64,000 nucleotides of DNA from Sedimentibacter sp. MB31-C6 (GTDB lineage: Bacteria; Bacillota; Clostridia; Tissierellales; Sedimentibacteraceae), in contig NZ_CP142396.1 of the NCBI RefSeq assembly GCF_035934735.1, forward strand, positions 1,860,001 through 1,924,000, read 5' to 3'. The number at the start of each line of letters is the position of its first letter. The first letter of the stretch is position 1. Shown piece by piece: positions 1 through 64,000 of the stretch. The notes under the pieces are model-generated. The model had not been told where the DNA came from, made no database searches, and saw only the letters and a program-made list of their open reading frames with translations. A program made the translations under genes and the position numbers.

Positions 1-279
1 CAAACAGGGATAACAAGCACCCGTTTAAGCAGGATAGAACTAGACCAAATAAATGAACCTTCTCCAGAGGTATTAAAGAAGCTGGCAGAATTATATCAAA
101 TTGATCTGATTTATTTATATAAGAGGGCAGGATATTTGGATGATACAGACGTTTTACCGCAATTGAAGCCTTTTGAAAACTATGAGGTATTAAACGATGA
201 AGAACGTAATTTTGTTCAGCAAGCTATTGATATTTTAGCTAAAAATCATTTGTCAGCAAATAGGGAGGTCATATTATGA
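1..279 (+). CDS. XRE-family HTH regulator, 3' part only
   Basis: The open frame enters from outside the window and gives 92 residues. The first visible stretch (RLSRIELDQ followed by SPEVLKKLAELYQID and a YLYKRAGYLDD end) is the second half of a Cro/C1 helix-turn-helix domain. An acidic C-terminal tail follows. Its TGA stop (277-279) overlaps the ATG of the methyltransferase gene in an ATGA junction, so the two are translationally coupled. By position it is probably a controller-type repressor or activator of the restriction-modification operon; that role is inferred. The N-terminus and operator site are not visible. Confidence 0.75.
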   Translation, partial: QTGITSTRLSRIELDQINEPSPEVLKKLAELYQIDLIYLYKRAGYLDDTDVLPQLKPFENYEVLNDEERNFVQQAIDILAKNHLSANREVIL

Positions 280-1334
280 AATATAGATTAGGGGAGTTGT
301 TCTGCGGACCGGGAGGCATAGCGTATGGCGCGATGGAGGCTCGAAGTTCAGACGGTAAATATTCAATTATCCATGAATGGGCAAATGATTATGATAAAGA
401 TACCTGCGCTACATATAGGTATAATATCTGCAATGATAATCCGGAAACTGTATACCATGAAGATATTAGAAAATTAGACATGCACAAATTATCTCCTATA
501 GATGCATTGGCGTTTGGATTTCCATGCAATGATTTTAGCATTGTAGGTGAACAGAAAGGTATGGATGGAGTATATGGTCCGCTTTATTCATATGGAGTTG
601 AAGCACTTAAAATTTTCAAGCCGGACTGGTTTCTGGCAGAAAATGTAGGCGGATTACGAAATGCTAATGATGGTAATGCGTTTACTAAAATTTTATCGGA
701 ACTTAGGGAAGCGGGTTATGTTGTTACCCCTCATTTATATAAATTTGAGGAATATGGAATTCCTCAAGCGCGACATCGTATAATAATTATTGGAATAAGA
801 AATGATTTAAGTGAAAATACAATTTTTAGGGTACCTTCACCTGAACCATATAAAGGAATTGATAATACATGCAGAACGGCAATTGAAAAGCCGCCAATTC
901 CTAAAGATGCATTTAACAATGAATTGACAAGGCAATCTGAGACTGTTATAGAAAGACTGAAACATATTAAACCTGGTCAGAATGCGTTCACAGCAGATAT
1001 ACCTTCCGAGCTGCAGCTTAATGTACGGGGAGCTAAAATGAGTCAAATTTATAAAAGACTTGAACCTGACAAACCTTCATATACTGTTACTGGAAGCGGA
1101 GGCGGGGGAACTCATATTTATCATTGGGAAGAAAATAGAGCCTTAACTAATCGAGAAAGGGCTCGGCTCCAGACTTTCCCTGATACTTTTAAGTTTATGG
1201 GTTCTAAAGAAAGTGTGCGTAAGCAGATTGGGATGGCCGTTCCTCGTGAGGGCGCAAGGATAATATTTGAAGCCATTTTAAATAGCTTTGCTGGTATTGA
1301 TTATGAGAGTGTGCCTGCAAACATCAACGAATAG
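276..1334 (+). CDS. DNA cytosine-5 methyltransferase (Dcm-like, type II modification enzyme)
   Basis: The 352-residue protein has the ordered C5-methyltransferase motifs: FCGPGG near residue 9 (SAM binding), the catalytic PC motif in GFPCNDFS near residue 84, ENVGG near 123, QARHRIIIIG near 166 and a motif-X-like QIGMAVP near the C-terminus. The variable region between motifs VIII and X should set the target sequence, which cannot be read from the sequence. It starts inside the end of the HTH gene and is followed 8 bases later by an NgoFVII-like nuclease gene, so it most likely protects host DNA against that nuclease and possibly against the LlaJI-like pair further on. It is the only methyltransferase in the island. 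Confidence 0.93.
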   Translation: MKYRLGELFCGPGGIAYGAMEARSSDGKYSIIHEWANDYDKDTCATYRYNICNDNPETVYHEDIRKLDMHKLSPIDALAFGFPCNDFSIVGEQKGMDGVYGPLYSYGVEALKIFKPDWFLAENVGGLRNANDGNAFTKILSELREAGYVVTPHLYKFEEYGIPQARHRIIIIGIRNDLSENTIFRVPSPEPYKGIDNTCRTAIEKPPIPKDAFNNELTRQSETVIERLKHIKPGQNAFTADIPSELQLNVRGAKMSQIYKRLEPDKPSYTVTGSGGGGTHIYHWEENRALTNRERARLQTFPDTFKFMGSKESVRKQIGMAVPREGARIIFEAILNSFAGIDYESVPANINE

Positions 1335-1342
1335 GACGGTGA

Positions 1343-2305
1343 ATGGCTATGTTTAATTCGGAAATTGTAGATAAAGTATTAATTGACCCTATAACTAGGG
1401 GAGCACAGAAATTACTGGTGCTTTCCGGATATGCAACACCGACAATGGCCTCATGGCATATTATGAAAATAAAGGAGCTTAAAATAAATCCTGTTGATAT
1501 AAAGCTAATCGTTGGTATGACTAATTATGACGGATTGACAATAAATGCACATGAAGGGTTTAAGCAGCTTGTAGATTCTCATAACGGATCAAATTTTTCA
1601 AAATTTCAATGCCAGTATATATGCGAAGGAGCCCCTGTGCATAGCAAACTTTATATTTGGCTGAAGGGCGATATTCCTATTGAGGCATATACAGGATCGT
1701 CTAATTATACACAGGCTGGCTTCAGCACCGGGAGAAGGGAATATATGGTTCCCTGCAATCCTGAAAATGCTTTTAACTATTATAATCAAATTGAAGGTGA
1801 TTCTATTTATTGCAATCATTCCGAAGTTGAGGATAATATAATATTTACACCTTCACATCCAGTATTAGATTCGGAGGGTGGCTACACTCAAGCTCTTGTA
1901 GGTAGGGGAATTCAACCTGTAAAATTATCTCTTTTAGCGAGAAATGGTGAAACTGGGACTAGGTCGGGACTTAACTGGGGACAGCGTGAGGGAAGGGAAC
2001 CCAATCAAGCCTATATTGGACTTCCTGCTCCGATAGCTCGCTCAGGATTCTTTCCATTGGGGAAACAGCATTTTTCTGTAGTTACGGATGATAATAAACA
2101 GCTAATTCTTCGGGTTCAGCAGGAAAATGATAAGGCAATAACTACTCCGATGAACAATTCACTTATTGGAGAATATTTCAGAAACAGAATTGGGGTTGCA
2201 AATGGGGCATATGTCTGGCGTTCAGATTTGGAGCGATATGGGAGAACTGATGTTGATTTTTACAAGCTGGATGATGAGCACTATTATATGGACTTTTCAG
2301 TTTAA
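1343..2305 (+). CDS. NgoFVII-family restriction endonuclease (PLD-type)
   Basis: The 320-residue protein matches the NgoFVII type II restriction enzyme pattern. The N-terminal half has one phospholipase-D-type active site, HSKLYIW followed by GSSNYTQAGF (about residues 107-135), the arrangement used by metal-independent nucleases such as BfiI that dimerise to complete the site. The C-terminal half (about 185-320, with NQAYIGLPAPIARSGFF) looks like a B3-type DNA-recognition domain. NgoFVII itself cuts at GCSGC, but the specificity here is unknown. It lies 8 bases behind the methyltransferase gene, as expected for a restriction-modification pair. Confidence 0.82.
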   Translation: MAMFNSEIVDKVLIDPITRGAQKLLVLSGYATPTMASWHIMKIKELKINPVDIKLIVGMTNYDGLTINAHEGFKQLVDSHNGSNFSKFQCQYICEGAPVHSKLYIWLKGDIPIEAYTGSSNYTQAGFSTGRREYMVPCNPENAFNYYNQIEGDSIYCNHSEVEDNIIFTPSHPVLDSEGGYTQALVGRGIQPVKLSLLARNGETGTRSGLNWGQREGREPNQAYIGLPAPIARSGFFPLGKQHFSVVTDDNKQLILRVQQENDKAITTPMNNSLIGEYFRNRIGVANGAYVWRSDLERYGRTDVDFYKLDDEHYYMDFSV

Positions 2306-2439
2306 TTTTTTAGATTCTAAAAAGTACTCAAATTATATAATAGAATTATAGTATATGAGCTGTAATTTTCATTGATTAAAGACATAATCTATAATGTTGA
2401 ATCTAAAGCCTAATATTTCAAATACAGGTAGGGAAAGGT

Positions 2440-2853
2440 ATGGACAACCATTCTAAAGAAGTCAGAAGTTATAATATGTCACAGATTAAAAGTAAAAATA
2501 GTAAGCCGGAAGAAGCAGTAAGAAAATATTTGTTCAGTAAGGGGTTCCGTTACAGGAAGAATGTAAATACATTGCCGGGAAGCCCCGATATTGTTCTTGC
2601 TAAATATAAGACAGTCGTTTTTGTAAACGGCTGTTTTTGGCATATGCATGAAGGATGTCCTAAATTTGTCTGGCCTAAATCTAATAAAGAATATTGGACA
2701 AAAAAAATACTTAGAAATAAGGCAAGAGACGAAGAAAATAAAGAGGCTCTTGAAAGGTTAGGATGGAAAGTACTGATAGTTTGGGAATGTGAACTGAAAA
2801 AATCGTTAAGTGAAGAAAGGCTAAATTTACTTTGCAGGCAAATTACAGAATAA
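2440..2853 (+). CDS. vsr: Very short patch repair endonuclease Vsr
   Basis: The 137-residue length is that of the Vsr family. The sequence starts with RSYNMSQIKSKNSKPE, then has the catalytic core SPDIVL with its aspartate near residue 47 and FVNGCFWHMHEGC near residues 65-77, which supplies the metal/zinc histidines and cysteines. Vsr nicks DNA 5' of the T in T:G mismatches that arise when 5-methylcytosine deaminates, so its place beside a C5-methyltransferase is functionally coherent. A 134-base gap separates it from the nuclease gene. AGGGAAAGGT before the ATG is an acceptable ribosome binding site. Confidence 0.93.
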   Translation: MDNHSKEVRSYNMSQIKSKNSKPEEAVRKYLFSKGFRYRKNVNTLPGSPDIVLAKYKTVVFVNGCFWHMHEGCPKFVWPKSNKEYWTKKILRNKARDEENKEALERLGWKVLIVWECELKKSLSEERLNLLCRQITE

Positions 2854-2936
2854 TACAGAGAACATTTAAGATACAGATAAGGATATTGATTTTTAATAGA
2901 TCTTATAAAGATACATTAATATTGAGGAGGTAGTAT

Positions 2937-4928
2937 ATGATAGATTTATCTTCGATAAGCTCAAATGAGAAACTGGCATTAGTATGCCTATATTTTGCTC
3001 AGTTAAAAAGTTCAGATGAACGTTATGCAAACAAGAGATGTGTAAATGCTCTTACGAAAGTGGCTAATAAATACGGATTTACCTATTCAAAAGCTAAAAA
3101 TGACAGAGATGCTTTTGATGCTTTGTATGATAATGGGCGTAAGGGTTGGACAGACAGACCTTTGGAAAAGAGGAGCAAGTTTCTTTATAATATGTATATA
3201 AAGTATAAAGATTTTTCTTTGGATGAAATTGAAGAAGCTGCAGAAAAGATTATAGAAGAAGCGGAAGATGCCGGCAAACCGTATTTTAGCATTAAAACTA
3301 AGGATGCTGATACAGTTAGTGAGATATTAGCGAGAAACAGCAATATAGAATTTAATGGACTTAATATTTTACAGGATTCTTTAAAGTTGGGACAGCTTGT
3401 TTTTATCGTATTAGGAGGGGATAAGCCAAAGTGGGAAACTGGGCTCGCTGGTATGGGAGTGATTTCTCAGGAGCCGTATGATATAGGCTACAGCGGTAAA
3501 AATTATAGAGTTAAAGTTGATATGAAATTATTATTGGATAAACCAATTAAGAGAGAAGATTTACTGCCTTACAGAGACACTTATGGGATTATTGGAATTG
3601 GACCTATTGTTAAATGGGAACCGAATCAGGCATTATCACAAATACAGGAAAAGAATGCTATTGCGTTAATGAGAGCAATGCTTGAATTGAGTCCTAATAT
3701 TGAATCAGATTTAGATGCATTAATAGATAAAGGAACCCTTATACGTGTAAAAGGTGCTGCTACCAAATTAATTGAAGTTGAAACTATGTATGGAGAAGAT
3801 ATCAAAGATTCCATTGCAACAACGTTAAATATGATACTTAGAGAAGATGAAGATAATGGAGAAATAAATCCGGAGGGAGGAAATGGGAATGTCCCAGCAG
3901 ATGAGGATTCAGAAAAAAATGAAGAATATAAGGAAATAGTTTACAATACGGGATACACTTCTGTACCTGAATTTGAACGAAATCGTATTATTTTCGGTGC
4001 ACCGGGAACTGGCAAAAGTTATAAGCTGAGAGAAGACTGTGATGAATTAATGAAAGATGCAGGCGGAACCTACGAGAGAGTTACGTTCCACCCGGATTAT
4101 TCGTATGCGCACTTTGTCGGAACTTATAAACCGATTTCAGATAAGAAGGGTAATATTTTATATAAATTTGTTCCAGGTCCATTTATGAGGGTTTATGTTG
4201 ATGCTTTAAAAAGCGGAAAAACTGAGAGCCCAAAACCCCATTTGCTGTTGATTGAAGAAATAAACAGAGCCAGAGTAGCTGCCGTATTCGGGGATGTTTT
4301 TCAGCTGCTGGATCGAGATGAAGATTATGTAAGTGAATATAATATTCAGGCCAGCGAAGATTTAAAGAACTACCTCGCTTTAAAATTGGGAGGGAATCCA
4401 GAGAACTACGACAGGATTAAGATCCCTGATAATATGTTTATTTGGGCAACTATGAACAGCGCTGATCAAGGAGTATTTCCTATGGATACTGCTTTCAGAA
4501 GACGTTGGGATTTTGAATACATTGGAATTAATCAAAATGATGCTGAGATAAATGGCAAGATTATTATTGGTTCAGATACTCATGCCCTCGAAGTTGATTG
4601 GAATAAGCTGAGAAAAGCTATTAATGAAAAACTTTCAGTGGATTATAAGATAAATGAAGATAAGCTGATGGGACCATTTTTCCTTTCAAAGCAAATAATT
4701 AAAACTGATGAAAAAGGATATATTGCAAATTCTGATAAATTTATTGGTGCATTTAAAAGTAAGGTTATTATGTATCTATATGAGGATGCAGCAAAACAAC
4801 ATAAGCATAATTTATTTGAAGGCTGTGACAGCAGTAAGTATTCATCTGTATGCAATGCCTTCGATAAATTAGGTATTGATATCTTTGGAAGCAGATTCCG
4901 TGACATCTATAATAAGCAAGGAGTGTAG
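2937..4928 (+). CDS. LlaJI.R1/McrB-like AAA+ GTPase with N-terminal recognition domains
   Basis: The 663-residue protein is built as an N-terminal helical region (1-110), a PUA/EVE-like segment (about 140-240, GQLVFIVLGGDKPKW) and an McrB-type AAA+ motor. The motor has Walker A GAPGTGKS near residue 357, Walker B LLLIEEINRAR near 437 and the sensor stretch MNSADQGVFPMDTAFRRRWDF near 507. McrB-type motors hydrolyse GTP and translocate DNA for a partner nuclease. The partner here is the LlaJI-like protein starting 5 bases downstream. GAGGAGG precedes the ATG. Whether it acts as a methylation-dependent type IV enzyme or as an LlaJI-type system protected by methylation cannot be settled from sequence alone. 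Confidence 0.85.
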   Translation: MIDLSSISSNEKLALVCLYFAQLKSSDERYANKRCVNALTKVANKYGFTYSKAKNDRDAFDALYDNGRKGWTDRPLEKRSKFLYNMYIKYKDFSLDEIEEAAEKIIEEAEDAGKPYFSIKTKDADTVSEILARNSNIEFNGLNILQDSLKLGQLVFIVLGGDKPKWETGLAGMGVISQEPYDIGYSGKNYRVKVDMKLLLDKPIKREDLLPYRDTYGIIGIGPIVKWEPNQALSQIQEKNAIALMRAMLELSPNIESDLDALIDKGTLIRVKGAATKLIEVETMYGEDIKDSIATTLNMILREDEDNGEINPEGGNGNVPADEDSEKNEEYKEIVYNTGYTSVPEFERNRIIFGAPGTGKSYKLREDCDELMKDAGGTYERVTFHPDYSYAHFVGTYKPISDKKGNILYKFVPGPFMRVYVDALKSGKTESPKPHLLLIEEINRARVAAVFGDVFQLLDRDEDYVSEYNIQASEDLKNYLALKLGGNPENYDRIKIPDNMFIWATMNSADQGVFPMDTAFRRRWDFEYIGINQNDAEINGKIIIGSDTHALEVDWNKLRKAINEKLSVDYKINEDKLMGPFFLSKQIIKTDEKGYIANSDKFIGAFKSKVIMYLYEDAAKQHKHNLFEGCDSSKYSSVCNAFDKLGIDIFGSRFRDIYNKQGV

Positions 4929-4933
4929 AGGGC

Positions 4934-6409
4934 ATGGAGATTATATCTGAGTTTGTCAGAGAGCAGAAGAGATATGCTAAAAATGATTTAAGTGAAATCT
5001 TCAGATTATCATCTGGAGAAACTGAAACTTTTATTAAAAACCTCAAAGCATTTGGGGTATTGAAGTCTGTAAAAGGCAGCACTAGACAGAGAGAATTATC
5101 TGATTTGGTGGATGAAGACATTGAAATTGTAGATGTCATATCTGGTAATGATGATTATTTTTATGTTTTCACTTATGTTGGTGTTATTACAATTGGTTCT
5201 AGAATAATTAAGTGTTATCCCAAGTATCTGCTGTCTGAGGATAAACCACTAAGTGAGATGAAACAAATTTTAAAAGTTATCAGCAAATATGGATCTAAAG
5301 AACAAATTATAAATCTATTTAATGGTGACGGAGATTTAAGCAGTTTTAATATTTTGGCTGTCATATTATTTTTATTGAATGATTACCATGAATATGGAAT
5401 CTATAATAATACTGAAGATATTATTGAAGTCAATGGTGAGGGTGAAATTTTATGGGACAAAACAATAAGTGATGGGTTTGCCATTATCAGTAATAATCGT
5501 CCCTATTATATAGAACTCTATACTAAGAAAACAGTTGATGATGAACATGACTTCTTTAAGCAGCTGCATGAATGCATATTAACAGAGTGCTCAGATCAAT
5601 TAAAAGATTCAGGACTGCTTGAATTGTTTGATATGACAGAAGTTAGCCTTACAGATGATTTGTTGGATTCATTGGGTGATACGAACTATATATTATATAG
5701 ATTGGAGTCTGAACTGAATGTGCAGTTTAATACAAGAAAACAGATACTCCTTAAGACTATTTATGCATATGTGGCTCATAAACGTACTTTGCAGGACAGT
5801 TATGGAATAAGCATGTATGGGACAAACAGCTTTAATCTTGTATGGGAGGATGTTTGCAGTGAAGTATTTGATAATAAACTTCATTCTGCTATTGAACAGC
5901 TTGAATTACCAGTTCCCGTATGTGAAGAGTATAAATCCAATAATAAGTTGATAGATATAATTGAAAGACCGATATGGACAGGAATTGATACTGATGGAGG
6001 AATGTTTAATAAAACTTCAAGTGAAACATTGATACCTGATCTTGTAACAATTTCTTATCAAGATGAAAAGATGCAGTTTCTTATATTTGATGCAAAGTAT
6101 TACAATATAAATCTGGAAAAGGGTCAGGAGCTTAGAGGGAATCCAGGTGTCGGAGACGTTACGAAGCAGTATCTTTATCAGCTGGCATATAAAAGGTTTA
6201 TATCTGATCATCAAATAGAGGTAGTTAAAAACTGTTTTCTGATGCCGACAGAGGATAATAAAATTGTTAAAAAAGGCAGAGTTAAGATGGATATGCTCAG
6301 TAATTTAGGGCTTCAGGATATTCAGATTCGTTTATTGCCTGCAGAAATGATGTATAATTATTACCTCAGCAATGAAATAATGGATGTTTCGATTTTAGAA
6401 TTAGACTAA
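4934..6409 (+). CDS. LlaJI-family restriction endonuclease subunit (McrC-like partner)
   Basis: The 491-residue protein fits the LlaJI restriction endonuclease family (the R2 subunit). The C-terminal third has a PD-(D/E)xK nuclease core: LIPDLVTI near residue 366, then FLIFDAKYY near 383, giving the acidic pair and the catalytic lysine, followed by QYLYQLAYKRF. The N-terminal part is a winged-helix-like region (ELSDLVDEDIEIVD) without a clear function. The start codon lies 5 bases after the stop of the McrB-like gene with an AAGGAG site inside the end of that gene, so the two are translated together. It should supply DNA cleavage to the motor protein. Confidence 0.8.
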   Translation: MEIISEFVREQKRYAKNDLSEIFRLSSGETETFIKNLKAFGVLKSVKGSTRQRELSDLVDEDIEIVDVISGNDDYFYVFTYVGVITIGSRIIKCYPKYLLSEDKPLSEMKQILKVISKYGSKEQIINLFNGDGDLSSFNILAVILFLLNDYHEYGIYNNTEDIIEVNGEGEILWDKTISDGFAIISNNRPYYIELYTKKTVDDEHDFFKQLHECILTECSDQLKDSGLLELFDMTEVSLTDDLLDSLGDTNYILYRLESELNVQFNTRKQILLKTIYAYVAHKRTLQDSYGISMYGTNSFNLVWEDVCSEVFDNKLHSAIEQLELPVPVCEEYKSNNKLIDIIERPIWTGIDTDGGMFNKTSSETLIPDLVTISYQDEKMQFLIFDAKYYNINLEKGQELRGNPGVGDVTKQYLYQLAYKRFISDHQIEVVKNCFLMPTEDNKIVKKGRVKMDMLSNLGLQDIQIRLLPAEMMYNYYLSNEIMDVSILELD

Positions 6410-6610
6410 TTTTACAAAGTGACATTAAGATTTATATAGTTAATGGGTATATAACAAAGTATAGATAATAATTTGTTTTTTAAAACAAGAAATATAAAAA
6501 CTCAATATTAGAATTAGACATAAAAGTTAAAATAAATAATCATAAAACAATTCTGCAATTAAGGATTTTTATAGGTAATGATTTTTGTTTCTGTTCTTTC
6601 AAAATGTTAT

Positions 6611-6638
6611 ACAGTCGTCTTTTGAAGCGGCTGTTTTT
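6611..6638 (+). terminator. Rho-independent terminator of the restriction operon
   Basis: An imperfect hairpin, ACAGTCGTCTT paired with GAAGCGGCTGT and using two G-T pairs, is followed by TTTTT. It sits between the LlaJI-like gene and the next gene. The rest of 6410-6703 is AT-rich and I see no gene in it. Confidence 0.6.
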
Positions 6639-6703
6639 AACATAGTAATAGTTCAGTTGTAGTAAATAATAAAATACAATTAATAATAAAGGAGGATATT
6701 TTC

Positions 6704-7102
6704 ATGCCAAAAGCAGGAGATTATTTTATTGTAGAACTAAAACCGTCTCACATCGATTGGGGGAAGTATAGATATACAGATACACGAGAACCAATCGACG
6801 GAGAAGGGTATATTCCGATACCATTAAATTATGCACGGAGGTTCGGGATTTATAACAGCAACCATTCTCATACTGGGCTGGGATATAATTTGTTTAATTG
6901 TATATCGGCAGATGGCTATTTTGAGGGAGTATTGAAAGCAGCGGGAAGTAAAGAATCAGGTGATATTTATGCAAAACAATTTGAAGGAAATGGTGATCTA
7001 AAAGCTTTAGGAAGATGGTTCAATAGATGTGGTGCTAGAGTTGGAGATGAGGTGAAAGTTCAATGGGTATCACCTATAGACATCATAATAGAACTTTTGT
7101 AA
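6704..7102 (+). CDS. Orphan B3-like DNA-binding protein (predicted)
   Basis: The 132-residue protein has no catalytic motif I recognise. Its centre (GYIPIPLNYARRFGIY, then FEGVLKAAGS, FEGNGDLKALGRWF and GDEVKVQW at the end) resembles the recognition domain in the C-terminal half of the NgoFVII-like nuclease upstream, which has AYIGLPAPIARSGFF at the equivalent place. I therefore predict a solo B3/EcoRII-N-type DNA-binding domain, perhaps a specificity or antirestriction component; this is inference. AAAGGAGG precedes the ATG. It has its own transcription unit after the 6611 terminator and is followed 39 bases later by a small HTH-like gene. Confidence 0.5.
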   Translation: MPKAGDYFIVELKPSHIDWGKYRYTDTREPIDGEGYIPIPLNYARRFGIYNSNHSHTGLGYNLFNCISADGYFEGVLKAAGSKESGDIYAKQFEGNGDLKALGRWFNRCGARVGDEVKVQWVSPIDIIIELL

Positions 7103-7141
7103 TGATTATAAATTTATCCTAAGCAGATAGGAGGAAAATAC

Positions 7142-7477
7142 ATGGGAAAATATACAGATGAAGAACTAAGGAAGTTTCCTAAGATTACATGTAAGATAGC
7201 TTCTGAATATCTTGGGATATCCCCAATGGCAGTAAGTATAGGAATGAGAAACAATCTGCTGCCGATTGGGTTTGCCGTTCATAATGAAGACAGATATTCT
7301 GAAAGTTGGAGTTACCATATTATTGCCGAAAGACTGATTGCTTATAAATATGGAAGGATTTCAGAAGTTCAAGTTGAAAATATAGAAAAAAGTCTTAATA
7401 CAATTATATCTCAATTTGAAGAAATGAAAAAAGACTTGCTTTTTATATTAAGCGGAAACGAGGAACAAGAGATTTAG
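7142..7477 (+). CDS. Small protein with putative helix-turn-helix
   Basis: The 111-residue protein begins with a helix-turn-helix-like stretch, ITCKIASEYLGISPMAVS at about residues 15-32, similar to excisionase/MerR-like small phage proteins. A basic/aromatic middle and a C-terminal amphipathic helix that may be a coiled coil (SEVQVENIEKSLNTIISQ) follow. No enzyme motif is visible. GATAGGAGG precedes the ATG. It could regulate this island or be a phage-derived excisionase-type protein; neither is established. Confidence 0.5.
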   Translation: MGKYTDEELRKFPKITCKIASEYLGISPMAVSIGMRNNLLPIGFAVHNEDRYSESWSYHIIAERLIAYKYGRISEVQVENIEKSLNTIISQFEEMKKDLLFILSGNEEQEI

Positions 7478-7577
7478 AACTATTTGAGTATGCGTTTTCG
7501 CTAAATAATAAAGATAGTGATTTATGATTTTTTTAGGTTTCATATTGTAACTAAGAAATAGTAAAGAGAGGGTTACT

Positions 7578-9227
7578 ATGGCTGATAAAAGATTCATTAA
7601 AATGAACAGAGAAGTTTTATATAATGAAATATGGGAAATTTCAGCGGCGGGTACTGCAAGAAAATATAATATTCCTTATAGTGAACTTCTTAGAATATGT
7701 AAAGAGAAACAAATTCCTACTCCGCCTTCCGGATACTGGACAAAACTAAGCTTTGGAAAAGCTGTTGAAAAAACTCAGCTACCGGAACATCCAGAAAAGG
7801 AAGTTATACTTCCTACTGATAACCACGGAATAAAAGATTCTAGTGGTTCAATTATATCAGAAAAAACTGATTTAAAAGATGAAGAACATAAAGAGATAGA
7901 AACAGAAGATATGGAAGAAAAATCTGTAGTTGAAGCTGAAAATAATAGGGAAAAATCATCAATTGAAATCAACGAAGAAAGTGATGAAATGAGTCTTGAA
8001 GATTCTAGTCTAACAGACAATCTTAATGTATATAACAGAGAAAAATTATATGAGGAAGTATGGGAGAAACCTGTAGTTCAAGTTGCTGCTGTATATGGAG
8101 TATCCGATGTCATGATACATAAGATTTGTAAATCACTTGATATTCCAGTTCCTCCGAGAGGATACTGGGCAAGAGTACGCGCAGGAGAAAAACTTAAAAA
8201 AACCCCTCTTCCTGCAAAGGAAGGATCAAATCAAATTATTGGTTATAAAACCTATAAAGAAGTTAAAGTTATTAAAGAGCAAAGTCTGGATTTTTTACCA
8301 GAAGACGAGAGACAGAAAGTTTTGCTTGCAGCCGAACAGATTCAGTTAACAGATGATAAAGAAAAACTACATAAAAAAATTAAGGAATATCATCCGAAAG
8401 TAAGAGAATGGAATAAAAATGATAGGAAAGAAGAAAAAGCTCAAAAAGGCTTTAGGAATTATTCGACGCCTCCTCCATTTTTAGCAGGTGTTATTTCAAA
8501 TGAAACACTTCCTCGTGTACATAGAATACTAGATACACTATACCGCCAAATTGAGTTATTAGGAGGGTCTGTTAATGATGATCTCTCACTTATAATTAGA
8601 AATGAAAGAGTAACTCTTAAAGTATTTGAGGGACAAGATGAAGTTAAACATGAACTTACTAGACAGGAAGCTCAAGAATTAGTTGTTTATGAGGATAAAA
8701 TACGACATGATAGGTGGGCAAGCAAACCTAATATCAGAAAATATGATTACATTTTCAACGGTAAGCTAAAGGTATCTATTCTCAATAACAAGTATTTCAG
8801 AGATTCTGAGAAAGTAAAAATAGAATCCCGTCTTGGTGATATGCTGATAGATTTATATGAACAATCTGAAGTAGTCAAGAAAAAACGTGAAGCGGATGAA
8901 GAAGCTAAGAGGAAAAGAGAAGAAGAGATAAGGCTTCGTGAAGAGCGAGAAAAATTATATAGTGAAGAAGCCGATAAAACCGCTTCACTAACAAATATCG
9001 CACAGGATTATGAAGTTGCTTGTAAAATCAGAGCTTATATAGAAGCATTAGAGTTAAGAGCAGATTTGAGCGATGAAGCAACTGCTGAATGGATTGAGTG
9101 GGCAAAGAAAAAAGCAGATTGGTTTGATCCTATAATAGCAAGAGAAGATGAATTGTTTGGAAGACGTGAACATGAGAAAAGCGAAGAGCAGAAGGTTCTG
9201 AAAAAACCTAGAGGCTATTGGTGGTAA
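7578..9227 (+). CDS. Protein with two copies of an HTH-like IPxPPxGYW module and a coiled coil
   Basis: The 549-residue protein is of unknown function. An N-terminal module (about residues 8-70) is repeated at about 152-215. Each copy reads R-x-x-LYxEVW/EIW, a helix-turn-helix-like segment (IPYSELLRICKEKQIPTPP in the first copy), then IPTPPSGYW or IPVPPRGYW and a basic K-TPLP-like tail. A long acidic linker separates the copies. The C-terminal half has a charged coiled coil (EADEEAKRKREEEIRLREE) and ends KKPRGYWW, so the GYW motif recurs there. The modules look nucleic-acid-binding. Being in a defence island suggests, but does not show, an antiphage role. Confidence 0.55.
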   Translation: MADKRFIKMNREVLYNEIWEISAAGTARKYNIPYSELLRICKEKQIPTPPSGYWTKLSFGKAVEKTQLPEHPEKEVILPTDNHGIKDSSGSIISEKTDLKDEEHKEIETEDMEEKSVVEAENNREKSSIEINEESDEMSLEDSSLTDNLNVYNREKLYEEVWEKPVVQVAAVYGVSDVMIHKICKSLDIPVPPRGYWARVRAGEKLKKTPLPAKEGSNQIIGYKTYKEVKVIKEQSLDFLPEDERQKVLLAAEQIQLTDDKEKLHKKIKEYHPKVREWNKNDRKEEKAQKGFRNYSTPPPFLAGVISNETLPRVHRILDTLYRQIELLGGSVNDDLSLIIRNERVTLKVFEGQDEVKHELTRQEAQELVVYEDKIRHDRWASKPNIRKYDYIFNGKLKVSILNNKYFRDSEKVKIESRLGDMLIDLYEQSEVVKKKREADEEAKRKREEEIRLREEREKLYSEEADKTASLTNIAQDYEVACKIRAYIEALELRADLSDEATAEWIEWAKKKADWFDPIIAREDELFGRREHEKSEEQKVLKKPRGYWW

Positions 9228-9295
9228 ATATTATATAAATAACTCATGAAAATTTTGATTTAAATTGGCTGTTAATACAAAAAAGGAGGGATAAA

Positions 9296-11716
9296 ATGTC
9301 AATTTCTAGATGGTTGAGAATGGATTTGCATATACATAGCTGGATAAGCAATGAAACTAAAGATAATGATTACGGGGGTCCTAAATACAATGCAGATAAA
9401 CTAATCTCTAAATTAAAACAGAAAAATATAAATATATTTTCAATTACAGATCACAATATAATTAATAAAGAATTATATAAAGAACTTGTAGATAAGAAAG
9501 AAGAGTTTATCGAGCAAGATTTAAATTTTATTATAGGTGTTGAACTAGATATTAAAGATTCTAAGATATATGGGGACAAGGTCTTTCATGCTTTGCTATT
9601 TTTTGAAACCTATGATTTAGATAAAATCGAAAGAATAATAAATGACTTAATTAATGATAAAGATAAAGAAGAGCAACCTAATATTAGCAAAATTTTTGAA
9701 ACAATGAATGATAATGGTGAAAGAAACTTCATATTAATTCCACATTTTAACAATAAACACAAAGGCCTTAAAAATAAAGATATGAAAAAAAATGCAATCG
9801 ACTGTTTAAATACAATGGTATTTGACGCTTATGAAGATTCAAATAATATAAAGAAGATACAAGAGTCTTTAAATGTCTATTCAAGTAATGGTTATGAAGA
9901 TTTACCTATGCTAATCTTTTCGGATTGCCATAATATTGATCTTTATCCGAAGTATAAAAAAGAATCAGATAAGGAGCCTAGCTTTTTAAGTATATTAGGA
10001 AATATAAGATATCCATTTAATTCTTTAAAATTATCTTTTCAGGACTCTAATCTAAGAATTGGATATGAAGATGTAGAAGAACAGACCTGTTATAGAAGGG
10101 TATCTCCATTAATAAATAATAAATATTATTTGGATGATATAGAGATAAATGGAGAAATAATGAAATTTAGTGAGTATCAAAATACTATTATAGGCGGATT
10201 TGGTTCTGGAAAATCTTTTTTAATGAAATTATTATTAGAAGGAAAAGAAAAATTAGGACAAACACATAGCAAAGAATATGGGGAATTATTAAGTAATATG
10301 GAATCATTCAGATTAAGAATGTCGGATGGATCGTATAGAGAATCACTAAATGAAATAAGCAGAGAGTGTGAAATAATATTATTTGAACAAAATGAGGGAC
10401 TTTTTTATAAAAATATAATAGATGAAGAAGAAAAGATTAAGCTTGAAAAAAAATTAAAAATAAAGTTTCCAGAACTAGAAGCCTTAAGAGAATTAGACTT
10501 TAGCGAACTATGTTCCGCTGTTAATAGATATGATGAATTCAAGTCTGAATCAATCACGGATTCTTTTAATTATGAAGCATTAAAAGATAGAAGTTTTTAT
10601 CGTATAATGAAAAGTAAGGAATTACTAGATGAAAGTATAGATTTAGATATTGATTTATCTAATTTAAAGAATGAAAAGAAGAAACAAATATTTAAAACAC
10701 CTATATATTCTAAAGAAGAACAAGAACAAATTGAAAAAACTATACAGTTAATAGAAAATAAAAATAGTATATGGGATCAAAAATTAAAAAAATATGACGA
10801 AAGTTTACTAGGTATAGATAATATTATAGGTAAATTTAACAATAAACAAAGTGAAGAGAAAGTTTCTATTGCAAGCAATATCAAAATATATGAATCTATA
10901 AAAAACCACATATTAGAATCAGGCAAGATTTTAAATAAAATGAAAAGAAAATGTGAAATTATTGAATTAAACATGTCTGAAGAAGAATATATGAAGCATA
11001 AAAATAAAAATAGTATTTTTGAATATGGTGATTATCAATTAATAACAAAGTATAAATGTGATAAGGGATATAAAGATTATAAAGATCTAATTTTAAGGGC
11101 AGAGTATAGAAATGGATCGTTATTAGGAGGAATTATAGAAACTATAATAGATGGCGGGAAGTTTCATAGAAATAAAGAGTTTAAAAACAATATTGAGGAA
11201 TATTACGAGGACATCTTTTATGATAATTTTTCAAAGTTTAATTATGATATAAAAAGAAACAATAAATCGATAATGGAGAGATCCGCGGGTGAAAAAGCTA
11301 ATATGATTCTAGAGTTAATATTTAACATTATTGAAGAAAACATAAATAATGATAATAAAATAATCCTTTTAATAGACCAGCCAGAAGATCATCTTGATAA
11401 TAAAAATATAGATTCAAATATTGTAAGAAAAATAATTAAGCTAAAAGAGAAAAGTAAATTACCGCAGTTTATTTTTGTGACTCATAATTCTAATGTTGCA
11501 ATTACTGCAGATTCTGAAAATATTATAATAGCACAAAAACATAATAATAAGTGTAGTTATAAAGGTTCTGGAATTGAAGATGAAGAGTTTATTGAAGATG
11601 TATGTAAAATATTGGAGGGAGGACCTGATGCATTGAAGCGAAGAGGAATGAAATTTTCAGTTTCATATATAAAAGAATATTTGAAAAAGGAGACCAGTGA
11701 TGAACAATACAATTAA
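9296..11716 (+). CDS. PHP-domain / SMC-like ABC ATPase (TrlF-type architecture)
   Basis: The 806-residue protein fuses an N-terminal PHP phosphoesterase-like domain (MDLHIHSWIS at residue 8, FSITDHN near 52, a metal-binding histidine series, FSDCHN near 207) to an SMC/RecN-type ATPase. The ATPase has Walker A GGFGSGKS near 301, a coiled-coil insertion (about 450-570), the ABC signature RSAGEKA near 664, Walker B LLIDQPEDHLDN near 692 and an H-loop THNSN near 728. Such PHP-SMC proteins occur in defence islands and are sometimes annotated TrlF family. The PHP domain would provide hydrolysis and the ATPase sensing or loading on nucleic acid; both roles are inferred. Its end overlaps the next small gene. 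It is richer in A and T than the restriction genes. Confidence 0.78.
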   Translation: MSISRWLRMDLHIHSWISNETKDNDYGGPKYNADKLISKLKQKNINIFSITDHNIINKELYKELVDKKEEFIEQDLNFIIGVELDIKDSKIYGDKVFHALLFFETYDLDKIERIINDLINDKDKEEQPNISKIFETMNDNGERNFILIPHFNNKHKGLKNKDMKKNAIDCLNTMVFDAYEDSNNIKKIQESLNVYSSNGYEDLPMLIFSDCHNIDLYPKYKKESDKEPSFLSILGNIRYPFNSLKLSFQDSNLRIGYEDVEEQTCYRRVSPLINNKYYLDDIEINGEIMKFSEYQNTIIGGFGSGKSFLMKLLLEGKEKLGQTHSKEYGELLSNMESFRLRMSDGSYRESLNEISRECEIILFEQNEGLFYKNIIDEEEKIKLEKKLKIKFPELEALRELDFSELCSAVNRYDEFKSESITDSFNYEALKDRSFYRIMKSKELLDESIDLDIDLSNLKNEKKKQIFKTPIYSKEEQEQIEKTIQLIENKNSIWDQKLKKYDESLLGIDNIIGKFNNKQSEEKVSIASNIKIYESIKNHILESGKILNKMKRKCEIIELNMSEEEYMKHKNKNSIFEYGDYQLITKYKCDKGYKDYKDLILRAEYRNGSLLGGIIETIIDGGKFHRNKEFKNNIEEYYEDIFYDNFSKFNYDIKRNNKSIMERSAGEKANMILELIFNIIEENINNDNKIILLIDQPEDHLDNKNIDSNIVRKIIKLKEKSKLPQFIFVTHNSNVAITADSENIIIAQKHNNKCSYKGSGIEDEEFIEDVCKILEGGPDALKRRGMKFSVSYIKEYLKKETSDEQYN

Positions 11717-11993
11717 ATTAATGTATAAAAAGCAGAAAGAAGAAATACTTCTCTATGCTTCAAAAGAAGGCGGGGAAAAAATTAGTGAGGATATTATTAT
11801 AAATACAGAAGAAAAAACAATATCAAATATAAAAGGCTTCTTCGAAAAACTCTTGGAAGAATCTTTTTTAAAAGATGAGTTCTATGAATTATCAATAGAC
11901 AGAGAAGACGAAATTGAAGAACAAGTACCTGGAATAATTAAGTTGCTGAAAGAATGCATTGCTACATATCAACAAGCATTAGGTAAAGAATAA
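11700..11993 (+). CDS. Small acidic partner of the PHP-SMC ATPase
   Basis: A 97-residue protein beginning MNNTIKLMYKKQ that I do not recognise. It is mostly helical and highly charged, with no signal peptide or membrane segment. The ATG at 11700 lies 7 bases behind AAGGAGA and overlaps the last 17 bases of the ATPase gene. A GTG three bases earlier is possible but poorly spaced. The overlap implies coupled translation and a stoichiometric partner (adaptor, inhibitor or effector); this is inference. Confidence 0.6.
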   Translation: MNNTIKLMYKKQKEEILLYASKEGGEKISEDIIINTEEKTISNIKGFFEKLLEESFLKDEFYELSIDREDEIEEQVPGIIKLLKECIATYQQALGKE

Positions 11994-12123
11994 AGTAAAT
12001 GCCGAATAATTATACGTTGTATTTAAAAATTTTAGAGAGTATAAGTAAGCTGCTGTAATAGTATAGTAAAGGAATATTAAAAAATATAAATTAAGATATT
12101 TTTTAATATTCCAGATCAAATCA

Positions 12124-12198
12124 AAATTGTAATGAATAAAACCTTCAAAAGTCGGTGCTCAGTTTAGTCACTTTTGAAGGTTTTATTGCTTACAATTT
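12124..12198. repeat. Long inverted repeat / bidirectional terminator
   Basis: An 18-base perfect stem (12135-12152 with 12170-12187, core ACCTTCAAAAGT) is extended by a further 9 paired bases (AAATTGTAA with TTACAATTT) after a two-base mismatch. The loop is 17 bases. It may terminate the PHP-SMC operon, but the total arm length of about 29 bases is long for a terminator and could be the core of a small mobile palindrome. The rest of 11994-12250 holds nothing else I can identify. Confidence 0.6.
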
Positions 12199-12254
12199 AC
12201 TTAGATTGTAAAGCAAATGCAGGTGTCGAAACACCGAAAAAAAGGATTGTCTAG

Positions 12255-12365
12255 GCGACTGTTTCTGAAATATACACTTCCGCCAAGGGGATACTAGATA
12301 CCTACGACATCTTTATTGTCACCTCAAGGCATGTTGAGATTGTTGTGTTGATAGAGAAGAAATAG
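12255..12365 (+). pseudogene. Relic resembling the 3' end of a 23S rRNA uracil-methyltransferase (rumA/rlmD) gene
   Basis: A 36-codon open stretch ends TYDIFIVTSRHVEIVVLIEKK and then stops. It resembles the C-terminus of RumA/RlmCD proteins (DMFPxTxHVETVVLLxK), with an extra residue in the middle. The intact homologue at 49996-51204 ends VDMFPGTKHVETVV. A related relic lies at 16706-16810, and the two share CTCAAGGCATGT exactly and roughly two thirds of about 78 bases. No start codon or upstream gene is present. The 3' end of rumA is a known integration site for conjugative elements, so this may be an attachment-site scar; that is inference. Confidence 0.45.
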
Positions 12366-12442
12366 TATTTTTTTTGGGTAATTATCTAAAATAGAATCTT
12401 GTGGTAAAATAAAATGTTAAGATATTTTGATTGGAGAATAAT

Positions 12443-12988
12443 ATGTCGTTAATAACTAAAAATATGATTTCTGCTGCCTTTTTTGATTTAACAAATCAGA
12501 AGCCCGTTGACAAGATAACTGTTAAAGATATTGTTGAAAAGTGTACCATAACCCGCCAGACTTTTTATTACCACTTTCAGGACATAATGGATGTTATTGA
12601 ATGGTCCATGCAACAAAGAATGGAAGAGATTTTGAATAAAAGCCTTAAGGCTTCTTCCATGCAAGAAGCAGTCAGAATACTTGTTTCTACTGTAGAGGAA
12701 CACCCTGAAATTATCAATAAACTCATGAACTCTCAAAAGAGGGAGCAAACAGAGAGGCTTCTTATTATTACAATCCGTTCTTACATGCAGGAAATGATTG
12801 ACAGGAAGGAACTGTTTATGGATATGAAACGTTCAGACATAAAAATGGCAATGAATTTTTATTCTTACGCCATTGTGGGTATATTGCAGGAAATCAACCA
12901 TAATCGTAAAGATGTAGATTTGGATTTGATTTCCAAACAAATATATCAACTGATGACAGGTGAAATGTTTCAAAAGAAAGATATTTAA
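12443..12988 (+). CDS. TetR/AcrR-family transcriptional regulator
   Basis: The 181-residue protein begins MSLITKNMISAAFFDL. The N-terminal TetR helix-turn-helix is clear (KITVKDIVEKCTITRQTFYYHFQDIMDVIEW, residues about 23-53). The C-terminal ligand domain is of the DhaS/YbiH-like short type (residues 60-180). The ATG at 12443 has GGAG 7 bases upstream, whereas the TTG at 12431 would place that site inside the gene. It is convergent with the CmpB-like membrane protein gene 24 bases away, so its target is not clear from context. Confidence 0.85.
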   Translation: MSLITKNMISAAFFDLTNQKPVDKITVKDIVEKCTITRQTFYYHFQDIMDVIEWSMQQRMEEILNKSLKASSMQEAVRILVSTVEEHPEIINKLMNSQKREQTERLLIITIRSYMQEMIDRKELFMDMKRSDIKMAMNFYSYAIVGILQEINHNRKDVDLDLISKQIYQLMTGEMFQKKDI

Positions 12989-13012
12989 ACGCTGTAAATT
13001 TGTGATATTTTA

Positions 13013-14077
13013 TTATTTGGTATCTTTAATATTATGGCGTTCATGTCTTGATTCGTTAAGTAATTTAATTTCTTCAAATGCTTCTTTGAAACGTCGAGAA
13101 ACAGAAGAAGGATTTCTTCGAATGAAATTGGCAGCCACTTGGTATTCCTTATCTTTTCGTGCTGCCATATTTATTTCTACCCGTTTCAGTCCTGTCTTAA
13201 ATTCATTAAGCTGTGTCAGAAGTGAATACAGCCTTGTTTGCTCGCTGTCAGAAATGTTTGACTGCATCTGTATATGAATTTCTTGTATAGCTGCATCTGC
13301 CTTTTCATTAAGTAAAGTAAACAATCTTGATTTTTTATCTTTTCTTTCCAGTAATTTTTCTAAAAGAAATGCTTTGCGGGATCTCTGACCTGCTTCCTTA
13401 TGTTGTTGATATATTGCAATATTATCCTGCAAATCTTTCTCGATTCTTTGTATATGTTCTTGAAACTCTTGAGAGCCTTGGCTTATATTTGCTGATGCAG
13501 CATTTAGTTTGTCTTCTAGCATTGCAAAATATTCGCTGTTTTCTGCCAGCTTAGTCATAAGTTCTTTCATGTCCAAAGCAGATTGCACTGATTTTGTGGT
13601 ATCTGCAACAAATATAACAGTGAGTATCAAGCTGAGGAGCTCAGCCGTATAATAAGCAACTTGAAGCAGCAATTGTTCGATGGGTGGGTGCAGTATTTCC
13701 ACCAACAGTACAGAAAAGAATCCCCATCCCAATGAGGTTAACAAGCTTATGTGACCGTTCAAGTTAAAGGGATGATGGCTGTAATCCCAATAGCGCATAT
13801 GGAACAACCGCTCCATTGCAGCACCTGTTACATATTCAAGAATTGTAGCCCCGATCATCCCCAGCACATAAATGTGAAGTAAGTTGTCCTTGAAGGGCAT
13901 GGTTAGCCAAAGAATGATGATAGCTCCAAAACCGTAAATAGGAAGTATGGGACCGTGAAGAAAACCTCGGTTAACCCATTCTCTTTTTAAAAGTGAAACA
14001 TAGCATGTTTCCCAAATCCAGCCCAGGAAACAATATATGTAAAAAAACAGGAGCCATTGTGCCTGTGTGTATTGCAT
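13013..14077 (-). CDS. CmpB-like integral membrane protein (putative ABC transporter permease family)
   Basis: About 354 residues. The N-terminal half has several membrane segments and the hallmark of the CmpB / putative ABC permease family: CFLGWIWETCYVSL, then WVNRGFLHGPILPIYGFG, later GAAMERLFHMRYWDYSHHPFN and LNGHISLLTSLGWG. The C-terminal half is a soluble coiled coil (about residues 190-330). No ATP-binding partner is nearby, so the ABC label is only by family name. The start at 14077 (MQYTQAQW) has GAAGGGAG 8 bases upstream; an ATG at 14095 lacks a site. TetR is convergent at the 3' end. Confidence 0.75.
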   Translation of the reverse strand: MQYTQAQWLLFFYIYCFLGWIWETCYVSLLKREWVNRGFLHGPILPIYGFGAIIILWLTMPFKDNLLHIYVLGMIGATILEYVTGAAMERLFHMRYWDYSHHPFNLNGHISLLTSLGWGFFSVLLVEILHPPIEQLLLQVAYYTAELLSLILTVIFVADTTKSVQSALDMKELMTKLAENSEYFAMLEDKLNAASANISQGSQEFQEHIQRIEKDLQDNIAIYQQHKEAGQRSRKAFLLEKLLERKDKKSRLFTLLNEKADAAIQEIHIQMQSNISDSEQTRLYSLLTQLNEFKTGLKRVEINMAARKDKEYQVAANFIRRNPSSVSRRFKEAFEEIKLLNESRHERHNIKDTK

Positions 14078-14163
14078 TATAAATTCTCCCTTCATTTTAA
14101 TTGTATATTTATTTTATCAAAATTTAAATTATTGAACACTGCCAATATTTTAATAATGTATTT

Positions 14164-14210
14164 ACAAAAAAGCCAATTTGTATAAAAATTTTACAAATTG
14201 GCTTTTTTGT
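14164..14210. terminator. Perfect 19-bp stem between divergent genes
   Basis: ACAAAAAAGCCAATTTGTA (14164-14182) pairs perfectly with 14192-14210, with runs of A and T on either side so that it could terminate in both directions. It lies between the start of the leftward CmpB-like gene and the rightward gene at 14297, where no terminator is needed, which suggests a rearrangement scar or an attenuator for one of the two leaders. Confidence 0.5.
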
Positions 14211-14296
14211 CAGGACAAATACAAAAAGTTGATAGTAGCGCGATTTTTGTAATTTTGATATAAATAAAATAAGAGAAAACTTAGGAGGAATGCGCT

Positions 14297-14719
14297 ATGG
14301 AACTTAATAATGGTATGTTTGCTATAAAGCTACATGAGCTTAATCAGCAATACGGTCATCTGCAAAGTCGCATACTGCTTTGTCAGAATAGAAATCACAA
14401 TAAAATACGTCAGGAAATCATAAAAATAAAGAAAGAAAGTGAAGAAAATGATTTGCTGCTTCAAAACAGAATTGACTACAGTCGTTCACAGGCAGTGTCA
14501 GAACTGGCAGCAGCACAGATGGATTACAGCAAAAGGGCAAAGGAAATTCTTGAAAAAGATTCCCTTTGTTCTTACGAATCTGCTGCCCTTTATGCGGAGT
14601 ATGCCATTGATTTTGCTACACAGGCTATGCGTAATGCGCTGTTGGCATCTTTCTGTGCCATTGATTTACAACTGACAGAAGAAGAAAAAAATAAAAAAAG
14701 GAGCGAAAATAATGAATGA
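14297..14719 (+). CDS. Helical protein of unknown function
   Basis: A 140-residue, helix-rich and highly charged protein beginning MELNNGMFAIKLHELNQQYGH, with no signal peptide and no enzyme motif. The middle and C-terminal regions look amphipathic. AGGAGG precedes the ATG. Its 3' end overlaps an ftsH remnant by 8 bases, so it was probably the first gene of a two-gene operon with an FtsH-like protease. I do not recognise the family. Confidence 0.5.
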   Translation: MELNNGMFAIKLHELNQQYGHLQSRILLCQNRNHNKIRQEIIKIKKESEENDLLLQNRIDYSRSQAVSELAAAQMDYSKRAKEILEKDSLCSYESAALYAEYAIDFATQAMRNALLASFCAIDLQLTEEEKNKKRSENNE

Positions 14720-14900
14720 AGTAAAAACCTCAAAGAAACCGTTAATCTATTATTATGGCATCGTATTAATGTTATTGGGTTGTCATCGCCGGTTATCAAA
14801 AGAAAAATGTATAGTGGCGTACCACGAAATAGGTCATGCTTTGCTGGCTACTAAGCAGACTAACTCGGCATTCGTGCAAAAATTTACAATTAACAAATAA
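14712..14900 (+). pseudogene. FtsH remnant with large internal deletion
   Basis: The first 20 or so residues (KKPLIYYYGIVLMLL) look like the membrane-anchoring N-terminus of FtsH. They run straight into an M41 peptidase fragment, IVAYHEIGHALLATKQ, containing the zinc-binding HEIGH motif, and then stop after FTINK. A normal FtsH has some 600 residues with an AAA+ ATPase between these parts, so the ATPase and most of the protease are missing. The 62-residue product could still be made, since it is translationally coupled to the gene upstream, but it would lack the ATPase. Confidence 0.7.
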
Positions 14901-14977
14901 ATTTTACAATATGGAAACATCACCAGCAGATTTCTTTGTTTATAAAAATATCTAAACAGAAAGAGAGTAGAACTAAA

Positions 14978-15802
14978 TTGAACCTATTATTTTCAATCGA
15001 TAAAAAATTTGTATCTCTGTTGATTGGCTGTCTTAAGTCCATTGACCGTTTTCAATCTCCACAACCATACAATGTTTATATTTTAAATTCTGATTTAACG
15101 AAAAAAGACATTGAAGAAATCAAAAATACCATAAGTAGCAACATGGTAGTTCATAATATATATGTTGATCCTAACCTCTTTAATGATTTTCCGGTTACGT
15201 CTAGATACCCTCAGCAAATTTATTACCGAATTCTTGCTGCATCGTTGCTTCCAAAAGAACTTGACAGAATTCTATATCTGGACGTAGATACTGTAGTTAT
15301 TAACCCGCTGGATAATCTCTATAACATGAAATTTGAAGGAGCCTATTATATAGCATGTACACACGTCAAATCGTTTTTTAATAAGATGAATTGCATTCGA
15401 TTAGGCATAAGGGAGCAAAAAACATACATTAATTCTGGTATAATGCTCATGAATCTGAAAGCCCTACGAGAACATCAGAATGCCAATGATATTGTAGTCT
15501 TTGTACAGGAAAACTGGGCAAAGTTATTTTTGCCTGACCAAGATATAATTTCAGCACTTTACGGTGAGAAAATAAAGCTGGTAGACAGTCGAATCTATAA
15601 CCTGAGTGACCGCATTCTATCGCTTCACAATGCTACACCTCCTTATAATGAAAGGCTGGATGTGAATTGGGTGCGTGATAATAGTGTAGTAATCCATTAC
15701 TGCGGAAGAAATAAACCTTGGAATAAAAAGTATATTGGAGTTCTGGATGTTTTTTATCATGAATTGAATCAACATGACGTTAATTTAGAAAATGAAATAT
15801 GA
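14978..15802 (+). CDS. Glycosyltransferase family 8 (LgtC/GspA-like)
   Basis: About 274 residues from a TTG start (LNLLFSIDKKF). It shows the GT8 fold: NLLFSID with the nucleotide-binding start, QIYYRILAASLLP, the metal-binding DxD motif in LYLDVDTVV near residue 105, YINSGIMLMNL, DQDIISALYGEKI and HYCGRNKPW. GT8 enzymes transfer galactose or glucose from UDP-sugars to cell-surface glycans; the acceptor is unknown. The TTG at 14978 matches the usual family start, with AGAGAG about 10 bases upstream. A TTG at 14936 has no site. It stands alone between two pseudogenes. Confidence 0.85.
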   Translation: MNLLFSIDKKFVSLLIGCLKSIDRFQSPQPYNVYILNSDLTKKDIEEIKNTISSNMVVHNIYVDPNLFNDFPVTSRYPQQIYYRILAASLLPKELDRILYLDVDTVVINPLDNLYNMKFEGAYYIACTHVKSFFNKMNCIRLGIREQKTYINSGIMLMNLKALREHQNANDIVVFVQENWAKLFLPDQDIISALYGEKIKLVDSRIYNLSDRILSLHNATPPYNERLDVNWVRDNSVVIHYCGRNKPWNKKYIGVLDVFYHELNQHDVNLENEI

Positions 15803-15848
15803 AGTATTACTAGCCAGATTTTATAAAGCCAGCTAGTTTTAGACTTAA

Positions 15849-15891
15849 TTTAAAATTAATAAAATGTTAAAATCATTTTATTAATTTTTTT
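15849..15891 (+). terminator. Rho-independent terminator after the GT8 gene
   Basis: AATTAATAAAATG pairs with CATTTTATTAATT and is followed by a run of T. A smaller CTAGC...GCTAG hairpin lies at about 15811-15836 just after the glycosyltransferase gene. Confidence 0.65.
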
Positions 15892-15904
15892 TGGAGGAAT
15901 TATT

Positions 15905-16695
15905 ATGGAAACTTTTTACGAAAATTATTTTAAACCTCAAAATGTAGTGCCGGATTCGAGGCTTTTTTCACCTGAACACTTCATATTGTCTTCATTGGCA
16001 GTAATGGTCATCTGTCACATTTTTAACATGCAAATGGAGCGTTGCGATGAAAATTATTCAAAAAAATATTGAAGAAATCTTCAATTCTAATGATAGTTTT
16101 AGAAATATTTCGAATTGGCTGGCTTACATTTTATAATGGTTTTAGTTTGAAAAACATTCGTTTTGACTGGTGCAATCAAATTAGTCTTACACTTCCATTC
16201 ATTGCATTGTCAGGAAAGAAAAAAATGTATCCATATCTGGACATATTGTCATTTATGGGGGGCGCAGGGGTGATTTTGTATCCCATCTGGGTTTTTTACG
16301 ACTATGCAGGCATTCATATAATGTCAGTGCAAAGCATGGTTTCTCATACCCTAATGGTAATTATAGCAATTACAATGTCATTTGTATCTAATCATTGGGA
16401 GCACGAAAAAGACATCAAAAAACCATTCGCAGGTTTTGTTGCAATTGCTGCTGTAGCATTTGTTATGTCAAGGGTGTTAAACACTAATTATTTAATAATG
16501 TTAAATGCCAATTGCATACCTTTGTTGAGAAATTTTTCATTCCCTTGGTATTGGATTGTGGCATTACCATGGCTGGTATTATTTATAAATGTGGTAAAAC
16601 TTACTTTTAAGGAAATTCGCAATAGAATTCACAAAAAGAAATCTATTGTGCATGAATATATGGAAACAGATGAAGTGATTGAATCTTTAATTTAA
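15905..16695 (+). pseudogene. YwaF-like integral membrane protein, frameshifted
   Basis: GGAGGAATTATT precedes an ATG that opens a 55-residue frame (METFYENYFKPQNV..., FSPEHFILSSLAVMVICHIF) ending at 16072. The same protein continues in the next frame to 16695 with about six membrane segments (QISLTLPFIALSG, FMGGAGVILYPIWVFYDYAG, NHWEHEKD). Together they make a TIGR02206/YwaF-type membrane protein of about 260 residues. The shift is one base in a run of seven A at about 16060-16066; eight A would restore the frame. It may be a true pseudogene, a phase-variable tract or a sequencing error. Confidence 0.7.
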
Positions 16696-16705
16696 TTTTT
16701 AACCT

Positions 16706-16810
16706 GACGCCAATGGAGTACCAGATACTGATGACATCATTATTGTATTCTCAAGGCATGTGGAAACTGTGCTTCTGATAACCAGCAATTCCAATGGGTG
16801 TAGAGTATAG
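16706..16810 (+). pseudogene. Second rumA-3'-end-like relic (direct repeat of 12255-12365)
   Basis: The reading DANGVPDTDDIIIVFSRHVE then TVLLITS ends at a stop at 16808. It aligns with the relic at 12255-12365 in the same frame and orientation, so the two bracket the 4.4-kb TetR-to-YwaF module as imperfect direct repeats. It lies 265 bases from the end of a tyrosine integrase gene. An interpretation as an old attachment-site copy at the 3' end of a RumA-type gene is inference. Confidence 0.45.
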
Positions 16811-16964
16811 GGTATGTGCTCTGGGCAAATCTGGGGCAAAAAATATTTTTTAACATTGGAAACTACCCATTTTTCGGACCTTCTGTTATAAATTATTTTT
16901 TATATTTATACAGAAGTCTTTCGTTATATGCGTTATTTCCAATGGTTATATTGATTAATAATCT

Positions 16965-17010
16965 CGGGCAAATTTTTAGCATTTACTTCTAAAAATTTGC
17001 CCGTTTATTA
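16965..17010. terminator. Bidirectional hairpin terminator
   Basis: CGGGCAAATTTTTAG (16965-16979) pairs perfectly with 16989-17003 around a 9-base loop and is followed by TTTATT. It may end the leftward integrase transcript. A further inverted repeat, CAACAGCAATC...GATTGCGTTGTTG, lies at about 17040-17066. No other gene is visible in 16811-17075. Confidence 0.6.
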
Positions 17011-17075
17011 TTGTGAATACAACAAGGTTCCCGGGACCCAACAGCAATCACCGATTGCGTTGTTGAGTGGGGTTC

Positions 17076-18224
17076 TTATTTTGCCATTAAATTATTAATA
17101 AAGTTTTCTAATTCAGATGCTGATTTCTTTTCTATGGCATCTAATGAATGTATGTATGACTCCATTGTTGTTCTAGCATTAGAATGTCTCATTCTCTTAG
17201 CAACTGTTTGAACATCCACATTAGCGCCAATTAAAAGTGTTGCATGTAAGTGTCTCAAGTCATGGAATCTTATTTGAGTTAGGTTATTTTTTTCTAATAC
17301 CCTGGCAAATCTTTTGCTTAGGCAATGCTTTGTTATAGGATTTCTAGTTATATGTGACCAAAATATCTGCTTAGACATTGGTATGTAAGGCAATTCTGTT
17401 ATATATTCTTTCAATACATCCAATACAAATTGCGGTGCATATATAATACTATTTGAAGATTTTGTTTTAGTTGTTATAATATCTTCCTTTATAGTTCCAT
17501 CAGTTTGTCTTTTTTCACCAATCTGCTTATTAACATTAATTGTATTATTCTTAAAGTCTATATCATCAGTGGTAAGAGCTCTAATTTCTGAATTTCTTAA
17601 ACCACAGCATATAGCTAAATAAAATGCTGCCTTATGCATTAAATTAGTTTCTTGCTCAAATATTTCAAATAGTTTTCCTATTTCATGCATAGGCATGAGT
17701 TCGGTTCCGCCTTTCCGTTCTCTTGCAGGTTTCCTAACATGTCCACAGGGTGATGAATTAATTAGGCCCCATTCTTCAGCTAGTGAAAATATTTTAGTTA
17801 AGACGCCTACAATACCATTTACAGTATTGGGTTTTAAATTGGTGTTTAATCTATTTGTGAACTTTTGAATATCAATAGGTTTTATAGATGAAATTTTAAT
17901 TTTTCCGAAAAAAGGTACAATATGATTATTTAATATATTTTTATAGTTGTTTTGTGTAGATACCTTACATTCTATTTTAAAATATTCATCATAACATAAT
18001 TGAGCTAAATCAAAGAACTTCATATTTTCATCTGTACCAATTTTGCCCCTCTCAATATCAACTTTAAATTCATCATGAGCACTTTTAACTTCTCTTGGAA
18101 TTATTGGTTTATCTTTAGAATTAAATAAAGGAGCAATATAAGAAAAATAATTAGTAGTATAGTTTTTTCCTTCATACGTAATTCTAAAACGCCACTTTTT
18201 TTCTCCTCTATACTCAATACTCAT
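17076..18224 (-). CDS. Tyrosine recombinase / integrase of a mobile element
   Basis: The 382-residue protein is a phage/Tn916-type integrase. It has an AP2-like arm-binding N-terminus, a SAM-like core-binding domain (about 60-160) and a catalytic domain with the first arginine in CGLRNSEI near 211, HDLRH near 320, the histidine in MRHSNA near 345 and the nucleophile tyrosine in MESYIH near 354. It should cut and join attachment sites. No other element genes (relaxase, structural phage genes, repressor) adjoin it, so it looks like the survivor of a largely lost element. GGAAGGATG lies before the ATG at 18224. Confidence 0.92.
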   Translation of the reverse strand: MSIEYRGEKKWRFRITYEGKNYTTNYFSYIAPLFNSKDKPIIPREVKSAHDEFKVDIERGKIGTDENMKFFDLAQLCYDEYFKIECKVSTQNNYKNILNNHIVPFFGKIKISSIKPIDIQKFTNRLNTNLKPNTVNGIVGVLTKIFSLAEEWGLINSSPCGHVRKPARERKGGTELMPMHEIGKLFEIFEQETNLMHKAAFYLAICCGLRNSEIRALTTDDIDFKNNTINVNKQIGEKRQTDGTIKEDIITTKTKSSNSIIYAPQFVLDVLKEYITELPYIPMSKQIFWSHITRNPITKHCLSKRFARVLEKNNLTQIRFHDLRHLHATLLIGANVDVQTVAKRMRHSNARTTMESYIHSLDAIEKKSASELENFINNLMAK

Positions 18225-18449
18225 AAATCTTCATCCTTCCAAATTATTGTACTTATATTATAGTCATTTATTGTAGCACAAAATTTTTACAACAGAAGTG
18301 GAGAAAAAATTTATTTTGTATGTACTTGTTTAATAGAAAAAGATATATTATAATAATAGTGTATATACAAATATATATACATAAACATATACATATACTG
18401 TCAGGTAGTCAAGGGAGGTTGATATAGTAAAGGTTTGTTGTGGTAACAA

Positions 18450-18665
18450 GGAGGATGATTGTGAACTAGCAAGCATTATGCTTGTTTAAAAAATTAGAAT
18501 ATTATTTTTCTAATTTTCGGAGGATGATTATGAAATCAAACAGGCTATTAAGCTTGTTTATATAGAAACGTACAAGTAAGTAGTTTCTTAGTTTTAAGGA
18601 GGCAGATTTTGATATGCCATTTTTTGTTATTTACATAACAAAAAATGGCAGGCCATTAAACTTGG
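18450..18665 (+). repeat. Three degenerate repeat units upstream of the integrase
   Basis: Three units occur 69 and 79 bases apart. Each begins with a GGAGGATGATT-like box (18450, 18519, 18598 as GGAGGCAGATT) and ends with a CAGGC-ATTA-GCTTG-like box (18470, 18541, 18649). Each spacer or tail folds into a hairpin; the clearest is 18615-18629 with 18636-18650, a perfect 15-bp stem. No real ORF follows the GGAGG boxes. They may be arm-type integrase sites or decayed tiny leader genes. Confidence 0.45.
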
Positions 18666-18672
18666 AAACTAC

Positions 18673-18697
18673 TTTTTTATTATATAGGAAAGTTCTC
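18673..18697 (+). repeat. 25-base sequence repeated at 53991-54015
   Basis: These 25 bases (TTTTTTATTATATAGGAAAG then TTCTC) recur exactly in the cobT leader 35 kb away, where they form the left arm of a hairpin. The returning arm is absent here. This suggests a dispersed small palindromic element, with this copy truncated. Confidence 0.6.
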
Positions 18698-18720
18698 AAA
18701 TTTCTAGTAAAAAGAAAAAA

Positions 18721-18756
18721 GCACAAAAAAGACTTTAGTGAAAAGTCTTTAAGTGC
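18721..18756 (-). terminator. Terminator of the zinc-ribbon gene
   Basis: Read on the minus strand, AAAGACTT...AAGTCTTT is enclosed by GCAC/GTGC and followed by TTTTTT, immediately after the stop of the gene at 18775. Confidence 0.6.
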
Positions 18757-18774
18757 AATTAATTTGAAGAAAAA

Positions 18775-18987
18775 TCAATCTAACTTGTAAATATACCCAT
18801 AGACACTTTTGTAATAGACAGGTTGCATTAAGTTGCCGCATCTTTCGCAGTCAAAACGAGGAGGAACAGATGGGTCACCACCGTCCATCTCATCAAAATA
18901 TTGAACAACATCACGTGGAATTTCTTCAGTCTTTCCACAGGATAAACATTTAAATTTAACATTTTTACTAGGTTTAAATTTAGCCAT
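18775..18987 (-). CDS. Small zinc-ribbon protein
   Basis: A 70-residue protein with two CxxC knuckles, CLSCGKTEEIP near residue 14 and CERCGNLMQP near 47, so it probably binds one zinc ion. It has no further domain. GGAGGTGATG precedes the ATG. The fragment of an IS91-like transposase ends only about 15 bases upstream on the same strand, so it is probably a passenger or accessory gene of that insertion element. Its biochemical role is unknown. Confidence 0.65.
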   Translation of the reverse strand: MAKFKPSKNVKFKCLSCGKTEEIPRDVVQYFDEMDGGDPSVPPRFDCERCGNLMQPVYYKSVYGYIYKLD

Positions 18988-19002
18988 AAAAACATCACCT
19001 CC

Positions 19003-19240
19003 TTAAGCAGAAGAATAATAATCTAAGTAAGGCTGAAATAATGAAACCTTGTTATGGTAAACATCTAAAATAGTCATAGTATGTCCACAAGAACAAGAAA
19101 GAGGGTCATAATTGAAGGATAAAGCAATATTAAACCTCCAGTTAGAATGCTTTTTAATTCTTGCACGATGAAAATCGGATGTAAGCTTAATTAAATCCTT
19201 AGAATTAGGAGTAGGTTTAGCATAAATACCAATTATCGTT
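19003..19240 (-). mobile_element. IS91-like transposase, C-terminal fragment
   Basis: On the minus strand an open stretch with no start codon reads YAKPTPNSKDLIKLTSDFHR, then WRFNIALSFNYDPLSCSCG and HTMTILDVYHNKVSLFQPY before stopping at 19003. The W-R-x-x-I-x-x-SF-x-YDP-x-x-C-x-CG pattern recalls the C-terminus of IS91/IS801-type Y2 transposases. The catalytic part is missing. The remaining sequence up to 19536 shows only a GC-rich hairpin and no gene. Confidence 0.5.
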
Positions 19241-19330
19241 GAAAATTTGTTTAATAGAATATTTGCTCATAAAAAACATAATACAATAAATTTGAATAAA
19301 AGAAAAGACTTAAACGGAGAAAAAAAACTA

Positions 19331-19350
19331 CCCCCTCAAGATTGAGGGGG
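19331..19350 (-). terminator. GC-rich hairpin, possible insertion-element end
   Basis: CCCCCTCAA pairs with TTGAGGGGG around GA, and on the minus strand it is followed by a run of T. It could be a leftward terminator or the GC-rich terminal hairpin of the IS91-like element. Confidence 0.5.
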
Positions 19351-19569
19351 CAGGGGGAGTGATTTTGACGTTAGTCAAATCTTTTTATGTTATGATAAAA
19401 ACTAAGTGAATCTTTATCAGAAATTAGTTGACAGAAAAAAGTGGAAATAATATAATAATATTTGACTAAGGTACAAAATTATACAATAGTACAATTATTT
19501 CAACATATAATATTGAAACTGAAAATATAGTTTTTTGTGGATTTACAAAATACAATAGTTGGTGCATAT

Positions 19570-20154
19570 ATGATTCAGAATATTAAAAATGTTAACTACC
19601 TTAATTTAATGAAGCATGATTTTTCTATAGAATTATTCATACATTCTAATAACGTTGCTAATATTGCAATGAAAATTGCTGACGAAATGAACTTTAGTGC
19701 TGATGAAAAACAACAGCTATATGAAGAGGCCTTATATCACGATATAGGTAAAAGTAAAATCCCGGAGCTTATTTTGTACAAAAGGGGAAAGTTATCGCCT
19801 GAGGAATTGGAGATTATGAAACATCATGCTATTTATTCGCAAGAATTATATTTATCTATGGTAGATAATAACGATTACAGTATATTAAAGGCAAAAACAA
19901 TTAGGCATCACCATGAAAACTGTGATGGATCCGGTTACCCAGATAAAATTATGGGAGAAGATATTCCATTACATAGTAGAATTATTAGAATAGCAGATAT
20001 ATTTGATGCTATTACACAACCAAGAGTATATAGACCTTTTTGTATAGAAAATCCATTAAAAACTATGGAAAGTATGGAGGATAAAGCAATAGATTCTTAT
20101 ATTTTTAGAAAAAGCTATCACTTACTTGAAAAGCTATTGATGAATCAAAAGTAA
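19570..20154 (+). CDS. HD-GYP domain protein (putative c-di-GMP phosphodiesterase)
   Basis: About 194 residues. Metal ligands are visible: a histidine in IHSNNVANIA, the HD pair in ALYHDIGKSKIP near residue 58, MKHHAIYS near 95, and the HD-GYP signature RHHHENCDGSGYPDKI near 117. There is no receiver or membrane sensor domain, so it is a free-standing catalytic domain that would hydrolyse cyclic di-GMP. The C-terminus is short. The ATG at 19570 has GGTG 5 bases upstream; a GTG at 19537 has no site. It has no obvious operon partner. Confidence 0.8.
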   Translation: MIQNIKNVNYLNLMKHDFSIELFIHSNNVANIAMKIADEMNFSADEKQQLYEEALYHDIGKSKIPELILYKRGKLSPEELEIMKHHAIYSQELYLSMVDNNDYSILKAKTIRHHHENCDGSGYPDKIMGEDIPLHSRIIRIADIFDAITQPRVYRPFCIENPLKTMESMEDKAIDSYIFRKSYHLLEKLLMNQK

Positions 20155-20229
20155 AACAAAAAGCAATAGATAAAAACTATAATTATTATTTTTGTGGTAA
20201 AACACATTAATACAAACAAAGGTGGCAAG

Positions 20230-20916
20230 ATGAAGCGATCAGAAACAAAGTTAACCCTTAGAGAGTTAAATTTTGCAAAAACAAGATTTAATGTATTACA
20301 AACATTTTTAGAGCTAATTTTACAAAAGGATTATGAAACAGTTACTGTAGAAGAGATATGTGAAAAGGCAGAAATATCAAGAGGAACATTTTTCAACTAT
20401 TTTCCTACTAAGGAACACATTTATACTTTTTACGGATGGTGGTTTTGTGCAAAATTGTACATTGAATTGAATACTGAAAAACATAAAACGTGTTCTTGTT
20501 ATGATAAGATTAAATTAGTCTTTGAATTTACAATAAAAGAAGACGAACAATTCAACAATCAAATGCCTCTTTTTATTAGTCATATATTAAGGCGTGATAA
20601 GAATATCATTAAAGATGTAGAATATACAAAAGCAGACTTTTTATATCAGTTTCCGAACTATGAAGATTTAATTAAGAACTCTTCAAAATTAGAAATGCCT
20701 ACTGTAGCAGAAAATTTTATAATTTTGCTGAAAGAAGGAATTGAAGCAAATGAATTTAAATCTGATACAGATATAAAAAAGGTGATTTTTCAATTATTAT
20801 CTATATACTTTAGTCCATATATTATTAATAAATTTTTACGTCATGATTATTCTTTGAAAGAAGTATATAACACGCTATTAGATGATATTATTGAACCTAT
20901 ACTAATTAGAAATTAA
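20230..20916 (+). CDS. TetR-family regulator
   Basis: About 228 residues from MKRSETKLTLRELN. The helix-turn-helix is clear (VTVEEICEKAEISRGTFFNYFPTKEHIYTFY, residues about 38-68). The effector domain is unassigned. The ATG at 20230 follows AAAGGTGGC; an upstream GTG at 20194 has no site. It lies 86 bases before a metallo-beta-lactamase-fold gene on the same strand, which it probably regulates. Confidence 0.85.
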   Translation: MKRSETKLTLRELNFAKTRFNVLQTFLELILQKDYETVTVEEICEKAEISRGTFFNYFPTKEHIYTFYGWWFCAKLYIELNTEKHKTCSCYDKIKLVFEFTIKEDEQFNNQMPLFISHILRRDKNIIKDVEYTKADFLYQFPNYEDLIKNSSKLEMPTVAENFIILLKEGIEANEFKSDTDIKKVIFQLLSIYFSPYIINKFLRHDYSLKEVYNTLLDDIIEPILIRN

Positions 20917-21002
20917 GCTTTATTCCTGAGAAGTGGGATCATGAGTATTTTGAAAAAGGTTCGTTTTAGTTAAATTTTATGTGATTTAACAGGAGGGTAT
21001 GT

Positions 21003-21644
21003 ATGAAAATTCAAAAAATTAAAAACAGAGGAATTTTATTTACACATGATGATTTGGACTGGGATTTAAATATATACTTAATAAAAGGCAGAAAGAACAA
21101 TTATGTAATAGACACTGGATTAGGATCATTAAGTATTGATCATATTAAAAGGTACATAGAAGATGACAATAGAAAAACAATTGTTATAAATACGCATTAC
21201 CATTGGGATCATGTATGGGGAAATGGCTCGTTTAAAGATTGTATGATAATTTCACATAAACTATGCAGGGATATGATTTTATCGAAGTGGGAAAATATGA
21301 TGAATAAAAATAACAACTATTGTTTTGGTAAAGTGGAAATGTATCTCCCTAATTTAGTTTTTCAAAATGAATTGTATTTTACTGAAGATAAAATTAGATT
21401 ATTTCATACTCCCGGGCATACATTGGATTCAATAAGTATTTTAGATGAAGAAGATAAAGTACTTGTACTTGCAGATAATATCGGTGACAACATGAATGAG
21501 ATTGTACCCAGTATTTATTGTGAAAAGGAAGTGTATATTAGAACATTGGAAAAATATCAGAATATGGATTTTGATATTTGTATTTCAGGTCATAATAAAG
21601 TACTGCAAAAGAATGTAATTGGAGAAATATTAGATATATTATAA
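21003..21644 (+). CDS. Metallo-beta-lactamase fold hydrolase
   Basis: The 213-residue protein has the zinc-binding signature THYHWDHVWG near residue 64, a later histidine in FHTPGHTLDS near 139, the aspartate in LADNIGDN near 159, and SGHNKVL near 197. Members range from glyoxalase II to lactonases, and the substrate cannot be told from this. There is no signal peptide, so it is cytoplasmic. A strong AGGAGG lies before the ATG. It is co-oriented with a TetR regulator upstream and a lipoprotein downstream. Confidence 0.88.
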   Translation: MKIQKIKNRGILFTHDDLDWDLNIYLIKGRKNNYVIDTGLGSLSIDHIKRYIEDDNRKTIVINTHYHWDHVWGNGSFKDCMIISHKLCRDMILSKWENMMNKNNNYCFGKVEMYLPNLVFQNELYFTEDKIRLFHTPGHTLDSISILDEEDKVLVLADNIGDNMNEIVPSIYCEKEVYIRTLEKYQNMDFDICISGHNKVLQKNVIGEILDIL

Positions 21645-21719
21645 TACCATTGTTGGAACACTTTTTATATAAATTTCGTCTAATGATAAGTATAAATGAA
21701 TAGTAAAATGAGGTGAAAT

Positions 21720-22175
21720 ATGAAAAATATAGTTTTATTATCTGCTGTATTAGTTATAGCATTGATTACATCGTGTGCTACTCCTAAAGATGAAACAGTT
21801 CCGGAAAATACGGATGAAATAATAGAAGAATTTGATGATGACAATCCTAAAGAAAAGATTGAGGAAGAAATTGAACAAGAAGACGAAAATGCACCAGAAA
21901 ATAACGATTCAGTTACAGAAGACGAAGAAGGTGTTACAGAAGATATAAAAATCGATACAGGAAAATTTAATGGATTAGCTGATGTGAATTTTTTTGAGGT
22001 TAAAATTAGCGGAGTGCCAGATTCAATACCACCAAAAATGTTTATGTTGACTGATGATGTTCGAGAAAAATTCGAAAATTTAAATCTCCAACAGGATGAT
22101 GAAGTTAAGGTTCATTATTATGAAACATCTGATGGTCAACTTATTGTCACTGATATAGAAAAAATTTCACAATAA
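21720..22175 (+). CDS. Lipoprotein with acidic linker
   Basis: The 151-residue protein starts with a signal peptide ending in the lipobox LITSC (acylated cysteine 19). A very acidic, threonine/glutamate-rich linker runs from about 25 to 80 (EEEIEQEDENAPENN), followed by a small folded domain of about 65 residues (FFEVKISGVPDSIPPK to VTDIEK). The fold is unassigned and resembles small YobA/DUF3221-type OB domains. It would sit outside the membrane. AGGTG lies before the ATG. Confidence 0.7.
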   Translation: MKNIVLLSAVLVIALITSCATPKDETVPENTDEIIEEFDDDNPKEKIEEEIEQEDENAPENNDSVTEDEEGVTEDIKIDTGKFNGLADVNFFEVKISGVPDSIPPKMFMLTDDVREKFENLNLQQDDEVKVHYYETSDGQLIVTDIEKISQ

Positions 22176-22187
22176 TTTACATTTAAA

Positions 22188-22216
22188 ATGGCTATGAAAA
22201 TCATAGCTGTTTTAAC
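22188..22216 (+). terminator. Terminator after the lipoprotein gene
   Basis: AAAATGGCTATGA pairs with TCATAGCTGTTTT around a three-base loop, directly behind the stop codon. Confidence 0.6.
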
Positions 22217-22371
22217 GAGTAAGGATATAATATTATTAAACGACTTTAAGGAAGGAATTATAACATATGAAAAAAGCGTTGATCAAAATACAATGAATTT
22301 AGCATATGAAATAGCAGAGAGGATTATATTTATAATAAACTATATACTTTTGATTGTAACGAGATGATATG

Positions 22372-22440
22372 ATGAAATGGATATCAAGATTAACTGAAGC
22401 AGTAGATTATTTGGAAGATAACCTTGATAAAGAGATATAA
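22372..22440 (+). pseudogene. AraC-type regulator fragment in a decayed 780-base region
   Basis: A 22-codon frame, MKWISRLTEAVDYLEDNL followed by DKEI and a stop, matches the usual start of AraC/GyrI-type regulators, after which the reading is lost. The rest of 22217-22954 has no frame that I recognise and looks like decayed coding DNA. Confidence 0.5.
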
Positions 22441-22954
22441 AGGATATTTTAATCAGGATAGTAAGGATGCAACTGATTGTCCAAAAGGCCAAGTCTTAAA
22501 ACTAATCATGTTAATAGATATGATAAAAATATATAATACTTTTTGTTTACCTTTAGAGGTAGAGTTTATGTAGGAAATGTTATGTGTATTTTATACGATG
22601 GATAGAATGTTTCTTTATACAGCTATTTATTCTTAGTATAATATAATTGATATAGACCTTATAAGAAATCACTTAAATACATTTGAAGATTTTAACGAAC
22701 TCGGGGGTTCACCCTAGAAATTTCAGACATTAATCCAAAGGCATTAGGACAGAAAATCTTGATGTCTTTGTTTGTATACATCGTTGTGGAACAGGATTAC
22801 TCTTTTCTAATAATTACCGTAACTTGTATCAAAGGGTTATCATCTAAAGTAAGTATCATGTAAAAAAACAATTAACAAAGAGCAATATCATACAAGAATG
22901 ATTCAAAGTTATGTGTTACATTAGATATCAAATCATAAGGAAGGAGGTAAACCC

Positions 22955-23779
22955 TTGTCAAAAGAAATAAGAACAGTGAAATTTGACGCTGAACTAAAAA
23001 TAGAAGCATATCATTTTCAAGGGATTATGCAAAAATTCCCCAACCACTTTCACGAGTATTATGTAATTGGGTTTATAGAAAATGGGTGTCGGTATTTATC
23101 CTGTAAAAACAAGGAGTATACCATAGAACCTGGAGATTTGTTACTGTTCAATCCCGGAGATAATCATATTTGCGAACAAATCGATGGAAAAACGCTGAAT
23201 TATCGCTGTATCAATATTCAACCGGAAATTATGGGTAAAGCAGTTTTTGAAATAACAGGAAGGGACTATTTACCTTGTTTTACAACACCAGTTGTTTTTC
23301 ATAGTGAAATGATTTCGATATTAAGAGATTTGCATTTAGCAATTATGCAGGAGGAGAAGGATTTTAGAAAAGAAGAAATATTCTTTTTGCTTTTAGAGCA
23401 GTTAATTGATGAATATACAGAAAAGGAAGTCCCATCATCAAAATCGGAACAAAGTATAGAAGCCAAGACTATTTCTGAGTTTTTAGAAAAAAATTACATG
23501 AATCATATCACATTAGACGACTTAAGTAATCTAACCGGGTTAAGCAAATACTATTTACTACGTTCTTTTACCAAACAAAAAGGAATTTCTCCATACAGCT
23601 ATTTGGAAACGATACGCATCAATAAAGCAAAAAAGCTTTTGGAACAAGGTGAATTACCCATTGATGTGGCATTAAAGACAGGTTTTACCGACCAGAGTCA
23701 CTTTTCAAATTTCTTTAAAAAGTTTATTGGCCTGACACCAAAACAATATATGAACATTTTCAAGGATATTTGTAATTGA
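22955..23779 (+). CDS. AraC-family regulator with N-terminal cupin
   Basis: The 274-residue protein has an N-terminal AraC cupin ligand domain (FPNHFHEYYVIGFIENG near residue 29, EPGDLLLFNPGDNH near 63) and two C-terminal helix-turn-helix motifs (ITLDDLSNLTGLSKYYLLRS near 182 and GFTDQSHFSNFFKKFIGLTP near 240). The TTG start is fixed by AAGGAGG 7 bases upstream. It is followed 62 bases later by a DUF2000 gene, a common neighbour pairing of this regulator type, and probably controls it. Confidence 0.9.
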   Translation: MSKEIRTVKFDAELKIEAYHFQGIMQKFPNHFHEYYVIGFIENGCRYLSCKNKEYTIEPGDLLLFNPGDNHICEQIDGKTLNYRCINIQPEIMGKAVFEITGRDYLPCFTTPVVFHSEMISILRDLHLAIMQEEKDFRKEEIFFLLLEQLIDEYTEKEVPSSKSEQSIEAKTISEFLEKNYMNHITLDDLSNLTGLSKYYLLRSFTKQKGISPYSYLETIRINKAKKLLEQGELPIDVALKTGFTDQSHFSNFFKKFIGLTPKQYMNIFKDICN

Positions 23780-23841
23780 TAATTGCATAAATGATTTACA
23801 TGGATAGAAAAGAAGATATTAAAACAAAGGAGAATTTAAAA

Positions 23842-24264
23842 ATGAATGATTGCGATATGAAATGTGTAATGATTATAGATTCAGAACTACCAATTGGGGT
23901 CATAGCCAATACTTCTGCAATCTTAGGTGTAACTTTGGGTAAGCATATACCAGAGCAGGTTGGAGATGATGTTTCTGATGCTACTCGTAAATCGCATTTG
24001 GGCATAATAACAATACCTATTTCAATGCTGAAAGGAAATAAGGACATCTTAAAGGATTTGAGGGAACGACTGTATGCCCCGGAGTATAGTGATTTAGTGG
24101 TTGTTGATTTTTCTGATGTGGCACAATGTTGCAATGTATATAGTGAATATATAGCAAAGGCAGCATGCGTACCGGAACAGGAGTACACTTATTTGGGAAT
24201 AGCTATTTATGGAGAAAAGAAAAAGGTAAACAAATTAACAGGGTTTATGCCGCTTTTAAGATAA
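23842..24264 (+). CDS. DUF2000 family protein (PTH2-like fold)
   Basis: About 140 residues from MNDCDMKCVMIIDSELPIGV. The pattern (PIGVIANTSAILGVTLGKH, HLGIITIPISMLKG, YLGIAIYGEKKKVNKLTG) is that of DUF2000, whose fold resembles peptidyl-tRNA hydrolase 2; its reaction is not established. The ATG at 23842 follows AAAGGAG, while an ATG at 23791 has no site. Almost always linked to AraC regulators, as here. Confidence 0.8.
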   Translation: MNDCDMKCVMIIDSELPIGVIANTSAILGVTLGKHIPEQVGDDVSDATRKSHLGIITIPISMLKGNKDILKDLRERLYAPEYSDLVVVDFSDVAQCCNVYSEYIAKAACVPEQEYTYLGIAIYGEKKKVNKLTGFMPLLR

Positions 24265-24403
24265 TAAGTGGTAGAAATCTATTGGAATTTTCCAAAGTAA
24301 AAGCAGGGTGCCGAAATAACAATATGAGGAGTGATTGAAATGAAACAAGAACTTATTGTATACTTATAATACAACTTCGCTATTTTAACATTTTTACAAA
24401 TTA

Positions 24404-24442
24404 TTGACATATGATTAATAAAAAAGTATAATGACATATGTC
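24404..24442 (+). promoter_or_regulatory. Consensus SigA promoter with palindromic operator
   Basis: TTGACA (24404-24409), a 17-base spacer and TATAAT (24427-24432) form a perfect vegetative promoter. GACATATG overlaps the -35 box (24406-24413), and the palindrome GACATATGTC (24433-24442) lies at the start point, the same half-site repeated 27 bases apart. This suggests repression by a dimeric regulator. It drives the ferredoxin gene at 24482. Confidence 0.8.
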
Positions 24443-24481
24443 GTAAACTAACATGTAAGAATAATTTAAAAGAAGGTTTAT

Positions 24482-24664
24482 ATGAAATATAAGGTTAATC
24501 AAGAAAAATGCAGACAGTGTAAAATGTGTTTAAGATCAAAATGTCCTGCTATAAAATTTAAAGATAAGATTATTATAAATATTGAAAAGTGTACCGGTTG
24601 TGGGATTTGTTATAAATTATGTCCTGTTAATGCTATAGAAATGATTGATGATAATAAATACTAA
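24482..24664 (+). CDS. 2[4Fe-4S] ferredoxin
   Basis: The 60-residue protein has two cysteine clusters: CRQCKMCLRSKCP near residue 11 and CTGCGICYKLCP near 39. The second is the classical CxxCxxCxxxCP; the first has a four-residue last gap, as seen in the ferredoxin domain of indolepyruvate oxidoreductase. It would carry electrons at low potential in the cytoplasm. AGAAGG lies before the ATG. It is monocistronic and driven by the consensus promoter at 24404. Confidence 0.88.
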   Translation: MKYKVNQEKCRQCKMCLRSKCPAIKFKDKIIINIEKCTGCGICYKLCPVNAIEMIDDNKY

Positions 24665-24739
24665 AACTACAATGAATAAGTGGCAAAAATTTGCCGTTTG
24701 TTTATTTCGTCATTAAATATATTTTAGAGAGGACAGGCT

Positions 24740-25489
24740 ATGAAGAATGAATTTATAAACTTAACACCGGATAACTTAGCAGCTGAACACTTATGTTGTA
24801 TTATTCGTAGCAAAAAGCTCCATCCGGGTGTTGAAGCAAAGAGACAGTGGCTTGTAGATAGATTAAATGAAGGTCATGTATTTAGAAAATTAAATGCGAA
24901 GGCCACCGTGTTTATCGAGTATGCACCGCTGAAAACAGCATGGGTGCCTATCGTTGGAGACAATTATTATTATATATATTGCCTATGGGTTTTAGGTGAG
25001 TATAAAGGAAAGGGATATGGCAAGGCACTGATGGAGTACTGTATTGCCGATGCAAAAGAAAAGGGCAAGTCTGGTATCTGTATGCTTGGATCAAAAAAAC
25101 AGAAGAATTGGCTTTCCAATCAGGAATTTGCCAATAAATATGGATTTGAAGTTGTTGATACAACTGATGATGGCTATGAACTTCTTGCACTTTCCTTTGA
25201 CGGAACAACTCCAGAATTTACAAAAAATACCAAAATTCATAAAATAGAGAAAAAAGAGTTAACCGTATATTATAGTATGCAATGCCCATTTATCTATCAA
25301 AAGATAAACGAAATAAAACAATACTGTGAAACAAATAATATTCCGTTGTCCCTTGTTAAAGTGGATACGCTAGAAAAGGCCAAGGAGTTACCTTGTGTTT
25401 TCAATAATTGGGGTACGTTTTATAAAGGTGAATTCGTAACTGTAAACTTACTGGATGTGAATGCTATTGAGAAAATCCTAAAAAAGTGA
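24740..25489 (+). CDS. yoaP: YoaP-like GNAT acetyltransferase
   Basis: The 249-residue protein has an N-terminal GNAT domain, with the acetyl-CoA loop in LGEYKGKGYGKALMEYC near residue 88 and IEYAPLKTAWVPIVG before it, and a C-terminal thioredoxin-like domain (about 165-249, starting LTVYYSMQCPF) typical of the YoaP family. The substrate is unknown. GAGAGGACAGG lies before the ATG. It stands alone between the ferredoxin gene and an ASCH-like gene. Confidence 0.85.
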   Translation: MKNEFINLTPDNLAAEHLCCIIRSKKLHPGVEAKRQWLVDRLNEGHVFRKLNAKATVFIEYAPLKTAWVPIVGDNYYYIYCLWVLGEYKGKGYGKALMEYCIADAKEKGKSGICMLGSKKQKNWLSNQEFANKYGFEVVDTTDDGYELLALSFDGTTPEFTKNTKIHKIEKKELTVYYSMQCPFIYQKINEIKQYCETNNIPLSLVKVDTLEKAKELPCVFNNWGTFYKGEFVTVNLLDVNAIEKILKK

Positions 25490-25619
25490 GCGAATTGGAT
25501 ATATAATATATATAAGAATATATATTTTTATTACTATATTACTCCTCTCTTTATTGTACAAAAAAGAGAGGTATAATTATTAAGAGTTTAGTATTTTATG
25601 TTAGAAAGGAAAATGAATA

Positions 25620-26084
25620 ATGGTACATTTAGTTTATTGCGATAATGCAGGTAAAAGAGGCGAGAAAGTACTGGATAAAATTTCAAAAGGAACAAAAACT
25701 ATGGTGATTCGTGGTGCAGCAGGAAGAAAGATTCCACATAGCCGGGTATTTGAGAGGGATTCCTTGTATTTTATGGAAAAGGGTTCAGGTCAAATTTCAG
25801 CAACTGCTGTTGTTAAAAGTGTACAGAATTATGTAAAACTTACAGAAGACGAGATTAATAAAATACTTGAAGAAAATCAGGAAAAGCTGAACTTGACACA
25901 AAAACAAAAAGACCGTTGGCATAAGAAATGTTTATGTCTTGTAGAATTCGGAAATGTGAAGAAGATTACTCCATTGGATTTTGATCATCAAGGAAATATG
26001 GATGACTGGTTGATAATTGAAAAGATTGAAGATGTAGTTGTTGGAACAAGCATTCCTTATAACTATGATAAATCTAAATTCTAA
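25620..26084 (+). CDS. ASCH/PUA-like domain protein
   Basis: The 154-residue protein begins MVHLVYCDNAGKRGEKVLD. The region MVIRGAAGRKIPHSRVFERD, YFMEKGSGQISATAVV and CLVEFGNVKKITPLDF has the pattern of a PUA/ASCH-like beta barrel that binds RNA or modified nucleotides. The family assignment is tentative. GAAAGGAAAATGAA lies before the ATG. An imperfect CCTCTCTTT...AAAGAGAGG inverted repeat lies upstream at about 25542-25572. Confidence 0.6.
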   Translation: MVHLVYCDNAGKRGEKVLDKISKGTKTMVIRGAAGRKIPHSRVFERDSLYFMEKGSGQISATAVVKSVQNYVKLTEDEINKILEENQEKLNLTQKQKDRWHKKCLCLVEFGNVKKITPLDFDHQGNMDDWLIIEKIEDVVVGTSIPYNYDKSKF

Positions 26085-26342
26085 ATTATGATTTGTACTA
26101 TCATCTCCATACCCTTCTCAGTACTACTAGCCGTATTCACTTTGCTATTTTTGAAGAATGGGTCTATAAAAAATTATATCCTGATGCTTGGTCTTGCTTG
26201 GTACTTTTTTTATGCCTTCAGACTTCTAGCGTTCTTACCTTATGCGGTTTGTTCTTCTTTATTCTGTAAAGGTGAAGAAAATATAAAGTTATTTGTATAA
26301 TGAATATAAGTAGATTTATGTTCAATCAAAGGAGGAATTGTA

Positions 26343-26720
26343 GTGAAAAAAAAGTTAACATTTATTATCATAATAGGGGTATTTCTCTTAGCGATGACAG
26401 GCTGTATAGTTAGAAATCAAAGTTCAGCACATTATAGCATTAAGGAAGGCTCTGAATTTACGGATACCTATAGTTATAATGTTGAAGATGATTTTAAAGG
26501 AATGAAATTAGAAATAAATCTTAATCTTACTAAGGGTATAGTTACATTTGAACTTAAAGATCCAAATGGAGACATACAATGGAGTGGAGAAGTTGATTCA
26601 GATAAACCTTTAAAAGAAGTAAAGAGTTTTGATAAAATAACTGGTGAGTGGACTTTAACATTTGAGAATGTCGATAATTCAGGGGAAGGTGAGATGAACT
26701 TACAATTTAATAGATTTTAA
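26343..26720 (+). CDS. Small lipoprotein, beta-sandwich
   Basis: The 125-residue protein starts at GTG behind GGAGG, has a signal peptide with the lipobox AMTGC (cysteine 21), and then a beta-rich domain (LEINLNLTKGIVTFELKDPN, EWTLTFENVDNSGEGEMNL). Such domains resemble small extracellular proteins that sense or bind envelope components. There is no partner gene. Its function is unknown. Confidence 0.7.
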   Translation: MKKKLTFIIIIGVFLLAMTGCIVRNQSSAHYSIKEGSEFTDTYSYNVEDDFKGMKLEINLNLTKGIVTFELKDPNGDIQWSGEVDSDKPLKEVKSFDKITGEWTLTFENVDNSGEGEMNLQFNRF

Positions 26721-27152
26721 AACGCATCATTAATATATTTCGACTTAAGTATTATTTATAATCAAATAGATTAATAGGAATTTATGATAAAGGCAAGGGA
26801 GTTAATTAATTATGCCGGAGTTAATATACTGAAGAAATAATTTAGAACTTTCAGTCATGTGTTTAAAAATTCAAGTTAATGGGTATATATCAAAACGAGT
26901 GATTGGACGGATATTATATTGCCAATTATTAAAACCATAGCTTTCGCTATTGTACCCTTTCTTTACGTAGAGAGGGCGATTTTTTATTATCTTTTTTGGA
27001 GTTCGGTTAAGTATAAAAGATATGCATTCTTTGTTGATAAAATTAGAGATGAATAATTGGTATTTATTCTTCATCATGGTATAATAGATTTGTTTTGAAG
27101 AACTATCTGGCTATGCCAGGTTCCAGAATTAATTAAGAAAGGTGACTGGCTA
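26721..27152 (+). other. Non-coding gap with one hairpin
   Basis: No gene is convincing here. A hairpin, CCCTTTCT (26955-26962) with AGAGAGGG (26969-26976) followed by TTTTTT, looks like a terminator without a clear upstream gene. A CTGGC-TAT-GCCAG hairpin lies at 27107-27119 in the leader of the next gene. Confidence 0.5.
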
Positions 27153-28511
27153 GTGATACAGAATAAATCAGAATTAATACAAAAGGGTGGTATGTATAAG
27201 GTGTTGTTGACCTTATCCATTCCAATTATGATTAATAGTATAATACAGACATTATATAACTTGGTAGATGGGATTTGGGTTAGTAAGATTTCTTCAGTTC
27301 ATTTTGCAGCTACTTCTTTCGTTTGGCCAATAAACTTTCTGTTTGTTGCTTTAGGAATTGGATTGTCAGTTGCAGGAACCTCCCTACTTTCCCAGTTGCT
27401 GGGTGCAGGTAAGTATAAAGAAGCCAAAGAATATACTACTCAGTTAATGGTATCATCATTTTTGCTATCAATTGCGTTTACCATAGTTGGATTTATTACA
27501 AGTCCATATATAATTAAACTTATGGGTGGTGAAGGTGAATTCGCTAATTTAGCAAATATATATTTAAGAATAACATTTTTGGATTTACCATTTATGTTTT
27601 TATATTTTAATATAAATTCTATAATGAATGCACAGGGAAATACTGTAACTCCAACAATATTAAGCGCTATATCCGCTTTATTAAATGTTGCATTAGATCC
27701 AGTGTTAATATTTACATTAAATATGGGTATAGAAGGTGCAGCCTGGGCTACAGTATTATCAAGGATGGTATTGGCATTGTTAGGAGTTAGAATTATACTT
27801 AAAGAAGATAATGCTTTAAAACCTAATTTTAGGGGATTTAAAGTTAATAAAAACATACTAAAAGAAATTGTAAGAGTCGGACTACCAGCATCTATTGGAC
27901 AAGCAGGCGCATCCATTGGGTTTATGTTTCTAAATGGATTTATTGTATCATATGGAACTGCTACAATGGCTGCATTTGGCATGGTAAATAGAGTTACAAG
28001 TTTGGTAATGCAACCTGCTATGGGAGTTGGTGCAGCTCTTACAGCAGTTGTAGGTCAAAATCTAGGAGCTAACCAACTTGATAGGGCGACAGAAAGCTTT
28101 ATCAAGGCTTCAAAAATTGCCTTATGCATAGGAAGTATTGGTGGTACATTAATATTTATTTTCAACAAACAAATGGTGGATTTCTTTATTCAATCTAAAG
28201 ATGAGCCTGAGGTAATTATTCAAAGTATGACTTATATGAAATATGTTGCATTTTCAATGCCTTTGATGGGTATGTTCAGTGTATTCCAAGGTATATTTCA
28301 AGGCTCAGGAAATACAAAATATTCTATGTCCATGGAGGTAGGAAGACTTTGGGCAGTCAGGTTGCCAATGATATTAATATTTAAAAATTTCTCTAATTTT
28401 GGAGCCTCCGGCATTTGGTTTTCTATGAGTTTTAGCAATTTAATAGTGTGCCTTTATGGTCTATTGATATATAAAACTCACGGATGGAAGAGAAAAACAT
28501 TAATAGAATAA
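27153..28511 (+). CDS. MATE-family multidrug/cation efflux transporter
   Basis: The 452-residue protein has 12 predicted membrane helices in two similar halves, beginning LTLSIPIMINSIIQTLYNLVD with the MATE pattern DGIWVSKI, then ATSFVWPINFLFVALGIG and QFLG-like QLLGAGKYKEA. The second half repeats RVGLPASIGQAGASIGFMF and VGQNLGANQLDRATESF. It exports drugs using a Na+ or H+ gradient. The GTG start has AAAGGTG upstream. The hairpin after the gene makes it monocistronic, so its relation to the UvrA-like fusion that follows is only positional. Confidence 0.92.
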   Translation: MIQNKSELIQKGGMYKVLLTLSIPIMINSIIQTLYNLVDGIWVSKISSVHFAATSFVWPINFLFVALGIGLSVAGTSLLSQLLGAGKYKEAKEYTTQLMVSSFLLSIAFTIVGFITSPYIIKLMGGEGEFANLANIYLRITFLDLPFMFLYFNINSIMNAQGNTVTPTILSAISALLNVALDPVLIFTLNMGIEGAAWATVLSRMVLALLGVRIILKEDNALKPNFRGFKVNKNILKEIVRVGLPASIGQAGASIGFMFLNGFIVSYGTATMAAFGMVNRVTSLVMQPAMGVGAALTAVVGQNLGANQLDRATESFIKASKIALCIGSIGGTLIFIFNKQMVDFFIQSKDEPEVIIQSMTYMKYVAFSMPLMGMFSVFQGIFQGSGNTKYSMSMEVGRLWAVRLPMILIFKNFSNFGASGIWFSMSFSNLIVCLYGLLIYKTHGWKRKTLIE

Positions 28512-28565
28512 AACTAACTTTCGTGACATAAAGTACCGATTGGCGAATTGAAGATTATTAAAAAA

Positions 28566-28598
28566 GGACTGATTAGAATTATTCTATTAGTTCTTTTT
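28566..28598 (+). terminator. Terminator after the MATE gene
   Basis: GGACTGATTAGAAT pairs with ATTCTATTAGTTC with one bulged base, followed by TTTTT. Confidence 0.65.
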
Positions 28599-28720
28599 GT
28601 TTTATTTGTAGCGGTTTTTTATAATTCAGATTGTATTGATAATTTAGCAGTAATGGAAAAGAATTTCTAATCAGTAAATGATATAATGATTTTAAATAAT
28701 TAAGAAAGCAGGGATTTATT

Positions 28721-31700
28721 ATGAAGTGGTTGGAAATTGGAACAGTAGATATAGATGATAAAAACAATGCATTTCTTGTTAATTTACATACAGGATATGA
28801 AAAAGCATTGAATAAGTTGGATATGTTTTCTCATTGCATGCTATATTTTCTTATGGAAGATAGAATTGAATTATATGTAACAAAAATTTTGGAAATAAAT
28901 GAAAAGATGGGTCAACTTATACTTCAAATACCAGAGAAGTATATACAGTATACACAAAAAAAGAATGTGGAATCAAAAACATTAGAGACTTTAGGACAAT
29001 TAATTGATATAAAGCCCTATTATCCTGCTGAAGAAGTTGTGCTTAAAGCAAAAGAACCTAAAAATAGATTCTGTATAAATTATTTAGATAATTTCATTGG
29101 CGAATATAAAGTGTATGAAAATAGGACAGTCATTCAACTTGAGAAAAAAATATTAAAAGAAATTGAGTACTGTCCTGATAATGCTCATATCATTAAAAAA
29201 GGTGATTATATTAGAGTGTTGTGGTGGTTTCACCGTTTTGACAAAGATTCGTTTCGAAAGAATAGAATGTGCAGTCCTCCATATAATAATGCACCCAAAA
29301 TGGGAATATTTGCAACAAGATCGCCGGTTCGACCAAATCCAATAGGGTCAACAGTTGTACAAGTAGAGCAGGTAGATTATCATAATGGCATTATTGATGT
29401 CAATAGTTTTGATGGTTTTCCAGGGACGAAAATTTTTCAAATTATGTTTTATCAACCATTAGTAGACAAAATAGAAGGAGCTACTCTACCTCCTTGGGTA
29501 TCACATTGGACGACATATAAAAGTTTTGATAAACCAAAAGAGATAGATATATCGTCTAAAGAACTTTTGCAGGACGCAATTATAAGGGATGAGCATTTTG
29601 AGTTTTGTGGTGAACTTGAGTTAGCTGATATTGTAGAAGATGAATATGATGACCAAGAAATACATATACACAATGCACATATTCATAATTTAAAAAATGT
29701 ATCTGTATCAATTCCTAAAAATAGTGTTAATTTAATTACTGGTGTTAGTGGTAGTGGCAAATCTAGTTTGGCTTTTGACACAATTTATGCTGAGAGTCAA
29801 AAACAGTTTATGGATCTGGTTCTCTCAAATCAAATGTTAAATGATACATTTTCTGATGTGCATGTTGATAAGATAACAGGGTTACAACCGGCCATAGCGA
29901 TTGAACAACGAACGTTAGGAGTTAATCCAAGGTCTACTGTAGGAACAGTTACTAAGATAGCAGATATTCTGAAGCTTTTATTTGTAACTATCGGCGAGCG
30001 ATTATGTCCAAAATGTCATAAAATTATTGATGATTCAAATGTTTGTAAAGGTTGTGGTGAGATTCTATTAGATAGAACTCCTCAACTGTTTAGCTATAAT
30101 AACCCTGATTATATGTGTCCAATTTGTAAAGGTTTAGGCGTAGAAATGCAGATTGATGAAGAAAAAATTGTTGAATATCCAGATAAATCTTTGCTAGACT
30201 GTGCTTCATCACTATATGGTAATTTAAGAAAACATAGAAAGAAACCAAATGCTAATTGGATGAGAGGAGAGATTTTGGCTTTAGCCGATGACTTAAATGT
30301 AGATTTAGAATTACCATTTTCAAAATTACCAGATGAATTTAAACAACAGTTTTTCTATGGCTCAAATGAACGGGAAGTAAGCTTGTCATATGAGAATTTA
30401 AATGGAAGAAGCGGTGTCATCACAAGACCTGTCGAAGGTGCTGTTAATATTATTCAAAGATTAATTCATGATACGAAATCTACAACAATGACTGATCAGA
30501 TAAAGCGATATATGTCAAAAAAAACATGTAGTCAATGTCAAGGTGAACGCCTACGAGAGGAAGGCAGGTTGGTTAATATATATGGATATAGATATCCTGA
30601 GGTTATGAAGTTTAGTATTGACCAGTTACGCGTATGGTGTCATAAAATATATGGGCAGCTTATGAAGGACCAGCATGATAAGACCAAGATGCTTTTTATT
30701 AAATTAAATCAAAGACTAAAATGGATACAAGATGTAGGGTTAAGTTATATAACCCTTGATAGAAGTGTGCCTAGTTTGTCTGGTGGAGAAGCTCAGCGTC
30801 TGAAATTAGCAACGCAATTTGGGACAGGTTTGTCCAATATTCTTTATATCATGGATGAACCTTCAAAAGGATTACATCCTAAGGATTATAGGTTTTTAAT
30901 GGATACTATCACAGATTTGAAAAAGCATGGAAATACGGTTATTCTTGTCGAACACAAAAAAATCTTTATGACGATTGCTGATATGCATTTTGAAATGGGA
31001 CCAAAAGCGGGACGATATGGTGGAGAACTAATATCTGTAAAATACCGACAAGAGATTGAAAAACAGCTTGAATTACATAGTTATAACGATGATTTTAATG
31101 CTATTGAAATTGTAAATGACTTATCTAAGGATTACAATATAGAGAATGGTAAAAATTCTTTTATTCAACTTAAGGGAGTTACAACTCATAATCTAAAATG
31201 TGTTGATGTAGCAATACCAATTGGAATGATAACAGCAGTTATAGGTGTAAGTGGTTCTGGGAAAAGTAGCCTTATATCAAAGACTTTATATCCTTATATC
31301 ATGAAATTACTTGGAAGAACTGTTGAGGAGATGGGTACTTTACAGCAAGTAACTGGAGTAGAAGTATTTGAAGATGTTTGCTATGTCAATCAGAAACCAA
31401 TAGGTAGCAATTCAAGATCTAATCCTGGCACATACACTGGGGTGTTTGATTTAATAAGAAAATGCTATGCAGGAACTAAACAAGCAAAAAGTAAAAACCT
31501 GTCAAAAGAATTTTTTAGCTTTAATTCAAAAAAGGGTCAGTGTCCAGAGTGTAGTGGTCTTGGAGAGGTTGCAGTGAACATGCATTATATGGATGATTTT
31601 TATGTTACTTGTAATAAATGCCATGGTAAAAGATATTCTAAAGAGGTGTTAGAGGTTAAAAGAAAGGGTTTGTCTATAGGAGATATTCTTGAATTTGAAA

Positions 31701-32095
31701 TTCATGATTTGATAGAAGTTTTTCAAGAAGAAAAGGAGATTGTTAGACAGCTCTCGATGTTAGATAAAGTTGGTTTAGGTTATCTTAAGCTTGGTCAAAG
31801 TGCTTCTACTTTATCAGGTGGTGAAGCACAGAGAATTAAGTTAGCTAAAGAATTATACAAAAAAGATTGTAAAAATATCCTTTATATTTTAGATGAACCA
31901 ACTACTGGTTTACATGAGGAAGATGCTGAAAAGGTTATAGCAGTTTTAATGGAATTGAAAGAAAAAGGTGCAACTATTATTATAATTGAACATAATCTCA
32001 AAATGATTAATGCATGTGATTACATTGTAGAGCTTGGTCCAAGAGGGGGAAATCAAGGTGGTTATATTATTAAGGTTGGTTATAAGAAAAAATAA
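28721..32095 (+). CDS. TrmO-TrmO-UvrA-like fusion protein
   Basis: The 1124-residue protein has two parts. Residues 1-290 hold a UPF0066/TrmO (TsaA) domain: HIIKKGDYIRVLWWFHRF and the signature GIFATRSPVRPNPIG near 194-208. A preceding degenerate copy (1-120, ending DIKPYYPAEE) lacks that signature. Residues 320-1124 are a complete UvrA-type tandem ABC ATPase: Walker A TGVSGSGKSS near 341, zinc-module cysteines CPKCH...CKGCG and CPICKGLG near 430-475, signature LSGGEAQRLKLA near 687, second Walker A IGVSGSGKSS near 842, CPECSG...CNKCHG, and second signature near 1030. TrmO methylates t6A37 of tRNA; UvrA2 proteins bind damaged or drug-modified DNA. The combined role is unknown. Confidence 0.85.
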   Translation: MKWLEIGTVDIDDKNNAFLVNLHTGYEKALNKLDMFSHCMLYFLMEDRIELYVTKILEINEKMGQLILQIPEKYIQYTQKKNVESKTLETLGQLIDIKPYYPAEEVVLKAKEPKNRFCINYLDNFIGEYKVYENRTVIQLEKKILKEIEYCPDNAHIIKKGDYIRVLWWFHRFDKDSFRKNRMCSPPYNNAPKMGIFATRSPVRPNPIGSTVVQVEQVDYHNGIIDVNSFDGFPGTKIFQIMFYQPLVDKIEGATLPPWVSHWTTYKSFDKPKEIDISSKELLQDAIIRDEHFEFCGELELADIVEDEYDDQEIHIHNAHIHNLKNVSVSIPKNSVNLITGVSGSGKSSLAFDTIYAESQKQFMDLVLSNQMLNDTFSDVHVDKITGLQPAIAIEQRTLGVNPRSTVGTVTKIADILKLLFVTIGERLCPKCHKIIDDSNVCKGCGEILLDRTPQLFSYNNPDYMCPICKGLGVEMQIDEEKIVEYPDKSLLDCASSLYGNLRKHRKKPNANWMRGEILALADDLNVDLELPFSKLPDEFKQQFFYGSNEREVSLSYENLNGRSGVITRPVEGAVNIIQRLIHDTKSTTMTDQIKRYMSKKTCSQCQGERLREEGRLVNIYGYRYPEVMKFSIDQLRVWCHKIYGQLMKDQHDKTKMLFIKLNQRLKWIQDVGLSYITLDRSVPSLSGGEAQRLKLATQFGTGLSNILYIMDEPSKGLHPKDYRFLMDTITDLKKHGNTVILVEHKKIFMTIADMHFEMGPKAGRYGGELISVKYRQEIEKQLELHSYNDDFNAIEIVNDLSKDYNIENGKNSFIQLKGVTTHNLKCVDVAIPIGMITAVIGVSGSGKSSLISKTLYPYIMKLLGRTVEEMGTLQQVTGVEVFEDVCYVNQKPIGSNSRSNPGTYTGVFDLIRKCYAGTKQAKSKNLSKEFFSFNSKKGQCPECSGLGEVAVNMHYMDDFYVTCNKCHGKRYSKEVLEVKRKGLSIGDILEFEIHDLIEVFQEEKEIVRQLSMLDKVGLGYLKLGQSASTLSGGEAQRIKLAKELYKKDCKNILYILDEPTTGLHEEDAEKVIAVLMELKEKGATIIIIEHNLKMINACDYIVELGPRGGNQGGYIIKVGYKKK

Positions 32096-32197
32096 TAGGG
32101 ATGGATTAGTTAAATTATCATAATTGTTGTAAGGATTTGAATTGATGAAGTAGTCTTTTATATGATATGATATATCAAAAGAGTAAAGGAGCGTCAT

Positions 32198-33073
32198 ATG
32201 CATATAAATGATGAGAATCCTTATGTTGAACAAATTAATAAAGTACAAGACTATATAGAAAATCATTTAGATAAACACCTTACAATTAAACAGTTATCTC
32301 AAATAGCCAATTTTAGTGAGTATCATTTTCAAAGGATATTTGGGTTTGTGACAGGAGAAAGCTTGTATAGATTTATTAAAAGGATAAGATTGGAGAAGGC
32401 AACTTATATGCTTTTGGCAGATAAGGAGCGACCAATAATTGACATCGCCATGAGTGTAGGATTTGTTAGTCAAGCCTCTTTTGCTAAGGCTTTTAAACTT
32501 AAATATGGTATTAGTGCTAGCAGCTATAGAAAAATAAATGGTGTCATAAATGAGATTAATTCTATTGAAGAGAATTTCAATGGATTGGATATGAGTATTG
32601 AGCCACTAAATATTGAGATACGAAGTGAGAAGGCAACTAATCTCATTTATACTAGATATACAGGATCATACAAAGGAGACAGCGAACTTTTTTCTCGTTT
32701 GTTTTACAAGCTCTATCATTGGGCGAATCAAAGAAAGCTAATTTCAGTAGACTCAAGATGGTTTGTTATCTATCATGATTTTGGAAACGAAACTGACGAA
32801 GAAAATTTGCGGCTCAGTGTCTGTATGTCTGTTGATAGAAATATTGCAATCAGTGGAGATATTAGTGTGCTCACTCTTTCGGAAGGCTTGTATGGGGTCG
32901 GAAGTTTTATGGTAGATTCAAGTGAATACCGCAAAGCATGGTATTATATGTACACAAAATGGCTTCCAAATATTGGGTATAAACTTGACGATAGGTTTTC
33001 TTTTGAGCATTATCCTCTATTGGAAATGCAAGGAGACAAGCGTTTGGTAGAGATTTATATACCGATTGTTTGA
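32198..33073 (+). CDS. AraC-family regulator with GyrI-like effector domain
   Basis: The 291-residue protein has an N-terminal AraC DNA-binding domain (LTIKQLSQIANFSEYHFQRIF near 28 and VGFVSQASFAKAFKLKYG near 87) and a C-terminal GyrI/AraC_E_bind domain (about 125-291, with YTRYTGSYKGDS and FEHYPLL at the end), as in Rob, SoxS-like and BmrR-like drug sensors. It probably senses a hydrophobic compound. An AAAGGAGCG site precedes the ATG. It follows the UvrA-like gene by 102 bases and may control its neighbours. Confidence 0.88.
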   Translation: MHINDENPYVEQINKVQDYIENHLDKHLTIKQLSQIANFSEYHFQRIFGFVTGESLYRFIKRIRLEKATYMLLADKERPIIDIAMSVGFVSQASFAKAFKLKYGISASSYRKINGVINEINSIEENFNGLDMSIEPLNIEIRSEKATNLIYTRYTGSYKGDSELFSRLFYKLYHWANQRKLISVDSRWFVIYHDFGNETDEENLRLSVCMSVDRNIAISGDISVLTLSEGLYGVGSFMVDSSEYRKAWYYMYTKWLPNIGYKLDDRFSFEHYPLLEMQGDKRLVEIYIPIV

Positions 33074-33158
33074 AAGTTGGATAATTATTGTTTAAACTCT
33101 TTCGTAAAGGGAGTTTCGTGAAAAAGTAAGTAAGAAAAAAATATATAGAGGAGGTAAA

Positions 33159-33950
33159 ATGAAGTATAAGTCTGGAGATGTACAAAAAATACTAGGAGTA
33201 TCAGTTGAAACCCTTAGATATTTTGATAGTATAGGATTGATTAAACCTGAGCGTAATCAAATTAATAATTATAAGTATTATGATACATTAGATTTAAATA
33301 AAATAGTGGCATATAAATTTTACCGAGGTTACGAATTCACTCTTGATGAATCACTTGATATTTTAAAGATTGATAATAGAAGTGTCTTGGGAAAACTTAA
33401 TGAGAAAACTGAAGACATAAAGGAAAAGTGTATATACTACGAAAATCTTTTAATGAGAGTTGAAGATTTGAAAAAGTCCTTTGAATATACTAATTTTGTT
33501 GGTGAATTAAATTTTGAAGATAGTCCGGAAGTATTATTATATTATAACCAAAAAAATGATGAATTTCAAACTGATGAAGTGATATTAGATACAACTAGGA
33601 AATATTTAGAATATTTGCCATTTGTATATCTTGCCGTACACATATCTCAATTTGGCGATAAAGTAGGGCAAGATATTCATTTTGGATATGCCGTTAACAC
33701 TAAATATAAGCATGTTATAAATAAATTACATAATACATTAGGAAAAATTTATCCCTCTAAAAAGTGTATTCATACAATTTTAAAAATCACAGATGATGCA
33801 TTAATTGCTGAGTCATTGAATTATGTTATAGATTATATGAAAAAAGAAGGACTAAAATTAAACGGCGATATAATAGGTTGGATAATAAATGAAGAAGTTT
33901 TAACAAAAGGTGTAATACGATACTTTGAAATTTGGGTTCCAATAAAATAA
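33159..33950 (+). CDS. MerR-family multidrug-type regulator
   Basis: The 263-residue protein opens with the MerR winged helix (YKSGDVQKILGVSVETLRYF, DSIGLIKPERNQINNYKYY) followed by a coiled-coil linker (about 85-115) and a C-terminal effector domain of about 145 residues ending RYFEIWVPIK, as in GyrI-like binding domains. GAGGAGG precedes the ATG. A MerR-type 19-bp-spacer promoter lies 44 bases downstream in front of the flavoprotein gene, so that is its most likely target. Confidence 0.88.
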   Translation: MKYKSGDVQKILGVSVETLRYFDSIGLIKPERNQINNYKYYDTLDLNKIVAYKFYRGYEFTLDESLDILKIDNRSVLGKLNEKTEDIKEKCIYYENLLMRVEDLKKSFEYTNFVGELNFEDSPEVLLYYNQKNDEFQTDEVILDTTRKYLEYLPFVYLAVHISQFGDKVGQDIHFGYAVNTKYKHVINKLHNTLGKIYPSKKCIHTILKITDDALIAESLNYVIDYMKKEGLKLNGDIIGWIINEEVLTKGVIRYFEIWVPIK

Positions 33951-33993
33951 GTAATTAAAAGCTTTCTTAATTAGATTTATATTGATTAATTGC

Positions 33994-34024
33994 TTGACCT
34001 GGTAGTGACTACCAACCTTATAAT
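33994..34024 (+). promoter_or_regulatory. MerR-type promoter (19-bp spacer with dyad)
   Basis: TTGACC (33994-33999) and TATAAT (34019-34024) are separated by 19 bases instead of 17, and the spacer contains the dyad TGGTAGTGACTACCA. This overlong spacer is the mark of MerR-activated promoters. The adjacent MerR gene is the obvious regulator and the flavoprotein gene at 34080 the target. Confidence 0.85.
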
Positions 34025-34079
34025 CAAATTAGATAAATAAATAACAAAATTTATCTATTATATTATTTGGGAGGATAAA

Positions 34080-36083
34080 ATGAAACGAAACATTTTTACA
34101 AAAACTTTAATGCTATCACTTAGCATGTTATTAGTTTTCAGCATGATACTAAGTGGTTGTGTACCTAAAGAGACTTCAAAAGAAGGTCAAGAACAAGCAA
34201 ATGAAGAAATAAAAGATGAAAGTATATTTACTCCAGGTATTTATGAAGGAGAAGCAGCAGGTTTCAACGGACCAATAAAGGTTAAAGTTACAGTTGATGT
34301 TGATAAGATTACTGATATAGAAGTAGTAAGCCATAGCGAAACTGAAAATATAGCTACTAATGCAATTACTGAAATTCCTAATAGTATAATTGAATTTCAA
34401 TCTGTTGCAGTAGACTCTATATCAGGTGCAACGGGCGCAAGCAATGGTATAAAAGAAGCTGTAAAGGCTGCTTTGTTATCTGCAGGAGCTAGTGAAGAAC
34501 AAATTACTAAAGAAGTAATCAAGGAGATTGTAACTGGAGAAAAGGAATTAGAAGCGGATGTAGTAATAGTTGGAGCAGGCGGTTCAGGTGTAGCTGCAGC
34601 CGTAACAGCAGCTGAGAATGGTGCAAAGGTTATTGTATTGGAAAAAGCTGCAATACCGGGAGGAACAACTGCAAATGGCGGTGGATTCTTTGCTGCTGAC
34701 AGTGAACAAGCTCGTAAGCTAGGACATGAAAAATTAGATACTGATATGATATTTGAAATGTGGATGAATGAAATGGACTGGAAAGCTGATGCAAATTTAG
34801 TAAGGCAGTTTTTAGATTTATCTCATACAACAGCAGACTGGTTAGAAGAAAGAGGAGTTATATTCCACAAAATGGATGTAGCAGTTCAGCAAAGTCATGC
34901 AGAAGGTACTAACGGTTACCATAAATACGATGACTATACAAAGACTTCAGAGCAATTAGGTGCAATGTTAGATAGAATTGTACAGGAGAATGGAGCTGAA
35001 GTATATTTTGAAACACCGGCTAACGAACTTATAGCAAAAGATGGAGTAGTAACAGGCGTAATAGCAAAAGGTAAAGATGGCACAACTTATAAAGTGAATG
35101 CGGATTCTGTTATATTAGCATCAGGTGGATTCGTGGGCAATGATGAAATGGTAAAAGAAGCATTAAACGGTGTATCGGTAAACGCTTCAGGATATAATAC
35201 CAATGTTGGCGATGGAATTAATATGGCACTGAGTCAAGGTGCGGCAACTCGAAGTATGGAAGCTATGGTATTACATACATTTAATGTAGCTGGAGGTTCA
35301 AAGATTCAAGGAGATTATGAATTCATGGACCTTTATCAGGCAACTAACTCTGTAGCATATATGCCGATTATCCCTTGGTTAGATGCACATGGATTTCGTT
35401 ATGCAAATGAAGGTATAGTTTATGATAGAGCCTTAAGCACAAATGCATTAGTAGCTCAAGGAAGTTATGGATGGTTTATATACAATGAGGAATTATTAAA
35501 TACTTTAGAAAATGAAGGCGCAGCAGCGGCTGGCATGAAAGAAAATATAGCAATGGGACCTATGCCTGATATTACACCACTTCACAAAGGATGGAATAAG
35601 CTGACAGAGATTGTAGGTAAAATGGTAGATAATGGTGATGTAAAGAAAGCTGATGATTTGGCAGGATTAGCAGAACTTACAGGTATGGATCCTGAAATAT
35701 TACAAGTAACAATGGATAAATACAATGAAGATGCAAGAAATAGTGTTGACACTATGTATGGCAAGGATGGAGAATTAATGTACGAAATGAGCAGTGGACC
35801 GTACTATGCATTCCAAATTACTCCAAATAACTTATGTACAGTTGGAGGAGCAAGAATCAACGCTAATTTCCAAGTTGTTTTAGATGATGCAAAAAATGGA
35901 TATACACCTATTAAAAATCTATATGCTGCAGGAGCGGATGCAGGTGGACTATATTCAGATCATTATGCTCATACGATTGAAGGAGCAGCACAGAGTTGGG
36001 CTTACAATTCAGGTCGTTTGGTAGGAGCAAGAGCAACAGAAAATTCATTGGGAATAAAAATTGATTTATTAGGCAAAAAATAA
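34080..36083 (+). CDS. Surface lipoprotein: FMN-binding domain fused to fumarate-reductase-like flavoprotein
   Basis: The 667-residue protein has a lipobox ILSGC (cysteine 27) and an FMN-binding domain with the flavinylation motif DSISGATGAS, in which threonine 118 would be covalently modified by ApbE. Behind it is an FAD-dependent reductase: VVIVGAGGSGVAAAVTAAEN near 162, PGGTTANGGG near 200, ASGGFVGND near 351 and a C-terminal GGARINANFQ...AGADAGGLYSDHY. This is the layout of extracellular fumarate/urocanate-type reductases fed by membrane flavin electron transfer. The acceptor is unknown. No apbE gene is in the window. A MerR-type promoter controls it. Confidence 0.9.
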   Translation: MKRNIFTKTLMLSLSMLLVFSMILSGCVPKETSKEGQEQANEEIKDESIFTPGIYEGEAAGFNGPIKVKVTVDVDKITDIEVVSHSETENIATNAITEIPNSIIEFQSVAVDSISGATGASNGIKEAVKAALLSAGASEEQITKEVIKEIVTGEKELEADVVIVGAGGSGVAAAVTAAENGAKVIVLEKAAIPGGTTANGGGFFAADSEQARKLGHEKLDTDMIFEMWMNEMDWKADANLVRQFLDLSHTTADWLEERGVIFHKMDVAVQQSHAEGTNGYHKYDDYTKTSEQLGAMLDRIVQENGAEVYFETPANELIAKDGVVTGVIAKGKDGTTYKVNADSVILASGGFVGNDEMVKEALNGVSVNASGYNTNVGDGINMALSQGAATRSMEAMVLHTFNVAGGSKIQGDYEFMDLYQATNSVAYMPIIPWLDAHGFRYANEGIVYDRALSTNALVAQGSYGWFIYNEELLNTLENEGAAAAGMKENIAMGPMPDITPLHKGWNKLTEIVGKMVDNGDVKKADDLAGLAELTGMDPEILQVTMDKYNEDARNSVDTMYGKDGELMYEMSSGPYYAFQITPNNLCTVGGARINANFQVVLDDAKNGYTPIKNLYAAGADAGGLYSDHYAHTIEGAAQSWAYNSGRLVGARATENSLGIKIDLLGKK

Positions 36084-36105
36084 CTAATTCAAAACAAGAA
36101 CAACA

Positions 36106-36141
36106 AAAAGGAAAGAGTGAGATGATCAACTCTTTCCTTTT
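36106..36141 (+). terminator. Terminator after the flavoprotein gene
   Basis: AAAAGGAAAGAGT pairs with ACTCTTTCCTTTT around a 10-base loop, then TT. Confidence 0.8.
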
Positions 36142-36251
36142 TAATACTTTTATAATTGTAACGTAAATTCAAAGTATGTTTTTATAAATTTATATAACTC
36201 ATTTTCTTTCACCTGTTTGTATATCAACAATAATGTTAATTAAATGGGTTC

Positions 36252-36278
36252 ACGGAAACTCCACTTTAGCATAAGATA
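36252..36278 (+). promoter_or_regulatory. SigK-like sporulation promoter of dpaA
   Basis: AC (36252-36253), a 16-base spacer and CATAAGATA (36270-36278) match the mother-cell SigK pattern AC-16/17-CATAnnnTA. The expected start is near 36285, which lies downstream of the ATG at 36244 and upstream of the ATG at 36313, supporting the latter as the real start of dpaA. Confidence 0.65.
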
Positions 36279-36312
36279 TAACAGTGTGAAAAACTCTATA
36301 AGGAGGAGCGAT

Positions 36313-37176
36313 ATGGGATTGAAATATACCATATTAGGAGGAGATAAGAGAAGTTTAGAGCTTGGCAATTTGTTAGTGAAAGACGGAAATGATGTTTGTA
36401 TTTATGGGTTTGACAAGTTGGAGCAGTATAAAGACAAACCAGTAAGCTTAAATGAAGCAATTGAATATGCTGATGTTATTATAGCTCCATTACCATTTTC
36501 TACTGATAATATAAACGTAAATGCCCCGTTTTCAAATGAAGTAATTCAAATTGATAAGGTATTTAATTTGATATCTGAAAAGCAAATGATTATGGGTGGA
36601 AAATTTAGTATTGAACATGAAAAAAAACTAAAAAAAAGGAATCTTAAATCAGCTGATTATTTTAAAAGAGAAGAAATGCAGATTTTAAATGCAATACCAA
36701 CAGCTGAAGGAGCTATTCAAGTTGCAATGGAAGAAATGCCTGCTACTCTTCATAACTCCAATGTTATAGTGTTAGGCTTTGGGAGAATCGGAAAGATTTT
36801 ATCAAAGATGCTATATGGAATTGGAGCAAATGTACATGTGGAAGCAAGAAACTATAATGATCTTGCTTGGATAAAGAATTATAGCTATATTCCAATACAC
36901 CTAAAAGAATTAAAGACATATTTACCAAGGATGAACGTTGTTTTTAATACTATACCCCAGATGATATTAAATAAAGAATTGCTAAAATGCATTAATAGTA
37001 ATTGTATTATTATTGATTTAGCATCAAAACCAGGTGGAGTTGATTTAGAAGCTGCAAAAGAACTGGAGATAAAGACTATAACTGCTTTAGGTCTTCCGGG
37101 GAAGGTGGCACCAGTATCTGCCGCTACGGTTATTAAAGACACAATTTATAATATTATAGAGGAGTTGGAAGTATAG
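36313..37176 (+). CDS. dpaA: Dipicolinate synthase subunit A
   Basis: About 287 residues from MGLKYTILGGDKRSLELGN, the family start, behind AAGGAGGAGC. It has the Rossmann NAD(P)-binding segment NVIVLGFGRIGKILSKML near 153 and the C-terminal ASKPGGVDLEAAKE and LGLPGKVAPVSAATVIKDT typical of SpoVFA/DpaA. With DpaB it converts 4-hydroxy-tetrahydrodipicolinate, the product of DapA, to dipicolinic acid in the mother cell for loading into the spore. dpaB starts 2 bases after its stop codon. Confidence 0.95.
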   Translation: MGLKYTILGGDKRSLELGNLLVKDGNDVCIYGFDKLEQYKDKPVSLNEAIEYADVIIAPLPFSTDNINVNAPFSNEVIQIDKVFNLISEKQMIMGGKFSIEHEKKLKKRNLKSADYFKREEMQILNAIPTAEGAIQVAMEEMPATLHNSNVIVLGFGRIGKILSKMLYGIGANVHVEARNYNDLAWIKNYSYIPIHLKELKTYLPRMNVVFNTIPQMILNKELLKCINSNCIIIDLASKPGGVDLEAAKELEIKTITALGLPGKVAPVSAATVIKDTIYNIIEELEV

Positions 37177-37178
37177 AT

Positions 37179-37757
37179 ATGTCAATAGAAGGATTAAAAA
37201 TAGGTTTTGCATTAACAGGTTCATCCTGTAATTTTAGTAATGTATTCCCAATAATTGAGGATTTAGCAAATAAGGGCGCAGATATTTATCCAATAATATC
37301 ACATGCTGTGGATACATTTGATACAAGATTTGGCTCATCTGAAGAATGGAAAAATAAATTAAAGGAGATTACTGGTAAGGAATTAATTAAGACTATAATT
37401 GAAGCCGAACCTGTAGGGCCTAAATTAAAACTTGACGTTCTTGTAGTTGCTCCATGTACAGGTAATACAACAGCAAAGCTTGCAAATGCAATAACTGATA
37501 CGTCAGTGACCATGGCTTGCAAAGCTCATTTAAGAAATCAAAGACCTTTAGTTTTAGCTATAGCAACTAATGATGGACTTGGAGCTAGTGCTAAAAATAT
37601 CGGGTTATTATTAAATACAAAGAATATATACTTCGTACCTTTTGGTCAGGATGATGCAATAAATAAACCAAATTCTTTAATAGCTAAATTTGATAAAATT
37701 GAAGAAACAATTGAAGCGGCAATAATAGGCAAACAATATCAACCTTTACTAGTATAA
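37179..37757 (+). CDS. dpaB: Dipicolinate synthase subunit B
   Basis: The 192-residue protein is a UbiX/Dfp-type flavoprotein: GFALTGSSCNFSNV at the start, ISHAVDTFDTRFG, DVLVVAPCTGNTTAKLANAI near 86 and a C-terminal segment on either side of FVPFGQDDAINKPNS. It forms the dipicolinate synthase with DpaA. The two genes are separated by two bases and share a message. A bidirectional terminator lies directly at its stop codon, separating it from lysC, which runs in the opposite direction. Confidence 0.95.
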   Translation: MSIEGLKIGFALTGSSCNFSNVFPIIEDLANKGADIYPIISHAVDTFDTRFGSSEEWKNKLKEITGKELIKTIIEAEPVGPKLKLDVLVVAPCTGNTTAKLANAITDTSVTMACKAHLRNQRPLVLAIATNDGLGASAKNIGLLLNTKNIYFVPFGQDDAINKPNSLIAKFDKIEETIEAAIIGKQYQPLLV

Positions 37758-37788
37758 AATAACGGTGCAGAATCTGCACCGTTATTTT
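37756..37788. terminator. Bidirectional terminator between dpaB and lysC
   Basis: AAAATAACGGTGCAG pairs with CTGCACCGTTATTTT around AAT, with runs on both sides. It serves the convergent dpaAB and lysC transcripts and overlaps both stop codons. Confidence 0.88.
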
Positions 37789-38773
37789 ATTGGATGAAAT
37801 TTGAATATAATCTTTGTAAAAATTCATTGAGCACTTTATTTTTAATTACTATATAAGCTTTATCGTTAAAATATTCTAATTTAATTAGATGTTCTTTTTC
37901 ATTTAATAAAAATTTATCTAATTCTTCTTTAATTTCATCCTTATAATTACAATTAAAAATAAAGGATATAATTGAATTGTTTTCATGTGTTTTTTTTATT
38001 CCAAATCCTATTATTCCTAAATCACTTTTATCATTGGAAATTAGTGTACCTGAACCATCCATAAAGGTCGATAGGATTCTTATAGGTATATTATATTGTT
38101 TTCCAAGCAAAACCGCATTTGGATGAATTACATTTGCTCCGTTAATTGCGAATCTATACATATCATCATAGGAAATTTTCTTAATATATCTAGTGTTTGG
38201 TATTATCCTTGGATCAGTAATAGCAACTCCAGGCACATCGGTAAATATATCTACTCTTTCAGCATTTAAATATCCTCCAAGTGCAACAGCTGTTGTATCG
38301 CTACCTCCTCTACCAAGTGTGGTTATTTCCAAATCCTTTGTAGCTCCTTGAAATCCTGCAACGACTACAATATCATTATTATTTAGATATTCTTGGATTT
38401 TATTTGTATTGATATTTATTATTTTACTCATATTAAAAGTATTATCTGTAATTATTCCGGCTTGAAATCCAGTTAAGGCTTCTGAAGATAAACCTTCACT
38501 TTCTAATAGATGTGATACTAGAGCTGCAGAAATGGTTTCTCCAACTGACATAATTAAGTCCTTCTTCTTTGGATTTATTGTGGTACTTATATTCTCTAAT
38601 TGATTTATTAAAGTATCAGTAGCGTAAGGGTCTCCGTTTCTACCCATTGCGGATACCACTACTATAAGCTTGCTACCAATTTCTACTTCTTTTTTTACTA
38701 GTTTAAGAAATTTACTTTGATTACTTAAATTCCTCAGAGAAGTTCCTCCAAATTTTTGAATAACTATGCCCAT
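37787..38773 (-). CDS. lysC: Aspartate kinase, short form
   Basis: The 328-residue protein has the aspartokinase start VIQKFGGTSL, VVVSAMGRNGDP, TLGRGGSDTTAVALGGYL near 155, FTDVPGVAITDPR near 178 and the NGANVIHPNAV segment near 214. Full-length monofunctional aspartokinases have about 400 residues with two ACT domains; here the catalytic part is complete but only about 75 residues follow residue 250, with a single weak ACT-like region. Lysine or DPA feedback control may therefore be reduced. It is the first step from aspartate to lysine and dipicolinate and lies 10 bases downstream of asd. Confidence 0.9.
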   Translation of the reverse strand: MGIVIQKFGGTSLRNLSNQSKFLKLVKKEVEIGSKLIVVVSAMGRNGDPYATDTLINQLENISTTINPKKKDLIMSVGETISAALVSHLLESEGLSSEALTGFQAGIITDNTFNMSKIININTNKIQEYLNNNDIVVVAGFQGATKDLEITTLGRGGSDTTAVALGGYLNAERVDIFTDVPGVAITDPRIIPNTRYIKKISYDDMYRFAINGANVIHPNAVLLGKQYNIPIRILSTFMDGSGTLISNDKSDLGIIGFGIKKTHENNSIISFIFNCNYKDEIKEELDKFLLNEKEHLIKLEYFNDKAYIVIKNKVLNEFLQRLYSNFIQ

Positions 38774-38783
38774 TTTTTGCCTC

Positions 38784-39794
38784 CTAAATAAGTTTCTGTT
38801 TAATAAGTGATTCAGCTATTTGAACAGCATTTAATGCTGCACCCTTACGCAAGTTATCTGCCACAATCCACATGTTAAGTCCATTCTCTAAGGTAAAATC
38901 ACGTCTAATACGGCCAACAAAAACATCGCTGGTATTCTTTGAAAATAAAGGCATAGGATATAGTTTTTCCTCAGGCTTATCTAATACAATAACTCCAGAA
39001 AAATCTTCAAGTAAATCCTTAATTTCCTCAATAGTAAAAGGTAATTTTGTTTCAATATTAACTGATTCAGAGTGTCCTCTAAACACAGGTATTCTAACCG
39101 TTGTAGCTGTTACTTTAATTTTTTCATCTAAGATTTTCTGTGTTTCATTGACCATCTTCATTTCTTCCTTAGAGTATCCAGTATCAAGAAATAAATCTAT
39201 TTGTGGAAGAGCATTAAATAAGATTTGAAAAGGATATACTGAATGCTTTATTTCTCTTTTATCTACATAATTTTTTGTTTGTTCATTTAATTCATCAATT
39301 GCTTTTTTACCAGTACCAGAAACAGCTTGGTAGGTGGATACAACTATTCTTTTTATATCATATTTATCATGTATCGGCTTTAAAGGTACCAGCATTTGTA
39401 TAGTAGAGCAGTTGGGATTTGCTATAAGGCCTTTATGATTTTTTAAACTTTCAGGATTAACTTCAGGAACTACTAAAGGAACATTATCATCCATTCTAAA
39501 AGCATTACTATTGTCTATTACAATAGCTCCTTCTCTAATTGCAATAGGGGATAAGTTTTTACTTATGTCAGCTTCTACACAAAAGAATGCAATATCAACA
39601 TCTTTAAATGCTCCTTCACAAGCTTCTTCGGTATATAATATTTCATCTTTAAATTTTACTTCTTTGTTTCTGTTAGTAGATGTGCCTAATAATTTGATAG
39701 ATTTAATAGGAAATTGCCGTTCAATTAGAATCTTTGTAAGTTCCTTGCCAACAGCTCCCATGGCTCCTACGATTGCTACATTATAATTATCCAA
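38784..39794 (-). CDS. asd: Aspartate-semialdehyde dehydrogenase
   Basis: About 336 residues. NVAIVGAMGAVGKELTKIL is the NADP-binding start, LIANPNCSTIQML holds the catalytic cysteine near residue 126, QAVSGTGKKAIDEL near 156 and FRGHSESV near 240 hold active-site arginine/histidine residues. The TTG at 39794 lies 8 bases behind AAGGAGG; an upstream ATG at 39878 has no site and would add 28 unusual residues. It reduces aspartyl phosphate to the semialdehyde. It forms an operon with lysC and is divergent from dapA. Confidence 0.93.
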   Translation of the reverse strand: MDNYNVAIVGAMGAVGKELTKILIERQFPIKSIKLLGTSTNRNKEVKFKDEILYTEEACEGAFKDVDIAFFCVEADISKNLSPIAIREGAIVIDNSNAFRMDDNVPLVVPEVNPESLKNHKGLIANPNCSTIQMLVPLKPIHDKYDIKRIVVSTYQAVSGTGKKAIDELNEQTKNYVDKREIKHSVYPFQILFNALPQIDLFLDTGYSKEEMKMVNETQKILDEKIKVTATTVRIPVFRGHSESVNIETKLPFTIEEIKDLLEDFSGVIVLDKPEEKLYPMPLFSKNTSDVFVGRIRRDFTLENGLNMWIVADNLRKGAALNAVQIAESLIKQKLI

Positions 39795-39933
39795 AATCAA
39801 CTCCTCCTTAAATTTTCTAAGACTACCGCAGTAATCAGATACTTGTATTTTATTCAGAAAACTCTTTTTTGTTAGCAAATACTAGGTTATTACATAAAAT
39901 GGATTACAATATTTTTTTGAAAGGGGAAATGAT

Positions 39934-40809
39934 ATGGTTAAATGGGGAAGATTGATAACGGCTATGGTAACACCTTTTGATGAAGATTTAAAAGTTGATT
40001 TCGTAGCTGCTGGTTCACTGGCAATTAAATTAGTTGAGGAGGGAAATACTGCTTTAGTAATAACAGGAACAACTGGAGAAGCTCCAACTCTAACAGATGA
40101 TGAAAAAATAAATTTATATAAGATTATAAAGACATGTGTAGATGTTCCAATAATTGCAGGGGTTGGGACAAATAATACAAAAACTACTATAGAAAATGCA
40201 AGGGCTGCACAAAAGGCAGGGGTTGATGGACTTCTAGTAGTTACTCCATATTATAATAAACCTGATCAGGATTCTTTGTATTGTCACTTTAAGGAAGTTG
40301 CAAAATCTGTTGATTTACCAATTATGCTATATAATGTACCTGGTAGAACCGGGTGCAATTTATTACCTGAAACAATAGAAAAACTTGCTCAAATTGATAA
40401 TATAGTAGCCTTGAAAGAAGCAAGTGGAAATATAATTCAATTTGCCGAAATAATAAAGCGCATCCCTAAGGATTTTTTAATTTATTCAGGAGATGATTCA
40501 ATGTTACTTCCTGCAATGTCAATTGGTTGTTATGGAATAGTTAGTGTAGCAGCTCATGTAGTAGGTCCAGAAATGAAGGAAATGATAGATGCTTTCGTAT
40601 CTAATGATACTAAAAGGGCAATGGAGATACACCTAAAACTATTAGATATCTTTAAGAACTTATTTATAATATCAAATCCAATACCGGTAAAAGCAGCATT
40701 AAATTTAATAGGAGTAAATGTGGGAGGAGTAAGACTTCCTTTAACTGAAGCAAGGGAGGATGTACTAAAAGTTTTAAGAGAAGATTTAAAGGAATTAGGA
40801 AAGATTTAA
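39934..40809 (+). CDS. dapA: 4-Hydroxy-tetrahydrodipicolinate synthase
   Basis: The 291-residue protein is a canonical DapA: GRLITAMVTPF at the start, GTTGEAPTL near 48, the YNVPGRTG motif near 134 and the Schiff-base lysine in ALKEASG near 162. It condenses pyruvate with aspartate semialdehyde; the product goes either to lysine or, through DpaAB, to dipicolinate. GAAAGGGGAAATG lies at the start. It is divergent from asd, so the same intergenic region may coordinate both. Confidence 0.95.
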   Translation: MVKWGRLITAMVTPFDEDLKVDFVAAGSLAIKLVEEGNTALVITGTTGEAPTLTDDEKINLYKIIKTCVDVPIIAGVGTNNTKTTIENARAAQKAGVDGLLVVTPYYNKPDQDSLYCHFKEVAKSVDLPIMLYNVPGRTGCNLLPETIEKLAQIDNIVALKEASGNIIQFAEIIKRIPKDFLIYSGDDSMLLPAMSIGCYGIVSVAAHVVGPEMKEMIDAFVSNDTKRAMEIHLKLLDIFKNLFIISNPIPVKAALNLIGVNVGGVRLPLTEAREDVLKVLREDLKELGKI

Positions 40810-41188
40810 AGCTATTGAAAAAAATAGTTGTCTCAATGAGATATACGCGTATTTTTTTTAAAAGAAGAGGAATTAGAATGCCAACTGATTTTTTTATCGG
40901 TTGGCTTAATTCCACTGTATTAAAATAATAAATATGGAAATGTTTATATAAATAGGATATAATTGTACTGTAAGGAGAAATCAAACACTGTATTTGTCCT
41001 AGGTAAATTTAGAATAAACCCTATTTTACATTATTAAATTAATTAAAAGAAATTAAAAATTATTGTATTATTATATTTATTGAAAATATTGTAAGATTAG
41101 CGTAAAATAATTAAAACACTATTTTTTTACCTGTATAAAGAATAAAAATATCTATGGCTGAGAACAAACTAGAAAGGAAAAATAATAA
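40810..41188 (+). other. Non-coding gap after dapA
   Basis: No gene is visible. A strong hairpin with GGAATTA/TTAATTCC outer arms (40870-40914) and GCCAACTGA/TCGGTTGGC inner arms probably ends the dapA transcript, although there is no T run. A palindrome, ATACGCGTAT, followed by eight T lies just after dapA at about 40842-40859. Confidence 0.5.
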
Positions 41189-42034
41189 ATGTTTGAATAT
41201 AAATTTTTAACTAAAACTAGTAATGAATCACTTCATAAAGTATTTTTGGATGCATTTTCTGATTACCAAGTTAAAATAGATTTGCCTATTTGGAAGTTTA
41301 TATTAATGCTTAAAAGAAGAGGCTATGTACCGGATTTATCCATAGGAGCTTTTAAAGGTGAGATGTTAGTAGGTTTCGTTTTGAATGGATTTCGAAGTTG
41401 GAATGGGAAACCTACTGTTTATGATCTAGGTACAGGTGTTATAGCTGAATATAGAAAACAAGGTATAACTAATAATATGCTTTTGAATATCAAAGAATTA
41501 ATTAAACAAAGACAAATAGAGCAATATTTACTTGAAGTAATTAAATCTAATACATCTGCAATTCAGCTTTACAAAAAACAGGGGTTCGAGATTCAAAGAG
41601 AATTTACATGTTTTCAGTTAGATAAAAATAAGTATAACCCTATAACAACCTGTAAAGTTGAGCATGTCAACAAAATGGATTGGGAACAATTAACAGAGTT
41701 TTGGGATATTAAGCCATCATGGCAGAATTCTATTGATTCAATCAATGCTGTAGCAGAGGATTTAATATATTCTATTGTACGGTTTGATAGTGCTATTGTA
41801 GGATATGGCATTATTGATAGAAGAACAGGAGATATTCCTCAAATAGCAACAAATAGGTATTATAGAGGTAAAGGGATTGCAAGATGTATAATTACTGATT
41901 TAATAAAAAATACAGATTCAAATAAAATCAGTGTTCTTAACGTTGATAATATATCTAAGTCTACTGAAGATTTTTTGTTGAAATTAGGATTTGAACGTAT
42001 CGTAGCTCAGTATGAAATGATTTTAAAAATATAA
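41189..42034 (+). CDS. Tandem GNAT acetyltransferase
   Basis: The 281-residue protein appears to hold two GNAT domains: the first (1-150) with the acetyl-CoA segment VIAEYRKQGITNNMLLNIKE near 88 and NTSAIQLYKKQGFEIQRE, the second (150-281) with RYYRGKGIARCIITDLI near 224 and TEDFLLKLGFERI. The double-domain layout occurs in several small-molecule acetyltransferases. The substrate is unknown. AGAAAGGAAAA precedes the ATG. Confidence 0.82.
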   Translation: MFEYKFLTKTSNESLHKVFLDAFSDYQVKIDLPIWKFILMLKRRGYVPDLSIGAFKGEMLVGFVLNGFRSWNGKPTVYDLGTGVIAEYRKQGITNNMLLNIKELIKQRQIEQYLLEVIKSNTSAIQLYKKQGFEIQREFTCFQLDKNKYNPITTCKVEHVNKMDWEQLTEFWDIKPSWQNSIDSINAVAEDLIYSIVRFDSAIVGYGIIDRRTGDIPQIATNRYYRGKGIARCIITDLIKNTDSNKISVLNVDNISKSTEDFLLKLGFERIVAQYEMILKI

Positions 42035-42197
42035 CAGGCGAATGATGAAATATAAAATTTTATAAGAATTCATCTAAAAATAATTAGTTTTTTATATCAC
42101 AAGCATTGGGGTAAAATTAAAAAAAATATAGTATTATATATAACCTTTATAATCCTTTTGAATATATATAATTATATATGACATGAGGGGTGTAAAA

Positions 42198-42821
42198 ATG
42201 GATAATGTAATAAAAGATCAAAGATTAAGGGATTGGACTATAGATATTATTACTGATAGGATGATGAGAAATCGAGGAAGCAATGTTATAAGAGTAAATG
42301 ATGCACTTATTGAGAATGTAAATATCAGAAGTGGATTAGTGACAATTTCCTATGGAGTTTTGGGAGAATTTAATGTGCTCAATATGCAGGTTGTAACTTT
42401 AGTTATTGGGCGAGATACTATTATTAGAGACCAATTTGGGCAACCCATGTTATTGAGAGACTTAAGAGAGGGAATGAGAGTAGATGCTGTTTTTTCAGTT
42501 GCAATGACTAGAAGTATTCCACCTCAATCTACAGCATACAGCATAACTGTTCTAAATGATAGTATGCAATCATCCTTTACTGAAGGAAGAGTAATGGATG
42601 TTGACCTAGTAAATAGTTTTTTGTATACAGGTGACCCTTTTGACATCTACAGTCAAATGAGGTTTATTATAACAGATTCAACTAATATTAGAGATAGGAG
42701 AGGAAGAATAATAAGACTGAGAAATATAAGACCTGGTGATTTTGTAAGAATAGAACATGCAAATTTTATGACTATGAGCATACCACCTCAAACAACAGCC
42801 TTTGATGTGCAGGTACTGTAA
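42198..42821 (+). CDS. Internally duplicated beta-rich protein, function unknown
   Basis: About 207 residues from MDNVIKDQRL. Two copies of a unit of about 75 residues are visible: IGRDTIIRDQFGQPMLLRDL, MTRSIPPQSTAYSITVL (about 72-130), and ITDSTNIRDRRGRIIRLRNI, MTMSIPPQTTAFDVQVL at the end. The shared end S-IPPQ-TA-x-x-I/V-VL is striking. The pattern is OB-fold-like (DUF5666-type). No membrane or signal segment. AGGGGTG is the likely site; an ATG at 42183 is just before it. Confidence 0.6.
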   Translation: MDNVIKDQRLRDWTIDIITDRMMRNRGSNVIRVNDALIENVNIRSGLVTISYGVLGEFNVLNMQVVTLVIGRDTIIRDQFGQPMLLRDLREGMRVDAVFSVAMTRSIPPQSTAYSITVLNDSMQSSFTEGRVMDVDLVNSFLYTGDPFDIYSQMRFIITDSTNIRDRRGRIIRLRNIRPGDFVRIEHANFMTMSIPPQTTAFDVQVL

Positions 42822-42848
42822 AAGATACAGTACCTGCATTTATTTTTT
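42808..42848. terminator. Bidirectional terminator, overlaps both stop codons
   Basis: TGCAGGTACTGTA (42808-42820) pairs perfectly with 42826-42838 and is followed by TTTATTTTTT. The last codons of the rightward gene lie inside the stem, and the permease gene on the other strand ends at 42840. Confidence 0.85.
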
Positions 42849-44165
42849 AGTTTTTTCATAATAAACTAAAGCTAATACAATAACAGTTATACAAAACAGA
42901 GCATAATATATAAACAACGGATTTTGCATACCACCATACAAAATGAACAATGAGCCTATTATAGCAAGTACAGGAACCACATAACCTTTTACTTTGTTTT
43001 TAATATCACCTTTACGAGCCAAGTTAATTACTGCTATATACATAAGTATAAATCCTATATAGTTTATAACAATTGAAATTTCAGAAACATCTGAATTTGG
43101 TAGCATATTAAATTTTTGTGTAATATAATGAATTATCATCCAAGTTATATTTATTATATAAGTTATAATGCCTGATTTAATTGGTACACTGTATTTTTCT
43201 GAAACAACATTATATTTACTGCTTTTAGGAAACATGTTTCTAATAGATAAAGAATATGGCATTCTTATCATTCCAATTATAACGCCATTTACTGTTCCTA
43301 AAACAGAAATAACTATGAATGTCAATATTAATCTAGCTCCCATTTCTCCAAATAATCTTATGGCTGCTTCATTAACATGAGTATCACCCATGTTCATTAC
43401 TTTATCAGCACCTAAAAAAGTAGATATGCCTATAAAATACAAAACATAAATTGTTAAAATAATTATTGGTGAAATAATTAAAGCTAGAGGAAGATTTCTC
43501 TTACTGTTTTTAATTTCATGACATATTGAAGTTGAAACAATCCATCCATCAAAGGAAAATGCAATAGGTCCAATTGCTGCAACCCAACTTAAACCTACTT
43601 GTGTCGCTGTATTGAAATTATTTTGTATTACTGGTATTGGATTACCAAAAATTATTCCTGCAGCTGCTATAATAATTAATGGTACAAGTTTTATTATAGT
43701 TGATGCATTCTGAAAATACCCACCAACTTTATATGAAAATAAATTAATTAAGTATAAAACAGTAATAACAATCAAACCAATTAAAACTTGAATTTCAAGT
43801 GTCGATTCTATACCAAATAGCATAGTAATATAAATTCCCGAAACCCAAGCCACTACACATATTATTGTGGGATAATATATAAAGGTTTGAAACCAACCAT
43901 ATGCACATGCAATGGATTTATTCCAATATGTTTCACAATATGTTACAATACCTCCTGCAACATCTGTTCGTGATGCTAATTCTGATATAGATAAACTTCC
44001 AAATATTATACTAAATGCAGCAATAACGAACACTATTATTCCAAGCAAAATATTTCCACTTGTATAAACTAAAACATTATCGCTTTTAAAAAATATACCC
44101 GATCCAATTACAATTCCAACTATCATTGCAATTGTTGTAAAAATGCTATACTTCTGTTGATTCAT
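42840..44165 (-). CDS. Amino acid permease (APC family, SteT-like)
   Basis: About 441 residues with 12 predicted membrane helices. The APC signature is at the start (FTTIAMIVGIVIGSGIFFKS), followed by SISELASRTDVAGGIVTYCE, FSFDGWIVSTSICHEIKN near 205 and a C-terminal helix series. This subgroup includes serine/threonine exchangers and YfnA-like transporters; the substrate is not certain. The ATG at 44165 follows GGGAGACATC, while an ATG at 44177 lies upstream of that site. Confidence 0.88.
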   Translation of the reverse strand: MNQQKYSIFTTIAMIVGIVIGSGIFFKSDNVLVYTSGNILLGIIVFVIAAFSIIFGSLSISELASRTDVAGGIVTYCETYWNKSIACAYGWFQTFIYYPTIICVVAWVSGIYITMLFGIESTLEIQVLIGLIVITVLYLINLFSYKVGGYFQNASTIIKLVPLIIIAAAGIIFGNPIPVIQNNFNTATQVGLSWVAAIGPIAFSFDGWIVSTSICHEIKNSKRNLPLALIISPIIILTIYVLYFIGISTFLGADKVMNMGDTHVNEAAIRLFGEMGARLILTFIVISVLGTVNGVIIGMIRMPYSLSIRNMFPKSSKYNVVSEKYSVPIKSGIITYIINITWMIIHYITQKFNMLPNSDVSEISIVINYIGFILMYIAVINLARKGDIKNKVKGYVVPVLAIIGSLFILYGGMQNPLFIYYALFCITVIVLALVYYEKTKK

Positions 44166-44348
44166 GATGTCTCCCATATTTTGTTTTTAAATATATTCAA
44201 ATATAAAATATAATTCTCTTCATTTTAATTATATCATATAAAAAATTGTAAGTATAGACTATTTGTTCTCATTTACAAGTGATATAATGCAATAGAAATT
44301 AATATGAATTGTTGGAATTATATTATGGAATCAAAGGGAGGTAAATAT

Positions 44349-46955
44349 ATGAGCTTGTACGTACTTGATTTTCAGAACATTGATAAAACAAAACTCATGG
44401 TTGTTGGGGGTAAAGGTGCAAACCTAGGAGAATTATCCAAAATTGAAGGTGTTCATGTACCAGATGGATTTTGTATTTCTACTAAAGCCTTTAAAAGAAT
44501 TATTGATGAAACATCATTGATAAACGAATTACTGGATAAGTTATCACTTCTTAAGGTGAAAGATAGGGATAAAATTGGTGAACTTAGCATTGAAATTCGC
44601 AAAGTCATCGAAGGGATAGACATCCCTGAAGATATTATCGAAGAGATTAAGAGCAATCTATCCAGACTTGGAGAAAAAAGTGCCTATGCAGTACGATCCA
44701 GCGCAACTGCGGAGGATTTACCAACAGTCTCATTCGCAGGACAACAAGATACGTACCTAAATATTGTAGGAATGGATGCAATCCTAAAGCATGTTAGCAA
44801 ATGTTGGGCATCCCTATTTACTGAGAGAGCAATAACTTACCGTATAAAAAACGGCTTCGATCACCGTAAAATTTACCTTTCTGTGGTTGTTCAGAAGATG
44901 GTGTTCCCTCAGGTGGCTGGAATTTTGTTTACTGCTGACCCAGTCTCTTCTAATAGGAAAGTAATATCTATTGACGCTAGCATCGGACTTGGTGAAGCTT
45001 TAGTCTCAGGAATGGTAAGTGCTGATAACTATAAAGTATGCAACGGAAAGATAATTCAAAAGAAGATATCTACTAAGACATTGGGTATTTATGCTGTACA
45101 AGATGGTGGCACGAAAGAACAGGAAATTGAATTTGGGATGCAGAATAGTCAAGCGCTGACTGATGAGCAAATTTTGCAGCTTGAGCACATAGGCAGAAAG
45201 ATTGAAGAACATTTTTTATATCCACAGGACATAGAATGGTGTCTGGCTGATGACACATTTTATATTGTTCAGAGTAGACCAATAACTACTTTATATCCAA
45301 TCCCTGAAATAAATGATGAACAAAATCATGTCTATATATCAGTAGGCCACCAACAAATGATGACCGACCCTATGAAGCCACTAGGATTGTCTATATGGCA
45401 GTTAATAGCATCTGGACAGATGTTTAAAGGTGGTGGAAGGCTGTTTGTTGATGTTGCACATATACTTGCTTCACCAGATAGCAGACAAGTTTTATTAAAT
45501 AATATGGAGCAACACGACCCTCTTATGAAAGACGCATTGGTTACCATCATTGAGAGGTGCGATTTTATAACTCCCCTATTAGCTGAACAAAGTTCTAAAA
45601 AAAGCAATAAGGGCATGTCGTCTGAGGATATTCAAACACAGGTAGGAAATGATCCGGCAATTGTTTCAGAGTTGATTAAAAGCAGTCAATTATTAATCGA
45701 AACTTCAAAACAAAATATCCAAAGCAAATCAGGATCAGATTTATTTGATTTTATTTTAGAAGATATCCAACAATTAAAGAAGAGTTTGTTTAATCCACAA
45801 AACATGGGTGTGATTATGGGTGTTACGAATGCTTCATTATGGATTAATGAAAAGATGAATGAATGGTTAGGTGAAAAGAATGTAGTAGACATACTTTCTC
45901 AATCAGTATCAAATAATGTTACCTCGGAAATGGGGCTAGCGCTATTGGATTTGGCAGATGTAATTCGCCTATATCCAGAAATAATTAATTATTTAAAACA
46001 TGATAAATATGATAATTTTATGGAAACAATAATTAATTTTGATGGTGGTCAGGAAACAATTGATGCTATCAATTCTTATCTTAGCAAATACGGAATGCGA
46101 TGTAGCGGAGAGATCGATATTACTAGACCTCGTTGGAGCGAAAAACCATCTACACTTATTCCCATGATTCTTAATAACATCAAGAACTTTGAATCTAATG
46201 CCAGTTATATAAAGTTTGAGCAAGGTCGACAGGAAGCTTTGAAAAAGGAAAAAGAGTTACTGGAGAGATTGAAACAATTACCGGATGGAAAACAAAAGGC
46301 AAAAGAAACAAAACAAGTAATTGATATAATACGAAATTTCAGCGGTTATCGTGAGCATCCAAAGTATGCCATAGTTAATCACTTATTTGTCTATAAGCAG
46401 GCTATAATGAAAGAAGCAGAGCGATTAGTACAAGACAATGTTATTCATAAAAAAGAAGACATATACTATCTCACTTTTGAAGAACTTCGCCAGGTCGTTC
46501 AAACAAATAAACTTGATTATCAGATAATCAAAAAAGCTCAAGATGAGTATAAATTATATGAAAAACTAACGCCCCCACGTGTTATTACATCTGATGGTGA
46601 AATTATTGTAGGTAAGTATAAACGAAAAAATATCCCAACGGGTGCTATCGTAGGTCTACCAGTTTCTTCTGGAGTTATAGAGGGAAGAGCACGCGTCATC
46701 TTAAACTTGAAAGATGCGGAGTTAGGAGTTGATGATATATTAGTTACCTCCTTTACTGACCCTAGCTGGACACCATTGTTTGTATCCATAAAAGGGCTGG
46801 TCACAGAAGTAGGTGGGCTGATGACTCATGGAGCGGTTATCGCACGTGAATATGGCTTGCCAGCAGTTGTCGGAGTAGAAAATGCTACTAAACTGATAAA
46901 AGATGGCCAACGAATTCGTGTAAATGGAACAGAAGGGTATGTAGAAATCCTATAA
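44349..46955 (+). CDS. rph: Rifamycin phosphotransferase
   Basis: About 868 residues, as in Rph of Bacillus and Listeria. The N-terminal ATP-grasp domain (1-315) starts LDFQNIDKTKLMVVGGKGAN, with YAVRSSATAEDLPTVSFAGQ near 114. A central rifamycin-binding domain (about 325-750) follows. The C-terminal swivelling phosphohistidine domain has GGLMTHGAVIAREYGLPAVV, placing the catalytic histidine near residue 827. The enzyme phosphorylates the C21 hydroxyl of rifamycins and thereby confers resistance. The ATG at 44349 has AAAGGGAGG upstream; the ATG at 44304 would add 15 odd residues. It is followed by a ribosome-targeted resistance pair. Confidence 0.92.
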   Translation: MSLYVLDFQNIDKTKLMVVGGKGANLGELSKIEGVHVPDGFCISTKAFKRIIDETSLINELLDKLSLLKVKDRDKIGELSIEIRKVIEGIDIPEDIIEEIKSNLSRLGEKSAYAVRSSATAEDLPTVSFAGQQDTYLNIVGMDAILKHVSKCWASLFTERAITYRIKNGFDHRKIYLSVVVQKMVFPQVAGILFTADPVSSNRKVISIDASIGLGEALVSGMVSADNYKVCNGKIIQKKISTKTLGIYAVQDGGTKEQEIEFGMQNSQALTDEQILQLEHIGRKIEEHFLYPQDIEWCLADDTFYIVQSRPITTLYPIPEINDEQNHVYISVGHQQMMTDPMKPLGLSIWQLIASGQMFKGGGRLFVDVAHILASPDSRQVLLNNMEQHDPLMKDALVTIIERCDFITPLLAEQSSKKSNKGMSSEDIQTQVGNDPAIVSELIKSSQLLIETSKQNIQSKSGSDLFDFILEDIQQLKKSLFNPQNMGVIMGVTNASLWINEKMNEWLGEKNVVDILSQSVSNNVTSEMGLALLDLADVIRLYPEIINYLKHDKYDNFMETIINFDGGQETIDAINSYLSKYGMRCSGEIDITRPRWSEKPSTLIPMILNNIKNFESNASYIKFEQGRQEALKKEKELLERLKQLPDGKQKAKETKQVIDIIRNFSGYREHPKYAIVNHLFVYKQAIMKEAERLVQDNVIHKKEDIYYLTFEELRQVVQTNKLDYQIIKKAQDEYKLYEKLTPPRVITSDGEIIVGKYKRKNIPTGAIVGLPVSSGVIEGRARVILNLKDAELGVDDILVTSFTDPSWTPLFVSIKGLVTEVGGLMTHGAVIAREYGLPAVVGVENATKLIKDGQRIRVNGTEGYVEIL

Positions 46956-46969
46956 CTGCCATACATATG

Positions 46970-46989
46970 ACACCAAGCTTAAGTGGTGT
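46970..46989 (+). terminator. Weak hairpin after rph
   Basis: ACACCA...TGGTGT around AGCTTAAG. There is little T run, so termination may be partial and aviRa could be reached from rph. Confidence 0.4.
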
Positions 46990-47153
46990 TATATTATCAA
47001 TATCATATCAACCCAGATAAAATATATAGACATTTTGTTTGTCATACACCTGTTAGTATGATAGGATAGAAATAGGGCTAAAAAATGGAAATAACTACCT
47101 TGCACGTGTAGATATGCGTGTTAATATGTTGTAATTAAAATTGGAGGGTTAAC

Positions 47154-47885
47154 TTGAATTACAAATATTATAATAACGATAATTTTGCTGACTTTTCAAG
47201 CGGAAGAGTTCTTTATCATAAACCAGGTATGCCTAACTTTCCTGTTAGATTAGCAGGTGAGATATTTTGCAGATGCTTACATTATACAGATAAGAAAGAT
47301 ATAACTCTTTATGACCCTTGTTGTGGGGGTTCTTATATGCTTACAGTGCTAGGTTTACTTAATGCTAAAACAATAAAAAACATTATCGCTTCTGATGTTA
47401 GTATGAAGTCTATTATGTTTTCAAAAAGTAATTTGGCTTTATTATCAGAGGATGGATTAATAATGAGAAAAAATCAAATAAAACAAATGATAGATGAATA
47501 TAATAAGTCATCTCATTTAGATGCATTGATAAGTGTTGATAAATTTTTAAATATTGTTAGAAGTAGTGATATTAAAATTAATGTTGATACTTTTGAAGCA
47601 GATATACTTGCTCCTGATATATTGAAAAATAAAAATTTTAAGGCAGATATTGTTATAACTGATGTTCCATATGGCAATTTGGCAAGTTGGTCTGATAAGA
47701 ATTCAGTTGCAATAAATATATTGCTCGAAAATTTATTACCTATATTATCAGATAAATCTGTTGTGGCAATTATTGCAGATAAGAGCCAAAAATTCAATAA
47801 TGAAAAATATGTAAGGCTTGAGAAATTTAAAGTAGGTAAAAGGCAAATATGTATCTTAAAGCTAAAAAATAGCTATGATGGATAA
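47154..47885 (+). CDS. aviRa: AviRa-like 23S rRNA methyltransferase
   Basis: The 243-residue protein matches the orthosomycin-resistance enzyme AviRa: DFSSGRVLYHKPGMPNFPVR near the start, LYDPCCGGSYMLTVLGLLN (SAM-binding motif I) near 50, IIASDVSMKSIMFSK and the catalytic-loop-like ITDVPYGNLASW near 184. AviRa methylates G2535 of 23S rRNA and blocks avilamycin/evernimicin binding. The start is a TTG behind TTGGAGGG. The AviRb-like gene follows 72 bases later, as in the avilamycin producer. Activity in this host is inferred. Confidence 0.82.
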   Translation: MNYKYYNNDNFADFSSGRVLYHKPGMPNFPVRLAGEIFCRCLHYTDKKDITLYDPCCGGSYMLTVLGLLNAKTIKNIIASDVSMKSIMFSKSNLALLSEDGLIMRKNQIKQMIDEYNKSSHLDALISVDKFLNIVRSSDIKINVDTFEADILAPDILKNKNFKADIVITDVPYGNLASWSDKNSVAINILLENLLPILSDKSVVAIIADKSQKFNNEKYVRLEKFKVGKRQICILKLKNSYDG

Positions 47886-47957
47886 CAGATATAAATCAAG
47901 TAGTACACCATGTGATATTTTGGACATTTAAATTAAAAACTTAAGGAGTTACAGTAT

Positions 47958-48785
47958 ATGAAAATACAAAGGATATATTCAAAAAATGCTCAATATCAGA
48001 AGTTTGAAGTTTTAAAAAATAATAGAAATAAGAGATATAAATATAAAGAATTCTTTGTTGAAGGCGTTCGTAATATAAATGAGGCTATTAAAAATGGATG
48101 GACAGTAAATTCATTTATATATTCATTTGAGAAGAAGTTGTCTTTTTGGGCAACTGATACTATTTCAAATACAAAAACACAAACAAATTTTGAATTGACA
48201 AGTACTCTTATGAATGATTTAAGTGGTAAAAGTGATACATCAGAATTAATGGCTATCGTACAAATGAGAGAGGATAATTTAGAACAAATCAAATTAAGTG
48301 ATAATCCTATTTTAGCCTTGTTTGATAGACCATCAAATAAAGGTAATTTAGGCACAATAATACGATCATGTGATGCATTAGGAGTTGAATGTCTTGTAAT
48401 TACAGGTCATGCAGTTGATTTATATGACCCTGAAACACTAGCTGCATCAATGGGGTCTTTCTTTAAAGTTCCAGTTATTAGAATCGCAGACAATGATAGT
48501 ATCATTAGTTGGATTTCTGCATTAAAACATCAATACGAGGATTTACAGGTTATGGGTACAAGTTCGCATGCAGATAAGGAAATTTATGAATGCAACTTAA
48601 CATCTCCTATACTATTCATGATTGGTAATGAGACTAAAGGATTATCACATAAAATGCAGGAAATAAGCGATATAGTGTTTACAATACCAATGGATACAAG
48701 TAGTTCAGCATCTTCGTTTAACGTTGCGTGTGCAGCTTCAATTATGTTTTATGAAACGGTAAGGCAAAGAAGTAAGAAGAAATGA
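47958..48785 (+). CDS. aviRb: AviRb-like SpoU-family 23S rRNA 2'-O-methyltransferase
   Basis: The 275-residue protein is a SpoU/TrmH enzyme with an N-terminal substrate-binding domain (FFVEGVRNINEAIKNGW) and the trefoil-knot motifs LFDRPSNKGNLGTIIRSCDA near 114, VTGHAVDLYDPETLAASMGS near 139, LFMIGNETKGLS near 215 and IPMDTSSSASSFNVACAASI near 243. AviRb methylates the 2'-O of U2479 and together with AviRa gives high-level orthosomycin resistance. The name is based on its place beside aviRa; a housekeeping TrmH-type role cannot be excluded. Confidence 0.72.
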   Translation: MKIQRIYSKNAQYQKFEVLKNNRNKRYKYKEFFVEGVRNINEAIKNGWTVNSFIYSFEKKLSFWATDTISNTKTQTNFELTSTLMNDLSGKSDTSELMAIVQMREDNLEQIKLSDNPILALFDRPSNKGNLGTIIRSCDALGVECLVITGHAVDLYDPETLAASMGSFFKVPVIRIADNDSIISWISALKHQYEDLQVMGTSSHADKEIYECNLTSPILFMIGNETKGLSHKMQEISDIVFTIPMDTSSSASSFNVACAASIMFYETVRQRSKKK

Positions 48786-48908
48786 ATAAATGAATAAATG
48801 CTAAATTTCCTTTATATAATAATAGCATATACAAAAAACAGAAGAGAAAAATGTATTCTCAATGTATTTAAAATAATGAAAGTATTTATATAGAATTTAG
48901 GAGGAAGT

Positions 48909-49736
48909 ATGTATAGAAATGATACGGTTTATTATCCGAAGGATGAAATGACTACTGTTTTATTACCGGTAACATCAGGATGTTCATATAATAAATGCGC
49001 ATTTTGTTCAATGTATAAAGATGATAAATACTGTGAAGTTTCATTTTCTGATATAAAGATGCAATTGCTAAATATATATAAATATACTGAAAGAGTATTT
49101 TTAACTGGTGCAGATCCTATGTCAATAGGATTTGACAAAATGATGGAATTACTGGAGATGATACATTACTATTTGCCATATTGTGCGTGTGTAGCCTCGT
49201 ATGCGTCCATAAAAAATATTTCTAAATATTCAGTAGAAGAACTCTCTATTCTTCATGATGCAGGGCTTAGAATGCTTTATATTGGGTTTGAAACAGGTAG
49301 TGACGATATATTAAAATTGATGAATAAAAATCATACGGTAAATGAAGCAATTAAACAAGCAAAGAAACTTAATAAAGCAAAAATACCATTTAATTCTATT
49401 ATAATGTATGGAATGGCTGGTAAAGGTAAATCTATAGATAATGCTGTTGCGACTGCTAAAATGATTAATCAATTCAATACAACTAGGGTTATTACAATGA
49501 ATCTAACAATCTTTGAAGGAACAGAGTTAAACAATATGGTAAAAAGAGGCGATTATATTTCTTCAGATAAAAAAGAAAGATTAGTAGAAATAAGAACGCT
49601 TTTAGAAAATTTCGAACCAAAAAAGTTAATGATATTTGATACGACGCATCCGACAAATATTGTTAAAATAAAAGGTACATTGAAACAAGATAGAGGAAGA
49701 TTGATAGATGAAATAACAAAATATATACAAAAATGA
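48909..49736 (+). CDS. Radical SAM protein
   Basis: The 275-residue protein has the [4Fe-4S] site GCSYNKCAFCSMYK near residue 24, which is CX4CX2C rather than the usual CX3CX2C and is found in a distinct radical SAM subgroup. LTGADPMSIGFDKMMELL and LRMLYIGFETGSDDIL (SAM-binding barrel) follow. There is no extra domain, so the substrate is not known. GAGGAAG lies before the ATG. It lies between two rRNA methyltransferase genes, but it lacks Cfr/RlmN features, and no link to rRNA modification is claimed. Confidence 0.8.
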   Translation: MYRNDTVYYPKDEMTTVLLPVTSGCSYNKCAFCSMYKDDKYCEVSFSDIKMQLLNIYKYTERVFLTGADPMSIGFDKMMELLEMIHYYLPYCACVASYASIKNISKYSVEELSILHDAGLRMLYIGFETGSDDILKLMNKNHTVNEAIKQAKKLNKAKIPFNSIIMYGMAGKGKSIDNAVATAKMINQFNTTRVITMNLTIFEGTELNNMVKRGDYISSDKKERLVEIRTLLENFEPKKLMIFDTTHPTNIVKIKGTLKQDRGRLIDEITKYIQK

Positions 49737-49790
49737 CTCTTGTAAAGTACGTCTTGCATATCCTAGTTTTAAAAATTTAATTAAAATAGA

Positions 49791-49828
49791 GGGTGGTTAA
49801 GGAAATAGCTTAATCACCTTAATTTTTG
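49791..49828 (+). terminator. Terminator after the radical SAM gene
   Basis: GGGTGGTTAAG pairs with CTTAATCACCTT using G-T pairs and is followed by AATTTTTG. Confidence 0.55.
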
Positions 49829-49995
49829 TGGAATAATAAAATAAAACTGTTTAAAAAATATTTAATATAATAAAAATAAGCGATTAAAATAAATACAATT
49901 AACAGAAAGATTTTTTTGTGTTATATTGGTAATAAACTAAAATAAAAAGTAGATTTCGTGAAGACTAAATAAGTAAATAATAAAAAGGGGTTTCA

Positions 49996-51204
49996 ATGAA
50001 AACAGATAAAAACAATACTTCGAATAGATTAAATTGCTCGGTTGTAAATAAATGTGGTGGTTGTCAGCTACAGCATTATAGTTATGAGAAACAATTAGAA
50101 GAAAAACAAAAACAGGTTAATACTCTGTTAGATAAATTTTGCAAGGTAGAAAAAATAATTGGAATGGAAAATCCATATTATTATCGAAATAAGGTTCATG
50201 CAGTATTTGATACTGATAAGAAAGGAAATGTCATTTCAGGAGTTTATGAAGCAGGAACACATAGGGTAGTTCCAATCGACAGCTGTTTAATAGAAGATCA
50301 ACGTGCTGACAAAATCATAGTAACAATTCGTGGAATGCTTAAATCATTTAAAATCAGAACGTACAATGAAGATACAAAAGTTGGACTTTTGCGCCATGTA
50401 TTAATCAGAACCGGGCATAAAAGCGGCGAAATAATGGTTGTGCTAGTTCTTGCTTCTCATATATTTCCTTCTAAAAAAAATTTTATAAAGGCACTTTTGA
50501 AGGTGCATCCTGAAATAACAACAATTGTTATGAATGTTAACAATAAAAAAACTAGCATGGTTTTAGGAGAAAGAGAACAGGTGCTGTATGGGAAAGGATA
50601 CATAGAAGATACCTTAAGTAATAAGATTTTTAGAATATCGCCTAAATCATTTTATCAGGTAAATTCTGTTCAAACAGAAGTTCTTTATAGCAAGGCTATT
50701 GAATTTGCATCATTAAAAGGTGATGAAACAATAATTGATGCATACTGTGGAATAGGAACCATAAGTATAATTGTCAGTGACTATGTCAAAAATGTAATTG
50801 GGGTTGAACTTAACAGGGAAGCTGTAAAGGACTCAATTACAAATGCTAAACGAAATAAAGTAAAAAATGCTTTTTTCTATAACCAAGATGCTGGCGAGTT
50901 TATGAAGCAAATAGCATTAGAAAAACAATTAGTTGATGTAGTGTTTCTTGATCCACCTAGATCTGGCAGTACGGAACAATTTTTAAATTCAATGGTAACA
51001 ATGAAACCAAATAAAGTTGTATATATTTCATGTAATCCTGTAACTCTGGAAAGAGATCTGGCTTATCTTGTAAAGAGAGGATATGAAGTTAAGAAAGCTG
51101 TTCCTGTTGATATGTTTCCAGGAACAAAACACGTTGAGACGGTGGTATCGATCTCCCACAAAAAAAACAGACACGCATATCAATGTAAATGTGTAGTTTG
51201 GTGA
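49996..51204 (+). CDS. rlmCD: 23S rRNA (uracil-5)-methyltransferase, RlmCD/RumA family
   Basis: The 402-residue protein has the Fe-S cluster residues CSVVNKCGGCQLQH near 15, the SAM motif IIDAYCGIGTISII near 247, DVVFLDPPRSG near 315 and the catalytic cysteine in VVYISCNPVTLERDL near 341. It lacks the usual N-terminal TRAM domain of about 60 residues. The natural C-terminus is VDMFPGTKHVETVVSISHKK; the reading then goes through an odd NRHAYQCKCVVW tail caused by a shift in a run of eight A, so the true end is probably degraded. The enzyme makes m5U in 23S rRNA. Confidence 0.88.
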   Translation: MKTDKNNTSNRLNCSVVNKCGGCQLQHYSYEKQLEEKQKQVNTLLDKFCKVEKIIGMENPYYYRNKVHAVFDTDKKGNVISGVYEAGTHRVVPIDSCLIEDQRADKIIVTIRGMLKSFKIRTYNEDTKVGLLRHVLIRTGHKSGEIMVVLVLASHIFPSKKNFIKALLKVHPEITTIVMNVNNKKTSMVLGEREQVLYGKGYIEDTLSNKIFRISPKSFYQVNSVQTEVLYSKAIEFASLKGDETIIDAYCGIGTISIIVSDYVKNVIGVELNREAVKDSITNAKRNKVKNAFFYNQDAGEFMKQIALEKQLVDVVFLDPPRSGSTEQFLNSMVTMKPNKVVYISCNPVTLERDLAYLVKRGYEVKKAVPVDMFPGTKHVETVVSISHKKNRHAYQCKCVVW

Positions 51205-51274
51205 TGAAGAAGGACAGATTCCCATTGATGAGATAGCGAGAAAAGCTGAAGAATCAAATCTTACGAAAAGGTAA
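51167..51274 (+). pseudogene. Decayed C-terminal extension of a mobile-element-tagged RlmCD
   Basis: In the +1 frame the DNA after the A8 run reads TDTHINVNV, a TAG, then FGDEEGQIPIDEIARKAEE and a stop. This recalls the C-terminal extension (DTHINVKVEFGEGEGKIP-like) that clostridial rumA-type genes gain when a conjugative element integrates at their 3' end. Both the frameshift and the TAG make it non-functional. It marks a former integration event at this gene. Confidence 0.6.
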
Positions 51275-51336
51275 TATAATGGAAATGTTTTGTTGAAACA
51301 TGTATAATAAAGGAAAAGTATATGAGGGGAATGAAT

Positions 51337-52338
51337 ATGAACTCTGAAATTATAATGTATCAAACAGACGATGGTTTGACTAAAATAGAAACTACCTTTG
51401 ATGGCGATACAGTGTGGCTATCTATTGACCAAATGGCAGAATTATTTCAGCGTGATAGAAGTGTAATTGGAAAACATATAAGAAATATTTTTAAAGAAGG
51501 AGAACTTGAAAAAAATTCAGTGTGGGCAAAATTTGCCTACACTGCTTCTGATGGAAAGAGTTATCAAGTAGACTATTATAATTTAGATGTAATTATTTCT
51601 GTTGGTTATCGTGTAAAGTCCTTGCGAGGCACTCAATTTAGAATTTGGGCGAGCAATGTTTTAAAAGAATATATGAAAAAAGGATTCGCCATGAATGATG
51701 ATCTATTAAAAAATAATGGTGGAGGTATTTATTTTGATGAATTGTTGGAGCGTATTCGTGATATTCGTTCATCAGAAAAAGTATTCTGGAGAAAAGTGCT
51801 TGATATCTATGCAACAAGTGTGGACTATGACCCTAGAGCTGAAGCATCTACTTTGTTTTTTAAAACGGTACAGAATAAAATGCATTGGGCAGCTCATGGA
51901 CAAACAGCAGCAGAAAAGATTTATTACTCGGCAGATGCAGACAAGCCGTATATGGGAATGCTCAGCTTTAAAGGGGAACATCCTAAACAGGCGGACGCAT
52001 TAGTAGCAAAAAATTATTGTACAAAAGAGGAATTATCTGCATTAAACAGTATAGTTTCTGCTTACCTTGAATTTGCTGAAATGCAAGCAAGAAGAAGAAT
52101 ACCAATGTATATGTCAGATTGGATTGAAACATTGGATGGATTTCTGAAATTGTCCAAGCATGAAATTCTAATACATGCTGGGAAGATTAGTGCTAAGACA
52201 GCTGAACTAAAGGCTAAGGAAGAGTATAAGAAATATAAGGAGTCACAATTAGGAGATATTTCTAAGGCAGAAAAAGATTATATAGAAGCATTGGAAGATA
52301 TGGAAATGAAGTTACTAGGTGAAATAGACAAAAGATAA
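51337..52338 (+). CDS. RhuM-family protein
   Basis: About 333 residues. The N-terminus has the KilA-N/RhuM pattern: TVWLSIDQMAELFQRDRSV near 24, HIRNIFKEGELEKNSVWAKF, YNLDVIISVGYRVKSLRGTQFRIWA near 85 and VLKEYMKKGF. The C-terminal part (about 150-260) has the Fic-like helical region of RhuM with KMHWAAHGQTAAE. RhuM proteins are spread by mobile and defence elements; their biochemical role is not settled. GAGGGGAATGAAT lies before ATG 51337. A decayed NACHT gene follows directly. Confidence 0.85.
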   Translation: MNSEIIMYQTDDGLTKIETTFDGDTVWLSIDQMAELFQRDRSVIGKHIRNIFKEGELEKNSVWAKFAYTASDGKSYQVDYYNLDVIISVGYRVKSLRGTQFRIWASNVLKEYMKKGFAMNDDLLKNNGGGIYFDELLERIRDIRSSEKVFWRKVLDIYATSVDYDPRAEASTLFFKTVQNKMHWAAHGQTAAEKIYYSADADKPYMGMLSFKGEHPKQADALVAKNYCTKEELSALNSIVSAYLEFAEMQARRRIPMYMSDWIETLDGFLKLSKHEILIHAGKISAKTAELKAKEEYKKYKESQLGDISKAEKDYIEALEDMEMKLLGEIDKR

Positions 52339-52340
52339 TT

Positions 52341-52965
52341 TATCCCGACATTGCCAGTGGCATAAAATATAAAGTCAGCCCATTCAGTGAAGGAAAAATT
52401 GAAAGTCTAATAGTTCAATGGCTAAAAGCTGGAAAAATTATATTTATCTTTGATGGCATTGATGATATTACTCAAGAGAACGCTCGGACAAAATTTTTTG
52501 CTGAGATAAACAATATTTCTGCGCAATATGCTAATAACTATTTTTTCTTTACCTCTCGTTTTAATAGATACCACGGTGGATTGGGAGAGCAAAAAAAATA
52601 CTATCTGACAGCATTAGATGAACAGATTATTCGGCAAGAACTGCGTAATGAGGGTATAATCGTTAATATTCCAAGCAACTATTATAAGTTGTTTATAAAT
52701 CCATTCCTTTTATCTGTTGGAAAAACCGTGCTAAAGCAAAGCAATAATAGCGATATTTTTAACAGAAGCCAAAGAATACTGTACTGCACACTTTTTAATA
52801 AGTAACTATCCATTATCTGAAAATGTTGATTTATATACAGACTTGGTTAATCGAGAAGAATGGAAAGAAGTTTTTGTTTTTGCTGGAGGCTTGTATAAAG
52901 AAATCAATACTCAAGATGAATTTTTAGATTTTATAATGAGTAATAATTTACCCTTGTATATTTAA
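52341..52965 (+). pseudogene. Decayed NACHT/STAND-type NTPase
   Basis: The segment IIFIFDGIDDITQENARTKF, then NNYFFFTSRFNRY looks like the Walker B and sensor region of a NACHT ATPase (consensus FDGLDE...TSR). The frame runs to a stop at 52805. The +1 frame then reads CTAHFLISNYPLSENV and EEWKEVFVFAGGLY, ending LDFIMSNNLPLYI at 52965. The N-terminal P-loop part is missing, and a frameshift lies at about 52725-52755. It is the relic of an antiphage-type STAND protein. No gene lies between 52966 and 53441. Confidence 0.7.
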
Positions 52966-53052
52966 TGCGTGAATGCAAAAAGTGATTTGAATATAAATAG
53001 TAATCACTTGGAGCCTAATGGTATTGCGAAACGGTTGTTAATGCAAATACAT

Positions 53053-53240
53053 GCGATTTTTGGGGACGGTTCTTTTTGATTGGCAGTGCGATTTTTGGGG
53101 ACTGCGATTTTTGGGGACGGTTCTTGGGATTTTTGGGGACTGGGATTTTTGGGGACGGTTCTTTTTGATTGGCAGTTTATATTTTACATCAATCAAATAG
53201 AACCGTCCCGTAAATCACCGTAGAACCGTCCCGTAAATCA
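53053..53240. repeat. REP-like array built on GGGGACGGTTCT
   Basis: Five copies of a unit starting GCGATTTTTGGGGAC (53053, 53089, 53104 and two more before 53160) alternate full forms (with GGTTCTTTTTGATTGG) and short ones (ACT end). Two inverted copies, TAGAACCGTCCCGTAAATCA, follow at 53199-53240. This is the structure of REP elements mobilised by RAYT transposases. No RAYT gene is in the window. Confidence 0.75.
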
Positions 53241-53348
53241 ACACTTGCTGTATGTGTTCAGATGAATGTAGAAAAATGGCTGGTGCAATGGTTTAGAAGA
53301 TAAATAATATAAACTGAATTAGTTCGATATCAGTACATTTTTATTAAG

Positions 53349-53388
53349 AAGGCTCTTGATAATAATATTATTTATCAAGAGCCTTTTT
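53349..53388 (+). terminator. Rho-independent terminator
   Basis: AAGGCTCTTGATAA pairs with TTATCAAGAGCCTT around a 9-base loop, followed by TTT. There is no intact gene directly upstream. Confidence 0.75.
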
Positions 53389-53441
53389 ATATTAAAGAAT
53401 TGATATTAAGTTAAATACAATAATCAAATGGAGGTAATATT

Positions 53442-53675
53442 ATGATGGGATATGGATATGGAATGATGGGTTATGGCTGGGGCTGGTTCATGATGATAGG
53501 TGTAGTTATAATAACTGTATTAGGAATTGTAGCTCTTTTTAATTATCTACATTTTTCATCTAAAACTAATGGTCACTTGAATAATAATGCTCTAAATATT
53601 TTAAATGAAAGATATGCCAAAGGGGAAATAACAGAAGAAGAATATAATCAAAAAAAATTACAACTAAAAAAATAA
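53442..53675 (+). CDS. SHOCT-domain small membrane protein
   Basis: The 77-residue protein begins with glycine/methionine/tyrosine-rich MMGYGYGMMGYGWGWFM, has one membrane helix (VVIITVLGIVALFNYLHF) and ends with the SHOCT motif ILNERYAKGEITEEEYNQKK. SHOCT domains mediate oligomerisation at membranes. GGAGG precedes the ATG. It lies 90 bases upstream of the riboswitch and is not part of the cobT operon. Confidence 0.75.
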   Translation: MMGYGYGMMGYGWGWFMMIGVVIITVLGIVALFNYLHFSSKTNGHLNNNALNILNERYAKGEITEEEYNQKKLQLKK

Positions 53676-53763
53676 TATAATTTCTTTGTATCAAAATCTA
53701 ATGTCATTTGACTTAAGGCAAATTTTATATTAAAATGAAATTAATTAAATATACTTTATATCT

Positions 53764-53920
53764 TAGGTGCCCATTAAGGAGAATAGGGAAACCGGTGGGA
53801 GTCCGGTACGTACCCAACACTGTAAAGATGAGTTCTATACTATAGCCACTGGCCGCATGCTGGGAAGGAGTGTTAGAACATTTGAGTCTGAGTCAGGAGA
53901 CCTGCCTAGGAAGAGAAGTC
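53764..53920 (+). ncRNA. Cobalamin riboswitch aptamer
   Basis: The B12-box and core are recognisable: GGTGCCC near the start, AATAGGGAAACCGGTGGGAG, CAACACTGT, GCCACTGG...GGGAAGG and the closing GAGTCAGGAGACCTGCC. It precedes cobT, a B12 biosynthesis gene, so adenosylcobalamin binding should reduce expression by terminating transcription at the hairpin at 53953. Confidence 0.88.
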
Positions 53921-53952
53921 TTTCAATTACTGAAAGCATCGGTGATGACGGT

Positions 53953-53996
53953 AAAGTCCCGACCATAATATTTTTTATTATGGCGGGACTTTTTTT
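53953..53996 (+). terminator. Riboswitch-controlled terminator
   Basis: AAAGTCCCGACCATAAT pairs with ATTATGGCGGGACTTT, with one bulged A, followed by TTTTTT. It lies directly behind the cobalamin aptamer and ahead of cobT and acts as the expression platform. Confidence 0.8.
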
Positions 53997-54029
53997 ATTA
54001 TATAGGAAAGTTCTCCTTTCCTATATAAT
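53991..54029. repeat. Second hairpin carrying a dispersed 25-base repeat
   Basis: ATTATATAGGAAAG (53997-54010) pairs perfectly with CTTTCCTATATAAT (54016-54029). The left arm and loop recur exactly at 18673-18697. The remainder of the leader to 54140 has a GC-richer stretch (GGGCGGAACGTCC) that I cannot assign. An element seems to have inserted between the riboswitch terminator and cobT. Confidence 0.65.
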
Positions 54030-54152
54030 AAAAACGAGGTTATTGCAAAGGGCGGAACGTCCTTGTCGTTAAGGGTGAACTATGTCTCCCCTAGCGGCGT
54101 TATGAAGCAACTCTTTTATAACAAAATTATATAATATGGGAGGAATTATAGA

Positions 54153-55265
54153 ATGAACAAAGGATTTTGCAAAAATTTAAACATCAAAAGTAAAAGTGAA
54201 AGAGAACTAGAGTTGATCTTAAATGACATTGTTAAAGGAATTAAAAGACCTGATTTAGAATCAGCAAAAAAAATGCAGGAAAGGCTTGATGCCAAGATTA
54301 AACCAATTAGAAGTCTAGGTGTGTTAGAGGATCTTGCTGTTCAGCTAGCAGGGATACAACGTACTGCATATCCTGAAATTAAGGGAAAAGCAGTTCTATT
54401 AATGGCAGGAGACCATGGCGTTGTAAAAGAAGGGGTTAGTGCAGCTTCACAAGAATTAACAGCTCAATTGTTTAATAGTTATTTGAGTGGAGTAGGAGGG
54501 ATTAACGTATTAGCTAATCATGCAGGTGCAAAATTAATATGTAGTGATATAGGTATGGCTTGTTCTATTTATCCATCTGAACTTATGGTTAATCGTATAA
54601 AAAATGGGACAGATAATATTGCTGAAGGTTCTGCTATGACAAGAGAAGAGGCGCTTAGAAGTCTATTAACAGGTGCTAAAGTTGCTTCTGATGCAATAGA
54701 ATCTGGAATAAATATTTTAGCAATAGGAGAAGTTGGAATTGGAAATACTACTCCAAGTGCAGCTTTAATCACTGTATTTACAGGCTGTAGTGTTGAAGAA
54801 GCTACAGGTAGTGGAACTGGGTTAAAGAAGGATGCTCTAAAACATAAATGTGAGATAATAAAAAAAGCAATTAAGATTAATAAACCTAATCATAATGACC
54901 CAATAGATGTTTTGACTAAAATAGGTGGATTAGAAATTGCTGCAATGGTAGGTGCAATTTTAGAAGCAGCTTATCAAAATGTACCAACAATATTAGATGG
55001 AATTATATCTGTTGCTGCTGCTCTTGTTGCAACAAGACTTAATCCTATTGTTGTTGAATATTTGATAGCTTCCCATACCTCAGAAGAAAAAGGTCAATTA
55101 AAAGCTTTGAAATATATGGGACTAGAGCCAAGATTGTTATTAAACATGAGATTAGGAGAAGGTACAGGGGCAGCACTAATGTTTCCAGTGGTTGATGTAG
55201 CATTGAAAATTGCAGATGAAATGGCTACTTTTGAAGATTCAGGAGTAACGACAGGAGATTTTTAG
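54153..55265 (+). CDS. cobT: Nicotinate-nucleotide-dimethylbenzimidazole phosphoribosyltransferase
   Basis: The 370-residue protein has the CobT series LEDLAVQLAGIQRTAYPEIK near 60, VLLMAGDHGVVKEGVSA near 82, the GGINVLANHAGA and SDIGM segments, GEVGIGNTTPSAALI near 191 and LRLGEGTGAALM-like NMRLGEGTGAALMFPV near the end. It makes alpha-ribazole phosphate for the lower ligand of cobalamin. It is under the cobalamin riboswitch. GGGAGGAATTATAGA precedes the ATG. No other cob genes are adjacent. Confidence 0.95.
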   Translation: MNKGFCKNLNIKSKSERELELILNDIVKGIKRPDLESAKKMQERLDAKIKPIRSLGVLEDLAVQLAGIQRTAYPEIKGKAVLLMAGDHGVVKEGVSAASQELTAQLFNSYLSGVGGINVLANHAGAKLICSDIGMACSIYPSELMVNRIKNGTDNIAEGSAMTREEALRSLLTGAKVASDAIESGINILAIGEVGIGNTTPSAALITVFTGCSVEEATGSGTGLKKDALKHKCEIIKKAIKINKPNHNDPIDVLTKIGGLEIAAMVGAILEAAYQNVPTILDGIISVAAALVATRLNPIVVEYLIASHTSEEKGQLKALKYMGLEPRLLLNMRLGEGTGAALMFPVVDVALKIADEMATFEDSGVTTGDF

Positions 55266-55338
55266 AAAATTAGTTTTTTATAATTTGAATTAAATTTTGC
55301 ATTATGATAATATACCTTTATAAGTGAGGAGGTACTTG

Positions 55339-56046
55339 ATGAAAAATTTTATTATTGAGGATGATTTTTGGGACTTATTCCCTAATGCAAAAATTGGAGT
55401 TGTTATTTGTCATGGTATAGATAATTCTATAAATGATAAAGAACAATATAATGACATGCTTTCAACGTCAGAGAAAGAAGCGTTAAATTATTTACAAGAT
55501 TCTAATTTTAGCAATAACGAAGTTATAAAAGTATGGAGGGAAGCTTTTCAAAAGTTTAAAACAAAGAAAGGCGCAAGATCGTCAATTGAAGCATTATTAA
55601 AACGAGTTTATAATGGAAATCATATAGGTACTATTAATCCGTTGGTTGATATTTATAATTCTATTTCATTAAAATATGCATTGCCTTGTGGTGGAGAGGA
55701 TATTGATACTTTTGTTGGAGATATAAGATTAACAAAGGCAGTTGGAGGAGAGAACTTTGTTACATTAGGAAGTGATGAAAATGCACCTCCATATGAAGGC
55801 GAAATGGTATATAAAGACAATGAAGGTGCTATTTGTAGATGCTGGAATTGGCGAGAATCAGTAAGAACAATGCTTACTGAAAATACAAGAAATGCATTTT
55901 TGTGTATTGAGTTAGTTGATGAAAAAAGATTAAAAGAGTTTGAGAATGCTTTAAATGATTTAGCAAGATTAGTTAAAGACAATCTTGGAGGAACAAATAG
56001 AATTTCGATTCTAGATATTAATAATAATAAAGTTTCAATCGATTAA
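55339..56046 (+). CDS. B3/B4 tRNA-binding-domain protein
   Basis: About 235 residues from MKNFIIEDDFWDLFPNAKIG, which is the start of the stand-alone B3/B4 (PheRS beta-like) domain family. INPLVDIYNSISLKYALPCGGEDID near 105, LGSDENAPPYEGEMVYKDNEG and CRCWNWRESVRTMLTENT match it. Such proteins are thought to hydrolyse mischarged aminoacyl-tRNA in the cytoplasm; the substrate is unknown. GAGGAGGTAC precedes the ATG at 55339, while ATG-like codons at 55324 come before that site. Confidence 0.82.
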   Translation: MKNFIIEDDFWDLFPNAKIGVVICHGIDNSINDKEQYNDMLSTSEKEALNYLQDSNFSNNEVIKVWREAFQKFKTKKGARSSIEALLKRVYNGNHIGTINPLVDIYNSISLKYALPCGGEDIDTFVGDIRLTKAVGGENFVTLGSDENAPPYEGEMVYKDNEGAICRCWNWRESVRTMLTENTRNAFLCIELVDEKRLKEFENALNDLARLVKDNLGGTNRISILDINNNKVSID

Positions 56047-56215
56047 TTATAAGAGGGCAAAGGTTTATGAGAATTGAGAATTCCTTTAAATGCAATTGAA
56101 AAGATGACAATTAAGTTTATGTGAGGGGATTTTTATAATATTGGAAAAGATCCACTTAAAAATTATGAACGCAATTAAAAAAGAATATTTGTAGTATTGA
56201 ATAAGATTAATTAAA

Positions 56216-56246
56216 AAAGGCTCCGTTCATATGACGGAGCCTTTTT
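56216..56246 (+). terminator. Rho-independent terminator
   Basis: AAAGGCTCCGT pairs with ACGGAGCCTTT around seven bases and is followed by TT. The rest of 56047-56492 shows only the second terminator at 56418 and no gene. Confidence 0.8.
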
Positions 56247-56417
56247 AATAAGTGCTATCTTGATTGTTTATAAAATTTAATATTTCTTATAGCGCACCTT
56301 GAAATTAATAATAAAAGATGATATTTTATTATAATTATAATAAATCTAAAGGTTGGAAAGATTATGGTTTTACAATATAAAAAAAAATCCCCTCATATTT
56401 AGAGGTAAAAAGAATAT

Positions 56418-56459
56418 AAAAGATGCATCAGTATATTTAATTTTACTGATGCATCTTTT
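56418..56459 (-). terminator. Terminator of the symporter gene
   Basis: AAAAGATGCATCAGTA pairs with TACTGATGCATCTTTT, and the minus strand continues with T-rich sequence. It lies 34 bases downstream of the leftward symporter gene. Confidence 0.75.
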
Positions 56460-56492
56460 TAAAAATTAATTAGCTTTCTATTTATTACTTAT

Positions 56493-57656
56493 TCACTTTT
56501 CCTGAATTGTGTCAACAATCATAGCAATTGCTTGATCTCCTGATACATTACATGCTGTTCCAAAACTATCTTGTGCAATGTACAATGCAATCATCAATGC
56601 AAGCATTGGTTCTGTAAATCCTAGAACTACTTCTAAAACTCCTAAAGCTGCCATTACAGCACCGCCAGGTACTCCAGGGGCAGCAACCATAGTGATGCCC
56701 AACATTGCGATAAATCCAGCAAAAGCACCCAATGTTATAGGTAAACCGTTTAACATCATTACAGCTAATGCACATGTAGTTAATGTAATAGTACTTCCTG
56801 ATAAGTGAACAGTTGCACATAATGGAACAACAAATTCTCTTATGCCTTTTGAAATGCCCATTTTTTCAGAGCAGTTTATGTTAACAGGGATAGTAGCAGC
56901 AGAAGATTGTGTTCCTAATGCAGTTACATAACCAGTAATCTGAATTTTTAAACATTTGAAAATATTTTTCTTGCTTATAGTACAACTAACTATGAATTGA
57001 ATAAAAATCATTATCATATGCATTGCAATAACAATTAAGAATACTTTCCAGAAAACTGAAAAAACTGTTGCTACTTGGCCTGTGTATGTCATGTTTACGA
57101 ATACGCCAACTATATATAATGGAAGTAAAGGTATAATAATGCTTTCTATTACTTTAGAAATTATTGCTTGAAAATCCTCTGCAGCTTTTCTAAGAGGTGC
57201 GCTTTTAGTTACTGAAATTCCTAAGCCTAATATAAATGCCATTAACAACGCTGTCATTACTTGCATTACAGCGGGCATTTCAACTATGAAGAAAGGCTCT
57301 AGGCCTGCTGCGGCTTCAGCTATACTGCTTGCTGATTCAGCAGTTATTATAGAAGGTAGAAAACTTATGCCAATAAAATATGCTGAGAATCCTGAAATAA
57401 GTGTAAAGCAATAAGCCAATCCAACTGTGATCCCCAAAAGTTTGCCTGCGCCGGTACCTAATTCAGCAATACCAGCTGTTACAAATCCTAAAATAATCAA
57501 AGGAATGATAAAGTTTAAAAAGTTACCAAATATAGAAGTGAAAGTTACAAATATTCTGTCAAGCCACACTGGTGCAAAGCTTCCTAGAATTATACCAAAG
57601 ATGATACCAAGGATAATCTTTGGTATAAGACCTAATTTGAAATTTTTCTCTGTCAT
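56493..57656 (-). CDS. Dicarboxylate/amino acid:cation symporter (DAACS)
   Basis: About 387 residues with the GltPh-type fold: LNFIIPLIILGFVTAGIAELG near 47, the first hairpin-like serine segment TALGTQSSAATIPVNI near 250, the NMDGT-like region as HLSGSTITLTTCALAV near 284, and APGVPGGAVMAALGVL near 324. The NMDGT motif is replaced by SGSTI, so substrate preference may differ from glutamate or aspartate. It has eight membrane helices and two re-entrant loops. The start at 57656 follows GAGGAG; a start at 57671 lies before it. Confidence 0.88.
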   Translation of the reverse strand: MTEKNFKLGLIPKIILGIIFGIILGSFAPVWLDRIFVTFTSIFGNFLNFIIPLIILGFVTAGIAELGTGAGKLLGITVGLAYCFTLISGFSAYFIGISFLPSIITAESASSIAEAAAGLEPFFIVEMPAVMQVMTALLMAFILGLGISVTKSAPLRKAAEDFQAIISKVIESIIIPLLPLYIVGVFVNMTYTGQVATVFSVFWKVFLIVIAMHMIMIFIQFIVSCTISKKNIFKCLKIQITGYVTALGTQSSAATIPVNINCSEKMGISKGIREFVVPLCATVHLSGSTITLTTCALAVMMLNGLPITLGAFAGFIAMLGITMVAAPGVPGGAVMAALGVLEVVLGFTEPMLALMIALYIAQDSFGTACNVSGDQAIAMIVDTIQEK

Positions 57657-57688
57657 GTTTAATCTCCTCAATTTTAATTTGAGTGCCT

Positions 57689-57736
57689 AACGGATACATG
57701 CAGATGTATCCGTTTTGAATACACTTCGTATGTATT
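57689..57736 (-). promoter_or_regulatory. Paired hairpins in the symporter leader
   Basis: AACGGATACAT (57689-57699) pairs perfectly with 57704-57714, and AATACA...TATGTATT lies at 57718-57736. Both are in the leader of the leftward symporter, without a T run, so they could be protein-binding sites or RNA structure. Nothing else is visible from there to 57890. A short open membrane-like stretch (LMITASIFMMGASLTVSGLL) at about 57902-57986 is probably a gene relic. Confidence 0.45.
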
Positions 57737-57995
57737 GCTTACAATTCGCATGCACATTGTATCATTATTTAACAAGTATGTCAATACAATTTGCTAAGAA
57801 TTGCAAGCAAATTCATTTTAGGTTTGCATTTAAAATGTTAAATTTGACAATAATATAACAATAAGTTCATATAATTTTTAATAAATATTGACTTTATTCA
57901 GTTTAATGATAACAGCATCTATTTTTATGATGGGAGCTAGTTTAACAGTTTCAGGGTTGCTTCTATCAAGTGGATTAAATCTTTAAAAATCCCTA

Positions 57996-58026
57996 TTGAC
58001 ATTGACGTAACGTCAAGGTGTACAAT
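57996..58026 (+). promoter_or_regulatory. Autoregulatory MerR/TipA-type promoter
   Basis: TTGACA (57996-58001) and TACAAT (58021-58026) are separated by 19 bases containing the perfect dyad TTGACGTAACGTCAA (58002-58016). This is the operator pattern of MerR/TipA-type regulators, and the MerR gene follows directly, so it should activate itself. Confidence 0.88.
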
Positions 58027-58048
58027 TATCTTGTCAGGAGGTGAAGAT

Positions 58049-58807
58049 TTGGAATATACAGTACAAAAGTTAAGTGGTTTAGCAGGTATAAGTACAAGAA
58101 CTTTGAGGTATTATGATGAAATTGGGATTCTTAAGCCTGCAAGAATTAATTCATCAGGGTATAGAATTTACGGACAAATGGAGGTTGATAGACTCCAGCA
58201 AATTATGTTTTATCGTGAACTTGATGTAAAATTGGAAATTATAAAAAAAATATTAGAATCACCTGGTTATGATGCTGTAACAGTATTGAAGGGACATCAT
58301 GAAAAACTCTTAGATAAAAGAAAAAAGCTTGATTTAATAATTCAAAATGTTGAAAAAACCATATCTATGAAAGAAGGAGGAAATATTATGTCTGATAAAG
58401 AAAAATTTGAAGGCTTTAAGCAAAATTTACTTGATGAAAATGAGAAAAAATATGGTAAGGAAACACGTGAAAAATACGGCGTTAAGCAGGTTGAAAAATC
58501 TAATACTAAGTTCAAAAACATGACAAAAGAACAATATGATGAAATAGAAAAATTAGGAAACGACATACTTAAAACCTTGAAGGCGGCAGTAGAAACAGGT
58601 GACCCTGCTGGTGAACTTGCACAAAAAACAGCAGATATGCATCGTAGATGGCTATCATACTTTTGGGACGATTATACAAAAGAAGCTCATGTTGGAGTTG
58701 TTCAAATGTATGTTGATGATGAAAGGTTTTCTGCTTATTATGATAAAGCGGTATCAGGCGCTACTGTTTTTTTAAGAGATGCAGTCAAAATTTATACAGG
58801 TATATAG
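58049..58807 (+). CDS. MerR-family regulator with TipAS antibiotic-binding domain
   Basis: About 252 residues from a TTG (LEYTVQKLSGLAGIS). The MerR winged helix spans 1-70 (STRTLRYYDEIGILKPARIN), a coiled coil 75-110, and the TipAS domain 120-252 (KYGKETREKYG, MHRRWLSYFWDDYTKEAHVG, YDKAVSGATVFLRDAVKIYT). TipA-type proteins bind thiopeptide-like drugs covalently and activate transcription. An AAGGAGG lies 6 bases before the TTG. An internal AAGGAGG before the ATG at 58388 (MSDKEKFEGF) would also yield the free TipAS domain. Confidence 0.9.
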   Translation: MEYTVQKLSGLAGISTRTLRYYDEIGILKPARINSSGYRIYGQMEVDRLQQIMFYRELDVKLEIIKKILESPGYDAVTVLKGHHEKLLDKRKKLDLIIQNVEKTISMKEGGNIMSDKEKFEGFKQNLLDENEKKYGKETREKYGVKQVEKSNTKFKNMTKEQYDEIEKLGNDILKTLKAAVETGDPAGELAQKTADMHRRWLSYFWDDYTKEAHVGVVQMYVDDERFSAYYDKAVSGATVFLRDAVKIYTGI

Positions 58808-58841
58808 TTATCGAAAACAAGGTAAAATAGAAAGAAACTAA

Positions 58842-58895
58842 AATTAAAGACAGTCCTCATTTTTCTAATTGTGAAATTGGGGACTGTCTTTAATT
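58842..58895 (+). terminator. Long stem after the TipA-like gene
   Basis: AATTAAAGACAGTCC (58842-58856) pairs with 58881-58895, with a partly paired inner region. It follows the stop codon by about 35 bases and has a short T run. Confidence 0.65.
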
Positions 58896-58974
58896 CTTCA
58901 TAATAGATACAATCTCTATCTTCATATTTTTATAATAATGAATAACTTTTTCGCATATAATTTAGAGAATCATA

Positions 58975-59172
58975 TTGATATTAGTAGTTGATAAAAATGA
59001 GTCTAAAAATATATTAAAAGAAGTTGCGCAATGTGAAGGTTGCGAAGACTCAGCAATAATTGGGAGTTTTGTTAAAGGTGGTATTCAATCCATAGTATTC
59101 ATGGAAACACTTATTGGAGGAAAAAGAATAATTGGACCATTAGAGGGTAATATGTTACCTAGAATATGCTAA
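58975..59172 (+). pseudogene. HypE-like C-terminal fragment
   Basis: The 65-residue reading ends VFMETLIGGKRIIGPLEGN followed by MLPRIC, matching the conserved end of hydrogenase maturation protein HypE (LET-x-GGxRIVD...GxxLPRIC, with the C-terminal cysteine that receives the cyano group). The AIR-synthase N-terminal domain is missing and the TTG start is weak. It is either a truncated gene or a short stand-alone protein. The surrounding bases 58896-59316 hold no other gene. Confidence 0.6.
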
Positions 59173-59316
59173 TATAATTGCTGAGCTATAAACATCTAAA
59201 TAAAGTGTCGATTGATTTGTAGGTCAGAGGAGGACTATATATTTTAAGGAACATTTTGCATCATAATTCGTCTTAATAATTAAGAACTTTTATTAAAGAG
59301 GAAAGGTGATGTCGCT

Positions 59317-60822
59317 ATGAAAAATAAACTAATTAGAAATACTATATTAACGATTTCGTTAAGTTCATTATTAGCTGTTCCAACATATGCACAGGATATA
59401 AGGGCAGTTCCTATATTAGCACAGGATATAGATGTTGTACATTGGTCTGAAACTTATCTAGAACAATTATCAAAAAAATTCGAAGTAGATGAAATATTTA
59501 AGGGTAAAAATCTAAATGATTCAATATCTGTAGGAGACTTTAAAAAGGTTATTAAATTAACAATTGACAAGGATTATGAAAATACACGGGAATCAATGTC
59601 TAGAGAGACAATAGTTTATGAGCTTACTAAAATTTGGGCTGAAAAAACAGGCAAGGACTTAGATAAAATTCCAATAATAAAAATGTTAATTTATTCAGAC
59701 ACAAGTGATATAGACATTAGATATCAAAATGGTATATACGTTGCTTATATGTATAATATAGCAAAAGGCAAAGAAGGAAGAATCTTTGATCCAAAAACAA
59801 ATGTAACATATGGTGAATTAGCTGTATTGATTAATAATACATCTAAAGCAATTGAAAAAGAATTAAATTTAGATGCTCAACCAATAGCTGAAGGCAGATA
59901 TGAAACTAAAGGTAATTATGAACTACAAGATGATAAAGTAATATTTAATTTTGAATTAATGAGTCACTATACAGAAGCACAGGAGTTGATGTTTGGCTCA
60001 GGACAGCAATTTGAATTAACTATAACTGATGAAGATGGTGAAGAAGTATATAGATTCTCTGACGGCAAGTTTTTTACAATGGCTCTTGTAAGTAAAACCC
60101 TTAATCCTGGTGAAGTAATAAAATGGCAGGATGAGTGGGACATGACTAATAAAGATGGAGAAAAGTTAACAACCGGTAATTACAAGGCTCAAATTAATGT
60201 AATGGTTATAACAGGTGAGGATGAAGAAATAGAAGAAGAACAACTTACAACAGTTATGAATTTTACTTTAGGCAGTGACTATGAATTAAATGAAGAAGGT
60301 ATAATTAAATCTGAAGTTGCGAAAGAAGTTATCGAAAAAACAGCAGATGAGTTGATAAATGCAATAAAAGATAAAGATGCAGAAGAGATAGCAGATTATG
60401 TACATCCAGTTAAAGGTGTTAGATTTACTCCTTATACAACAGTTTCAACAGATAACGACTTAGTTATAAGTAAAGAAGACATGGTAAATTTCTTTGCTGA
60501 TGAAAGTTCATATATTTGGGGATATTATGACGGCAGCGGAGAAGAAATAAAATTAACACCAAGCCAATATTATGAAAAGTTCATTTACACTGAAGATTTT
60601 ATAAATGAAGCTGAAATTGGATACAATGAAGTGTTAAGTAAAGGCAATATGGTTGAAAATCAATTTGATGTATATGAAAATGCAATTGTTGTAGAATATC
60701 ATATACCGGAAATCAATCCTGAGTTTGAAGGTCTTGATTGGCAAAGTTTAAGATTGGTATTTGAAGAACATGAAGGTAATTGGAAATTGGTTGGCATAAT
60801 ACACAATCAATGGACAATTTAA
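59317..60822 (+). CDS. Secreted protein with BsuPI-like and NTF2-like domains
   Basis: The 501-residue protein has a signal peptide (cleavage near AVPTYAQD, residues about 21-26), an S-layer-homology-like stretch (about 70-170, TYGELAVLINNTSKA), a BsuPI/intracellular-protease-inhibitor-like beta domain (about 185-310, YELQDDKVIFNFELM, NPGEVIKWQDEWDM, GNYKAQINV) and a C-terminal NTF2-like domain (about 335-501, EIADYVHPVKGVRF, WKLVGIIHNQWT). It would be exported, perhaps cell-wall bound. GAAAGGTGATG precedes the ATG. A function cannot be stated. Confidence 0.7.
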   Translation: MKNKLIRNTILTISLSSLLAVPTYAQDIRAVPILAQDIDVVHWSETYLEQLSKKFEVDEIFKGKNLNDSISVGDFKKVIKLTIDKDYENTRESMSRETIVYELTKIWAEKTGKDLDKIPIIKMLIYSDTSDIDIRYQNGIYVAYMYNIAKGKEGRIFDPKTNVTYGELAVLINNTSKAIEKELNLDAQPIAEGRYETKGNYELQDDKVIFNFELMSHYTEAQELMFGSGQQFELTITDEDGEEVYRFSDGKFFTMALVSKTLNPGEVIKWQDEWDMTNKDGEKLTTGNYKAQINVMVITGEDEEIEEEQLTTVMNFTLGSDYELNEEGIIKSEVAKEVIEKTADELINAIKDKDAEEIADYVHPVKGVRFTPYTTVSTDNDLVISKEDMVNFFADESSYIWGYYDGSGEEIKLTPSQYYEKFIYTEDFINEAEIGYNEVLSKGNMVENQFDVYENAIVVEYHIPEINPEFEGLDWQSLRLVFEEHEGNWKLVGIIHNQWTI

Positions 60823-60835
60823 TATATTCACTAAA

Positions 60836-60869
60836 TAAAGGCAGACCAAATATGAATGGTCTGCCTTTA
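60836..60869 (+). terminator. Rho-independent terminator
   Basis: TAAAGGCAGACC pairs with GGTCTGCCTTTA around 10 bases, directly after the secreted-protein gene. Confidence 0.85.
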
Positions 60870-60931
60870 TAGTTGGTATTTACTTACATGGTGAAACATT
60901 TTATGTAATAGGAAATTATGATATATTATAT

Positions 60932-60994
60932 ATATCATACCATCGCCTCGGCAATGCAAGCGAGCTTGCGCTGCACTCGGCTCAGATATGATAT
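60932..60994. repeat. Nested GC-rich palindrome
   Basis: Outer arms ATATCATA and TATGATAT enclose a GC-rich core with the 14-base palindrome GCAAGCGAGCTTGC (60956-60969). The base composition differs strongly from the surroundings. It looks like a small REP/MITE-type repeat. No gene is predicted. Confidence 0.65.
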
Positions 60995-61061
60995 AATATT
61001 TTTAAATTTTTATTGCAACCTATTTTTAGGGATAGCGTCTAAATGGTAAGGAGGGTTGAAG

Positions 61062-61598
61062 GTGGCAGAAAAGTTATTGATTAAAAACTTAAAGAAAGGG
61101 CATGAGGATGCCTATAGACAAGTAATTGAAGATTACGGAAATAAATTATTGAGAACCTGCTACCTGATACTAAAAGACAGAGAGGAAGCGGAGGACATAG
61201 TTCAAGAAACCTTAATTAAGGTTTTTCAAAAGCTTAGAACATTTAAAGAAAATTCCGGACTTTATACATGGATTTATACTATAGCACTTAACTTATGTCG
61301 AGATAGATTAAGAAAGAAGAGAGAGATACTTTCTCTTGAAGATGAGTGGGTAGGCAGTGAAGATGTTGAGTCACATGTAGAAACTAATGTAGACAGAGAG
61401 CTGTTAAGGAAAGAGCTTTTTACAATTAATCCACTTTATAGAGAAGTGTTGGTGCTTTTCTACTTTGATGATTTTTCCATTAAGGAAATATCGAATTTAT
61501 TGAATGAAAAGGAAGGTACAATAAAAAGCCGGCTCTCGAGGGGTAGAAATATTTTAAAGGAAAAGTTGCTGAAAGGAGGACAGTTAAATGGAGAATAA
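61062..61598 (+). CDS. ECF-type RNA polymerase sigma factor
   Basis: About 178 residues. Sigma region 2 is clear (EDAYRQVIEDYGNKLLRTCY, DREEAEDIVQETLIKVFQKL, LYTWIYTIALNLCRDRLRKK) and region 4 has VLVLFYFDDFSIKEISNLLN, EGTIKSRLSRGRNILKEKL. The GTG at 61062 is 6 to 7 bases behind AAGGAGGG; the TTG at 61056 is too close. Its stop overlaps the next gene, a small membrane protein that is probably its anti-sigma factor. Confidence 0.92.
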   Translation: MAEKLLIKNLKKGHEDAYRQVIEDYGNKLLRTCYLILKDREEAEDIVQETLIKVFQKLRTFKENSGLYTWIYTIALNLCRDRLRKKREILSLEDEWVGSEDVESHVETNVDRELLRKELFTINPLYREVLVLFYFDDFSIKEISNLLNEKEGTIKSRLSRGRNILKEKLLKGGQLNGE

Positions 61599-61899
61599 AG
61601 ATAAACTTGGATTAGAAATAAAAGGTATTATGGAAGAAGAAGCATTTAACGTGACTTTGTCTCAGACAACTGTTGATAATATAGTAAAACATAAAAAGAA
61701 AAAATTATCACATAAAATAAATGATTTTTTAAATAAAGAAATTGAAATACCTTTGGCACCGTCAATAATTGGTTTAGCGGCATTGCTTTTAATTACAATT
61801 ATTCCAAAAGATGTCCTAAAGTCACAAAATGAAAGAACTATAGATTTTGGTGGTTCTCAAGTAATTGTTAGGGAAAGTTATGAGGTGAGTAAGAAATGA
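61588..61899 (+). CDS. Putative anti-sigma factor, single-pass membrane protein
   Basis: The 103-residue protein has a cytoplasmic N-terminal part with a helix (SQTTVDNIVKHKKKKLSHKI), one membrane segment (IPLAPSIIGLAALLLITIIP) and a short extracytoplasmic tail. Its ATG overlaps the last 11 bases of the sigma gene, with GGAGGACAG upstream, and its stop overlaps the next gene (ATGA). The small size and coupling match short anti-sigma proteins; no zinc motif is seen, so the role is inferred. Confidence 0.65.
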   Translation: MENKDKLGLEIKGIMEEEAFNVTLSQTTVDNIVKHKKKKLSHKINDFLNKEIEIPLAPSIIGLAALLLITIIPKDVLKSQNERTIDFGGSQVIVRESYEVSKK

Positions 61900-64000
61900 A
61901 AATAAAAATTAAAATAAAGACATTACTACTTCTTATAGTTATATTCGTAATTACTTATATCTGGGCTATTCCTACAGCAACTCTTAGTATTGCTAATTAT
62001 CTTGAAAAAAAGAACTCAGACAAAGCATTCCTTTTTTTTGAAAAATATGCTTCATATCCTACCACATCAAATATAAAGGGAGGGTATCTTTACGTAAATA
62101 ACCTTATAGAAAGTTTTTCTAAGTATACAATCTTTTTTAATGGATGGGGTGGAGGAGAAGATACAAGTCCTGAAAATATTACAAAAGCTAAAAGTTTACT
62201 TGAAGATGTTATGAAGGAAAACCCTGATAATGAAAGCGAAAAAGAATATTATATAGATTCCTATAAAATGCTTCTTGACTTGGCAATTGCTACAGGTGAT
62301 GTTGATTTGCTTCAAAAGTGGATTTCATTTGGACAAAAATCAAAAGAAGAAAAAATAATTTATACAGCTGATATTTATAATGCATTCTTATTTCATGTAA
62401 ATGGAGATAGAGAAAGTGCTGAGAAAATAATTGAGATATATGATAATCAATACCCAACTGATACAATGTTTGATATATTAAAAGCTGAAATAGCCACTTT
62501 TGATGGAAATTATGAAGAAGCCGAAGGATTATATGATAACGTAAATAAAACACATTGGCAATTAAGGGAAAAAAATCCTTTTGGTTCAGGAAGATATTAT
62601 GATAGAAGCTTTTGGTTTGAAAGAGTAATGAATGATTTCAAAGGTGATAATAAAATAAGAGGTACGGTAACCTATGAGGGAAAACCAATGGCTTTTGTTC
62701 AAATATATGTGCAAGAAGCAGACGGAGGATTCAGTAGCGGTGGAGAAAATTATATTGGAATTACAGATGAAAGCGGGAAATTTGAAACCTTAGGTCTTAA
62801 AGATGGAGTTTATAATATTGGAATTGGTGTAGATGGTTCACTTCTTACTAATAGGGTGCTTCAGCGTTCAAATTATAAACAATTTGAACTTAATGGAGAG
62901 GACGGAGAAATTCATTTTGTATTTAATAATACTCTAAAAGTAAAAACACCTGTCCATGGTGATAAAATTTCAGGAGATGAATTCACAGTTTCTTGGGACG
63001 AAGTAGAAGGAGCAAAATATTATACAGTTGAACCGGTTATATTTTCAGAACCATATGGAAAAAGTGGCAGTAGTTTTCGCTCACCTGTTATGGATAAGAA
63101 TGGCGAAACTCAATTTACAGATACTTCAGCTACATTTAGTATAGAATCCTTAAAGGAACAGCCAAGCGGACTAACTTTTGAGGGAGAAGAAATGCTGCTT
63201 GGTCCTCATGCCATACTTGGATTGTTTTTGCCTGGTGTTGAGTACCCCATAGTTGTAAATGCATATGATGAGAATTACAGCCTTATAACCAGCTCATTGC
63301 CATTAAGAACCTATTATGATGAGGTTCCAAGTATCACAGTGGAAGGTAAACTTACTGAAGGTGAAAATTTAATCCTTCAAAAAAAATATCCTGAAGCAAT
63401 AGAGTTTTATGAAAATAAACTTAAAGATAATCCTAAAGATTTAGAAAGCTTAAGATACCTTACAAAAATATACGGAATTGGTTGGAAAAAGGGAGAAAAA
63501 AATCTTGAAAGAGCAATAGAATTAGGATTAAGATATACTGACATTACTAAAAGTAATAAGTTATTCTATGAAATTCTTAAGGATATGGAATTAGGAGAAA
63601 TAAGGGAAAACAAAGATTTAGTGTATGCAACTTTAATGGAAGAAATGGAAAATATGGACGAATCAGGATACCGACTTTTAAGCAGATATTATATTGCCAT
63701 AGAAAACTGGGAAGGTGCAAGAGAAGCACTACAAAAATTCGAAAGCTATGTTCCGGATAATCTTTTTTATCTTAATATGTATTTTGGCAACTATATGGAG
63801 GCAATTGGAAATATCCAATCACAAACATTCTATAATGCAAAAATGTCAACTATTAAAATCAAAGATGCGCTAACAGCTCTTGAAAATAGCCCTCCTCAAT
63901 TTAGTGATAAACAGATATTTAATGATTTTTTATTAAAACTTACAAATGGTATACATCATGAAGAGGGCAAGAAACTTTATGACGAAACTGTGAAACAAAT
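61896..64000 (+). CDS. Large membrane-anchored TPR / carboxypeptidase-regulatory-like protein, 5' part
   Basis: The frame from ATG 61896 stays open to the window end, giving about 701 residues. It starts with an N-terminal membrane segment (TLLLLIVIFVITYIWAIPTA), then helical repeats with TPR-like form (AFLFFEKYASYP, AIEFYENKLKDNPKDLESLR) and, near 250-330, a beta domain of the carboxypeptidase-regulatory type (GTVTYEGKPMAFVQIYVQEA, GKFETLGLKDGVYNIGIGV) followed by a fibronectin-like region. It overlaps the anti-sigma gene by four bases, so it belongs to the sigma operon. It faces outward and may be the sensor or the effector of that system. Confidence 0.75.
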   Translation, partial: MKIKIKIKTLLLLIVIFVITYIWAIPTATLSIANYLEKKNSDKAFLFFEKYASYPTTSNIKGGYLYVNNLIESFSKYTIFFNGWGGGEDTSPENITKAKSLLEDVMKENPDNESEKEYYIDSYKMLLDLAIATGDVDLLQKWISFGQKSKEEKIIYTADIYNAFLFHVNGDRESAEKIIEIYDNQYPTDTMFDILKAEIATFDGNYEEAEGLYDNVNKTHWQLREKNPFGSGRYYDRSFWFERVMNDFKGDNKIRGTVTYEGKPMAFVQIYVQEADGGFSSGGENYIGITDESGKFETLGLKDGVYNIGIGVDGSLLTNRVLQRSNYKQFELNGEDGEIHFVFNNTLKVKTPVHGDKISGDEFTVSWDEVEGAKYYTVEPVIFSEPYGKSGSSFRSPVMDKNGETQFTDTSATFSIESLKEQPSGLTFEGEEMLLGPHAILGLFLPGVEYPIVVNAYDENYSLITSSLPLRTYYDEVPSITVEGKLTEGENLILQKKYPEAIEFYENKLKDNPKDLESLRYLTKIYGIGWKKGEKNLERAIELGLRYTDITKSNKLFYEILKDMELGEIRENKDLVYATLMEEMENMDESGYRLLSRYYIAIENWEGAREALQKFESYVPDNLFYLNMYFGNYMEAIGNIQSQTFYNAKMSTIKIKDALTALENSPPQFSDKQIFNDFLLKLTNGIHHEEGKKLYDETVKQ

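Follow-up and report, generated by a model that had tools for sequence, protein, structure and literature searches.

A TipA-class gene of Sedimentibacter sp. MB31-C6 with a conserved internal start signal and a probable second, drug-trapping product

We analysed a TipA-class gene located in a 64,000-nucleotide stretch of the Sedimentibacter sp. MB31-C6 genome (contig NZ_CP142396.1, positions 1,860,001 to 1,924,000; hereafter, the window), which probably makes a short drug-trapping protein besides the full-length switch. The internal start of this gene is conserved as a nucleotide-level signal, and since relatives in several bacterial groups have kept it, the short protein is probably made too. 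The explanation that we hold with considerable confidence is that this drug-binding gene regulates itself and is translated from two starts, in which case the short form would serve as a drug trap. The features that bear on this explanation are given below, in coordinates of the window.

57996 to 58026, + strand: MerR-type promoter (TTGACA, 19-nt spacer with dyad, TACAAT)
58036 to 58044, + strand: Shine-Dalgarno (SD) sequence of the long form, AGGAGGTGA (anti-SD duplex energy −14.6 kcal/mol)
58049 to 58807, + strand: long form, comprising the MerR HTH, a coiled-coil helix and the TipAS domain (252 aa, 29.2 kDa, TTG start)
58374 to 58380, + strand: internal SD sequence AAGGAGG (−12.2 kcal/mol; conserved in the family)
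58388 to 58807, + strand: predicted short form, TipAS-like (139 aa, 16.2 kDa, ATG start)
58842 to 58895, + strand: hairpin 3′ of the stop codon (RNA fold −30.2 kcal/mol, z −5.67)

The first-pass annotation had described a TipA-like regulator, and this assignment was borne out by the domain composition of the encoded protein, which carries an N-terminal MerR HTH (residues 3–70; PF13411, 60.1 bits against a Pfam cut-off of 21.6) and a single C-terminal TipAS domain (residues 135–249; PF07739, 126.1 bits against a cut-off of 23.8). TipAS of Streptomyces lividans aligned with the C-terminal part of the protein, and the gene was the only TipAS match in the 3.02-Mb genome. The best solved relatives were the chains 3qao (Lmo0526-like) and 7cla (SkgA), both of which match over the whole length, and MtaN matched the HTH part. 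A tblastn search of viral contigs with the same protein retrieved no relative. With regard to the main start, the mechanical open reading frame begins at TTG 58031; this candidate was rejected, since it lacks an SD and since the −10 box leads one to expect transcription to begin no earlier than that codon. TTG 58049 was preferred because an SD is present and because it agrees with the position at which the relatives begin. The hairpin downstream of the gene is probably its terminator; its arm pattern occurs in one place only in the genome, and it was absent from the list produced by a terminator scan.

The earlier claim that the drug-binding domain has an AAGGAGG and an ATG of its own was likewise confirmed: the motif lies between the HTH and TipAS domains, at a spacing of 7 nt from an in-frame ATG at 58388 (codon 114), and both frames share the stop codon ending at 58807. 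In order to follow this signal across the phylum, protein searches were run with the window protein in its family, order, class and phylum, the latter two being represented by even draws from the larger groups, and further loci were fetched. A total of 225 loci were scanned (227 minus L001, which repeats the window gene, and L226), 218 of which gave a match. After MerR proteins with weaker matches and truncated or broken genes had been dropped, 190 full-length genes were kept, the window gene included (score of at least 90 bits and frame of at least 230 aa); they belong to the phylum of the window, taken as Bacillota on the strength of those relatives that carry names. Codon 114 was ATG in 184 of them, the remaining six carrying TTG (two genes), GTG, TTA, ATT and GTA (one each), and no other alignment column was as rich in Met (0.968, followed by 0.832). 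The mean anti-SD energy at this site was −9.32 kcal/mol, with 95.8% of the 190 genes at or below −6, compared with −2.67 kcal/mol (11.4%) for 937 other in-frame Met codons and −2.89 kcal/mol (11.8%) for 44,257 other codon positions. The site was the best SD window of the gene in 88 of the 190 cases and ranked in the top five in 138. Main starts showed a mean SD energy of −11.8 kcal/mol (184 genes) versus −9.3 at the internal start, and the internal signal is therefore the weaker of the two. The mRNA was also less structured at the site, where folding of 50-nt stretches gave −3.4 kcal/mol versus −6.8, with a mean within-gene low-structure percentile of 0.80 (0.93 in the window gene). The conservation of the internal start thus lends good support to the proposal, also made in the first-pass annotation, that a long and a short form could be made from one gene.

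The comparison was extended to other phyla, with a strong SD defined as one at or below −5. Bacteroidetes are reported to be naturally devoid of SD sequences (PMC6847099) and were represented by 25 Bacteroidota TipA genes (10 assigned by title and 15 from a phylum search in which 15 of 345 genomes matched). An ATG lay no more than two codons from the site in all 25 genes, and a strong SD was present in 11, versus 68 of 70 non-Bacteroidota loci for either feature (Fisher 2e-8, kinship uncorrected), some of these 70 appearing to repeat genes of the 190, as judged by identical junctions, and a few bearing titles that name no phylum. L288 and L326, which come from a single genome, were counted separately. 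In the Bacteroidota genes, the EGR/KGE peptide was often gone while the Met was retained. The 16 plasmid loci of Actinomycetota were less regular, with ATG in 11, GTG in two and no start within two codons in three, and with a strong SD in 13. A search of Pseudomonadota (5 of 249 genomes matched) yielded ATG and SD in four of five loci, one of which, L327, repeats L228; the fifth locus, L331, has no start codon at the site.

Nine genes without an intact HTH-TipAS frame were examined, and eight of them (L103, L210, L211, L212, L213, L218, L219 and L345) retained the internal SD and ATG, with SD energies of −8.3 to −11.6 kcal/mol and a TipAS frame of 139–142 aa; in L208, both ATG and SD were lost. 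This set leaves aside L209, L214–L217, L220, L221, L047 and L344, which show contig ends or frameshifts, and counts L048 and L219, the same gene, once. L103 keeps an HTH frame, which is closed by a stop codon immediately ahead of the junction, and in L218 a stop codon adjoins the SD. L345, on a plasmid of Enterococcus raffinosus, is annotated as a TipAS-only protein that begins at the internal ATG. The seven HTH-broken genes with near relatives had accumulated 100 synonymous versus 56 nonsynonymous codon changes on their side (totals excluding L208 and L345), a pattern that looks constrained, although these changes may predate the loss of the HTH; the corresponding values for L345, whose relatives are distant, were 2 versus 23, with no constraint visible. 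Gene decay or faulty assembly may account for some of these loci. Four genes (L210, L212, L213 and L218) have lost the HTH and retain the TipAS frame, its internal SD and ATG, and a promoter of the MerR type.

On balance, we lean towards the broader reading that selection has long maintained the internal start in TipA-class genes of many phyla, so that it is no peculiarity of Streptomyces, and that these genes have the free drug-binding domain among their main products, from which it would follow that most TipA/Mta/SkgA-type 'regulators' are drug sponges as well. The start signal would then follow the initiation rules of each group, the SD being kept where it is used and relaxed in Bacteroidota, and lineages that lose the HTH could persist with TipAS-only genes driven by the former promoter. 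Annotation usually assigns a single MerR regulator to a TipA-class gene. Should the free drug-binding domain be made from most such genes as well, a product is missing from the gene models, the effects of two proteins are confounded whenever Mta- or SkgA-type regulators are knocked out or tagged, and a sensor plus a sponge from one gene and one operator would represent a general defence strategy.

In an AlphaFold model computed from 35 sequences (mean pLDDT 87.6, pTM 0.51), a helix at residues 76–108 is followed by a linker (109–115) and a second helix (116–143). M114 lies inside the linker; a product starting there would be a clean domain that lacks the long helix. The window protein contains no Cys residue: within the aligned stretch, Tyr and Gly occupy the positions of the two Cys found in S. 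lividans TipAS. TipA captures its thiopeptide covalently through an active cysteine (PMC7762955); this residue, which marks a thiopeptide-capturing TipA, is absent here, and covalent capture of that kind is therefore not possible. Induction by thiostrepton-type thiopeptides, as proposed in the first-pass annotation, consequently found no support, and a ligand of this type was dropped for the lack of Cys; thiopeptides or other drugs may still bind without a covalent link. Among the 190 relatives, Cys near the drug-binding part occurs at residue 203 in 33 genes, at 205 in 25 and at 209 in 24, the last being the column of one TipAS Cys in the S. lividans alignment, whereas the TipAS part is free of Cys in 79. 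Members of the family may therefore differ in ligand chemistry.

Upstream of the gene, the −35 (TTGACA, 57996–58001) and −10 (TACAAT, 58021–58026) elements are separated by a 19-nt spacer that contains the perfect dyad TTGACGTAACGTCAA at 58002–58016; a spacer of 19 nt was present in 145 of the 187 relatives with a visible upstream region. When two or three mismatches were tolerated, the operator-promoter pattern had one copy in the 3.02-Mb genome, namely the gene's own promoter. No second match indicative of a wider regulon was found in the genome by this search, which weaker sites could escape, and the single match agrees with a gene that provides the defence through its own product. The self-activated MerR/TipA promoter put forward earlier was thus recovered as regards its MerR geometry and the uniqueness of the operator pattern, a motif that suggests self-activation.

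In the mechanism that we propose, the long form, starting at TTG 58049, would act as a MerR-type activator that takes up the drug in its TipAS domain and, once drug-bound, activates its own 19-bp-spacer promoter. Ribosomes would also enter the same mRNA at the internal SD and start at ATG 58388, yielding a free TipAS domain devoid of the HTH and of the long dimerising helix, a drug trap that would set the threshold. With a self-activated promoter and internal entry on the same mRNA, the drug would raise sensor and trap together. We infer that the internal start is used in this organism and that the predicted short form binds drug.

Other explanations were weighed against a second start that yields a drug trap. 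If only the long form were made, the Met of the linker and its small and charged residues (EGR, KGE) would be required by the protein itself, the SD-like DNA being a by-product. This is to some extent favoured by a null in which codons were resampled synonymously with the usage of genes of like GC3 (200 replicates), where amino acids alone gave a family mean of −7.69 kcal/mol (standard deviation 0.14), and by stretches elsewhere matched for tripeptide, which reached −8.01 versus −9.42 kcal/mol at the site (170 genes; some tripeptides with few stretches). However, the best replicate of the null was −8.10 and none of the 200 reached the observed −9.32, so codon bias exceeds what the amino acids need. 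The significance of this codon test comes from the family, with 17 of the 190 genes reaching p 0.05 singly and the window gene alone giving a non-significant result (−12.2 versus a null mean of −11.2 kcal/mol, p 0.52). At codon positions −5 to −2, Arg was encoded by AGR in 114 of 116 cases versus 1619 of 2949 elsewhere, and Gly by GGR in 194 of 209 versus 1441 of 2843 (kinship uncorrected in both). The corresponding values for 54 genes below 60% identity were 13/15 versus 312/732 (p 8e-4) and 57/62 versus 344/650 (p 2e-10), the kinship correction in these family tests being rough. Codon choice in the family thus appears to favour the SD motif beyond the amino acids. In addition, the motif is encoded by 76 different tetrapeptides in varying codon phases, and the Bacteroidota often drop the peptide and keep the Met. 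Taken together, we consider it quite unlikely that the long form is the only product.

It is highly improbable that the SD-like stretch merely slows elongating ribosomes for folding, with no translation start: although it sits exactly at the border of the two domains, pausing needs neither a start codon at a fixed distance, nor low mRNA structure, nor a Met retained without SD, all three of which were observed, and genes without an intact HTH frame nevertheless retain SD and ATG. Less easily set aside, while still rather doubtful, is a short form made chiefly for something other than drug sequestration, for instance for tuning the regulator or for another ligand-linked function. The absence of Cys and of a known ligand for the window protein fits such a role; however, TipAS and AlbAS bind drug in the published cases, and the genome offers no second operator match as a target.

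With regard to known systems, S. lividans tipA gives rise to two isoforms via two start codons, with TipAS predominant (PMC7762955), and two products are reported for AlbA. The window gene would join these dual-product cases, the useful addition being the wide conservation. It resembles TipAL/TipAS of S. lividans in having a MerR HTH and TipAS in one gene, two in-frame starts and, putatively, autoregulation, and differs in the lack of Cys, in its phylum and in that its short product is predicted from sequence. In contrast to Klebsiella oxytoca AlbA, which has two tandem TipAS-like domains (PMC6078987), its protein has one. The full-length domain order is shared with SkgA of Caulobacter, Lmo0526 and Mta of Bacillus subtilis, which are described as regulators, no short form being stated in the available portions of these sources. 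NolA of Bradyrhizobium, a nodulation regulator, is also encoded by a MerR-type gene with multiple in-frame starts, three proteins being made from in-frame ATGs (PMC5596368). Within the literature covered, which is incomplete, we did not find a family-wide demonstration of the internal start, and we do not claim its absence from print.

As a control, 11 MerR genes without TipAS were inspected, and in two of them (L018 and L031) a strong SD precedes an in-frame ATG placed much as in TipA; the trait may therefore extend beyond this class. In these two genes, the ATG lies near position 118–119 and the SD energy is −10.3 kcal/mol; internal starts have perhaps arisen in another MerR group, to which they would belong.

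Finally, AAGGAGG followed after 5–9 nt by ATG occurs five times in the window, versus 0.77 expected in shuffles. The four copies other than that of the TipA-class gene are at ORF starts, three at listed starts and one in frame inside a listed ORF. The latter, the mechanical ORF 36244–37176, has AAGGAGG and an in-frame ATG 23 codons inside it, which suggests that its true start is 36313.
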